Shown: positions 1 through 39,041 of the stretch, piece by piece
Layout of the letters: the number at the start of each line of letters is the position of its first letter
Numbering within the stretch: position 1 is the first letter of the stretch
Source: Mediterranea sp. (in: CFB group bacteria)
GTDB taxonomy: Bacteria; Bacteroidota; Bacteroidia; Bacteroidales; Bacteroidaceae
Direction: 5' to 3'
NCBI GenBank assembly: GCA_031261805.1
Contig: JAISIX010000218.1
Location: forward strand, 1-39,041
Length of the DNA: 39,041 nucleotides
Notes under the pieces: model-generated
What the model saw: the letters and a program-made list of their open reading frames with translations, nothing else
Told to the model about the DNA's origin: nothing
Database searches by the model: none
Program-made: the position numbers and the translations under genes

Positions 1-211
1 CGGTAGTGGTAACGCCGGAGGCGTTGAATCTCGCTAACCCCCAGTGAAGCTGGGGTATATGGTGGGTCAAATCCTTCACCCCCGAACGGGGTTGAATAGC
101 CGACAGTAAGGGAGTTCAACCCGCTCCGGGGTTGCAGAAAAAGGCTCGTCGGTAGCCCCCAGCTTCACTGGGGGTTAGCGAGATTCAACGCCTCCGGCGT
201 TACCACTACCG
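1..211. repeat. Symmetric inverted repeat containing six palindromes
   Basis: Positions 1-55 are the exact reverse complement of 157-211. Inside lie six short palindromes centred near 18, 47, 85, 125, 165 and 194, so the whole unit is mirror-symmetric. Two examples are AACGCCGGAGGCGTT at 11-25 and the related TTCACCCCCGAACGGGGTTG at 75-94. No reading frame is supported. It resembles extragenic palindromic repeat clusters. The element starts at the window edge, so its left limit is unknown. Confidence 0.85.
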
Positions 212-382
212 ACTTATGATACAGCCTCATTTCAGTTACCACCGCCGTGTCAGAATCGTGTACGGCTAATCACTTACCACTAATCACTAACATAAACTCC
301 AATTTATAAGTAAGTAACATTGCACAAAACCTCCTTGAATGAAGCATAATCGCCTCGTCGTTACCGCGGCTACTGCCTCGTC
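212..382. other. Non-coding spacer with no recognised feature
   Basis: This stretch lies between two inverted-repeat elements. I see no convincing gene, RNA or promoter. An open frame on the minus strand crosses it but continues through repeat sequence and gives low-complexity translation. Confidence 0.5.
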
Positions 383-921
383 CTCTCCAGCCCCTCTGCG
401 AGAGTTTTTTTCCTGTTTTACCCTCATACCCTCACGGATTTCGCGTAATACACTATAAATAAGACCGTTAGAGCGTGATGGTAACCGTGAGGGTAAGCGT
501 GAGGGTAAAGTTACTCTCACTGTGTGCCTCGTCCTGATTTTGGTTGACTGGTTTAACTTCTTAATCCTACTATTGGTTGTCCAATATTGTTCCTTGCATT
601 GGAAGTTTGTGATAACCTCCCCCAATGTACGGGAGAGTTGTTTCCAATGTACGGGAGGATTGACCCCCAAACGACGAGTACATTGACCCCCAATCCACGA
701 GTACTTTGGGGGTCAATGTACTCGTAGATTGGGAGTAAGCTACGGGGTGTTTGGGGTACACCCTTTATCCCTCTTACCAAGGAGTGAGAGTAACTTTACC
801 CTCACGGTTACCATCACGGTTACCATCACGCTCTAACCATCTCACTTATAATGTGTTACACAAAAATCGTGAGGGTATGAGGGTAAAACAGGAAAAAATC
901 TCTCGCAGAGGGATTGGAGAA
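383..921. repeat. Long inverted repeat with 139-bp imperfect arms
   Basis: The left arm (383-520) and right arm (784-921) are reverse complements with roughly 85% identity by eye. Each arm contains three 12-bp tandem units, at 474, 486 and 498 in the left arm (core CGTGAGGGTAA). The 263-bp loop carries a further repeat array. Open frames here translate into LPSR-type repeats caused by the 12-bp units and are not considered genes. No recombinase is nearby. Confidence 0.8.
622..727. repeat. 22-23 bp tandem array with an inverted copy
   Basis: Related units start at 622, 644, 667 and 690, each beginning CCAA. The first two share CCAATGTACGGGAG. The later two share ACGAGTAC and ATTGACCCCCAA. An inverted copy follows, so 674-692 (ACGAGTACATTGACCCCCA) pairs perfectly with 707-725 in a 19-bp hairpin with a 14-nt loop. 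The array sits inside the loop of the larger inverted repeat. Confidence 0.7.
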
Positions 922-929
922 GTTTGGGC

Positions 930-1017
930 GCATGCCCATCGGCTCGTGGGCGGATGGGCATGCGCCCGTACGCAGATGGGCATCCGCTCATCCGCGCATG
1001 CCCATCCGCGTACCGTC
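930..1017. repeat. 22-bp tandem array, GCATGCCC type, mixed orientation
   Basis: Four consecutive 22-bp units start at 930, 952, 974 and 996. Units 1 and 4 read GCATGCCCATC. Units 2 and 3 carry the inverse form GATGGGCAT. The first unit differs at only two positions from a unit at 29295, about 28 kb away. The array follows directly on the right arm of the preceding inverted repeat. Confidence 0.75.
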
Positions 1018-1124
1018 TCCCCTAAACTCCAATTTATGGTCTAATGATTATGTTCATTTTACTACGCCATCTTTAACTGCAGCCTCAGCACAACGTAATG
1101 TGCTAAAAACAAATGCATTACAGC

Positions 1125-1176
1125 AAGCACACTGCCAATATACGTTTTTGTTCTTTTTTGGCAGTGTGCTTTTTTA
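1125..1176 (+). terminator. Terminator-like hairpin upstream of the fimbrial operon
   Basis: AAGCACACTGCCAA (1125-1138) pairs perfectly with 1158-1171 across a 19-nt loop. The stem runs into a T tract ending at 1175. It lies just before the fimbrial promoter and would stop read-through from the repeat region. Confidence 0.6.
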
Positions 1177-1184
1177 CGTTTTAG

Positions 1185-1216
1185 TTGCACCGTTTCAGCC
1201 CGCTCCTATACTTTTG
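1185..1216 (+). promoter_or_regulatory. Bacteroidetes-type promoter of the fimbrial operon
   Basis: TTG at 1185-1187 and TACTTTTG at 1209-1216 match the -33 and -7 elements of the Bacteroides primary sigma factor, with 21 nt between them. Transcription should start near 1223, giving a leader of about 15 nt before the ATG at 1238. Confidence 0.75.
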
Positions 1217-1237
1217 CCAGCAATCAACATTAGATGT

Positions 1238-1870
1238 ATGGCACTATTAACTCTTATTTCAAAGCTTATTAAAAGGACACTGTTCTTTGTAGTCTGTATC
1301 CTCGCGAGTAGCACAGGACTTGTGGCACAACAACCACATCGCCCCGCTGTGGCACTGCGCACCAACCTATTGTATGATTTTGCTGCGCTAACTCCCAACT
1401 TGGGAATAGAGGTAGGCATCGCCCCCAAGCAGACACTGCTGCTCACCGGCAGCTACAACCCGTGGAACTCCAACGGGAAGAAAGACGACAACAAGAAGCT
1501 CAACCACTGGCTGCTCAACCTGGAATGGCGCCGCTGGTTTTGCGAACGTTACAACGGCCACTTCTTGGGAGCACACGCATTCTTCTCACGCTACAACATT
1601 GGTGGGATAAAGATTCCTCTTGTCCTGGAGAAAAACGCCGACCAGTACCGCTACCATGGCAACGCTTATGGGGTGGGAGTATCGTACGGCTACCATTGGA
1701 TGTGGTCCAAGTATTTCGGCATGGAGTTCAACCTCGGACTCGGCGTAGGCTTCATGAGGTACGACCGATACGACCGCCCCAACTGCGGAGAGTGTCGGGA
1801 GACAGGTAAGAACCGAACCTTCGTAGCCCCTACCAAGGCTGGCATTTCACTCATTTACGTCATCAAATAA
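1238..1870 (+). CDS. DUF3575-like outer-membrane protein, first gene of the fimbrial operon
   Basis: The predicted product has 210 residues. A hydrophobic signal region (about residues 8-30, ending near GLVAQQ) is followed by alternating aromatic and polar strands such as LRTNLLYDFAALTPNLGIEVG and YGVGVSYGYHWMWSKYFGMEF, typical of DUF3575 proteins and suggesting a small outer-membrane barrel. The frame stays open upstream to 914, but that part is repeat-derived and precedes the promoter, so I chose the ATG at 1238 about 20 nt after the -7 box. DUF3575 and DUF3868 genes commonly head type V pilus loci in Bacteroidales, and the next gene starts only 13 nt downstream. The exact role in pilus assembly is not known to me. 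Confidence 0.8.
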   Translation: MALLTLISKLIKRTLFFVVCILASSTGLVAQQPHRPAVALRTNLLYDFAALTPNLGIEVGIAPKQTLLLTGSYNPWNSNGKKDDNKKLNHWLLNLEWRRWFCERYNGHFLGAHAFFSRYNIGGIKIPLVLEKNADQYRYHGNAYGVGVSYGYHWMWSKYFGMEFNLGLGVGFMRYDRYDRPNCGECRETGKNRTFVAPTKAGISLIYVIK

Positions 1871-1883
1871 CCCGGTAATAACT

Positions 1884-3338
1884 ATGTTTATGAAAAGACT
1901 CAGCATACTACTCTTACTCGTCACGACGTGCCTGTACGCCTCCCAAGCGGCAAAGCCCGACGGAGGGAGCAAAGACGGCCACGTGAGCTTGCACAACATC
2001 CACGTAGAACGTAAAGGCGACCAACTGCAAGTGTCGTTCCTCTTGGACAACATCCGCGTCTCGCCCAACTATCATCTACTCATCACCCCTACCGTCTACA
2101 ATTCCGACGGACAACTCAAAGAGCTGCGCCCCCTACTCCTCGTAGGCAAACGGCGCGACATCTACGACCGGCGCTCACGCAACTTCCCCGGTAACATCGA
2201 ACGACACATAGCCCGCTCCGGCGCTACCGTCACCTATACCGACAGCCTCCCGTGGGAAGAGTGGATGCAACAGGTGTCCCTCGCGCTCTCGGCCAAGCAA
2301 GACGGATGCTGCACGACCGTACAAAAACTAACGGTAGGCAAGCCCGTCGACAACCTGCTCACCTACTGGCACAAGCAAGCGCACTACACCCTCACGCCAC
2401 TCGAGTACGAGCTGTCTGAGCTGGAGAAATACGACCTTAACAACCCCTTCCTGCACGCCATGGAGGACTATGGTAAACGCCACGACGTGCTACGGACCAA
2501 CCGCCAAGCCGCCACGGCCAAGGTCATTTTCAAGGTAGCCTCCGACGTGATAGACCTCTCGCTGGCCAACAACCAAGAGATGATGAGTCGCATGATCAAC
2601 GCCTTCCGCATCATCAAGCAGGACTCGCTGGCCGTGGCACGCAAGGTGGTAATCGCGGCAGCCGCCTCGCCCGAGGGAACGCTGAAGTTCAACACCGCCT
2701 TGGCGCAACGACGGGTGGAGGCCGTACGCAAATACTTCACCGACCACGTGAAGGACCTGAAAAACGACATGTTCGAACTGATAAACCTGCGTGAGGACTG
2801 GGACGGACTACGCGAAGCCGTGACCCAATCCACCATGGAGCAGAAAGACGACGTGCTGAAGGTCATCGATAGCTACACCATCGAACAAGAGATACGCAAG
2901 ACCAAACTAAAAGAAATAGACGGCGGGCAACCCTACCAATGGATGTTGGAGAACCTCTATCCACCCCTGCGCAATGGAGGCTACCTGCAAATCTACTACG
3001 AAGTGCAACGCGACGCCTCCCTCTACTGGACCGATGCCCAAGGACGCATGGTATGGGTAGACCCCAACTCGCCGCGCAACCGCTTTGTCACCGCTTACAA
3101 CAAGGCCCTCACCCTGCTCAACGATGCCAAGTACGGCGAAGCGCTCCAGGCACTGCTGCCCTATAGCGACGACAACCGCTCGTGGAACCTCCTCGGCGTG
3201 GCCTACATGATGACCGACGACGACAAGCTGGCCACTGAGTTCTTGATGAAGGCGGCCGAGAACGGCGACGACAACGCCAAAAAGAATCTGGATGAAATAG
3301 AGTGGAACGCCAAAGTTGGTGTTTCGCCCAACGAATAA
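1884..3338 (+). CDS. DUF3868-like fimbrial-locus protein with an OmpA-like domain
   Basis: The predicted product has 484 residues. A signal peptide (MFMKRLSILLLLVTTCLYAS) precedes an N-terminal region (about 30-150) that looks like DUF3868, with HVSLHNIHVERKGDQLQVSF. The middle (about 245-345) has an OmpA-family peptidoglycan-binding-like signature, VIAAAASPEGTLKFNTALAQ followed by RRVEAVRKYF. The C-terminus (about 395-475) is TPR/Sel1-like. The combination suggests a periplasmic or outer-membrane protein that ties the pilus machinery to peptidoglycan, which is inference. It lies 13 nt after the DUF3575 gene and 36 nt before the major fimbrillin. M3 is an alternative start. Confidence 0.8.
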   Translation: MFMKRLSILLLLVTTCLYASQAAKPDGGSKDGHVSLHNIHVERKGDQLQVSFLLDNIRVSPNYHLLITPTVYNSDGQLKELRPLLLVGKRRDIYDRRSRNFPGNIERHIARSGATVTYTDSLPWEEWMQQVSLALSAKQDGCCTTVQKLTVGKPVDNLLTYWHKQAHYTLTPLEYELSELEKYDLNNPFLHAMEDYGKRHDVLRTNRQAATAKVIFKVASDVIDLSLANNQEMMSRMINAFRIIKQDSLAVARKVVIAAAASPEGTLKFNTALAQRRVEAVRKYFTDHVKDLKNDMFELINLREDWDGLREAVTQSTMEQKDDVLKVIDSYTIEQEIRKTKLKEIDGGQPYQWMLENLYPPLRNGGYLQIYYEVQRDASLYWTDAQGRMVWVDPNSPRNRFVTAYNKALTLLNDAKYGEALQALLPYSDDNRSWNLLGVAYMMTDDDKLATEFLMKAAENGDDNAKKNLDEIEWNAKVGVSPNE

Positions 3339-3374
3339 CATCTAACCCTTATTATTAATTTAAAACCTATCAAC

Positions 3375-4595
3375 ATGAAGCAAATTAAGTATTTTGCAAT
3401 GTGTGTAGCCGCAGTAACCATGGCGGCCTGTTCAAACGACGCTCTTGCCCCGGACGACAACGGGCTGCAAGGAGGCGAACAAAGCAACGAAGTGGCAAAC
3501 TTCGAAGTAAAGATCACGGGAGTGAATCCGCTAAGTCGAGTGCCGCTACAGACGACAGAAGAATCCAATATTACTAAACTGGAATTCTTTATCTTCAATA
3601 ACGATGGTACCCAAGACCAACTAACCCCGTATGCCATCTTTGACGAGAACCAAATTCTAACAGCAAAAGGCAAATACAACTTGCAAGCTCTTGAAGGGGA
3701 TAAACAGGTTATCGTAGTAGCCAATTCAAACTTAGGAAAGTTAGACGTCGGTAAAACAATGAGCGATTTAGAGACTATGTTCTCTACGTTCAAATTAGAC
3801 GTTACTAATAATGACCCGAAAAACATCCCCGACGAAGGTTTGGAAATGTCGGGCAAGAGTGCTGAGTTCGCGCTAACTAAGGGCCTCACCACAGCTGTAT
3901 CTGTAAATTTGATTCGCCTGACGTCCAAAATAGTAGCGCCTCAAGTAGCGCAGCCATTGACTGTCGTAATCTCGGATGACGATAGCAAAGCAGTCTTTGG
4001 AAATACGCCGGACCAAGGTTCTGCTATCACATTCACCTATAAGGGGTATACATTCATTAACGGTGCCATAAACTCCCACGTATGGATGGACGGTCAGTTC
4101 GAAAATTGGACACACAAAGGTTATACAGACACGCATACTTGGTATCCCTCCTCATTCAACCAAGATGGAGACTATACGGAGGTCTATTCGGGGGAAGATA
4201 AACCTAATAACACCTTCTTCCTGACTACTCAAAGCGTTTATGTACACGAAAATCAGCCAAACTCAGCAACAGACAATGCCAATATCTCTGGTTTCGTTGC
4301 AAAGCAAGTTTATTCCTATATCATAAAAGGTACACTCACAGCGAAAATCAATGGCGCAGATGAGGTAAAGACCCGCTATTGGAGAGTAAATCTTCAAAAA
4401 GACAACGACTACCGGATACTACGTAACAAATTCTATCAGCTCACCCTCACGAATGTTGTATCCGCCGGATTCCTTACACCCAAAGAGGCAGAAGAAGCCC
4501 CAGGAGAGATCATACCGAGCAAGGATAATAGCAGCATCCTGTTCACGCTGAACGTAGTCGACTGGGACCAGATTAACGAAGACACCGAAATGTAA
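3375..4595 (+). CDS. Mfa1/FimA-type fimbrillin, probable major shaft subunit
   Basis: The predicted product is a 406-residue lipoprotein. The lipobox is MAAC, with acylation expected at Cys19. A short acidic linker leads to an arginine in NPLSRVPLQTTEES, a position comparable to the proteolytic maturation site of Porphyromonas FimA/Mfa1 precursors, where cleavage frees the acceptor groove for strand exchange. The following KLEFFIFNNDGTQDQL strand is typical of the fimbrillin N-terminal domain. The C-terminal FTLNVVDWDQINED resembles the donor-strand region. Its place as third gene, just before a Mfa2/FimB-like gene, supports the shaft role. Which protease would mature it is not evident here. 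Confidence 0.82.
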   Translation: MKQIKYFAMCVAAVTMAACSNDALAPDDNGLQGGEQSNEVANFEVKITGVNPLSRVPLQTTEESNITKLEFFIFNNDGTQDQLTPYAIFDENQILTAKGKYNLQALEGDKQVIVVANSNLGKLDVGKTMSDLETMFSTFKLDVTNNDPKNIPDEGLEMSGKSAEFALTKGLTTAVSVNLIRLTSKIVAPQVAQPLTVVISDDDSKAVFGNTPDQGSAITFTYKGYTFINGAINSHVWMDGQFENWTHKGYTDTHTWYPSSFNQDGDYTEVYSGEDKPNNTFFLTTQSVYVHENQPNSATDNANISGFVAKQVYSYIIKGTLTAKINGADEVKTRYWRVNLQKDNDYRILRNKFYQLTLTNVVSAGFLTPKEAEEAPGEIIPSKDNSSILFTLNVVDWDQINEDTEM

Positions 4596-4619
4596 TAACC
4601 TGACCAACACCCCGATTCA

Positions 4620-5498
4620 ATGAGATATTCACTATTATTCGCATGTCTGGTAACCTTTACGTTTTGTTTTTGCGGTTGTCTGGACGAGAACGACGACCAG
4701 TGTTTGACACTCCGCTTCTCCATAGACGACAAGTACGAGACTGGCGACTTTGATTCGAGGATTGGCAACGACATTGAACTCACCACCTTCGCCGGTGGTG
4801 AGGCAGTGTCGTCCATCATCATCCCTTATGAGCAGATTCACAATGGCGAGTGTACCATCGCCAGGCCCAAGGGTATAGTGGGAGAGGTGCAGCTGGTGGC
4901 ATGGGGCATCAACGCCGACTACCAAGACACCAAGAGTATCTACACCCCCGTTCCGCTGGGGACAAAGCTGAGTAGCGTCTCCCTGACGTCGAGCATTCAC
5001 AACAGTGAACCGCACGGCAAGCATACCCACGCACACTCGCCCCTAATGCGGATAAGCGATGCCTTTCTCGGCAATGTCGCCACTGTTGTCGACATGCCGC
5101 TCCACCCCACCGTATGCCGCATCGAAGTAAAGATGTACACCAGCCAGAAACGTTCGGGACTGACCGCCACCATCGAAGGGGTGACCGACAAATGCGACCT
5201 GCAAGGCAACGGCATAGGCGACGACGACACCTACAACGCCAAGATGCTCGAAAAAGATGATACCAAGAATCTGTATGCCACCGGCATAGTGCCTGTGTAC
5301 CCCTCGAGGGCCGACCAACAAGTGGCCGTCACCATCTCCCAAAATGGCGGCAACATCGTCAGGCTCACCGGTATAGGAGGAGTGCCCATCACCGCCAGTG
5401 CTGCCGAATACATCGTCTTTGAGTACGATGAAGACAACCTCAGCCTCACCATCAAGGTGGACGACTGGACAATAGAGGGCGAAGCCTCTATCATGTAA
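4620..5498 (+). CDS. Mfa2/FimB-family fimbrial subunit lipoprotein (probable anchor)
   Basis: The predicted product has 292 residues. The signal peptide ends in FCGC, with acylation expected at Cys20. The mature start (DENDDQCLTLRFSIDD) and the strand-rich body with VQLVAWGINADY resemble Mfa2/FimB proteins, which anchor and limit the length of type V pili in Porphyromonas. No arginine maturation site like that of the shaft subunit is obvious near the N-terminus, as expected for a subunit that stays lipid-anchored. A histidine-rich stretch (HGKHTHAHS) occurs near residues 128-136. The gene lies 24 nt after the major subunit and 37 nt before the next, so co-transcription is likely. Confidence 0.78.
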   Translation: MRYSLLFACLVTFTFCFCGCLDENDDQCLTLRFSIDDKYETGDFDSRIGNDIELTTFAGGEAVSSIIIPYEQIHNGECTIARPKGIVGEVQLVAWGINADYQDTKSIYTPVPLGTKLSSVSLTSSIHNSEPHGKHTHAHSPLMRISDAFLGNVATVVDMPLHPTVCRIEVKMYTSQKRSGLTATIEGVTDKCDLQGNGIGDDDTYNAKMLEKDDTKNLYATGIVPVYPSRADQQVAVTISQNGGNIVRLTGIGGVPITASAAEYIVFEYDEDNLSLTIKVDDWTIEGEASIM

Positions 5499-5535
5499 CC
5501 TAAGTAAATGTTAAACGTACCATTATTATAGACTT

Positions 5536-6999
5536 ATGATAACCCGAATAACCTATATCACACTCATCCTAACTTGCCTTGCGCTATGCCATGCCTGCAC
5601 AGACAAAGAAGGAGAAGGGAGGACATCTGTCGGCGGCCAAGAGTGCGAGGTCAGCCTACAACTCATACCACCCTTCCAAACAGGAGTCAATACCCGCGCG
5701 CCCCTCACGGCGCAAGAGGCAGAAGCGGCGATACACAATGTCTACCTACTCGTCTTCGACGGAAAGGGCAAGGACACCTCCAAAGCCACCTTCGCCTATT
5801 GGCGTAAGGCTTGGAACCGTGGCACGGCAGCGGCGGTAGCCAACACCTACCAGTCTACGCTGCTGGCAGCTGAAGATATAGACATCTATATCGCCGTCAA
5901 CATCGAGGAGACGCTCCTCTCTTCCTTGAAAGAAGACGAGACCTGGGAGAATCTACAACAAGTCCTTCAATTGCAGACTAAACCAGCGAACATTGGCCAA
6001 GAACTTTCTAACAACGGGCTTCCAATGTGGGGAGCATTGCTTGACCGAACCATCAAACCTGGCGATACCTTTATACAATACAGCAAGGTCAAGCTATTAC
6101 GTTCTGTAGCGGCTGTCAACGTAGGCATCACCGCGCAGGATTTTGTATTAAAGAAAGGTCACATCGCATCGGCCGCCCAAACGGGGTACCTGTCTTACAA
6201 CCCCGCTAATGGGACTGAAGATTCCAATGGGAACTTACTATTCACTAAGCCCAATATGCCTGCTACCGTTGCCTATGCCGACTACTCCTACCCACTCGCA
6301 CAAGGTGAGACAGGTATCCAGAACAAGTTCTACCTCTACGAGAACACCGTAGGGGCACAGGAGACCAAACTCATCTTGGAAGGAAGCTACAAGGGTGGTA
6401 CATCTACCTTCTATCCCTTAGCTTTCCACAAAACGAGCGACCGAGTGAACAAGACACCCATACTCCGCAACACCAAGTTCAACATCATCATCACAAACGT
6501 GAACGGAGATGGATACAGCTCGCTGGAAGATGCCAAGAAGGGCGAGGAGGTAAACATGGAGTACAAAGTGGTGGAATGGAACGAACAGACCGACGACATC
6601 TTTATGGATGGCTCACAATACTTTTCCATCGACAACCGTCGCGACAAGGTCCTCATGCCTCGTGACAAGGGCGCCATACGCCGATTGCGCTTCACCACCT
6701 CATACGACCTGAATGACATCCAGATGCAACTGAAAGGCGGAATGGCAGGGAGCCAAAAGGACGAGGTAACGGAGCATACCCGCTTCGACCTACAACGGGT
6801 GGTAGAGAACGACCCGCTGGGCAGCCCGAGCAACTACTTCAAAGTCATCAACAAGCTTGACTATGATGCCAAGGCCAACGACCTAACCGCCATCTTCGAA
6901 GTCAGCGTAGGACGACTGAAGTTCACCATCACCGTCACCCAAACTGAACAGTCGGATAGCGGCTGGGACGAAGGGTACGATGTAAACCAAGAGGTATAA
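5536..6999 (+). CDS. Accessory fimbrial subunit lipoprotein
   Basis: The predicted product has 487 residues. The lipobox is CHAC, with acylation expected at Cys21. TRAPLTAQEAEAAIHNVYLL, near residue 54, places an arginine immediately before a fimbrillin-type first strand, so maturation like FimA/Mfa1 is plausible. The C-terminal part (about 360-475, from YFSIDNRRDKVLMPRDKGAI to FTITVTQTEQ) looks like a BACON/Ig-like domain. The position between the anchor-like gene and the giant tip-like gene suggests a minor or adaptor subunit, comparable to Mfa3/Mfa4 or FimC/FimD. That assignment comes from gene order and general layout, not from a specific match. Confidence 0.72.
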   Translation: MITRITYITLILTCLALCHACTDKEGEGRTSVGGQECEVSLQLIPPFQTGVNTRAPLTAQEAEAAIHNVYLLVFDGKGKDTSKATFAYWRKAWNRGTAAAVANTYQSTLLAAEDIDIYIAVNIEETLLSSLKEDETWENLQQVLQLQTKPANIGQELSNNGLPMWGALLDRTIKPGDTFIQYSKVKLLRSVAAVNVGITAQDFVLKKGHIASAAQTGYLSYNPANGTEDSNGNLLFTKPNMPATVAYADYSYPLAQGETGIQNKFYLYENTVGAQETKLILEGSYKGGTSTFYPLAFHKTSDRVNKTPILRNTKFNIIITNVNGDGYSSLEDAKKGEEVNMEYKVVEWNEQTDDIFMDGSQYFSIDNRRDKVLMPRDKGAIRRLRFTTSYDLNDIQMQLKGGMAGSQKDEVTEHTRFDLQRVVENDPLGSPSNYFKVINKLDYDAKANDLTAIFEVSVGRLKFTITVTQTEQSDSGWDEGYDVNQEV

Positions 7000-7043
7000 A
7001 GAACTACCCATGCCTCCACAACCTATCTACGTATTAACAAATC

Positions 7044-10000
7044 ATGAACGAAAAACTTATGAATAGATTCATTTCATTTCTAACTCTATCGTTTCTCTTC
7101 CTCTTGGCAGGCTGCCATTTGGACATGGACGAACAACAGAACTCCATTCGGAAAGAGAACGCCCTGACGCTGAACTACTCCGTCCGGGAAATGACCACCG
7201 AGAATGCCAAGACACGTACCACCTTCCCGGCCACAGCGGAGGAGAAGACCATCAACACGCTACGCCTCTTCTTCTTCGAATACTCGAAAGACGGGTCGGG
7301 AAAGTTCGTGGAGTCGTGCACGGTAAAGCCTGATGAGCTTACCGCCAACAACGGGAACACCTTACTTCAGCTCCCCAGTACCATCCAGAAAGACAATGCT
7401 TACGTAATCCTGGCAGTGGCCAACGCTCCCGAAGAGATATACAACCTGTCGGACAACCAGCTGAAGGGTAAAAGCGAGGAGGCGTTCACCTCGGAGGCTC
7501 AGATAAGCATCACTTTAGACAACAAGAATCTCCCCATCGATAGCAAGAACATCGCCATGAGCGACCGTATCGTCAAGGAGAAAGGTCAGAGGACGCTGGA
7601 TATCAACTTGGAAAGAATACCTGCACGTATCGACATCACGCTGAGAGCCAATGGATACATGCTTCAGTCAGCATCCGTATGGAACGCAGCCATGAGCAGT
7701 TACATCTGGGGTGAAAAGACAGACCTTAAAGCAGACCATTCCAAACGTTTTTTTACCATATCACAAAGCTTCAACTTCACTTCCATCCAAGGCTTATATG
7801 CGCTAAGCAACCGTGTGAGCAAACCCGAGCAGAAAGATGAAGTGACCACCTGTGTGGTAGTAGGCTTGAGGACAGCCCAAGATACCAATAACGATGGCAT
7901 TCCTGACGACTTTGGGAAACTTCAATACTATCGTATCAATATCGTAAGAGATGACATGCAGTACCTCAAAAGCAATAAGGTATATCATGTCAACATCCTG
8001 AATATCCTGTCGAAAGGCGACGAGAATGAAGAGGATGCCATGAACAATCCTCGTTTGCTACTGGACGTAGATACCAACTATTGGAATATCGACGAAAACG
8101 GGACGATACAGTCCAACGGCGACGACAAACTGATTACAGGCATGTCGCGCATACAGTTCTATCCAGCTGGAGGCACTCGTGAAATCAGTGTCATCACCAT
8201 CGGGAAAGGGGAACTGCGCATTAGCGAGGCAGCCTTGCCCGCAGGTATCACAGCCACGCTGGGTTCCAAGAAAGAGGACGGTAATACCACCAGCTATTCG
8301 CTGAAAATCACGGCCCAAGAATCGGACAAGGAAGAGACTGGTATCATCACCTTGGAGTTCAATGGCATGAAAGCCACTGTCAAAGTGATACAGACAGGCA
8401 AGACCACACATTTTATCAACGTGACACCCAAGGATAACATACACTTCGAGGCTAACAAGGATGAGAGTTCGGAAGACATCCTCATCGCAAGCTCGGATGA
8501 GTGGGAAGCAAAAATCTATAATGGCAATTACTTCTCATTCGACAAGACAAAGAGTATCCTATCCACAGAAGGCTCGGCTGACGACAAGATTAACATTTAT
8601 ACAACCCAAGAGAACACTGGCGCAAGTGCCAACATGTCGTTTGTTGTATTCAACCTCAAAAAGAATCCAGAAGTAACAGCCACAATCACCCTCTCACAGA
8701 CAGGTTCGGGCGGAATAAGCCTCGACCCCGGGCAAAAAGAGGTGAACTTCGACGCATCTGGATTAATCAATAAGGCCAAAGAGTTTACAGTAAGCACTAA
8801 AGAGCAGCAAGAGTGGATAATCACCTTTGAAGGAAACAACGACAATCACTTTGTGGCGAGTCCAATGAGTGGTGGGAATGATGGAAAGTTTACGGTAAGT
8901 ACTTCAATCAATACGACCACAAACAAGCTTCATGCCCGGCTTCGTGTAGCATTGAAAGATATGCCAAATTCCTTCGTGGTAATGGATCTCTATCAGGCTC
9001 CGCAATATATCACCCTTTCATCTAACAAACCGAGCACAGTGGTTCCCACAGAGGGTGGAAAGACAGAAGATATTTTCGTCACCTCTTCGGGAAACTGGGA
9101 AGCAACGATTGAAACCAATGGAGCGACCAAACCAGCTACATTGAGCCAAAGCAAAGGGGCATCCGGTGAGAGCTTCTATGTTACCTTTGAAGCGAATAAT
9201 ACACCGGGCGTCTATCCGACAGCCACCGTAAACGTGAAGATAAAAGGTACCAATATAGGACAGACCATCGTATTCACGCAAGGGCACGTACCACCGACAG
9301 AAAAGTTAATCCTGATGCACCAACGAGGGAAGGGTTGGGACGACTGTAACATTGTTGCTCCGAACGAAGGTCTGTTCGTTACTTATTACTCCGAAGCTAT
9401 CTATGAGTTCTATAGCAACGAAATGTATTTCGGACCAAACTCCCAGTACGTTCAAACAGCTGGAAAAATCGACATCCAATATAATTCCAGCTATCTCGCC
9501 GACCCCGAACTGGACAAGAAAACGACCAAAGACGCTGCGGTTCGAATCTATTGGGATGGCTACCAGGATGAAACCTATACTAACAAATTTGCTTACGATT
9601 GGAAGAATAAAAGCGATAAGAATGTCATAGTGATTACCATGGGCGATTATTATTATGAGAACTATGGCACATTAGATCTGCTTCAAAATCTATATTCGCC
9701 TAAAGCAACGCAATACAAATACGACCACTTCAAGAATGAAGAGGACCATAAGAAGTTTACCCCCCAAGGGGCTTATGAAAGCTGTAATACACCTCACGGC
9801 AAGAAACTATGGAATTACCTACTGAAGGATGGTCCTTTCACGGATGGAAAGATGTTGAACCCCGAAGAAATAATCTATAAGAACTCATGGGGAGGTACTC
9901 ATTCAACCAAGGGTATAGAAGGCTGGCCGGATAGCTTTGTTCCGCTCATTATACGCCCCGACGATTCAGAAGGCATCACCTATTGCCAACTTGGTATTGA

Positions 10001-10175
10001 CCCGACCCATAACATTGTCTTGATGAATGGACAATTGTTCAATCGATACTGGGCATCAAGTGGCGGTAGCGACTTCAAGCTTTCCGACCCTGCAGGTCTA
10101 TTCTTAGGCAACATCCTGGCCTATATCGTCAATGCCGCCCAATATGGCAAGACCTTTACCGACCAATTTAAATAA
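7044..10175 (+). CDS. Large tip-like fimbrial protein with four BACON-like domains
   Basis: The predicted product has 1043 residues. The lipobox is LAGC, with acylation expected at Cys24 if M1 is used; M6 is an alternative start. Residues about 40-350 resemble a fimbrillin/DUF4906-like N-terminal module, with KTINTLRLFFFEYSKDG as first strand. Four Ig-like segments follow, at about 366-452, 456-554, 556-654 and 655-752. They end in strands such as VIQTG, ITLSQTG and VFTQG. The last three carry the BACON-type tryptophans in SSDEWEAKI, KEQQEWIITF and SSGNWEATI. Residues about 753-1043 form a separate C-terminal domain rich in Tyr, Asp and Trp that I do not recognise. As the last and largest gene of the operon it most likely encodes the pilus tip, with the C-terminal domain as adhesive head. 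This is inference. Confidence 0.75.
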   Translation: MNEKLMNRFISFLTLSFLFLLAGCHLDMDEQQNSIRKENALTLNYSVREMTTENAKTRTTFPATAEEKTINTLRLFFFEYSKDGSGKFVESCTVKPDELTANNGNTLLQLPSTIQKDNAYVILAVANAPEEIYNLSDNQLKGKSEEAFTSEAQISITLDNKNLPIDSKNIAMSDRIVKEKGQRTLDINLERIPARIDITLRANGYMLQSASVWNAAMSSYIWGEKTDLKADHSKRFFTISQSFNFTSIQGLYALSNRVSKPEQKDEVTTCVVVGLRTAQDTNNDGIPDDFGKLQYYRINIVRDDMQYLKSNKVYHVNILNILSKGDENEEDAMNNPRLLLDVDTNYWNIDENGTIQSNGDDKLITGMSRIQFYPAGGTREISVITIGKGELRISEAALPAGITATLGSKKEDGNTTSYSLKITAQESDKEETGIITLEFNGMKATVKVIQTGKTTHFINVTPKDNIHFEANKDESSEDILIASSDEWEAKIYNGNYFSFDKTKSILSTEGSADDKINIYTTQENTGASANMSFVVFNLKKNPEVTATITLSQTGSGGISLDPGQKEVNFDASGLINKAKEFTVSTKEQQEWIITFEGNNDNHFVASPMSGGNDGKFTVSTSINTTTNKLHARLRVALKDMPNSFVVMDLYQAPQYITLSSNKPSTVVPTEGGKTEDIFVTSSGNWEATIETNGATKPATLSQSKGASGESFYVTFEANNTPGVYPTATVNVKIKGTNIGQTIVFTQGHVPPTEKLILMHQRGKGWDDCNIVAPNEGLFVTYYSEAIYEFYSNEMYFGPNSQYVQTAGKIDIQYNSSYLADPELDKKTTKDAAVRIYWDGYQDETYTNKFAYDWKNKSDKNVIVITMGDYYYENYGTLDLLQNLYSPKATQYKYDHFKNEEDHKKFTPQGAYESCNTPHGKKLWNYLLKDGPFTDGKMLNPEEIIYKNSWGGTHSTKGIEGWPDSFVPLIIRPDDSEGITYCQLGIDPTHNIVLMNGQLFNRYWASSGGSDFKLSDPAGLFLGNILAYIVNAAQYGKTFTDQFK

Positions 10176-10240
10176 ATGAAATAACTATCCATTGAAAATT
10201 CACCTTTGAAGAAAATGCCAGGATAACACTTATATACAGA

Positions 10241-10318
10241 TAAGCGGGCAAGGGAGCATCATTCACATCTTCTTTTACCATTCATGATTAGAGTCAAAGC
10301 CTCCCTTGCCTTCGCTTA
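10241..10318 (+). other. Imperfect inverted repeat downstream of the fimbrial operon
   Basis: TAAGCGGGCAAGGGAG (10241-10256) pairs with 10301-10318 with one bulge, across a loop of about 44 nt. No T tract follows. It could stabilise the 3' end of the fimbrial mRNA. Confidence 0.45.
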
Positions 10319-10387
10319 TCACAGTTCAAATTAGGTTTTTAAATAGTTCTAAGAGCAGAAGGTCTGTGAAGATTTAATGCATCAATC

Positions 10388-10430
10388 AAATGGTCGTAAG
10401 CAGGGATGCTTATGGCCATTTTCTTTTTTG
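10388..10430 (+). terminator. Strong intrinsic terminator of the fimbrial operon
   Basis: A 15-bp stem (10388-10402 with 10407-10421) contains two G-U pairs and a GGGA tetraloop, and is followed by TTCTTTTTTG. It lies about 210 nt past the last fimbrial gene and 100 nt before the carboxylase operon, so it separates the two units. Confidence 0.8.
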
Positions 10431-10531
10431 ATAAGACTATGTTATTCAGCATGAAACGCTAACATTTCCGTCTTTCCTTACGTTGCTTATAAGAAAGCCC
10501 GATTCTAAGTAAAACCGATAACATATCCCGA

Positions 10532-12076
10532 ATGAAAGAACTGATTAAAAAACTGGAAGAGCTCAACCGGGCAGCCGAACAAGGTGGCGGAGAAGCCCGG
10601 ATAGAGAAGCAACATGCGGCGGGCAAACTTACCGCCCGCGAACGCATTGAGTTGCTGCTGGAGAAAGGTTCGTTTGTAGAGACGGACAAGTTTGTAACCC
10701 ATCACTGTACCGACTTCGGTTTGGAAAAGCAGAAGATACCGGGTGACGGGGTGGTGACCGGCTACGGCCTGATAGGCAAACGGCTGGTATATGTCTTTGC
10801 ACAGGACTTCACCGTCTTTGGTGGCGCACTGTCCGAGACACACGCACAGAAAATCTGCAAGGTGATGGACCTGGCCATGCGGATGGGCGCCCCGGTCATC
10901 GGCTTGAACGACTCGGGCGGTGCCCGCATCCAGGAAGGGGTGCAGTCGCTGGCCGGCTACGCCGAGATATTCCAGCGCAACGTGATGGCCTCGGGCGTCA
11001 TCCCACAGATTAGCGCCATCATGGGGCCATGCGCCGGTGGAGCGGTCTACTCACCCGCCATGACGGACTTCATCCTCATGGTGAAGAACTCCAGCTATAT
11101 GTTCATCACCGGCCCCGACGTGGTGAAGAGCGTGACGCAGGAAGAGGTAACCAAGGAAGAGCTGGGCGGAGCGGGGATACACACCACCCGTTCGGGCGTG
11201 GCACACCTGGCTGCCGAGAACGACATCGAGTGCCTCCACTACATCCGCGAGCTAATCTCTTACCTGCCCGGCAACAACATGGAAGAGCCACCCTTCGTGG
11301 CCACCGGCGACTCCCCCACCCGCCTCACCCCCGAGCTGCAGGAACTCATCCCCACCAACCCCAACCAGCCGTACGACATACGCACGATGATAGAGACGGT
11401 GGCCGACGACGGCAACTTCTTCGAGCTGCAGCCCGACTACGCCGCCAACATCGTCATCGGCTACATCCGCCTCAACGGCAAGACCATCGGCGTGGTAGCC
11501 AACCAACCCCTTGTGTTGGCCGGCACGCTCGACATCAACGCCTCGGTGAAAGCCGCGCGCTTCGTACGCTTCTGCGACGCCTTCAACATCCCGCTACTCA
11601 CCCTCGTCGACGTGCCCGGCTTCCTGCCCGGCGTGGACCAGGAGTACGGCGGCATTATCCGCAACGGTGCCAAGCTGCTCTACGCCTACTGCGAGGCCAC
11701 CGTGCCCAAGGTGACGGTCATCACCCGCAAGGCGTACGGCGGCGCCTACGACGTGATGAGTTCCAAGCACATCCGGGGCGACGTGAACTTCGCCTACCCC
11801 ACCGCCGAGATTGCCGTGATGGGGGCCGACGGGGCGGTGAATATCCTCTTCCGCAAGGAGATACAAGCCGCCAAAGATGCCGACGCCAAGCGCAAGGAGC
11901 TGCAGGACGACTACCGCGAGAAGTTCGCCAACCCCTACCGCGCCGCCGAGCTGGGCTATGTGGACGAGGTAATCGACCCCGCCATCACCCGCGAACGGTT
12001 GGTGCGCAGCTTCGAAATGCTGGCCAACAAGCGGCAGCCCAACCCACCCAAGAAACACGCTAACCTCCCACTCTAA
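10532..12076 (+). CDS. Acyl-CoA carboxylase carboxyltransferase subunit (propionyl/methylmalonyl-CoA type)
   Basis: The predicted product has 514 residues, the usual length for this family. The N-terminal half contains the crotonase-like core with [15 protein letters not shown] and the oxyanion-type motif GPCAGG (165-170). The C-terminal half has [20 protein letters not shown] and [18 protein letters not shown]. The enzyme moves CO2 from carboxybiotin to an acyl-CoA. Asp407 in GGAYDVM aligns by motif with the Asp of Streptomyces PccB that favours propionyl-CoA, so propionyl-CoA is the likely substrate. No membrane subunit of a sodium-pumping decarboxylase is adjacent, which favours a soluble carboxylase. 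It heads a three-gene operon. Gaps are 14 and 28 nt. Confidence 0.9.
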
Positions 12077-12090
12077 AAGCTACGTACGTT

Positions 12091-13602
12091 ATGATAAAGA
12101 AAATATTAGTGGCCAACCGGGGCGAGATTGCCATGCGCATCTTTCGCACCTGCCGGGTGATGGATATCTCCACCGTGGCCGTCTACACACACGTGGACCG
12201 CGGCGCGCTCCACGTCCGCTATGCCGAGGAGGCCTACTGCATCTCCTCCACGCCCGACGACACCTCGTACCTCAAGCCCGAACAGATACTCGCCATCGCC
12301 AAGCAGACGGGCGCCGCCATTCATCCGGGCTACGGCTTCCTCTCGGAGAATGCCGACTTCGCCCGCCGTTGCGAGGAGGAGGGCGTCATCTTCATCGGTC
12401 CCAGTGCCGACATCATCGCCCGCATGGGCATCAAGACGGAAGCCCGCCGCATCATGCGCGAGGCAGGGCTGCCCATCGTGCCCGGCACCGAAGAGGCCGT
12501 GAAGGGCATCGACGAGGTGAAACGCGTGGCTCGCGAGATAGGCTACCCCATCATGCTGAAAGCCTTGGCCGGCGGCGGTGGCAAGGGGATGCGCCTGGTA
12601 CGCTCCGAGGAGGAGGTGGCCACCGCCCTGAGGCTCTCGCAGTCGGAGGCCGGCACCTCCTTCGGCAACGATGCCGTGTACGTGGAGAAGTACATCGAAA
12701 ACCCGCATCACATCGAGGTACAGATACTGGGTGACAAATACGGCAACGTGGTACACCTCGGCGAGCGCGAATGCTCCATACAGCGCCGCAACCAGAAGGT
12801 GATAGAGGAGTGCCCGTCGCCCTTCGTCAAGGAGGCCACCCGGCGGAAACTGCTCGCCGTGGCCGTGGAGGCCTGCAAGCACATCGGCTACTACAGCGCC
12901 GGCACGCTGGAGTTCATGATGGACAAGGACCAGCACTTCTACTTCCTCGAGATGAACACCCGCCTGCAAGTGGAGCACCCCGTGACGGAAGAGTGCACGG
13001 GCGTGGACCTGGTGCGCGACATGATTACCGTGGCCGAAGGCAACCCGCTGCCCTACAAGCAGGACGACATCCGCTTCGACGGGTCGGCCATCGAGTGCCG
13101 CATCTACGCCGAAGACCCGGAGAACAACTTCATGCCCTCGCCCGGCATCATCACCGTGCGCGAGGCTCCCGAAGGGCGTAACGTGCGCTTGGACAGCGCT
13201 GCTTATGCAGGCTTCGAGGTGTCGCTCCACTACGACCCCATGATAGCCAAGCTCACCTGCTGGGGACGGACCCGTGCCTCGGCCATGGCCAGCATGGCAC
13301 GTGCCCTGCGCGAGTACAAGATACTGGGCATCAAGACCACCATTCCCTTCCACCAACGGGTGTTGAAGAACGCCGCCTTCATAGAAGGCAAGTACGACAC
13401 CACCTTCATCGACACCCGCTTCGACAAGGAAGACCTCAAGCGCCGGCAGAACGCCGACCCCACCGTGGCCGTGATAGCCGCCGCCCTGCGCCACTACGAG
13501 CAGGAGAAGGAACAGGCAGCTCGTGCCACCACGCTGCCCGTGGTAGGCGAGTCGCTCTGGAAGCACTACGGCAAGCTGCAGATGGCCGCCAACAATTACT
13601 AA
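12091..13602 (+). CDS. accC: Biotin carboxylase subunit
   Basis: The predicted product has 503 residues. It opens with ILVANRGEIAMRIFRTC, the classic biotin-carboxylase N-terminus. The ATP-grasp domain shows GGGGKGMRLV (about 161-170), EKYIENPHHIEVQILGD and ECSIQRRNQKVIEE. EMNTRLQVEHPVTE carries Glu287, Asn289 and Arg291, the catalytic and metal-binding group of the family. It carboxylates the biotin of the downstream carrier using ATP and bicarbonate. The context with a PCC-type carboxyltransferase suggests propionyl-CoA carboxylation rather than fatty-acid synthesis. The roughly 50 residues beyond the core occur in many acyl-CoA carboxylase subunits. Confidence 0.92.
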   Translation: MIKKILVANRGEIAMRIFRTCRVMDISTVAVYTHVDRGALHVRYAEEAYCISSTPDDTSYLKPEQILAIAKQTGAAIHPGYGFLSENADFARRCEEEGVIFIGPSADIIARMGIKTEARRIMREAGLPIVPGTEEAVKGIDEVKRVAREIGYPIMLKALAGGGGKGMRLVRSEEEVATALRLSQSEAGTSFGNDAVYVEKYIENPHHIEVQILGDKYGNVVHLGERECSIQRRNQKVIEECPSPFVKEATRRKLLAVAVEACKHIGYYSAGTLEFMMDKDQHFYFLEMNTRLQVEHPVTEECTGVDLVRDMITVAEGNPLPYKQDDIRFDGSAIECRIYAEDPENNFMPSPGIITVREAPEGRNVRLDSAAYAGFEVSLHYDPMIAKLTCWGRTRASAMASMARALREYKILGIKTTIPFHQRVLKNAAFIEGKYDTTFIDTRFDKEDLKRRQNADPTVAVIAAALRHYEQEKEQAARATTLPVVGESLWKHYGKLQMAANNY

Positions 13603-13630
13603 CCCCTAAACGGAAAAGGAGAAGACAAGT

Positions 13631-14155
13631 ATGAGTACATTAGCAACATACTACGCCAAGCTGCCGGACATGCCGGAAGCCGAATACAAAGTGGAGATAC
13701 TCGAGGACGGCCCGATAAAGAAGGTAGCCGTCGACGGCAAGGTGTACGAAGTAGACTACAACCAGGGAGGCGACTCCCTCTACTCACTCATCATCGGCCA
13801 CCACTCGCACGGCGTGCAGATTTCGCCCTCGGGACACAACGCCTACACGGTGATGAACCATGGCGAGGTGTACCAGATAGAGCTGCAGAGCGAGATGGAA
13901 CGCATCCACCACACCCGTGGCGAGGGTGCCGCCGCCATAGGCCGACAGGTGGTGCAAGCCCCCATGCCGGGCGTCATCCTGAAGGTGTACGTACAGAAAG
14001 GCGACGCCGTGAAACCCGGTGACCCGCTCTGCGTACTGGTAGCCATGAAGATGGAGAACGAGATACGCTCCACCACCGAGGGGGTGGTGAAGGAAGTACT
14101 CGTAGAAGCCAACCAGAAGGTAGGTATGAACGAGCGGGTACTGGTCATTGAATGA
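13631..14155 (+). CDS. Biotin carboxyl carrier protein of the acyl-CoA carboxylase
   Basis: The predicted product has 174 residues. The C-terminal biotinyl domain spans about 100-174, with QAPMPGVILKVYVQKGDAV and the biotinylation motif AMKMEN, where Lys140 is the expected attachment site. The N-terminal half (YKVEILEDGPIKKVAVDGKV) resembles the extra domain of oxaloacetate or methylmalonyl-CoA decarboxylase carrier subunits. AAAAGGAGAAG precedes the ATG, supporting this start. It closes the operon and ends 11 nt before the stop codon of a convergent gene, leaving no room for a conventional terminator. Confidence 0.9.
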   Translation: MSTLATYYAKLPDMPEAEYKVEILEDGPIKKVAVDGKVYEVDYNQGGDSLYSLIIGHHSHGVQISPSGHNAYTVMNHGEVYQIELQSEMERIHHTRGEGAAAIGRQVVQAPMPGVILKVYVQKGDAVKPGDPLCVLVAMKMENEIRSTTEGVVKEVLVEANQKVGMNERVLVIE

Positions 14156-14166
14156 CCCGCGGCCCG

Positions 14167-16686
14167 CTAATCGCCCCCCTGCCCGCCACCACCGCCACCG
14201 CCGCTCTTCACGTCGTCGTTGACGATGGAGCGGGCAGCCTTCTTCACACTGGCCCGTAGCTCGCCAATGCGGTAGCTCACGCTGAAGCCGAAGCGGCGAC
14301 GCACCAGCTTGTACAGGCTGGAGCTGGAGAAGCCAATGCCCGAGGTCTCGTTCTTGAACTCAGAGTACTTCGTAAAAAAGTTGCCCACAAAGGCCGAGAG
14401 GGTGAGCCGTTTCTTGAGGAACGACTTATAGAGGCTCAAGCTGTAGTCGGAGAAGGAGGTGCCTTTACCTTGCAGCTGCACCCACGGCGTCTGCCCCATG
14501 ATGTTGAGGCTGATGCGCCAGTCGTGGGGGAACGACTGCTGTATGCCTCCGTAGGCAAACATGTTCCAGCCGTCGTTCTTCAAGCCGTTGGCACCTTTCA
14601 TGTTCACGTATCCACCGTATAAGTTGGCGTAGACGCGAGTGGTGGACGACGCGTTCCAGTTGACGTATCCGCTCAGGTTGAGGTTGCGGCTCTTGCCGAT
14701 GTTCTGGTACGTGGTATAGAGCACGTCGGACTTCCCCGTCGGGTTCTGCAAGCCGGGGATGTCGTTGTCGTTCACCACCGTGGTGACCGACTCGATGCTG
14801 TTGTTCACGAACGAGTAGCTAAGGGACAGGTTGAGGTTGAACTTCTGGGTAAAGTTGCTATAGCTGAGGTTGAACGAGTGGCTCTTCTCGTTGTCAAGCT
14901 TGGAGTTGCCTTGGCTGATGGCCTTGGGGTTACTGTCGTCGATATAAGGGTTGAGCAGATAGATGCCCGGACGGTAGATACGCATGTTGTAGCCCACACG
15001 GATGTTGGACATGTCGGTAATCTTGTAGCCCAGCGACGCGGAAGGAACGAGGTCGTTGAAGTGCTTCTTGAAATTGGCTCCCGGCCCAAGCAGGTACTTC
15101 ACGTTCTGTATGGTGTGCTCGTAGCGCAGCCCCACGCGTCCGCTCAGTCGCTTCACCTTCAGCCCATAGCCCAAGTATCCGGCTATGATGTCGTTCAGGT
15201 GCTTGTAGTGCGAGGTGCGGTGTTGGTCGAGGGTGTCGGTACCGGCGGCTACATCCTGCTTGTAGAGGTCGTTCTCCGACTGGTTATTGCGCATGATGTA
15301 CTTTACCCCACCCTCTATGGTGTGCAGCTTGCCGATGGGCGTTGTATAGTCGGCTTGGAAGGTATGCTCGGTGGTATTTTGCGAACCGTCGGTACGCTGG
15401 CCAATGAGCTGCTTCACCTCGGCGTCCCAGTAAGCGTCGTAGACGGGGGCGATATCGTAGTCGAAGTGGCTGTCGCTGTTCTCCGGACGGGTATTGATTT
15501 TGTACGACAGGGTGAACATGCGCTCCTTCACCTTGCGCGAGATGCGTTGGTAGTCGAGGCCACCGTCGATGGAGTACCAGCTGGACTTGGAGCGATTGCT
15601 GTTGGCATATTGGTAACCTCCGTGTTGGAGTGACGTGGCTACGTAGTCGGACAGTCCGTTGGAGTTGTTGCCTCCTCCCCACAGGCCAAACGAAAGGCTT
15701 ACCATGCGTAGCGTGTCGATGTCGTAGCTCGCCTCCACGCTACCGGACTGGAAGTCGCCGCGGCTTTTGCTGCTGCCCGTCGACCCGGCATCCTTCGTCA
15801 GTCCCTCCACCTCAGTGTGTTGTTGGCTCTCCGAATAGTTACGGGGGCCATACGAGCGGTTGTAGTTGTAACGTCCGCTCACCGTCAGCTTGCCGCTCTT
15901 CACGGTACCGAACAGGCCTCCTCCCGCCCCGGTGGTCGATGCATTGGCGCTAAAGGTAGCCGTATATCCCTCCACGCCGCTTCCCACGGTGACGATGTTC
16001 AGTATGCCTCCCACACCTTCGGCGTCGTACTTGGGACCGGGGTTGGTGATGACCTCTATGTGCTTGATGCTATTGGCCGGCATACTCTTCAGCACCTCGG
16101 TGGGGTTGTTGCTCATCATGTTGTTGGGCTTGCCGTTGACGTACACCTTGAAGCTGCTACTGCCGTTCACTTTGATGTTGTCTTCACCGTCTACGGTGAC
16201 AAGAGGCACTTTGCGCAGCATCTCCAGCAGCGAGTTGCTCTGCGAATCGGGGTCATCTTGTACATTGTATTCTATCTTATCCACATCGGCTTTCACCAGG
16301 GGCTTTTGCGCCACAATGTTGACTTGCCCCAGTTCGGTGGTGGCATCACTGATGGTAAGTGTCCCGAAGTCCACCTCCTTAGTGCCTGCCTTGACGGTGA
16401 AGTCTTTCACCACGCTTGCCCGCCCTACAGACGAGAAGGTGATGACAAAGTTGCCGCTACCGTTCACTTTCTCGCGGAAGGCACCGTTCATGTCGGTGAC
16501 AAACATCTTCACGGCTTTCGCAGGCATTTCTTTCTTCGTTACTTTCACGGTAGCATAAGGTTCTCCTTTTTGAGTCAAAGAGTCGACCAATACCCCTTTA
16601 AGATAGAACGAAGGCGTAACGTTTTGTGCCATTCCAAAGACTGACAAGAGCAGCATGGCAAGCAATAATAAGTTTCTTTGTTTCAT
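14167..16686 (-). CDS. TonB-receptor-like outer-membrane beta-barrel protein
   Basis: The predicted product has 839 residues. A signal peptide ends near GMAQ (about residue 21). Residues about 28-115 form a carboxypeptidase-regulatory-like domain (GVLVDSLTQKGEPYATVKV). Residues about 125-240 form a plug-like domain with VKVNGSSSFKVYVNGKPNNM and ITNPGPKYDAEGVGGILNIV. The rest is a large beta-barrel of the OMP_b-brl_3 type. The C-terminus ends in a glycine tail containing seven consecutive Gly before QGGD, unlike the terminal aromatic of most barrels. The substrate is not evident, and no SusD-like partner is next to it. It is convergent with the carboxylase operon and divergent from the SDR gene. 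Confidence 0.85.
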   Translation of the reverse strand: MKQRNLLLLAMLLLSVFGMAQNVTPSFYLKGVLVDSLTQKGEPYATVKVTKKEMPAKAVKMFVTDMNGAFREKVNGSGNFVITFSSVGRASVVKDFTVKAGTKEVDFGTLTISDATTELGQVNIVAQKPLVKADVDKIEYNVQDDPDSQSNSLLEMLRKVPLVTVDGEDNIKVNGSSSFKVYVNGKPNNMMSNNPTEVLKSMPANSIKHIEVITNPGPKYDAEGVGGILNIVTVGSGVEGYTATFSANASTTGAGGGLFGTVKSGKLTVSGRYNYNRSYGPRNYSESQQHTEVEGLTKDAGSTGSSKSRGDFQSGSVEASYDIDTLRMVSLSFGLWGGGNNSNGLSDYVATSLQHGGYQYANSNRSKSSWYSIDGGLDYQRISRKVKERMFTLSYKINTRPENSDSHFDYDIAPVYDAYWDAEVKQLIGQRTDGSQNTTEHTFQADYTTPIGKLHTIEGGVKYIMRNNQSENDLYKQDVAAGTDTLDQHRTSHYKHLNDIIAGYLGYGLKVKRLSGRVGLRYEHTIQNVKYLLGPGANFKKHFNDLVPSASLGYKITDMSNIRVGYNMRIYRPGIYLLNPYIDDSNPKAISQGNSKLDNEKSHSFNLSYSNFTQKFNLNLSLSYSFVNNSIESVTTVVNDNDIPGLQNPTGKSDVLYTTYQNIGKSRNLNLSGYVNWNASSTTRVYANLYGGYVNMKGANGLKNDGWNMFAYGGIQQSFPHDWRISLNIMGQTPWVQLQGKGTSFSDYSLSLYKSFLKKRLTLSAFVGNFFTKYSEFKNETSGIGFSSSSLYKLVRRRFGFSVSYRIGELRASVKKAARSIVNDDVKSGGGGGGGQGGD

Positions 16687-16752
16687 GGGTCGTTCAAGTA
16701 AATACGAATTAAGTCACTGTTCCACCGATGCTTATCAGCAGATAATGCACGG

Positions 16753-16783
16753 CAAAGATGTGCACATTATTCATCATACGCAA
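16753..16783 (-). promoter_or_regulatory. Promoter of the outer-membrane barrel gene
   Basis: Read on the minus strand, TTG (16783-16781) and CATCTTTG (16760-16753) are separated by 20 nt. The second matches the -7 consensus TAnnTTTG at all but the first base. Confidence 0.6.
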
Positions 16784-16858
16784 CTTTCCGTTCCAGCAAT
16801 ATCTATCCATTACTCTTTTTTAACGCAGCAGGCGCACCAACCTATACCCATTAGGATG

Positions 16859-16866
16859 TACTTTTG
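16859..16866 (+). promoter_or_regulatory. -7 element upstream of the SDR gene
   Basis: TACTTTTG matches the Bacteroidetes -7 consensus and lies 31 nt before the ATG at 16898. I see no convincing -33 TTG at the ideal distance. Confidence 0.6.
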
Positions 16867-16897
16867 TCCTCCATAAAGAATATAAACCCCAAACAGA

Positions 16898-17662
16898 ATG
16901 GAAAGAAAGATTGTTTTAATCACCGGTGCCAGTAGCGGGATAGGCGAAGGATGCGCCCGGAAGTTCGCATCCCAAGGATGGAACCTGATACTGAACGCCC
17001 GTCACATAGAGAAGCTGGAAGCCCTGAAGGCAGAGCTGGAGCAGAAGTACGGTATTTTGGTATATGTGGCCCCTTTCGACGTACGCGACCGTAAGGCAGC
17101 TGCCGAGGTGCTGAACGAATTGCCCGCCAAATGGAAAGCCATCGACGTACTGGTGAACAACGCCGGACTCGTCATCGGCGTAGACAAGGAGTTTGAAGGC
17201 AACCTTGACGAGTGGGACATCGTGATAGACACCAACATCAAAGGGCTACTTGCCCTCACACGTTTGGTAGTGCCCGGCATGGTGGAACGCGGACGAGGAC
17301 ACATCATCAACATAGGGAGCATCGCCGGCGAAGCCGCCTACCCCGGCGGAAGCGTCTATTGCGCCACCAAGGCAGCCGTCAAGGCACTGTCGGACGGGTT
17401 GCGCATCGACCTGGTCGACACCCCGCTACGAGTGACGAACGTCAAGCCAGGCATGGTAGAGACCAACTTCACCGTGGTGCGTTACCGGGGCGACAAGGCC
17501 GCTGCCGACGACTTCTACAAAGGCATCCGCGCCCTCAGTGGCGACGACGTGGCCGAGACCGTCTATTTTGCAGCCTCAGCACCTGCCCATATACAGATAG
17601 CTGAGGTGTTGTTGATGCCCACCTATCAGGCCACGGGCACCATCTCGTACAAGAAACGATAA
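16898..17662 (+). CDS. Short-chain dehydrogenase/reductase (YdfG-like)
   Basis: The predicted product has 254 residues, a classical SDR length. The cofactor motif TGASSGIG lies at 9-16, NNAG at about 87-90, and the catalytic group is Ser141, Tyr154 and Lys158 in the YxxxK motif. Asn33-Ala-Arg35 after the second strand is typical of NADP-preferring members. The overall pattern resembles YdfG-type 3-hydroxy acid or serine dehydrogenases, but the substrate cannot be fixed from sequence. It is transcribed alone from the promoter just upstream. Confidence 0.85.
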   Translation: MERKIVLITGASSGIGEGCARKFASQGWNLILNARHIEKLEALKAELEQKYGILVYVAPFDVRDRKAAAEVLNELPAKWKAIDVLVNNAGLVIGVDKEFEGNLDEWDIVIDTNIKGLLALTRLVVPGMVERGRGHIINIGSIAGEAAYPGGSVYCATKAAVKALSDGLRIDLVDTPLRVTNVKPGMVETNFTVVRYRGDKAAADDFYKGIRALSGDDVAETVYFAASAPAHIQIAEVLLMPTYQATGTISYKKR

Positions 17663-17690
17663 GCGAAGCTGCGTTTTTTTCGGTATTCGC

Positions 17691-17721
17691 TTTGCTGGGT
17701 GGTGGAATTTTTATTATTTTG
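17691..17721 (+). promoter_or_regulatory. Promoter of the SPOR lipoprotein gene
   Basis: TTTG (17691-17694) and TATTTTG (17715-17721) are separated by 20 nt. The expected start near 17728 leaves a leader of about 95 nt that opens with a small hairpin (GCTTTG at 17732-17737 with CAAAGC at 17744-17749). Confidence 0.6.
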
Positions 17722-17821
17722 CCACCCATAAGCTTTGTTTATGCAAAGCAAGGGTATGAGAGCGAAAGAACGGCGCCCTGCCATCGAACTTAGAATTATT
17801 AATTTTTAAAACTAATAGGTA

Positions 17822-18313
17822 ATGAAGAAATTGGTACTAATAGGAATGGGAGCATGCTTAGTGCTGGCCTTTTCGTCATGCAAGTCGAGCGAGAGTGCTT
17901 ACAAAAAAGCGTATGAGAAAGCCAAACAACAAGAGTTGGTCGAACCCCAGACAGAAGCACCCGCCGAAGTGACTCCGGTGGCTGTAGCTCCGGCTCCCAA
18001 AGCAGTTGATACCTCCGGCGTACGCCAAGAGAAGGTGACGGTAGTGTCGGGCAATGCCGATGGCCTGAAAGACTTCAGCGTAGTGGCAGGCAGCTTCGGC
18101 GTGAAAGCCAATGCCGAAGGCTTGAAGGATTGGTTGGACGGACAGGGCTACCACTCTGTCATCGCGTTCAATGCCGAAAAAGCCATGTACCGTGTCATCG
18201 TCAGCACCTTTGCCGACAAGACTGAAGCTGCGCAAGCTCGCAACTCATTCAAAGCAAAGTATCCCAACCGCTCGGACTTCCAAGGCGCTTGGCTGCTGTA
18301 CAGAGTGTACTAA
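17822..18313 (+). CDS. SPOR-domain lipoprotein
   Basis: The predicted product has 163 residues. A lipobox-like FSSC places the acylated Cys at 20. Residues about 25-75 form a charged, then Pro/Ala/Val-rich linker. Residues about 80-163 form a SPOR-like domain (DFSVVAGSFGVKANAEGLKD, then MYRVIVSTFADKTEAAQARN), which binds denuded glycan strands at division septa in other bacteria. An outer-membrane-attached, peptidoglycan-binding cell-envelope role is likely. It has its own promoter and is followed 17 nt later by a strong terminator. Confidence 0.85.
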   Translation: MKKLVLIGMGACLVLAFSSCKSSESAYKKAYEKAKQQELVEPQTEAPAEVTPVAVAPAPKAVDTSGVRQEKVTVVSGNADGLKDFSVVAGSFGVKANAEGLKDWLDGQGYHSVIAFNAEKAMYRVIVSTFADKTEAAQARNSFKAKYPNRSDFQGAWLLYRVY

Positions 18314-18330
18314 AAAGAAGAAGATTCCCC

Positions 18331-18371
18331 GAAGAGGCCGGCTGCCAAGGAGCAGCCGGCCTCTTCTTGTT
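18331..18371 (+). terminator. Intrinsic terminator of the SPOR lipoprotein gene
   Basis: GAAGAGGCCGGCTGC (18331-18345) pairs perfectly with 18352-18366 around a 6-nt loop, followed by TTGTTT. Confidence 0.85.
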
Positions 18372-18426
18372 TAGAGGGAGCACAACTGATTCTTCATTCC
18401 CCATTTTTCTTTTCCCACACTAAAGC

Positions 18427-18470
18427 AATAAAAAAAGTGGGGATGTCATCACTCTGGACGCATCCCCACT
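18427..18470 (-). terminator. Intrinsic terminator of the small-peptide unit
   Basis: Read on the minus strand, AGTGGGGATG (18470-18461) pairs with CATCCCCACT (18445-18436) across a 15-nt loop and runs into TTTTTTATT. It lies 28 nt past the stop codon of the second small peptide gene, which supports real transcription of that unit. Confidence 0.75.
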
Positions 18471-18498
18471 CGATTTCCACGGAGTGTACTTTCTCTCA

Positions 18499-18588
18499 TC
18501 AGTCCACCCGGTATCCCCATTTCAGCATCTCGTTGCGGCCTACTTCACTGAGGATCTTCTTCAATAAAGAACTCATTTTCTTTGCCAT
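18499..18588 (-). CDS. 29-residue WGY-motif peptide (second of a related pair)
   Basis: The ATG at 18588 opens a 29-codon frame ending in TGA. The product starts with a basic, probably amphipathic segment (MAKKMSSLLKKILSEV) and ends in VGRNEMLKWGYRVD. VGRNEMLKWGY aligns position by position with IGQSDVSIWGY of the upstream peptide, with conservative changes outside the invariant Gly and WGY. GAGAGAAT precedes the start. The gene lies 64 nt after the first peptide gene and just before a terminator. I do not recognise the family. There is no signal peptide or Gly-Gly leader motif. The function is unknown. Confidence 0.6.
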   Translation of the reverse strand: MAKKMSSLLKKILSEVGRNEMLKWGYRVD

Positions 18589-18652
18589 AATTCTCTCAAC
18601 ATTTTAATTAGTTAATCCTGAAAACTCACGAAGCATTGCTGCTTTCGTCTCA

Positions 18653-18751
18653 CTAAGCGTTCTCTTCGGGAACCACGCGAAGCGTAGTGTACCCCCAGAT
18701 GCTTACATCGGACTGGCCGATTTTTCTAAAGAACTTTTCTAATCGTTTCAT
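18653..18751 (-). CDS. 32-residue WGY-motif peptide (first of a related pair)
   Basis: The ATG at 18751 opens a 32-codon frame ending in TAG. The product begins MKRLEKFFRKIGQSDV, a basic amphipathic-looking segment, continues SIWGYTTLRV and ends VPEENA. GAAAGGATAACAAG upstream gives a plausible ribosome site. It shares its central 11 residues in pattern with the downstream peptide, suggesting tandem duplication. A leader of roughly 55 nt separates it from a possible -7 element. The family is not recognised. A regulatory, membrane-active or modified-peptide role is possible, but no modifying enzyme is adjacent. Confidence 0.6.
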   Translation of the reverse strand: MKRLEKFFRKIGQSDVSIWGYTTLRVVPEENA

Positions 18752-18802
18752 CTTGTTATCCTTTCAAATACATGTTATAAAACACAAAAGCTATGCCTTT
18801 GT

Positions 18803-18810
18803 TCGCAAAG
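18803..18810 (-). promoter_or_regulatory. Possible -7 element for the small-peptide unit
   Basis: Read on the minus strand, TTACTTTG resembles TAnnTTTG and lies about 50 nt before the first peptide start. There is no clear -33 element, so the call is tentative. Confidence 0.35.
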
Positions 18811-18916
18811 TAAGCACTAAGAAGTGAGAAAAACATGCTTTAGAGCATACTTGCAGGACTTTTAGCCCTATTTTATTGGTAATGAAGCCCGTTTGCAGTA
18901 CTATTGTCAGTAGTGC

Positions 18917-18929
18917 GACAGAATGACAG
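18917..18929. promoter_or_regulatory. GACAG direct repeat in a non-coding region
   Basis: GACAG, AAT, GACAG form a compact direct repeat, with TGTCAG a few bases earlier at 18905-18910. It lies about 165 nt upstream of the first small-peptide start on the minus strand and could be an operator or alternative promoter element. I see nothing else in 18830-18980. Confidence 0.25.
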
Positions 18930-18984
18930 TAAAAGAACGCGGTGTGTTAAATGCCCACCAAATACCTGTATATCAGAAATATTA

Positions 18985-19043
18985 AGAAGCCCCCCTTGGG
19001 CAGCTCGGAACGATGTGCTTCGAGCTACCCAAGGGGGGCTTCT
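18985..19043 (-). terminator. Long hairpin downstream of pepD
   Basis: AGAAGCCCCCCTTGGG (18985-19000) pairs perfectly with 19028-19043, and the stem extends inward by six further pairs after one mismatch. It starts 18 nt past the pepD stop codon. The sequence after it on the minus strand is only moderately T-rich, so it may stabilise the mRNA as well as terminate. Confidence 0.6.
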
Positions 19044-19060
19044 ATATAACAAGAGATTCC

Positions 19061-20518
19061 TTACTTCTGCGGCGTATGTGTCAATGTGGCCACCAAGAAG
19101 TCGTAGAAACGCTGTACGCTGGGCACGAAAACCCGCTCATCGGGCGAGTGGGGTGAGCGCAACGTTGGTCCGAAGGAAATCATGTCCAAACCGGGGATGA
19201 TGGCACCGATGATGCCGCACTCCAAACCGGCGTGGATGACCTTGACGGCCGGCTCCGTACCAAACTGCTCTTTGTACGATACTTCCATCGCTTTCAAGAT
19301 GGGCGAGTTCACGTCGGGTTGCCAACCGGAATAACCACCGGTCATCTCCACCTTCATGCCTGCCATGGAGAAACACGACTCAAGGCTGGTGGTGAGAAAC
19401 TCCTTCATGCTGTCGCTGGAGCTACGTGCCAATATTTTAATCTCGGCCTTGCCACTCCCTATGCTGATGATAGCGAGGTTGGACGAGGTCTCCACCGTAT
19501 CGGGCACGGTAGGAATCATTCGCATCACGCCATTTTGGCAGGCGAAGATGGCATCCACCAGGTTGTCTTGTATCTCCTCGGGCAGCTCGCCGGTAGGTAG
19601 CGCTACCCGTTCGGCGGTGAAGGTGATGGGTGTCTCGATAGCGTTATACTCTTCGTTGAAGAGGTCTTGGCAGTAGGTCACCAAGCCCAAGAGTTCCTCC
19701 TCGTTCTCTGCGGGAATAGTGAGCACGGCGCTGGCCTCACGTGGGATGGCATTGCGCATGTTGCCGCCTTCCCAGTTGGCAAGGCGTGCCTCGTAAGAGG
19801 CGATAGCTTCGCGCACGAAGCGCACCAACAGCTTGTTGGCATTAGCACGTCCCTCGTTAATCTCCAGTCCGGAATGTCCGCCACGCAGTCCTTTGAGAGA
19901 GACTTTAAGGGCGATGTCGGTAGCTTCGGGTTCCACCTCTTTGTAGCGCAGGGTAGCCGTCACGTCCATACCACCGGCACAGCCGATGTAGAGTTCACCC
20001 TCCTCTTCGGAGTCGAGGTTGAGCAGAATCTCGCCATGCACCGTACCGGGCTTCAGGCCAAAAGCACCGTACATGCCCGTCTCTTCATCCTTGGTGATAA
20101 GCGCCTCCAGCGGACCATGCTTCAGGTCCGTGGCCTCGAGCACAGCCATGATGGCGGCCACGCCCATACCGTTGTCTGCACCCAGCGTCGTACCCTTGGC
20201 ACGCACCCAGTCGCCGTCGATGTATGTCTCAATGGGGTCTTTCTCAAAATCGTGAACAGTATCGTTGTTCTTTTGCGGAACCATGTCGATATGCGCTTGC
20301 AGGATGACGCCTTTGCAGTTCTCCATGCCCGGGGTGGCCGGCTTACGGATAACCACGTTGCCCACTTCGTCGACAAAAGATTCCAAACCGAGGTTTTTGC
20401 CGAAGTTCACCAGAAATTCGGTGGCCTGCTCGATATGGCCTGACGGGCGCGGAATCTGCGTCAGCGAATAGAAATGCTTCCACACCACTTGTGGAGCCAA
20501 TGATTGAATGGTACTCAT
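19061..20518 (-). CDS. pepD: Aminoacyl-histidine dipeptidase (beta-Ala-His dipeptidase)
   Basis: The predicted product has 485 residues when started at MSTIQSLAPQ. A longer frame exists upstream but overlaps the preceding gene. M20-family metal and catalytic motifs are visible: HIDMVPQ with His76 and Asp78, TLGADNGMGVA with the bridging Asp115, and KDEETGMYGAFGL with Glu145/146. LDSEEEGELYIGCAGG follows, as in PepD. The C-terminal half supplies HAGLECGIIGAIIPGLDMIS and GPTLRSPHSPDERV, which hold the last metal ligands. It is a cytoplasmic zinc dipeptidase acting on Xaa-His peptides. It starts 19 nt after the upstream membrane-protein gene, so the two are probably co-transcribed. Confidence 0.92.
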   Translation of the reverse strand: MSTIQSLAPQVVWKHFYSLTQIPRPSGHIEQATEFLVNFGKNLGLESFVDEVGNVVIRKPATPGMENCKGVILQAHIDMVPQKNNDTVHDFEKDPIETYIDGDWVRAKGTTLGADNGMGVAAIMAVLEATDLKHGPLEALITKDEETGMYGAFGLKPGTVHGEILLNLDSEEEGELYIGCAGGMDVTATLRYKEVEPEATDIALKVSLKGLRGGHSGLEINEGRANANKLLVRFVREAIASYEARLANWEGGNMRNAIPREASAVLTIPAENEEELLGLVTYCQDLFNEEYNAIETPITFTAERVALPTGELPEEIQDNLVDAIFACQNGVMRMIPTVPDTVETSSNLAIISIGSGKAEIKILARSSSDSMKEFLTTSLESCFSMAGMKVEMTGGYSGWQPDVNSPILKAMEVSYKEQFGTEPAVKVIHAGLECGIIGAIIPGLDMISFGPTLRSPHSPDERVFVPSVQRFYDFLVATLTHTPQK

Positions 20519-20537
20519 AATATGTATTTTAGATGGT

Positions 20538-21524
20538 TCATTGCCGTGTACGGTTGGCAAGCGGCAAGGCTGCCAATCCATATACGCCCAACAAAACTAC
20601 TAAAAAGGTTTGAACCCCGTGCACAATCAAGGCAAATATTCCAGCCTCCTCTACATTTATCCCATAAAGCATCATCATCGTGATAATGGCCACATGCCAA
20701 GGACCAGCCCCGTTGGGGGTGGGTACGATGACGGCGAAAGTACCTCCCACAAACATCACCAAAGCCGCCATCAGCCCCAGTCCGGAGGTGAAGCCAAAAC
20801 AGTAGAACGTGAAATAGAAGTGCAGGAAGTAGCACGCCCAGATGGCCAAGGTATAGAACAGGAAGAGAGGCAAGCCCTGTACGCCACGCAGCGAAAGTAT
20901 CCCCTCGCGCAGGCTGATAGCGAAACCTTTCACCTTCTCGTAGAAAGAGAACGTCTTGCGCAGGAAGTAGAGCAACAGCAGTATGCCGATGAAGCAACAT
21001 AGCGCCATATAGAACCACACAGAAGAGAACAGGTGGAGCAACGAGGGAATCTTGGTACCCGTCTGGTGCAGGAAGGTGGCGAAGAGAGGGAACTGGAGTA
21101 GCACCGTGACCACCGTCACCAGCAAGATGGTAAGCATATCGACCAGCCGCTCGGTGACCACCGTCCCCAGTGACTGCGCAAAGGAGACCTTGTCGTACTT
21201 CGACAGGATGCCGCAACGACTCACCTCCCCGATGCGGGGAATCACCAAACTGGCGGCATAGGACACGAAGATGGCGTTCACGCAGTTGCTCCGCTTGGGG
21301 TAAGCCCCCAGCGGCTCCAGCATCTGCCTCCAACGCCAGCCTCGAAAGGCTTGCGCCAACACGCCAAACAGCAATGAGAAGAGCATCCAGCCCCAACGGG
21401 TACCATGCAGCAGTGTCTCCCGTACCTGCGAAAAGTCGAAATCGCGATAGACCCAATACAGGATAAAACTTCCCAAAGCGATGGGGAATACCAGCCGAAG
21501 CGATTTCCGTACCACCTTCTTCAT
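20538..21524 (-). CDS. LPG-synthase-TM-like (AglD/UPF0104) membrane protein
   Basis: The predicted product has 328 residues and about eight hydrophobic membrane spans. RGWRWRQMLEPLG, IGEVSRCGILSKYDKVSFAQ and TPNGAGPWHVAI are the conserved patterns of the lysylphosphatidylglycerol-synthase transmembrane / YbhN family. The soluble aminoacyl-transfer domain of true MprF is absent, so lysyl-PG synthesis should not be assumed. Flippase-like roles are known or proposed for relatives. It is the first gene of a likely two-gene unit with pepD and is divergent from rsmA across about 100 nt. Confidence 0.82.
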   Translation of the reverse strand: MKKVVRKSLRLVFPIALGSFILYWVYRDFDFSQVRETLLHGTRWGWMLFSLLFGVLAQAFRGWRWRQMLEPLGAYPKRSNCVNAIFVSYAASLVIPRIGEVSRCGILSKYDKVSFAQSLGTVVTERLVDMLTILLVTVVTVLLQFPLFATFLHQTGTKIPSLLHLFSSVWFYMALCCFIGILLLLYFLRKTFSFYEKVKGFAISLREGILSLRGVQGLPLFLFYTLAIWACYFLHFYFTFYCFGFTSGLGLMAALVMFVGGTFAVIVPTPNGAGPWHVAIITMMMLYGINVEEAGIFALIVHGVQTFLVVLLGVYGLAALPLANRTRQ

Positions 21525-21589
21525 TGGCTATTCCGCTTTAAACAGGCATATTCTTCTTTCTTCATTCTTCTTTCTTCGTTTAAAAGAGC

Positions 21590-21597
21590 TACCTTTG
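21590..21597 (+). promoter_or_regulatory. -7 element of the rsmA-mgtE unit
   Basis: TACCTTTG matches the consensus and lies 31 nt before the rsmA ATG. It is separated by only 7 nt from an opposing -7 element. Confidence 0.6.
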
Positions 21598-21604
21598 TCC
21601 GGTG

Positions 21605-21612
21605 CAAAAGTA
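21605..21612 (-). promoter_or_regulatory. -7 element of the LPG-synthase-like gene
   Basis: On the minus strand TACTTTTG is a perfect -7 match, giving a leader of about 75 nt before the ATG at 21524. Confidence 0.6.
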
Positions 21613-21628
21613 CGTATTTAGTTGGTAA

Positions 21629-22423
21629 ATGAAATTAGTAAGACCTAAAAAGTTTCTGGGGCAACACTTCCTCAAAGATTTGAGCGTGGCCCAAGCCATC
21701 GCCGACACCGTGGATGTCTGCCCCACCCTGCCCGTGCTCGAGGTAGGCCCCGGCATGGGAGTACTCACCCAATACCTTATTAAAAAGGAGCGACCGCTGA
21801 AAGTGGTGGAGGTGGACTTCGAGTCGGTGGAATATCTTCGACAAAACTACCCGTCGCTGGAGGAGCACATCATTGAGGACGACTTCCTCAAGATGCACCT
21901 CGACCACCTGTTCGACGGACAGCCCTTTGTCCTCACCGGCAATTACCCCTACAACATCTCCAGCCAAATCTTCTTCAAGATGCTCGACAACAAAGACCTC
22001 ATCCCCTGCTGTACCGGCATGATACAGAAAGAGGTGGCCGAGCGCATCGCCGCCGGACCGGGCAGCAAGACCTATGGCATCCTGAGCGTGCTGATACAGG
22101 CATGGTACAGGGTGGAGTACCTCTTCACCGTAGGGCAGGAAGTGTTCAGCCCACCCCCCAAGGTGAAAAGCGCCGTCATCCGCATGACACGCAACGATAC
22201 CACCGAGCTGGGGTGCGACGAGAAACTCTTCAAGAACGTAGTGAAAACGACCTTCAACCAGCGACGTAAGACCCTGCGCAACTCCATCAAACCCATACTC
22301 GGCAAGGAGTGCCCGCTCACCGAAGACCCACTCTTCAACCGGCGGCCCGAGCAACTGTCGGTAGCCGAATTTATCGACTTGACCAACCGGGTGGAAGCAG
22401 CCCTTAAATCCGAAAGACAATGA
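21629..22423 (+). CDS. rsmA: 16S rRNA (adenine1518-N6/adenine1519-N6)-dimethyltransferase
   Basis: The predicted product has 264 residues, the usual RsmA/KsgA length. KKFLGQHFLKD is the typical N-terminus. LEVGPGMG (37-44) is the S-adenosylmethionine-binding motif I, and TGNYPYNISSQIFF is the NLPY-type catalytic motif, with Tyr in place of Leu as in many Bacteroidetes. FSPPPKVKSAVIRM and NQRRKTLRNSIK complete the family signature. It dimethylates two adenosines near the 3' end of 16S rRNA during 30S maturation. Its stop codon overlaps the mgtE start by 4 nt (ATGA), indicating translational coupling. Confidence 0.95.
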   Translation: MKLVRPKKFLGQHFLKDLSVAQAIADTVDVCPTLPVLEVGPGMGVLTQYLIKKERPLKVVEVDFESVEYLRQNYPSLEEHIIEDDFLKMHLDHLFDGQPFVLTGNYPYNISSQIFFKMLDNKDLIPCCTGMIQKEVAERIAAGPGSKTYGILSVLIQAWYRVEYLFTVGQEVFSPPPKVKSAVIRMTRNDTTELGCDEKLFKNVVKTTFNQRRKTLRNSIKPILGKECPLTEDPLFNRRPEQLSVAEFIDLTNRVEAALKSERQ

Positions 22424-23760
22424 ACGAAGAATACATAGCACAGGCCAGGCATCTCATCGAGGAAAAAGACCCCGAGGCGCTGAAAGACCTATTGGGAGGG
22501 TTGCATCCGGCCGACATCGCCGAGTTGTGCAACGACCTCGACCCCGAGGAGGCACGCTACCTCTACCTCCTGCTCAACAATGATACTGCCGCCGACGTGC
22601 TTATGCTCATGGACGAGGACCGCCGCAAGGAATACCTCGAACTCATCCCACCCGAGACACTCGCCAAGCGCTTCGTCGACCACATGGATACCGACGATGC
22701 CGTAGGCCTGATGCGCGAGCTGGACGAGGAGAAGCAGGAGGAGGTACTCGCCCACATCGAAGACATCGAACAGGCGGGCGACATCGTGGACTTGCTGAAG
22801 TACGACGAGAAGACTGCCGGCGGACTGATGGGCACCGAGATGGTGCTCGTCAACGAGAACTGGAGTATGCCCGAATGCCTGAAAGAGATGCGCCAGCAAG
22901 CCGAGGAGCTGGACGATATATATTATGTATATGTCATCGACGACGACGAACGCCTGCGCGGCATCTTCCCACTGAAGAAGATGATCACTTCCCCTTCCGT
23001 CTCAAAGGTGAAACACGTGATGCAGAAAGACCCCATCTCCGTACATGTCGACACCCCTATAGAGGATGTGGCGCAGGCCATCGAGAAGTACGACTTGGTA
23101 GCCATCCCCGTGGTCGACAGCATCGGCCGCTTGGTAGGCCAGATTACCGTAGACGACGTGATGGACGAGGTTCGCGAGCAGTCCGAGCGCGACTACCAGC
23201 TGGCCTCCGGCCTCTCGCAGGACGTAGAGACCGACGATAACGTGCTGCGCCAAACCACTGCCCGCCTGCCGTGGCTGCTCATCGGCATGATAGGCGGCAT
23301 CGGCAACTCCATGATACTGGGCAACTTCGACAGCACCTTCGCCGCACACCCCGAGATGGCGCTCTACATCCCACTCATCGGCGGGACAGGAGGCAACGTG
23401 GGTACGCAGTCGTCGGCTATCGTTGTGCAAGGCTTGGCCAACAGCTCCCTCGACGTGAAGAACACCTTCCGCCAAATCTCGAAAGAAGCTGTGGTGGCAC
23501 TCATCAACGCCAGCATCATATCCCTGCTCGTCTACACCTACAACTTCATCCGCTTCGGAGCCACGGCCACCGTCACCTACTCGGTCTCCATCAGCCTCTT
23601 CGCCGTGGTGATGTTCGCCTCCATTTTCGGCACATTGGTACCCATGACACTCGAAAAGCTGAAGATCGACCCGGCCATCGCCACCGGCCCTTTTATCGCC
23701 ATCACCAACGACATAATCGGCATGATGCTCTACATGGGAATCACTGTTTTGCTCTCTTGA
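22420..23760 (+). CDS. mgtE: MgtE-type magnesium transporter
   Basis: The predicted product has 446 residues. Residues 1-130 form the MgtE N domain (LHPADIAELCNDLDPEEARY). Residues about 130-255 hold two CBS domains (TAGGLMGTEMVLVNENWSMP and VMQKDPISVHVDTPIEDVAQ), which act as the cytosolic Mg2+ sensor. The C-terminal half holds about five transmembrane helices, with RLPWLLIGMIGG, IPLIGGTGGNVGTQSSAIVV and DPAIATGPFIAITNDIIGM forming the pore signatures. It is an inner-membrane homodimeric Mg2+ channel. It is coupled to rsmA by a 4-nt overlap, a pairing common in Bacteroidetes. Confidence 0.95.
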   Translation: MNEEYIAQARHLIEEKDPEALKDLLGGLHPADIAELCNDLDPEEARYLYLLLNNDTAADVLMLMDEDRRKEYLELIPPETLAKRFVDHMDTDDAVGLMRELDEEKQEEVLAHIEDIEQAGDIVDLLKYDEKTAGGLMGTEMVLVNENWSMPECLKEMRQQAEELDDIYYVYVIDDDERLRGIFPLKKMITSPSVSKVKHVMQKDPISVHVDTPIEDVAQAIEKYDLVAIPVVDSIGRLVGQITVDDVMDEVREQSERDYQLASGLSQDVETDDNVLRQTTARLPWLLIGMIGGIGNSMILGNFDSTFAAHPEMALYIPLIGGTGGNVGTQSSAIVVQGLANSSLDVKNTFRQISKEAVVALINASIISLLVYTYNFIRFGATATVTYSVSISLFAVVMFASIFGTLVPMTLEKLKIDPAIATGPFIAITNDIIGMMLYMGITVLLS

Positions 23761-23803
23761 GTGAAAAAAACGAAGAAAAAAGTATGAAGTAATCGTTTTA
23801 TTT

Positions 23804-23813
23804 CATTAATTTG
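23804..23813 (+). promoter_or_regulatory. Possible -7 element of the DUF349 gene
   Basis: CATTAATTTG approximates TAnnTTTG and lies about 20 nt before the ATG at 23833. The match is imperfect. Confidence 0.4.
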
Positions 23814-23832
23814 TACCCAAAACTAATATACA

Positions 23833-25824
23833 ATGATAGACGCTCATGAAGCTAACCTCCCCTTGAACCAAGGGGAATTAGAAAAAAAGACAACAGCCGA
23901 GGTTTCGGAAGCTACGACAGAAACGCAAACCTCGGTCTTGGAGGCCACCTGCACCAACCCGTCCGAAGCGGCGAATGAAGGAGCTGTTGAAACGCAAGCC
24001 CCCATCGAAGAGCCGACAACCGATACGGTGTCGGAAGAGGACACGACTGCCCCAGAGCCGACATCAGAGCTTGAAGAAGCTGTAACCAGACCTGCCGTTT
24101 CTCTTTCCAAAGAAGAAGTATTGGAAAAACTACGCGAGTACGCACAAGATGCCGAAAACGCCAGCCGACAAGACATCGATGGATTGAAACAAGCCTTTTA
24201 CAAGCTTCACAACACCGAAGTCGAAACGGCCCGTCAGGCCTTCGTCGAAGGAGGTGGCGCAGAAGAGGAATTTGTGCCCGCTGAAGACCCGGTAGAGGTT
24301 GAGTTCAAGCGACTGATGAACATCGTGCGCGACAGGCGCAGCAAGCAATCGGCCGACTTGGAACGTCGAAAAGAAGAGAACCTCCGGATAAAGCTCTCCA
24401 TCATCGAAGAGATAAAGGACTTGGTGGAGTCGGGTGAAGATACGAACAAATCGTATGCAGAGTTCAAACGCCTGCAACAACAGTGGAACGAGACCAACCC
24501 CGTGCCCCAAGGCAAGGTGAACGAGTTGTGGAAGAACTACCAACTATACGTGGAGAAGTTCTACGACCTGCTCAAGCTCAACCACGAGTTCCGTGAATAC
24601 GACTTCAAGAAAAACCTCGAAGTAAAAACCCACATCTGCGAGACGGCCGAGAAGCTGGCTGCCGACGAGGACATCGTCTCCGCCTTCCACCAGCTGCAGA
24701 AACTCCATCAGGAATATCGCGACGCCGGCCCGGTAGCCAAGGAACTGCGCAACGACCTGTGGGCACGTTTCAAGACGGCGTCCACCATCATCAACCGCCG
24801 CCACCAGCAGCACTTCGAAGTGCTGAAAGCAGCCGAGCAGCACAACCTCGACCAGAAAACCGTCATCTGCGAGATAGTAGAAGCCATCGAGTACGACAAG
24901 CTCAAGACATTTGCCGCGTGGGATACGAAGACACAAGAGGTCATCGCCCTGCAGAACAAATGGAAGACCATAGGCTTCGCTCCCCACAAGATGAACGTGA
25001 AGATATTCGAACGCTTCCGCCATGCCTGCGACGACTTCTTCAAACAAAAAGCAACTTTCTTCAAGACCCTCAAGGACGACATGAACGAGAACCTGGCCAA
25101 GAAGAAAGCTCTCTGCGAACAAGCCGAAGCGCTGAAAGACAGCACCGACTGGAAAACGACCTCCGAGGAACTCTCCAAGCTACAAAAGGAATGGAAAACC
25201 ATCGGACCGGTAGCCCGCAGACACTCCGACGCTGTATGGAAACGCTTTATCACCGCCTGCGACTACTTCTTCAGCCAGAAGAACAAAGCAAGCTCCTCCA
25301 CTCGCGGCATAGAGATAGAAAACTTGAAACGCAAGAAGTCCGTCATCGAGCGCCTCAGCGCCATCGACGAGAAGGCAGATGTCGACGAAGCCAACAAGCT
25401 GGTACACGAGCTGATAAACGAATGGAATGGTATAGGGCATGTACCCTTTAGGGATAAAGACAAACTCAACAAGCAGTACAACAGCTTGTTGGACCGCCTC
25501 TTTGCCAGCCTTCACATCAACTCCTCCGCCAAGAAAGCGAACAACTTCCGTTCCGGCAACGGTAGCGGACAGGACAGCGGGCAGCCGCTCTACCGAGAAC
25601 GCGAACGCTTAGTACGCGCCTACGAGAGCATGAAGAACGAGCTACAGACGTATGAGAACAACCTCGGCTTCCTTAGCTCCTCCTCCAAGAAAGGCAGTAG
25701 CCTGATGGACGAAGTGAACCTCAAGGTAGAGAAGCTCAAAGCCGACCTCAACGCCCTGAAGGAGAAAATAAAGACCATCGACAACTCCATGAAAGAGGAG
25801 AAAGTAGAAGAAGGTAACGAATAA
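23833..25824 (+). CDS. DUF349 repeat protein
   Basis: The predicted product has 663 residues. The first 100 or so are a Thr/Glu-rich acidic region. From about residue 190 there are five DUF349 repeats, each with a W-x(4)-G-x-(V/A)P-like core: QQWNETNPVPQGKVNELWKN, HQEYRDAGPVAKELRNDLWA, NKWKTIGFAPHKMNVKIFER, KEWKTIGPVARRHSDAVWKR and NEWNGIGHVPFRDKDKLNKQ. A coiled coil closes the protein (about 590-655). There is no signal peptide, so it is cytosolic. DUF349 proteins are widespread in Bacteroidetes and their function is poorly defined. It is followed by the repeat island and has no obvious terminator. Confidence 0.88.
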   Translation: MIDAHEANLPLNQGELEKKTTAEVSEATTETQTSVLEATCTNPSEAANEGAVETQAPIEEPTTDTVSEEDTTAPEPTSELEEAVTRPAVSLSKEEVLEKLREYAQDAENASRQDIDGLKQAFYKLHNTEVETARQAFVEGGGAEEEFVPAEDPVEVEFKRLMNIVRDRRSKQSADLERRKEENLRIKLSIIEEIKDLVESGEDTNKSYAEFKRLQQQWNETNPVPQGKVNELWKNYQLYVEKFYDLLKLNHEFREYDFKKNLEVKTHICETAEKLAADEDIVSAFHQLQKLHQEYRDAGPVAKELRNDLWARFKTASTIINRRHQQHFEVLKAAEQHNLDQKTVICEIVEAIEYDKLKTFAAWDTKTQEVIALQNKWKTIGFAPHKMNVKIFERFRHACDDFFKQKATFFKTLKDDMNENLAKKKALCEQAEALKDSTDWKTTSEELSKLQKEWKTIGPVARRHSDAVWKRFITACDYFFSQKNKASSSTRGIEIENLKRKKSVIERLSAIDEKADVDEANKLVHELINEWNGIGHVPFRDKDKLNKQYNSLLDRLFASLHINSSAKKANNFRSGNGSGQDSGQPLYRERERLVRAYESMKNELQTYENNLGFLSSSSKKGSSLMDEVNLKVEKLKADLNALKEKIKTIDNSMKEEKVEEGNE

Positions 25825-25984
25825 CGACGTTCGTTACGCCCCTCCTTTAAAAAGTCCCTAACGACTTCCTTTTATACCTCACTCAGGATGTTTTTGTGCA
25901 TCTGATTCGTCGATAAATTGGAGGTTACGTTAGTGATGAGCAGTGAGGGATTGGCCGCTGCAGTCAGCACCCCGTTAGGGGTGA

Positions 25985-26412
25985 CAGCCGGGTATCATGA
26001 AGCGTATGCGGTGCGCCTCCGTAGGTTGCGCACAACCGGTGTGTGCATTGGGCGGTGGCCTGTAAGGCCCAAGATGGCTGAAAGCCTATGCCTGTAAGGC
26101 TCTTAGCCCAGCCCATCGCAAAGCGAGGAACGAGCGACGCGTTGGGTTAACGCCATATTGTTCCTGCGTAGTCGCCCTTTTAAGGGCAGCTTAACTACCT
26201 GACATTAAGCTGCCCTTAAAAGGGCGATTTGTCACACTCCTCAACCAAAACCCAACGCGTCGTTCGTTCCTCACTCTGCGTTGGGCTAGGCTAAGAGCCT
26301 TGCAGGCAAAGGCTTTCAGCCACCTTGGGCCTTTCAGGCCACCACCCTGCGTACACACTGGTTGTGCGCAACCTACGGGGGCGCGCCGCACACACCTCAT
26401 GGAACCCGACAG
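25985..26412. repeat. 428-bp imperfect inverted repeat with a perfect 22-bp core
   Basis: The two halves are reverse complements over nearly their whole length. The centre is perfect: CGCCCTTTTAAGGGCAGCTT and the next two bases (26173-26194) pair with 26205-26226 around a 10-nt loop. Outer blocks pair imperfectly, for example GGTTGCGCACAACC near 26023 with its partner near 26365, and CGACGCGTTGGGTT near 26134 with AACCCAACGCGTCG near 26247. Small palindromes such as GCCTGTAAGGC (26058 and 26090) lie inside the arms. No transposase or credible frame is present. It could be a MITE-like element or encode a giant hairpin RNA. Confidence 0.85.
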
Positions 26413-26690
26413 CATACAACCTTGAAACCTATGGAATCCATGCCTAAACTATATTGTACCCCAATGAAAGCACGCACAATATTTGCAAAAACAGTACCTT
26501 TTGAGACGTTTTTTGAATAAAAAGAGACCACTTCTTGGTGAGAAACAGAGAACTTTGCCCCCGTTAGGCAACAGGATATAATGAGAGATATTCTGCAAGC
26601 GATAAAGAGATAGATAAAAGAGAAGAGCATAAGGCTACCGGCTATAGCCTTATACAGAAAAGAGAAAGAGATATTTAAACTAAGAAAGAG
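26413..26690 (+). other. Leader region of the peptide/fimbrillin unit
   Basis: This spacer precedes the 62-residue peptide gene. GAACTTTG (26550-26557) and TACCTTTTG (26495-26503) resemble -7 elements, but neither has a well-spaced -33. A perfect 9-bp hairpin, ATAAGGCTA (26629-26637) with TAGCCTTAT (26645-26653), lies 38 nt before the start codon. Confidence 0.4.
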
Positions 26691-26879
26691 ATGAAGGAAA
26701 TGTTTAAGAAAAGAGAAGTGTATGAAGCACCTCGTATGCACGAGTTTGGAGTATGGTTGGAACAAAGTGTCCTTCTGCAAGGCTCCACAGATCAACAAAA
26801 ACCGGTTGGCTCAGTCACATCAACGGATATGGCTGACGACAATACCGTCAGCGATGACATGGGTATCGACTACCCCTAA
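26691..26879 (+). CDS. 62-residue peptide preceding a fimbrillin-like gene
   Basis: The predicted product begins MKEMFKKREVYEAPRMHEFG, continues with a hydrophobic VWLEQSVLLQG segment and ends in an acidic Ser/Thr/Asp-rich tail finishing GIDYP. Short Bacteroides proteins with a Y-x-A/x-P motif near the N-terminus and a similar layout are often found beside fimbrillin-like genes, to my knowledge without an assigned function. The frame is preceded by AAGAAAGAG. It lies 60 nt before the fimbrillin-like gene on the same strand, so co-expression is likely. No signal peptide or modifying enzyme is visible. Confidence 0.65.
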   Translation: MKEMFKKREVYEAPRMHEFGVWLEQSVLLQGSTDQQKPVGSVTSTDMADDNTVSDDMGIDYP

Positions 26880-26939
26880 GGGCGAATCTCACTACCGTGA
26901 CCTATTCCTTTTTATACCCCAACTTAAAAAGTATGTACG

Positions 26940-28679
26940 ATGAGATTCAATTCTATTTTCAGCATTCTGCTGGGGGCTACGTGTGCCCTTTCGTCTTGCG
27001 ACAAGAACGATAATAACCCTTTAATAAACGACACGGGAGACTCCCAAACCATAACAGTGAACATAACCCAGTCTTATGGAGCCAACACGCTTATATCCCG
27101 TGCCGAATTCGAACAGCCAACCGTAGTCCACAAGGACTTAGGCAATGGCATCTTGCTGGAAGCCGTGATAAAAAGGGATGACCCTACAACAACACGCGCC
27201 ACCGGTCAGATGACAACAGGCGCCAAAGTGTGGGCCATTGTCTACAAAAACCCAACAGGAAACAAAATCGTGTACAGTGTCCAACAAGTAGCCATTACCG
27301 AAAGCAGCGGCGTGCAGTCCATCACAGTCAAAGTTCCCACCTCGGATACTTATGGCGTTTTGTTTATCACCAACAATACAGCCACGGCACCTTCTATCTT
27401 AGGACTATCAGAAGGATACCCCACAACCGGTATAACGCTTAGTGACTATACATGGACGGACAAAAGCCCTACGGAGGACTTGCTCTACTGCTATACCGGT
27501 GAGCTTACAGCTTCGACTACCATCAACTTCCTACACGAGTTTTCGAGAGTCAAGCTGAAGGTAAATAGCGCCGGCCTCTCTTCTACGGCAACCACTACAG
27601 CCTTTGCCGCTACGCTGGATGATAATCCTAATAATGCATCCATAGAAGATTTTACCAGTTTTGCAAACTTTAGTCCCAGTACGGCTTATAAGACCACCGA
27701 TATTTCGCTGTCGGCCACTGGAGGTAGCGCCGCTACATTAACCTCTACTCAAACGGGCAACTTCATTCCATCGGTCACAGCCGAAGACCATACGATAACG
27801 TTTACAGGACTTTATCTGGATGGAAACACTGCCGCTACCAATAACTATGCCTCCACCCCGTTAACGTTCCCGTTCAACAAAGCCTTGGTAGGAAATACCT
27901 CTTACACCATCACGGTGAACTTGAAGAGTAACACACCAACTTACGGCGTTGGACAATTGTATTGCTGGGATGCATTGTCTCAATATCCTTATGGACAGTA
28001 TCCTTCTGGCGGCCCCGAACAGAACTACCGAGACGCGGCTAATACAACAACTACGGGAACCACAGTATCTAATACCACTGGAATTGCAGATTTCTATAAA
28101 GATGCAGTAAATACGGCCAAAAATTGTCCAACGGCATGTGAAATATGGGCAAGACTGACAGCGAGCAATCCTATTTATTGGATACCCGAAGGTCAGAAAG
28201 CAACTGATTTGCAACCCAAATGGATTGATTACTATGGCACAGTACACTATGGGGGAGGAGTATGGTTGCGCAAGTATAAGAAACCTGATGCCAATGGGAC
28301 AGCATGGAGTTTACCAGATCCAAGCTATCCGTACGGATTAGGTTATAGTTACCATCCAATGTTATCAGGAGGAAAGATTCCAGGCAATATGCCAACCGTC
28401 CCAGCAACTATAACCACATCCGACTTCATTGCCAATTATCAATTCCTACCTGCTTGTGGAGGCGGCACAGATGTCCTGCTTGGGACAGGTTCCCAAGGAG
28501 GCGTAGACGGCATTGGAAAACAAGGGCGTTTTTGGACATCCAGTGCTCCTCAAGGTAGCACAGATGCAGCATGGGAATTAGATTTCCTACACGAAGGGAG
28601 TTCTTCGGACTTCATTGAAATCACCACTCTTGACCGTTGGTATGGAGCCGCTATTTTAGAGGCGACTCACTCAAACTAA
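26940..28679 (+). CDS. Fimbrillin-family lipoprotein with a FISUMP-like C-terminal domain
   Basis: The predicted product has 579 residues. The lipobox LSSC gives acylation at Cys20. Residues about 30-330 form a fimbrillin-like beta domain, with TTTRATGQMTTGAKVWAIVY resembling the first strand after a maturation arginine and NTSYTITVNLKSN closing the domain. The remaining 250 residues are Tyr/Trp/Gly-rich with YCWDALSQYPYGQYPSGG, ACEIWARL and QGRFWTSSAPQGSTDAAWEL, which recall FISUMP or lectin-like adhesive domains. It is therefore probably a surface adhesin or pilus-tip-like protein. Unlike the operon at 1238-10175 it stands alone apart from the small peptide gene. A terminator follows. Confidence 0.75.
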   Translation: MRFNSIFSILLGATCALSSCDKNDNNPLINDTGDSQTITVNITQSYGANTLISRAEFEQPTVVHKDLGNGILLEAVIKRDDPTTTRATGQMTTGAKVWAIVYKNPTGNKIVYSVQQVAITESSGVQSITVKVPTSDTYGVLFITNNTATAPSILGLSEGYPTTGITLSDYTWTDKSPTEDLLYCYTGELTASTTINFLHEFSRVKLKVNSAGLSSTATTTAFAATLDDNPNNASIEDFTSFANFSPSTAYKTTDISLSATGGSAATLTSTQTGNFIPSVTAEDHTITFTGLYLDGNTAATNNYASTPLTFPFNKALVGNTSYTITVNLKSNTPTYGVGQLYCWDALSQYPYGQYPSGGPEQNYRDAANTTTTGTTVSNTTGIADFYKDAVNTAKNCPTACEIWARLTASNPIYWIPEGQKATDLQPKWIDYYGTVHYGGGVWLRKYKKPDANGTAWSLPDPSYPYGLGYSYHPMLSGGKIPGNMPTVPATITTSDFIANYQFLPACGGGTDVLLGTGSQGGVDGIGKQGRFWTSSAPQGSTDAAWELDFLHEGSSSDFIEITTLDRWYGAAILEATHSN

Positions 28680-28712
28680 TTCGCATCACACGATTCAACC
28701 CTTATCACACTA

Positions 28713-28850
28713 CGCATGAATTCACCTGCGTGAAATAAAAAAACACGGCCGTGAACCATCTCGGTCACCGGCGTGAACTGATACAAAGACGGCCGTGAAC
28801 CGATTCATTCACGGCCGTCTTTTTTTATTTCACGCAGGTGAATTCATGCG
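28713..28850. repeat. Inverted repeat with 43-bp arms enclosing a 22-bp tandem array
   Basis: Positions 28713-28755 pair with 28808-28850 with one mismatch. Across 28745-28818 the motif ACGGCCGTGAAC recurs at 28745, 28767 (two mismatches), 28789 and, in part, 28811, an exact 22-bp period. A weaker related unit starts at 28724. The array and the arms overlap, so several alternative foldings are possible. Confidence 0.85.
28788..28826 (+). terminator. Intrinsic terminator of the fimbrillin-like gene
   Basis: GACGGCCGTGAA (28788-28799) pairs perfectly with 28808-28819 around an 8-nt loop, followed by seven Ts. Its right half is shared with the 43-bp arm of the larger inverted repeat, so the two structures exclude each other. 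Confidence 0.75.
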
Positions 28851-29031
28851 TAAGCCATCCTATCTGCTCGGAGTGCAAATATAGGCGCAACTTTGGGCTA
28901 ATATGCTTGCCCAATCGGGCCATCTTATTGAACTGATTAAGGTACTACGATGTGGCGGGCGGCGTGTAACACAGGCAACTATTACAAAATTTCAGGACTA
29001 CAACAGTGAGAGCCTTCACCGGGAAGGGCTA
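28851..29031. other. Non-coding spacer with a possible -7 element
   Basis: TATATTTG on the minus strand (28883-28876) is a perfect -7 match without a well-spaced -33. An open frame on the plus strand has no supporting features. I see no known RNA. Confidence 0.35.
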
Positions 29032-29451
29032 CCCCTCTACAGGGAGTTTGTGCAAGCCCCCCTTACGCCCTTCCACAACCTCTTCCCCATCGGACTTTGC
29101 GTGCGCAAGGGATGAAAAGGTACCCCCTTACATCGCAAGTGAGCAGGCATCGCCACACAGATATATAAAAGCAGACAAAACACAATGTTGCAAAACGTAC
29201 TCTACACGATTTGCAACACCGCCGAAGGTCTCCACAAGTCTACAAATCCGCACTTTGCGGGTACTTTTGAGAGCATGCCCTTCGGCGTTCACGCGCATGC
29301 CCATCGGCTCGTCCGCGCATGCCCTTCGGCTCACGAGAGCATGCCCTTCGGCTCACCACACTATCCATTTACCCCCTTGCGCACGCAAACATCGATGGGT
29401 AAGGGGATACAGAAGTGCGTAGGGGGGTGTTGCACAAACCCTCTGTAGGGG
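29032..29451. repeat. Inverted repeat with about 80-bp imperfect arms
   Basis: The left arm (29032-29111) and right arm (29374-29451) are reverse complements at roughly 75-80% identity by eye. Shared blocks include TTTGTGCAA near the outside and TTTGCGTGCGCAAGGG near the inside. The loop contains a 22-bp tandem array and a small hairpin (GTTGCAAA with TTTGCAAC near 29187-29217). Open frames inside are repeat-derived and not credible genes. Confidence 0.75.
29273..29360 (+). repeat. 22-bp tandem array, GCATGCCC type, four direct units
   Basis: GCATGCCC recurs at 29273, 29295, 29317 and 29339, exactly 22 bp apart. Three units continue TTCGGC and one continues ATCGGC. The second unit matches the unit at 930 at all but two positions. 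Array units are too short and too continuous for CRISPR repeats with spacers. Confidence 0.8.
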
Positions 29452-29489
29452 GAGATAGAAATCAGCATTGATAGCTTTCTCAAGCAATT

Positions 29490-31097
29490 CTACATTCCCC
29501 ACACCATGATGGTGCGACCTTGGTACTCCTCGGTGCGATGCCATATCTTATCGTCCCAATTGGCGCCTTTGTCGCGGTTGAAGAGGATGAAGTGACCTTC
29601 GGTGCCGGCCGGGCAGTGGTCCAAATATTCGGAAGTCTGCTCCAAGCCTCGGCGGATGGTGGTTTCTTGGTCACCCCGTTTTATTTTCAGCTCGAGCACG
29701 ATGTACTGTATGGGGCCGCCATAGCCGTCGGTGAGGGGCTTACGGATAAGCAGGTCGGTACGGCCCCGGCCTAAGCCGTATTCACGGTCGATGTAGCCAC
29801 TACCATTCACCACCCGCTGGAGGAAGGCTTGCAGCAGGAGCTGCGGGCCGCTCTCCTTGTAATCGAAGCGCTCTATCCAAGCGTCGGCATTCTGGCGGAA
29901 GAACTGCTGGAAGTCCAGCAGGAGTTTGGGCATGTTGAGCGAGTGGTCGGGGTTGATGTACCAAGCAGGTTCCTGGACGATGCCGTTTTGCGTGGTCCAT
30001 GTCAGCCAGCGTGGGATGCTTTCTTTGTAGATGCCGTTGGCAATGCGGAGGGATTTGTCGAGTACCACGAGGCCTAATTCCAATACATACAGTACGTCGT
30101 CTTCGTTCATCCGTCCTACAACTTCGACACCCTCGTCGGCTAATATGGGGCCGATGACATTACGTACACATTCTTTGCTCAGCTTGTCTATCAGGCGGTA
30201 GATGTGCATATCTCGGCGGTAGATGATGTTCTCCTGCGCCTTGTATATCATCTCGGGGATAATGCGCACACTACGGTCTCGGTTCTCCTTCATCTCGTAA
30301 GTCACTTCGTAGCCCAGCGCGTTGACCAACCAAAGCTGCCCTTCGGTGGCCTCCCATATCAGCGGGAAGCAGGCCTCGTCGAACACCTGCCCCGTGGCCT
30401 CGGTGTGCTGCATATAGAGCGCGTATATTTCCTCCTTGGAGAAGTTGCCCAAACGGAGCGACTCTGTCTTGATGTTGAAGGCGGACCCTCCGGTGATGAT
30501 ATCTTGGTTGGAGAGGACGATGCGGTAATCACGCACGTCGCGCACGCCGCAGAGGATGATGGATTGTGGAAAGTCGGCAGGGCGTGCGTCGTAGTCGCTG
30601 CGTATCTGGTAAAGGACGCTCACCAGCGAGTCGCCCACCAAGGCATCTATCTCGTCAATAAAGAGTACCAGCGGGCGGTCAAGGGCTTGACAGAGACGTT
30701 TCAAATAGCCGGACAACAACCTGCTGTACGGCAGTATCCTATCCGTTTCTCGCCATATTCTTTCAGGCAGTTCTTTGCCTATAATCAAGCTTAATCTGCT
30801 GGTAATAGTGCTTACCACCCCTCGGACAACCTCCTCTACGTTGTTCAGAAAGGCCTGTCCGGCTTCCACATTGGCATACACGGCATAGTAGCGCCCTTGG
30901 GCATTCAGGTAGTCGCGCAAGGCGAGCAGGCACGAGGTCTTCCCCGTTTGCCGCGGAGCATGTAGCACGAAGTACTTTTGCTGGTCTATCAGCGACTCTA
31001 TCTCGTCCAGGTCGAAGCGCGTCAGCGGGTCGACATTGTAATGTATGTCGGGCTGTATCGGCCCTGCGGTATTGAAAAACTTGGGTACGGTCGTCAT
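29490..31097 (-). CDS. AAA-family ATPase with a PD-(D/E)XK nuclease-like C-terminus
   Basis: The predicted product has 535 residues. Walker A is HAPRQTGKTS (Lys53) and Walker B is LVLFIDEID (Asp148, Glu149). Residues about 30-280 form the AAA-like domain and about 280-420 a mixed linker. The C-terminal region has GRGRTDLLI (Asp448) and VLELKIKR (Glu469, Lys471), which fits the D...(D/E)xK core of PD-(D/E)XK nucleases seen in DUF1703-type AAA proteins. Such proteins are often multicopy in Bacteroidales and uncharacterised. AAAGGAGG lies 5 nt before the ATG, an unusually strong ribosome site for this phylum. The gene ends 39 nt from a large inverted repeat. Whether it cuts DNA is untested. Confidence 0.78.
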   Translation of the reverse strand: MTTVPKFFNTAGPIQPDIHYNVDPLTRFDLDEIESLIDQQKYFVLHAPRQTGKTSCLLALRDYLNAQGRYYAVYANVEAGQAFLNNVEEVVRGVVSTITSRLSLIIGKELPERIWRETDRILPYSRLLSGYLKRLCQALDRPLVLFIDEIDALVGDSLVSVLYQIRSDYDARPADFPQSIILCGVRDVRDYRIVLSNQDIITGGSAFNIKTESLRLGNFSKEEIYALYMQHTEATGQVFDEACFPLIWEATEGQLWLVNALGYEVTYEMKENRDRSVRIIPEMIYKAQENIIYRRDMHIYRLIDKLSKECVRNVIGPILADEGVEVVGRMNEDDVLYVLELGLVVLDKSLRIANGIYKESIPRWLTWTTQNGIVQEPAWYINPDHSLNMPKLLLDFQQFFRQNADAWIERFDYKESGPQLLLQAFLQRVVNGSGYIDREYGLGRGRTDLLIRKPLTDGYGGPIQYIVLELKIKRGDQETTIRRGLEQTSEYLDHCPAGTEGHFILFNRDKGANWDDKIWHRTEEYQGRTIMVWGM

Positions 31098-31127
31098 GTT
31101 GCCTCCTTTTGGTTAAGTGATGTGTGG

Positions 31128-31158
31128 CAAAGATAAGCCATTTTTGCGGCAAGCACAA
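31128..31158 (-). promoter_or_regulatory. Promoter of the AAA ATPase gene
   Basis: On the minus strand TTG (31158-31156) and TATCTTTG (31135-31128) are separated by 20 nt, a near-ideal match. The leader would be about 25 nt. Confidence 0.65.
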
Positions 31159-31198
31159 GCGTGCCTTCCTTTTAAAGTTCACTTTGACTACAGCCCTA

Positions 31199-32188
31199 TC
31201 AGTCATTGATGGCCCCGCAGTAAGGGCATACACGTTTCTCCTTCAGCTTGGCCCCGCACTTGCCACAACGGTAACGGTAAGTGAAGCTGCGATGTACACG
31301 CCCCACGTAGACAGCCACGAAGAGGGCCAAGAACAGGTAACCTATATATATATAGGTAGTGAAGATGAAGAAGAAATAGCAGAAGATGCAACCTGCCCCC
31401 AGCCCCAATAGATAGAAAAAGGCCGTGGCCGGACGCAGCTGGTGGAATATATCCTCAAGGGCAGCCAACAGAAAGATGACAAAGCCCCATAGGGTAAGCA
31501 AGAAGAGGGAGAGGATGCCCGGCACACGGAAAGGCGAAAGCGTGGGGTTGTAGTAGAAATGCTCCCAGGTATCGGGCACAAAGACCTGCATCGTCTCGTA
31601 GATGGTGGCACTAAAGGCCATCAGCAGGCAGAGCGAGAGGGGGTAGAGACTGTCGATGTCGTTGAAGTAGACCATCTTGAGCTGCTTCCGACGAAAGACA
31701 CGAAACAGATAGGCACCCACGAAGAGGGCACAGAAGATGACGAAGTAGGAGGCGTGCGTGCCGCTGAAAAGGTAGATGGCCTCCGAGAGGCTGTCGGTAG
31801 GGACAAACGAACGTTTGAAGTCGCACTGACGTATCCAGCCCTGCGCCTCCTGCGTATGTGCCAGTTTCACCCACAGGCTGTCGATGGTGTCGGCGGGGTG
31901 CACGGCGAAGTCGGCCACCACTACCCTATCGCCCCGATGCAACACGATATAAGTATCCTTGATGGGTAGGCACTCCAGCGAGATGGAATCCGTCACTACC
32001 TCAAGGTTGGTATCGAGGGTATAGTTGCGGCTGTAGAGCGTAGCCAGCGAGTCGCGCGACTCTTGCGAGAGCGACGGGGAGGAGAGGTCGGGCATCTGGT
32101 AACGGCAACCCGACAGGCTGAGCAGGCAGGCGACAGAGAAGAACACCCACTGTATCAATCGCTGGCTATGGGTGCTACTCTGCCGCAT
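31199..32188 (-). CDS. Membrane lipoprotein-like protein with a C-terminal zinc ribbon
   Basis: The predicted product has 329 residues. A signal-like segment ends in a possible lipobox LSGC (Cys28). Residues about 30-135 look extracytoplasmic, with an SH3-like stretch around VVVADFAV to QGWIRQCDF. Five or six hydrophobic helices span about 145-300. The C-terminus has CGKCGAKLKEKRVCPYCG, a four-cysteine zinc ribbon. I do not recognise a specific family. The start overlaps the end of the U32 peptidase gene by 14 nt, making it the third member of the metA-U32 unit. The lipobox and a multi-span topology are unusual together, so the N-terminus may be an uncleaved helix. Confidence 0.65.
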   Translation of the reverse strand: MRQSSTHSQRLIQWVFFSVACLLSLSGCRYQMPDLSSPSLSQESRDSLATLYSRNYTLDTNLEVVTDSISLECLPIKDTYIVLHRGDRVVVADFAVHPADTIDSLWVKLAHTQEAQGWIRQCDFKRSFVPTDSLSEAIYLFSGTHASYFVIFCALFVGAYLFRVFRRKQLKMVYFNDIDSLYPLSLCLLMAFSATIYETMQVFVPDTWEHFYYNPTLSPFRVPGILSLFLLTLWGFVIFLLAALEDIFHQLRPATAFFYLLGLGAGCIFCYFFFIFTTYIYIGYLFLALFVAVYVGRVHRSFTYRYRCGKCGAKLKEKRVCPYCGAIND

Positions 32189-34010
32189 GGACTTTCATCT
32201 GGCAGTGTCGACAGTCGAACTCAAGGCGAAACCGACGGCCATCGGACGACTGCAGGTAATAGGGTTCGGTATAGGGTGAGCGTACCCGCTGATGGACAGG
32301 ACACCAACCCATGCTGTAGCGCAGGCAGTGCTTGCAGAACATCAGCACAGCATGGGACACCGGCGTCTGTTCGAATGCAGGTGCGATGCGTTGCACGCCA
32401 TGCGCCCGATAGAAGGAGACAGCCTGCGAGTTCAGCACATTGCCCAGGTAGGTCAACTCGGTCTGCGGGAAGGGGTGCGTCGTAGGTTTCCACACCACCC
32501 GCTCCTGCCGGTAGTTGATTCGGCGGGCGGCCGTCAGCCTGTCCACCGCCTCTCGGCGCAGGTCGGACAGTACGGAGGCGGGGATGAACCAGTTGTCGGC
32601 CAAGGCAAGGCTAACCGTGCGTGCCTCGAAGGGCGTATTGCCCAGCTTGGAGAGTTGCGTGCGCAGGTTGTCGGCCTGCGGGGTGCGTGCCGTCTCTTTA
32701 TCACGGGGGAGCGAGAGGGTGACGCTCACGCTGTCTTCGTCGGTCAGCGTCAGCGCGAAGCCGAAGGCACTATCGGCCAAGGTGATGTCCACGGCTATCT
32801 TCCGCTCGGCGGACTTATGGGAAAGCAGCCGTTCGAACTCCTGGTCGAAGTTGCGGTAGAGCGTGGTGCGGGGCTTCACCCGTGGCATCTCCTGCGGATA
32901 GAGTTTGTTACCCTCTACCCTATTGATGCGGAAACCTTGCAGCCGTCCCTGCTCGTCGACGAAGCAAGCGCCGTCGCCGTTATGAAACGATTTCAGACCG
33001 GCCACAGTAAGGTAGGCCGGATAGGTCTCCTTTACCGTTCCCATCTCTTCGCCCAAGGATTTGGGAGTATCGAAAGAGGAGATGCCGGCGTCGCGTCCGT
33101 GCAGGAAATAGTGCGTAAAGCCACGGCTAAAGCTCTTGTCGAGTTGCGGTTGGAAGGTGTATCGCGAACGTCCCGAGGAAGCCCGCCGATACTCCTCCGG
33201 CCGACGGGCAATGAGGGCATCCAGTTTCTGGCGATAGGCGGCGGTGACATTCTTCACGTACGACACATCTTTCAGCCTCCCCTCTATCTTCAGCGACGAG
33301 ACACCGGCATCGAGCAACTGTTCCAGCTCATCACTCTGGTTCAGGTCCTTCAGCGAGAGCAGGTGCTTATTCTTCACGATGGCCTTCCCATCGGCATCGA
33401 CCAAATTGAAGGAGAGGCGGCAGAACTGAGCGCACTCCCCCCGGTTGGCACTGCGTCCGTAACAGGCTTGGCTCACGTAGCACTGGCCGCTGTAACTCAC
33501 ACAAAGAGCACCGTGCACAAAGACCTCGAGCGGCATCTCGGGGCAGGCGGCATGTATCTTCTTTATCTCCAGCAGGGATAGCTCGCGGGCCAGCACGGCC
33601 TGCCGAAAGCCGGCTTCCCAGAGGAAGCTAACGCGTTCCGGGGTCCGGTTGTCCATCTGCGTACTGGCGTGGAGGGGGATGGGAGGCAGGTTCAGCCGGG
33701 TGATACCCATGTCTTGTACAATGAGCGCGTCGACCCCTATCCGATAGAGGTCGTGAATCATCGCCTCCGTCTCCGCCAACTCCTCCTCGTGCAGGAGGGT
33801 GTTGACTGTGACATAGACCCGAGCGTTGTAAAGGTGGGCATGGGCTACCAAGGCGGCAATGTCGTCGAGCGAATTGACAGCCGCTGCCCGTGCGCCAAAC
33901 TTGGGCGCGCCGATGTAGACGGCATCCGCCCCGTGGTTGATGGCTTCCAAACCGCACTCCAGGTTCTTGGCCGGAGCCAGCAGTTCGATGCTACGTGGTT
34001 TCTTCGTCAT
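32175..34010 (-). CDS. Peptidase U32-family protein (RlhA/TrhP-like)
   Basis: The predicted product has 611 residues. ELLAPAKNLECGLEAINHGA and AVYIGAPKFGAR are typical of the N-terminus. EVFVHGALCVSYSGQCYVS is the U32 signature, with Cys170 and Cys177. Cys193 and Cys197 follow in RGECAQFC, and SLKIEGRLKDVSYV is the downstream motif. Residues beyond about 350 look like the DUF3656-type extension. Family members RlhA and TrhP hydroxylate 23S rRNA or tRNA in E. coli and carry an iron-sulfur cluster. The long C-terminal part here is closer to RlhA. RNA hydroxylation is therefore more likely than proteolysis, but unproven. The start overlaps the metA stop by 4 nt. Confidence 0.85.
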   Translation of the reverse strand: MTKKPRSIELLAPAKNLECGLEAINHGADAVYIGAPKFGARAAAVNSLDDIAALVAHAHLYNARVYVTVNTLLHEEELAETEAMIHDLYRIGVDALIVQDMGITRLNLPPIPLHASTQMDNRTPERVSFLWEAGFRQAVLARELSLLEIKKIHAACPEMPLEVFVHGALCVSYSGQCYVSQACYGRSANRGECAQFCRLSFNLVDADGKAIVKNKHLLSLKDLNQSDELEQLLDAGVSSLKIEGRLKDVSYVKNVTAAYRQKLDALIARRPEEYRRASSGRSRYTFQPQLDKSFSRGFTHYFLHGRDAGISSFDTPKSLGEEMGTVKETYPAYLTVAGLKSFHNGDGACFVDEQGRLQGFRINRVEGNKLYPQEMPRVKPRTTLYRNFDQEFERLLSHKSAERKIAVDITLADSAFGFALTLTDEDSVSVTLSLPRDKETARTPQADNLRTQLSKLGNTPFEARTVSLALADNWFIPASVLSDLRREAVDRLTAARRINYRQERVVWKPTTHPFPQTELTYLGNVLNSQAVSFYRAHGVQRIAPAFEQTPVSHAVLMFCKHCLRYSMGWCPVHQRVRSPYTEPYYLQSSDGRRFRLEFDCRHCQMKVHAAE

Positions 34011-34924
34011 TCTATCTCCTCTATGTTGTAGGGGGTTTCCTGGTAAACGAAGTAATTCAGCCAGTTGGAGAACAGCAGGTTGGCATGGGCACGCCAGCGT
34101 ACCAACGGTCCTTTGTCGGGGTCATTGTCGAGGTAGTAGTTGCGCGGTACTTCTATCTTCAGCCCCTTGGCCAAGTCGCGACGGTACTCCCCGTCGAGCG
34201 TCAGCGGCGAATATTCGGAATGTCCGGTGACGAAGAACTCGCGCCCGCCACGAGCCACCACCATGTACACGCCAGCCTCGTCGGACTCGGAGAGGAGGGT
34301 CAGCTCGGGCACCTTCAGGATGTCGTCGCGCCGAATCTCCGTATGGCGGCTATGAGGGACATAGAAACGGTCGTCAAACCCACGGAAGATGGGGTGCAAC
34401 GGATTGAGCACGTGATGCTCGAAGATGCCGAACATCTTTTGCTCCAACGGATACTTGGGGATACCGTAATGGTGATAAAGTCCTGCCTGTGCCGCCCAGC
34501 AGATGTAGAGGGTGGAGGTGACGTGCGTACGCGCCCAGTCGAATATTTCGGTTATTTCGTCCCAGTAGTTCACCTCTTCAAAGTCCATCTGCTCCACCGG
34601 TGCACCGGTGATAATCATGCCGTCGTACTTCCCGTCGCGCATCTTCTCGAAGTCGGTATAGAAGGCTTGCATGTGTTCTATCGGCGTATTCTTGGAGGTA
34701 TGGCTCTTGATTTTCATAAACTCTACCTCCACCTGCAACGGGGTGTTCGAGAGCAGGCGTATGAGGTCTGTCTCCGTGGTAATCTTCAGCGGCATCAGGT
34801 TGAGGATGATGATGCGCAACGGACGGATGTCCTGCTGAGTGGCACGGGAGGTATCAATCACGAATATGTTCTCTTCTTTCAGAAGCTCAATCGCGGGGAG
34901 TTTGTCGGGGAGGTTTAAAGGCAT
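34007..34924 (-). CDS. metA: Homoserine O-acyltransferase, probably acetyl-CoA specific
   Basis: The predicted product has 305 residues, the standard MetA length. The catalytic Cys142 lies in LYICWAAQAGLYHHYG, and His235 and Glu237 lie in FVTGHSEYS. TGAPVEQMDFEEVNYW places Glu at 111, the position where E. coli MetA has Gly. In characterised MetA proteins Glu111 goes with acetyl-CoA and Gly111 with succinyl-CoA. The product is therefore predicted to make O-acetylhomoserine for methionine synthesis despite the common name succinyltransferase. It starts the metA-U32-zinc-ribbon operon. The promoter lies 28 nt upstream. Confidence 0.93.
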   Translation of the reverse strand: MPLNLPDKLPAIELLKEENIFVIDTSRATQQDIRPLRIIILNLMPLKITTETDLIRLLSNTPLQVEVEFMKIKSHTSKNTPIEHMQAFYTDFEKMRDGKYDGMIITGAPVEQMDFEEVNYWDEITEIFDWARTHVTSTLYICWAAQAGLYHHYGIPKYPLEQKMFGIFEHHVLNPLHPIFRGFDDRFYVPHSRHTEIRRDDILKVPELTLLSESDEAGVYMVVARGGREFFVTGHSEYSPLTLDGEYRRDLAKGLKIEVPRNYYLDNDPDKGPLVRWRAHANLLFSNWLNYFVYQETPYNIEEIE

Positions 34925-34951
34925 AATGCTATTCTTTTATCAATTTGACTG

Positions 34952-34984
34952 CAAAAGTACGAAAAAGGCGGGAGACTGCGACAA
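34952..34984 (-). promoter_or_regulatory. Promoter of the metA operon
   Basis: On the minus strand TACTTTTG (34959-34952) is a perfect -7 match. TTG at 34984-34982 is 22 nt upstream. No methionine riboswitch-like structure fits in the 27-nt leader. Confidence 0.6.
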
Positions 34985-35058
34985 GGCATCTTATTTAGAA
35001 ATCATACAAATTAAGTGAATTTAAATGTCCTTTCATAGCAAGTAAGCAATAAAAGCCC

Positions 35059-35066
35059 TATTTTTG
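35059..35066 (+). promoter_or_regulatory. -7 element of the ferredoxin gene
   Basis: TATTTTTG is a perfect -7 match lying 37 nt before the ATG at 35104. The -33 element is unclear. Confidence 0.55.
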
Positions 35067-35103
35067 CCTCGTAATTAGTACTAATAATTAAAATATCTAG
35101 AAA

Positions 35104-35274
35104 ATGGCTTACGTAATTAGTGACGATTGTATTGCTTGCGGTACTTGCATCGACGAGTGCCCGGTAGAAGCTATCTCCGAGGGTGATATCTATTCTATCA
35201 ACCCGGATGTGTGCACAGACTGTGGTACTTGCGCAGACGTTTGTCCGTCTGAAGCAATTCACCCGGCTGAATAA
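35104..35274 (+). CDS. 2[4Fe-4S] ferredoxin
   Basis: The predicted product has 56 residues. Two cluster motifs are complete: CIACGTCIDECP and CTDCGTCADVCP, each CxxCxxCxxxCP. The length and near-duplicate halves match clostridial-type low-potential ferredoxins, which carry electrons between pyruvate:ferredoxin oxidoreductase and partners such as hydrogenases or Rnf in anaerobes. It is a single-gene unit with its own -7 element and terminator. The AT-rich leader and short length suggest high expression. Confidence 0.95.
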   Translation: MAYVISDDCIACGTCIDECPVEAISEGDIYSINPDVCTDCGTCADVCPSEAIHPAE

Positions 35275-35296
35275 TACAATCTTTTAGAGTATTGAA

Positions 35297-35335
35297 AAGG
35301 CGGAGCGGATTCATTTCCGTTCCGCCTTCTTTTTT
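35297..35335 (+). terminator. Terminator of the ferredoxin gene, possibly bidirectional
   Basis: AAGGCGGAGCGGA (35297-35309) pairs with 35316-35328 with one G-U pair around a 6-nt loop, followed by a T-rich run. The opposing strand has four Ts after the stem, so it may also serve the convergent aminotransferase gene. Confidence 0.8.
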
Positions 35336-35366
35336 AAGGCTTCTCCCTTTCTTATATGAAGATGCT

Positions 35367-36560
35367 TTATCTCAGCTTTGCCAACGCCTCCTTGATGCGG
35401 CGGATGGCCTCCACGATGTTCTCGTCGCTCGTGGCATAGCTCATACGGATGCACTCGGGCGCTCCAAACGAAGTGCCGCCCACACAAGCCACATGCGCTA
35501 CTTCGAGCAGGTACATGGCCAAGTCTTCGGCATTCTCTATCTTCCGGCCATCGGCGCTCTTGCCGAAGAAAGAACTGCACTTGGGGAAGAGATAGAAAGC
35601 ACCTTCGGGCACGTTCACCTCAAAGCCCGGCACCTCTTTGGCCAGCTTCACTATCAAGTCGCGACGGCGTTCAAAGGCCTTACGCATCTCCTCTACCGGT
35701 GCTTGCGTACCGATGTAGGCAGCCTCGGCAGCCTTCTGCGATACGGAGCTGGGACCGGAGGTGTACTGTCCTTGAAGCTTGTTGCAAGCCTTTACAATCC
35801 ACTCGGGACCGGCAATAAAGCCGATACGCCAACCAGTCATGGCATACGCTTTCGACACGCCGTTCACCACCACCGTGCGTTCCTTCATCTCGGGGAACTG
35901 AGCGATGCTTTGGTGCTTGCCGATGTAGCTGATGTGCTCGTAAATCTCGTCGGCAATGACGATAACCTGTGGATGCTTAGCCAACACGTCGGCCAGTCCG
36001 GCCAACTCTTCCTTGGAGTAAACGGAGCCGGTAGGATTCGACGGAGAGCAAAGAATCAACGCCTTCGTCTTGGGCGTGATGGCTGCCTCCAGCTGCGCAG
36101 GAGTAATTTTGAAGTCCTGCTCAATGCCGGCCGAAACGGCCACGGGCACACCTTCGGCCAGTTTCACCATCTCGGGGTAGCTCACCCAATAGGGAGCGGG
36201 GACAATCACTTCGTCGCCGGGGTTGACAAGCACCAGGATGGTGTTGCACACCGACTGCTTGGCACCATTGGCGCACGAAATCTGAGCGGCGGTGTAGTCC
36301 AGACCGTTCTCGTTCTTCAGTTTCGCCACAATGGCATTGCGCAAAGACAGGTATCCCGGCACAGGAGAGTATCGGGAATAGTTCTCGTCGATGGCCTGCT
36401 TAGCGGCCTCTTTGATGTGGTCGGGGGTGTTGAAGTCGGGTTCGCCTACACTGAGGTTTATGACATCAACGCCTTGCGCCTTTAGCTCGTTGCTTTTCTG
36501 CGACATAGCCAATGTTGCCGAGGGCGACAGGCTATTCAAACGGTCTGATAACTGATTCAT
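35367..36560 (-). CDS. Class I/II pyridoxal-phosphate aminotransferase (aspartate aminotransferase type)
   Basis: The predicted product has 397 residues. The PLP-binding lysine is Lys237 in VSKAYAMTGWRIGF. Asn175 in CSPSNPTGSVYS, Asp204 and Tyr207 in IADEIYEH complete the cofactor site. An arginine in APECIRMSYATS fits the carboxylate-binding residue of the family. LSVGEPDFNTPDHIKEAA is the N-terminal signature of the Ig-subgroup aspartate aminotransferases. It interconverts aspartate and oxaloacetate in the cytosol. The fold also occurs in prephenate-aminating relatives, so side activity is possible. It lies downstream of ribBA but beyond that gene's terminator. Confidence 0.9.
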   Translation of the reverse strand: MNQLSDRLNSLSPSATLAMSQKSNELKAQGVDVINLSVGEPDFNTPDHIKEAAKQAIDENYSRYSPVPGYLSLRNAIVAKLKNENGLDYTAAQISCANGAKQSVCNTILVLVNPGDEVIVPAPYWVSYPEMVKLAEGVPVAVSAGIEQDFKITPAQLEAAITPKTKALILCSPSNPTGSVYSKEELAGLADVLAKHPQVIVIADEIYEHISYIGKHQSIAQFPEMKERTVVVNGVSKAYAMTGWRIGFIAGPEWIVKACNKLQGQYTSGPSSVSQKAAEAAYIGTQAPVEEMRKAFERRRDLIVKLAKEVPGFEVNVPEGAFYLFPKCSSFFGKSADGRKIENAEDLAMYLLEVAHVACVGGTSFGAPECIRMSYATSDENIVEAIRRIKEALAKLR

Positions 36561-36598
36561 TTTGTATCTCTTTTATTGCTGATTATTAAAAATTGCCA

Positions 36599-36605
36599 CA
36601 AAATA
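36599..36605 (-). promoter_or_regulatory. Possible -7 element of the aminotransferase gene
   Basis: On the minus strand TATTTTG resembles the -7 consensus and lies about 38 nt before the ATG at 36560. No good -33 is visible. Confidence 0.4.
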
Positions 36606-36630
36606 AACAATAACATCTGATATATGAAAA

Positions 36631-36658
36631 CAAAAAGGCATTTTACTTATTAAAATGC
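36631..36658 (-). terminator. Terminator overlapping the ribBA stop codon
   Basis: On the minus strand GCATTTTA (36658-36651) pairs with TAAAATGC (36645-36638) around a 5-nt loop and is followed by CTTTTTG. The ribBA stop codon TAA is the first three bases of the downstream stem half, so the final codons are part of the hairpin. Confidence 0.65.
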
Positions 36659-37869
36659 AAGGTATGCCCCATCCTCTCCTTCTTTGTCTTCAGGTATCGT
36701 TCGTTGTACTCATTGGGGGTCGTTTCGATGGGGACGTTCTCCACAATCTCCAGCCCATAAGCTTCGAGACCCACGCGCTTCACGGGGTTGTTGGTCAACA
36801 GGCGCATCTTGTGCACACCCAGCTCACGGAGCATCTGCGCCCCTATGCCGTAGTCGCGCTCGTCGACGAGATGTCCCAGCCAGATGTTGGCATCCACTGT
36901 ATCCATGCCCTCTTCCTGTAGCTTGTAGGCTTTCATCTTGTCCATCAGGCCGATGCCACGCCCCTCTTGGTTAAGGTAGATGACGACGCCCTTGCCTGCC
37001 TCTTCAATCTTCTCCATCGCCTTGTGCAATTGCTCACCGCAGTCGCAACGTCTTGAGCCGAAGATGTCGCCCGTGGCGCAGGAGGAGTGCACACGTACCA
37101 AGATAGGCTCGTCTTCCGCCCAGGTGCCTTTGAACAGGGCAACGTGCTCCAGCCCGTTCGACTTCTGGCGAAACGGTATCAGCCGGAACAGACCGTGCTC
37201 GGTAGGCATGTTCACCTCCACCCCTTTCTCCACAATGGACTCCTGCTTCAGGCGATAAGCTATGAGGTCGTGAATGGAGATAAGCTTCAAGTCGAACTCA
37301 TCGGCCATCTTGCGCAGTTCGGGCAGGCGCGCCATGGTGCCGTCTTCGTTCATTATCTCCATCAGCGCCCCGGCAGGATAGAGTCCGGCCAAGCGAGCCA
37401 TGTCGATGGCCGCCTCGGTATGTCCGGCGCGACGAAGCACGCCTTTCTCCTGTGCATAGAGGGGGTTGATGTGCCCGGGCCGGCCAAAGGTGGCCGGTGT
37501 GGAGGTTGGGTCGGCCAGCGCCCGGATGGTAGCGGCGCGGTCGGCTGCCGATACGCCGGTGGCACAGCCTTCCAGCTTATCAATGGTCACCGTAAAGGGG
37601 GTGCCCAGTATAGAGGTGTTGTCGGATACCTGATGCGGCAGGTCCAACTCTTTGCAACGCGACATCGTGATGGGAGCGCAAAGCAAGCCACGGGCGTGCT
37701 TTAGCATGAAGTTCACCTTCTCGGGAGTAATCTTTTCGGCGGCGATAATCAGGTCGCCTTCGTTCTCGCGGTCTTCATCATCTACTACTACTACAAACTT
37801 ACCTTCTTTGAAGTCGGCAATAGCATCTTCTATCGTATCCAATTTGATTTCTTGCATAATACTACTCAT
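36643..37869 (-). CDS. ribBA: Bifunctional DHBP synthase / GTP cyclohydrolase II (riboflavin synthesis)
   Basis: The predicted product has 408 residues. Residues 1 to about 205 are 3,4-dihydroxy-2-butanone-4-phosphate synthase, with [10 protein letters not shown] (30-39) and [20 protein letters not shown]. Residues about 206-408 are GTP cyclohydrolase II, with the zinc cysteines in [17 protein letters not shown] and the [20 protein letters not shown] motif. Both active sites look complete. The two activities make both precursors of lumazine. The ATG at 37869 overlaps the upstream permease gene by 8 nt, with AGGAG 10 nt before it. M5 at 37857 is an alternative start. No FMN riboswitch is present, and expression may depend on the upstream permease promoter. 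Confidence 0.93.
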
Positions 37870-39041
37870 TTAATATATTCTCCTGTATGATGTTTTGAAT
37901 TCGTTCGTTGTTCTGTATCACCCGCTCCATGTCTTTGCATAGCCTGACGCGGAATGCCCAGATACGGAAGTAAAAGAACAGTCCAAGCGGGAATAGCACG
38001 CCGGCCGCCACATTCAGCCAATGCCGGTGGAACGGCCTTACATGAGCAGAAACGGCTATAATCGGGTATTTGTTTACGGCATCAAGCAGAATCGGGGATT
38101 TGGCGTTCGACATCTCGTCGACCAGCGCCTCCAGCCTCTGGTTGAGGTTCGTCATCTCGTCGTCGCGCTCCTCCGACATCCATAACCGGAAGTAATTGGG
38201 GGCCGTCTGCAGGCGATTGGCATCAAGGTACTTCCGGCAAGCTGCCGACAGCTTCGGCAAGTCGCCCGTCAAACGCACATAGTCGGGGTCGTGGATAATC
38301 ACCTCTTTCTTGAACAGGTGTCGCACACTGCGCACACCCGCCACCTTTTTTATCCAGTGCATGTAAGCGTCGGCGTTGAACACCACGGAGTCTTTGTTGG
38401 ACTTATAGGTAAAGAAGAAGCCCAGCGAGGCCAGTATCCCACTACTCATCCACATGCCCATCCACACAATCCACTTGGCATCACGCGCCATCTTGTAGCC
38501 GGTGTTGTCGATGATGTAGTAGATGATAAACAGCACCACCGACACCACCACCGGCATGCCCAGTCCGCCCTTGCGGATGATGCCGCCCAAGGGGGCGCCA
38601 ATAAAGAAGAAGAGCAGGCAGGAGAGCGAGATGGTGAACTTCTTGTGCCATTCTATCTCGTGCCGACGTAGCGAGTAGTCGGTGCTGCCCATCGTGCTGC
38701 TCTTAAACATCAGATCGGTATTGGTATTCTCGGCGCGGTTCACGGCCGAGGAGATGATTTTCTGTTTCTGCGTCAGCGAGGCGATATTGTAAAGGCTGTC
38801 TACGTTGTACTCCTTCATGTCGGCCTCTTCTATTCTCACCGTATCCTCCTTCGAGAGGTGATAGCCAGGGTTCAAGGTGCCGTCGGCCAGCTCCTTATAG
38901 TATTGCCGTCCGATGCTGTCGCCCCGCACCCGCATGGAGTCGATGGCCTGTTGTAGCTGTGTGATGTTCTTGGCGCTCGAGCTACGTCCCATGATGTCGC
39001 TATCCACCATGTTGAAGTCAGAGTTGAACTCTATCAGTGTA
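37862..39041 (-). CDS. LptF/LptG-family (YjgP/YjgQ) permease, partial
   Basis: The frame is open to the window edge, so the N-terminus is missing. About 393 residues are visible. Hydrophobic helices lie at [39 protein letters not shown]-type segments and a C-terminal [40 protein letters not shown] with [17 protein letters not shown] is the family signature seen in LptF and LptG, which move lipopolysaccharide from the inner membrane to the Lpt bridge. A long soluble segment lies between the helices. The protein carries a C-terminal extension after the last helices. The gene is translationally linked to ribBA. Confidence 0.85.

Follow-up and report, generated by a model that had tools for sequence, protein, structure and literature searches.

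The closest described counterparts of the locus reported here are short transcripts that encode a small protein under the control of CRP. In Vibrio cholerae, the 29-aa protein VcdP, which binds citrate synthase, is encoded by the short RNA VcdRP, for which CRP control, a tie to carbon metabolism and a demonstrated base-pairing part have been described (PMC8672173). The 28-aa protein AzuC of Escherichia coli acts through GlpD (PMC10746267) and is described as an inner-membrane small protein encoded on a CRP-controlled dual-function RNA, with a link to carbon metabolism via GlpD (PMC10746267, PMC8672173). In the published account, VcdRP specifies a single peptide and AzuCR a single ORF, and both are repressed by CRP (PMC8672173).

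For Bacteroides, the Crp-like regulator BT4338 (Cur) has been assigned the palindromic motif wwwTATGTTnTAnAACATAwww (PMC3878776; motif also in PMC6989115), and binding of Cur to such a site on carbon limitation was reported for fusA2 (PMC6989115). ChIP and RNA-seq data on Cur list 834 bound places, most of them without expression change; among the 175 genes assigned to bound sites with altered expression, repression was seen for 140 and activation for 35 (PMC6989115). The B. thetaiotaomicron sRNA MasB (BTnc201), described as about 100 nt long and narrowly conserved (PMC10994844), is a small Cur-controlled transcript with a peak on carbon starvation (PMC10994844, PMC6989115). SnoA (BTnc284), another small transcript of Bacteroides with a link to a regulator of the CRP/FNR family, is encoded near hcpR and hcp and is described as a regulatory RNA (PMC13370916).

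Here, a microprotein operon was analysed in a 39,041-nt stretch of Mediterranea sp. DNA (contig JAISIX010000218.1), the whole of which is referred to as the window. The locus resembles VcdRP in its short predicted transcript, a 29-aa protein, predicted control by a CRP-type regulator and a possible tie to carbon metabolism, whereas it encodes two or, in relatives, three related peptides and carries predicted sites for the Bacteroides CRP-like regulator; the number of ORFs likewise sets it apart from AzuCR. Compared with MasB, the transcript predicted here is longer (about 350 nt) and contains conserved ORFs, and SnoA, as a regulatory RNA, is unlike a microprotein locus. Judged from their published descriptions, MasB and SnoA are different loci from the present one. 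If the Cur link holds, this conserved Bacteroides microprotein operon with its locus-specific promoter and predicted Cur sites would be akin to the CRP-controlled small proteins.

Tandem microprotein ORFs and their genomic context

The window encodes a 32-aa microprotein, MKRLEKFFRKIGQSDVSIWGYTTLRVVPEENA, in ORF A (18653-18751, minus strand) and a 29-aa microprotein, MAKKMSSLLKKILSEVGRNEMLKWGYRVD, in ORF B (18499-18588, minus strand), both of which are assigned by homology and codon-level purifying selection. The original prediction of a tandem pair of tiny frames with a common pattern ending in WGY (IGQSDVSIWGY in A, VGRNEMLKWGY in B) was confirmed, both for the frames themselves and for the pattern. 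The best ungapped BLOSUM62 score between A and B is 43, which was reached by one of 5000 shuffled peptide pairs (mean 17.0, sd 3.7), in agreement with the earlier statement that the likeness is hard to obtain by chance; judged from the two peptide sequences alone, it exceeds chance. The locus holds more than had been stated: ORFs A and B belong to a family of paralogous microproteins, of which relatives have a third type, C. Comparison of the family profiles with hhalign gave an E-value of 7.9e-6 (probability 84%) for A and B and of 3.1e-10 (97%) for B and C, and no convincing alignment for A and C (4%). A 26-aa frame over the promoter (18756-18836) was rejected, since its counterparts in relatives vary in length and sequence while the palindromes in the same region are constant.

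The A/B pair lies in a gap of 0.75 kb that is flanked by a dipeptidase gene on the same strand (19061-20581, minus; M20 family by Pfam, annotated as aminoacyl-histidine dipeptidase in the B. finegoldii relative) and a SPOR-domain gene (17822-18313, plus; Pfam) that is convergent to the operon. An intrinsic terminator of the operon, GTGGGGATG...CATCCCCAC followed by seven T, is present at 18430-18469 (minus strand) as originally proposed, its distance from the stop codon of B being 29 nt and not the 28 nt given before. Since the dipeptidase gene is followed by a hairpin of its own, an inverted repeat of 28 bp with 89% complementarity at 18980-19048 that is likely a terminator, the A/B pair with its own terminator most likely forms a separate transcription unit. 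A perfect 15-bp inverted repeat just 3′ of the SPOR-domain gene (18331-18366), which faces the microprotein operon, is likely a terminator as well. The untranslated leader (18752-18771, minus strand) contains a GGATAACAA element that precedes ORF A in most aligned relatives, and the spacer between A and B (18589-18652, minus strand) contains a AGTTTTCAGGATTA element, with similar ones located 5′ of B and C in many relatives.

Of the 40 loci searched, 24 have the dipeptidase gene upstream. In the other 16, among them the nearest relative (L090) and the B. cellulosilyticus group, it was not found there; linkage of the operon to this gene is therefore not strict. In B. finegoldii the downstream gene, coding for an alpha-2-macroglobulin family protein, is co-directional. 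Among ten neighbouring proteins searched against Pfam, nine belong to families without a maturation or dedicated-transporter function and one (26940-28679) had no match; a secondary HlyD_3 match was obtained for one biotin-carrier neighbour. A plasmid record (NZ_OY725943.1) and a bacteriophage record (MT836837.1) carry a stretch with the dipeptidase and microprotein genes. These were the only matches in the plasmid and phage collections, one in each, and both lie on fragments resembling Bacteroides chromosomes; since they carry the same dipeptidase gene they are poor evidence of mobility, and a mobile-element reading was rejected.

Distribution of the family

Single-sequence searches of 61 genomes with E-values up to 10 returned A in 21 and B in 18, many of the matches being weak, and family profiles were built from such matches. 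In 119 congeneric genomes, the profile searches detected A in 58 (E <= 0.1), B in 65 and C in 36 (E <= 0.01). With our stricter cut-offs, A was found in 56, B in 58 and C in 31 of the 119 genomes; at least one type was present in 74, A and B together in 49, and no member in 45, some of which are incomplete. The gene order is A-B or A-B-C, with one type lacking at some loci and an extra A at one. Loci L154, L155 and L156, from three genomes without a detected A or B, have a degenerate peptide of a fourth type (...RIGENEIKA.. or ..HIGENEERALGL..) located 5′ of C.

In named genomes 39 stretches fitted the search pattern, 26 of which were confirmed. They come from B. congonensis, B. acidifaciens, B. 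xylanisolvens, B. finegoldii, B. faecis, B. reticulotermitis, B. gallinarum, B. cutis, B. clarus, B. heparinolyticus, B. cellulosilyticus, B. salyersiae and others. A search of 295 genomes of the order located A in the window's own genome and, within the same family, at two loci of a single further genus (G374). B, searched in 198 genomes of the order, was convincing only in the window's own genome and in G141, a genome from another family (E 2.9e-10); five weaker matches (E 0.026-0.091) were taken as chance. In 395 genomes of the class the family was found only in the window's own genome. From these searches, the family appears to be almost confined to one bacterial family.

The earlier remark that no described family corresponds to these peptides was borne out, as no convincing match was found in Pfam (best E 0.22, taken as chance), PHROGs (best E 0.032, likewise), NCBIfam (no match) or, for the locus, Rfam (no family at threshold). 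Solved structures searched with the B profile gave weak matches, the best of which (E 0.008, a netrin receptor) was taken as chance. No account of the family was found in the main-text literature searched; the words GRNEML, WGYVML, WGYRIEK and MKYYNY gave no hit in literature text, which carries little weight because sequences are seldom printed. For B. thetaiotaomicron, 409 small ORFs have been predicted (PMC7366714). The two most highly translated 29-aa families of a MetaRibo-Seq study are stated to be Clostridiales-specific (PMC7324362) and were rejected as counterparts of A or B.

Coding constraint and peptide properties

Ungapped codon alignments of distinct sequences were analysed for A (29 sequences of 24 codons), B (32 of 23) and C (12 of 28). 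The differences at codon positions 1, 2 and 3 amount to 3115, 2343 and 4997 for A, 4036, 3179 and 6299 for B, and 465, 403 and 870 for C, i.e. an excess at the third position in all three types. For pairs more than 75% alike, pN/pS is 0.27 in A (47 pairs), 0.21 in B (83 pairs) and 0.14 in C (11 pairs); over all pairs, for which synonymous sites are close to saturated, the values are 0.42, 0.41 and 0.32. Conserved homologues with a synonymous bias, the lack of which had been named beforehand as grounds for abandoning the original prediction, were thus found, and the alignments give a clear indication of protein-level purifying selection on A, B and C. Such constraint is observed for these microproteins, and their transcription and translation are predicted.

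Members of the family are about 24-35 aa long and combine a cationic amphipathic N-terminal helix with a glycine (serine or alanine in some A) and an aromatic tail of the type WGY, MGY or KYY. Nine peptides were analysed with regard to charge and amphipathicity. They carry a net charge of +2 to +6, and their N-terminus is cationic and amphipathic, with a hydrophobic moment of 0.66-0.97 for an 11-residue stretch; the moment of the first 16 residues exceeded that of shuffled sequences in seven of the nine (fraction <= 0.017), the other two having fractions of 0.062 and 0.049. In A the tail reads WGY, with WGC in one case; in B it is (W/M/L/Y)GY and in C (K/R/Q)YY. Conservation spans both the helix and the WGY tail. 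AlphaFold models showed one helix each, comprising residues 2-26 of the window's A (mean pLDDT 70) and residues 2-23 of a B member from the named genomes (mean pLDDT 85), with the reservation that helix models of peptides of about 30 aa tell little about a binding partner.

Promoter architecture

The strongest clue to function comes from the promoter, which was absent from the original prediction. Two palindromes of 14 bp each are located upstream of ORF A at a distance of 63 bp from each other: P1 (ATGCTCTAAAGCAT, 18835-18848, minus strand), a predicted Cur (Crp-like) site, and P2 (GTGTTTTATAACAT, 18772-18785, minus strand), a predicted second Cur site. They fit the published Cur palindrome with some degeneracy, P1 being two bases and P2 one base off the core ATGTTnTAnAACAT. 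A -7-type promoter box, TAGCTTTTG (18785-18793, minus strand), which has one extra T compared with TAnnTTTG, lies directly 5′ of P2. By the position of this box, P2 would cover the predicted transcription start and P1 would be centred near -60.

The arrangement recurs in related loci, which were aligned in 42 rows (three duplicating others, and three more being separate loci of one genome). With a loose pattern, both palindromes were found in 31 of the 42 rows, with a spacing of 63 bp in 29 of them and of 62 bp in 2, and the pair was missing in 11; with duplicates removed, both were found in 29 of 39. In 30 of the 31 rows with both palindromes a TAnnTTTG-type box directly precedes P2, and in 15 of the 31 at least one of P1 and P2 has the exact published core, neither of the window's palindromes being exact. 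Within the window, P1 and P2 are the only exact matches to RTGYTNTAWARCAT, a pattern drawn from the window and the related loci themselves, with no match in 100 shuffles. A looser palindrome pattern allowing one mismatch gave 26 matches in the window vs 13 expected. Searches of six congeneric genomes for the palindrome RTGTTNTAWAACAT returned 12 to 22 matches on both strands vs 0 to 5 for the backward control.

The window's genome encodes five cNMP-binding proteins. For one of them, the Crp-family gene L133, a Cur-like palindrome is located 29 bp before the start, and such a palindrome has been reported upstream of BT4338 and its orthologues (PMC3878776). Paired Cur-type palindromes 32-33 bp apart were also observed at two places about 1.2 kb from each other (G026:C1:2803960-2804006 and 2805202-2805247) in a genome without a detected peptide.

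In most rows a further element is present. An FNR-type box, TTGAY-N4-RTCAA, was found in 38 of the 42 rows, starting, where both elements are present, 19 bp (20 bp in one) before P1 and thus usually 5 bp upstream of it; it is missing in four rows, and the window and the nearest relative keep P1 and P2 without it. When the composite of FNR-type box and P1 was searched with one mismatch, 72 sites were obtained in 70 of the 119 genomes, vs none for the backward pattern. Seventy of these sites lie at most 650 bp upstream of a family ORF. Of the 74 genomes with peptides, 68 have the composite; the six that lack it include the window's own. The composite at its fixed spacing is therefore close to diagnostic of the peptide operon. 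At two places (L152 in G004 and L153 in G032), the gene behind it encodes an unrelated protein of 117 aa whose start resembles a signal peptide, and no family peptide was detected in either genome; the L152 protein had no Pfam match and only below-cut-off NCBIfam matches, e.g. to the CpxP family. In another genome (G014), stand-alone copies of A and B (L015, L046) have kept the FNR-type box, and the Cur-type palindromes are gone.

The centres of the FNR-type box and P1 are 19 bp apart, which is tight for two dimers of CRP size, so that exclusion of two CRP/FNR proteins at the composite would be as likely as cooperation. The published HcpR2 motif, GTAACnnnnGTTAC (PMC1274295), does not fit TTGAY-N4-RTCAA, and HcpR was on this ground considered an unlikely regulator at the FNR-type box.

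Alternative explanations

The promoter and the amphipathic peptides can be read in several ways. That the locus is a dual-function or mainly regulatory RNA, with the predicted transcript of about 350 nt base-pairing or binding a protein and the peptides being secondary, is in our view rather improbable, given the codon-level constraint in three ORF types and the lack of an Rfam family at threshold. It would be in line with Cur control of the B. thetaiotaomicron sRNA MasB (PMC10994844), with the TTTTCAGGTATTAG-like spacer element found 5′ of B and C in many loci, and with a hairpin inside ORF A (18707-18721, minus strand), which reads ATCGGC-CAG-TCCGAT with the innermost pair mismatched and ATCGGC-GAA-GCCGAT in relatives. 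In 26 distinct sequences 85.3% of the cells of this 6-bp hairpin are paired, the alanine codon being GCC where it faces Gly and GCT where it faces Ser, except in L014. The covariation score, the number of paired cells and the number of double-change cells each exceeded all 500 shuffles, whereas further pair types were matched by 130 and double-change pairs by 11 of the 500. Because relatedness inflates such counts and the outer pair is broken in 13 of the 26 rows, covariation of the hairpin is suggestive only. The same reading could draw on the region of L097, which folds better than shuffled sequences (z -6.9), and on that of the window, which does so mildly (z -2.4), yet both folding energies include the terminator.

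Cationic amphipathic helices in several tandem paralogues would also suit membrane-active peptides, i.e. a type I toxin or a set resembling phenol-soluble modulins or leaderless bacteriocins that acts on the producer or its neighbours. We regard this as unlikely: acidic residues occur in the peptides and their tail is conserved, the position beside the dipeptidase gene is shared by 24 of the 40 loci, the single plasmid and phage matches are chromosome-like fragments, and no immunity, peptide-export or antitoxin gene was found among the ten neighbouring proteins (a protein-coding comparison). A small regulator or a membrane-associated peptide, both suggested earlier, remains plausible in view of the amphipathic helix. 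The third role once suggested, a precursor of a modified peptide, found no support. Short ORFs with a conserved aromatic tail might suit ribosomally made, modified peptides (RiPPs), yet no maturation enzyme, protease-transporter or dedicated peptide exporter was recognised by Pfam among the ten neighbours, conservation extends over helix and WGY tail alike, and no leader/core pattern is apparent; such an origin is highly improbable. Just as little probability is given to leader or attenuator peptides that control a downstream gene. Tiny ORFs followed by a terminator would be expected of them, whereas here two or three related ORFs are under protein-level constraint, and the convergent orientation of the next gene in the window largely refutes this reading there; the next gene of B. 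finegoldii is co-directional.

Proposed function and implications

The reading preferred here, which we hold with slightly less than even confidence, is that of a Cur-controlled operon of cationic amphipathic microproteins whose target would be either the membrane or a partner protein. According to this model, an operon of two (in many relatives three) related microproteins would be transcribed from its own Bacteroides-type promoter under the control of Cur, the CRP-like carbon-starvation regulator. The most likely mode would be activation from P1 at about -60, as in class I CRP promoters; it is the position of P1 that suggests activation, and AzuCR and VcdRP are repressed by CRP. Cur might also restrain transcription from P2 over the start site, and in most species a second CRP/FNR-family protein may help or compete on the box centred 19 bp upstream of P1. 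Once sugar is exhausted the peptides would be made and might lie on the inner membrane, or dock via the amphipathic helix on a membrane or metabolic protein and adjust the activity of this partner, as AzuC and VcdP do.

A more far-reaching version, which is speculative and on balance doubtful, is that the co-made amphipathic microproteins are dedicated effectors of the Cur response, genus-wide and as yet unnamed, which are gated by the composite promoter to a defined starvation and redox state and whose related peptides may share one target. At such a promoter two different CRP/FNR-family proteins would occupy nearly adjoining sites, with centres 19 bp apart, and Cur would in addition occupy the start site 63 bp away.

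Tandem tiny ORFs of this kind are recognisable from codon constraint and promoter together, and the composite promoter provides a simple DNA signature for finding the operon. Cur governs sugar use and gut colonisation in Bacteroides, and the outputs described for it consist mainly of genes for sugar utilisation, elongation factor EF-G2 and the sRNA MasB (PMC6989115, PMC10994844). If the proposed control is true, the microprotein operon would be an overlooked output of Cur and a player in the starvation response.
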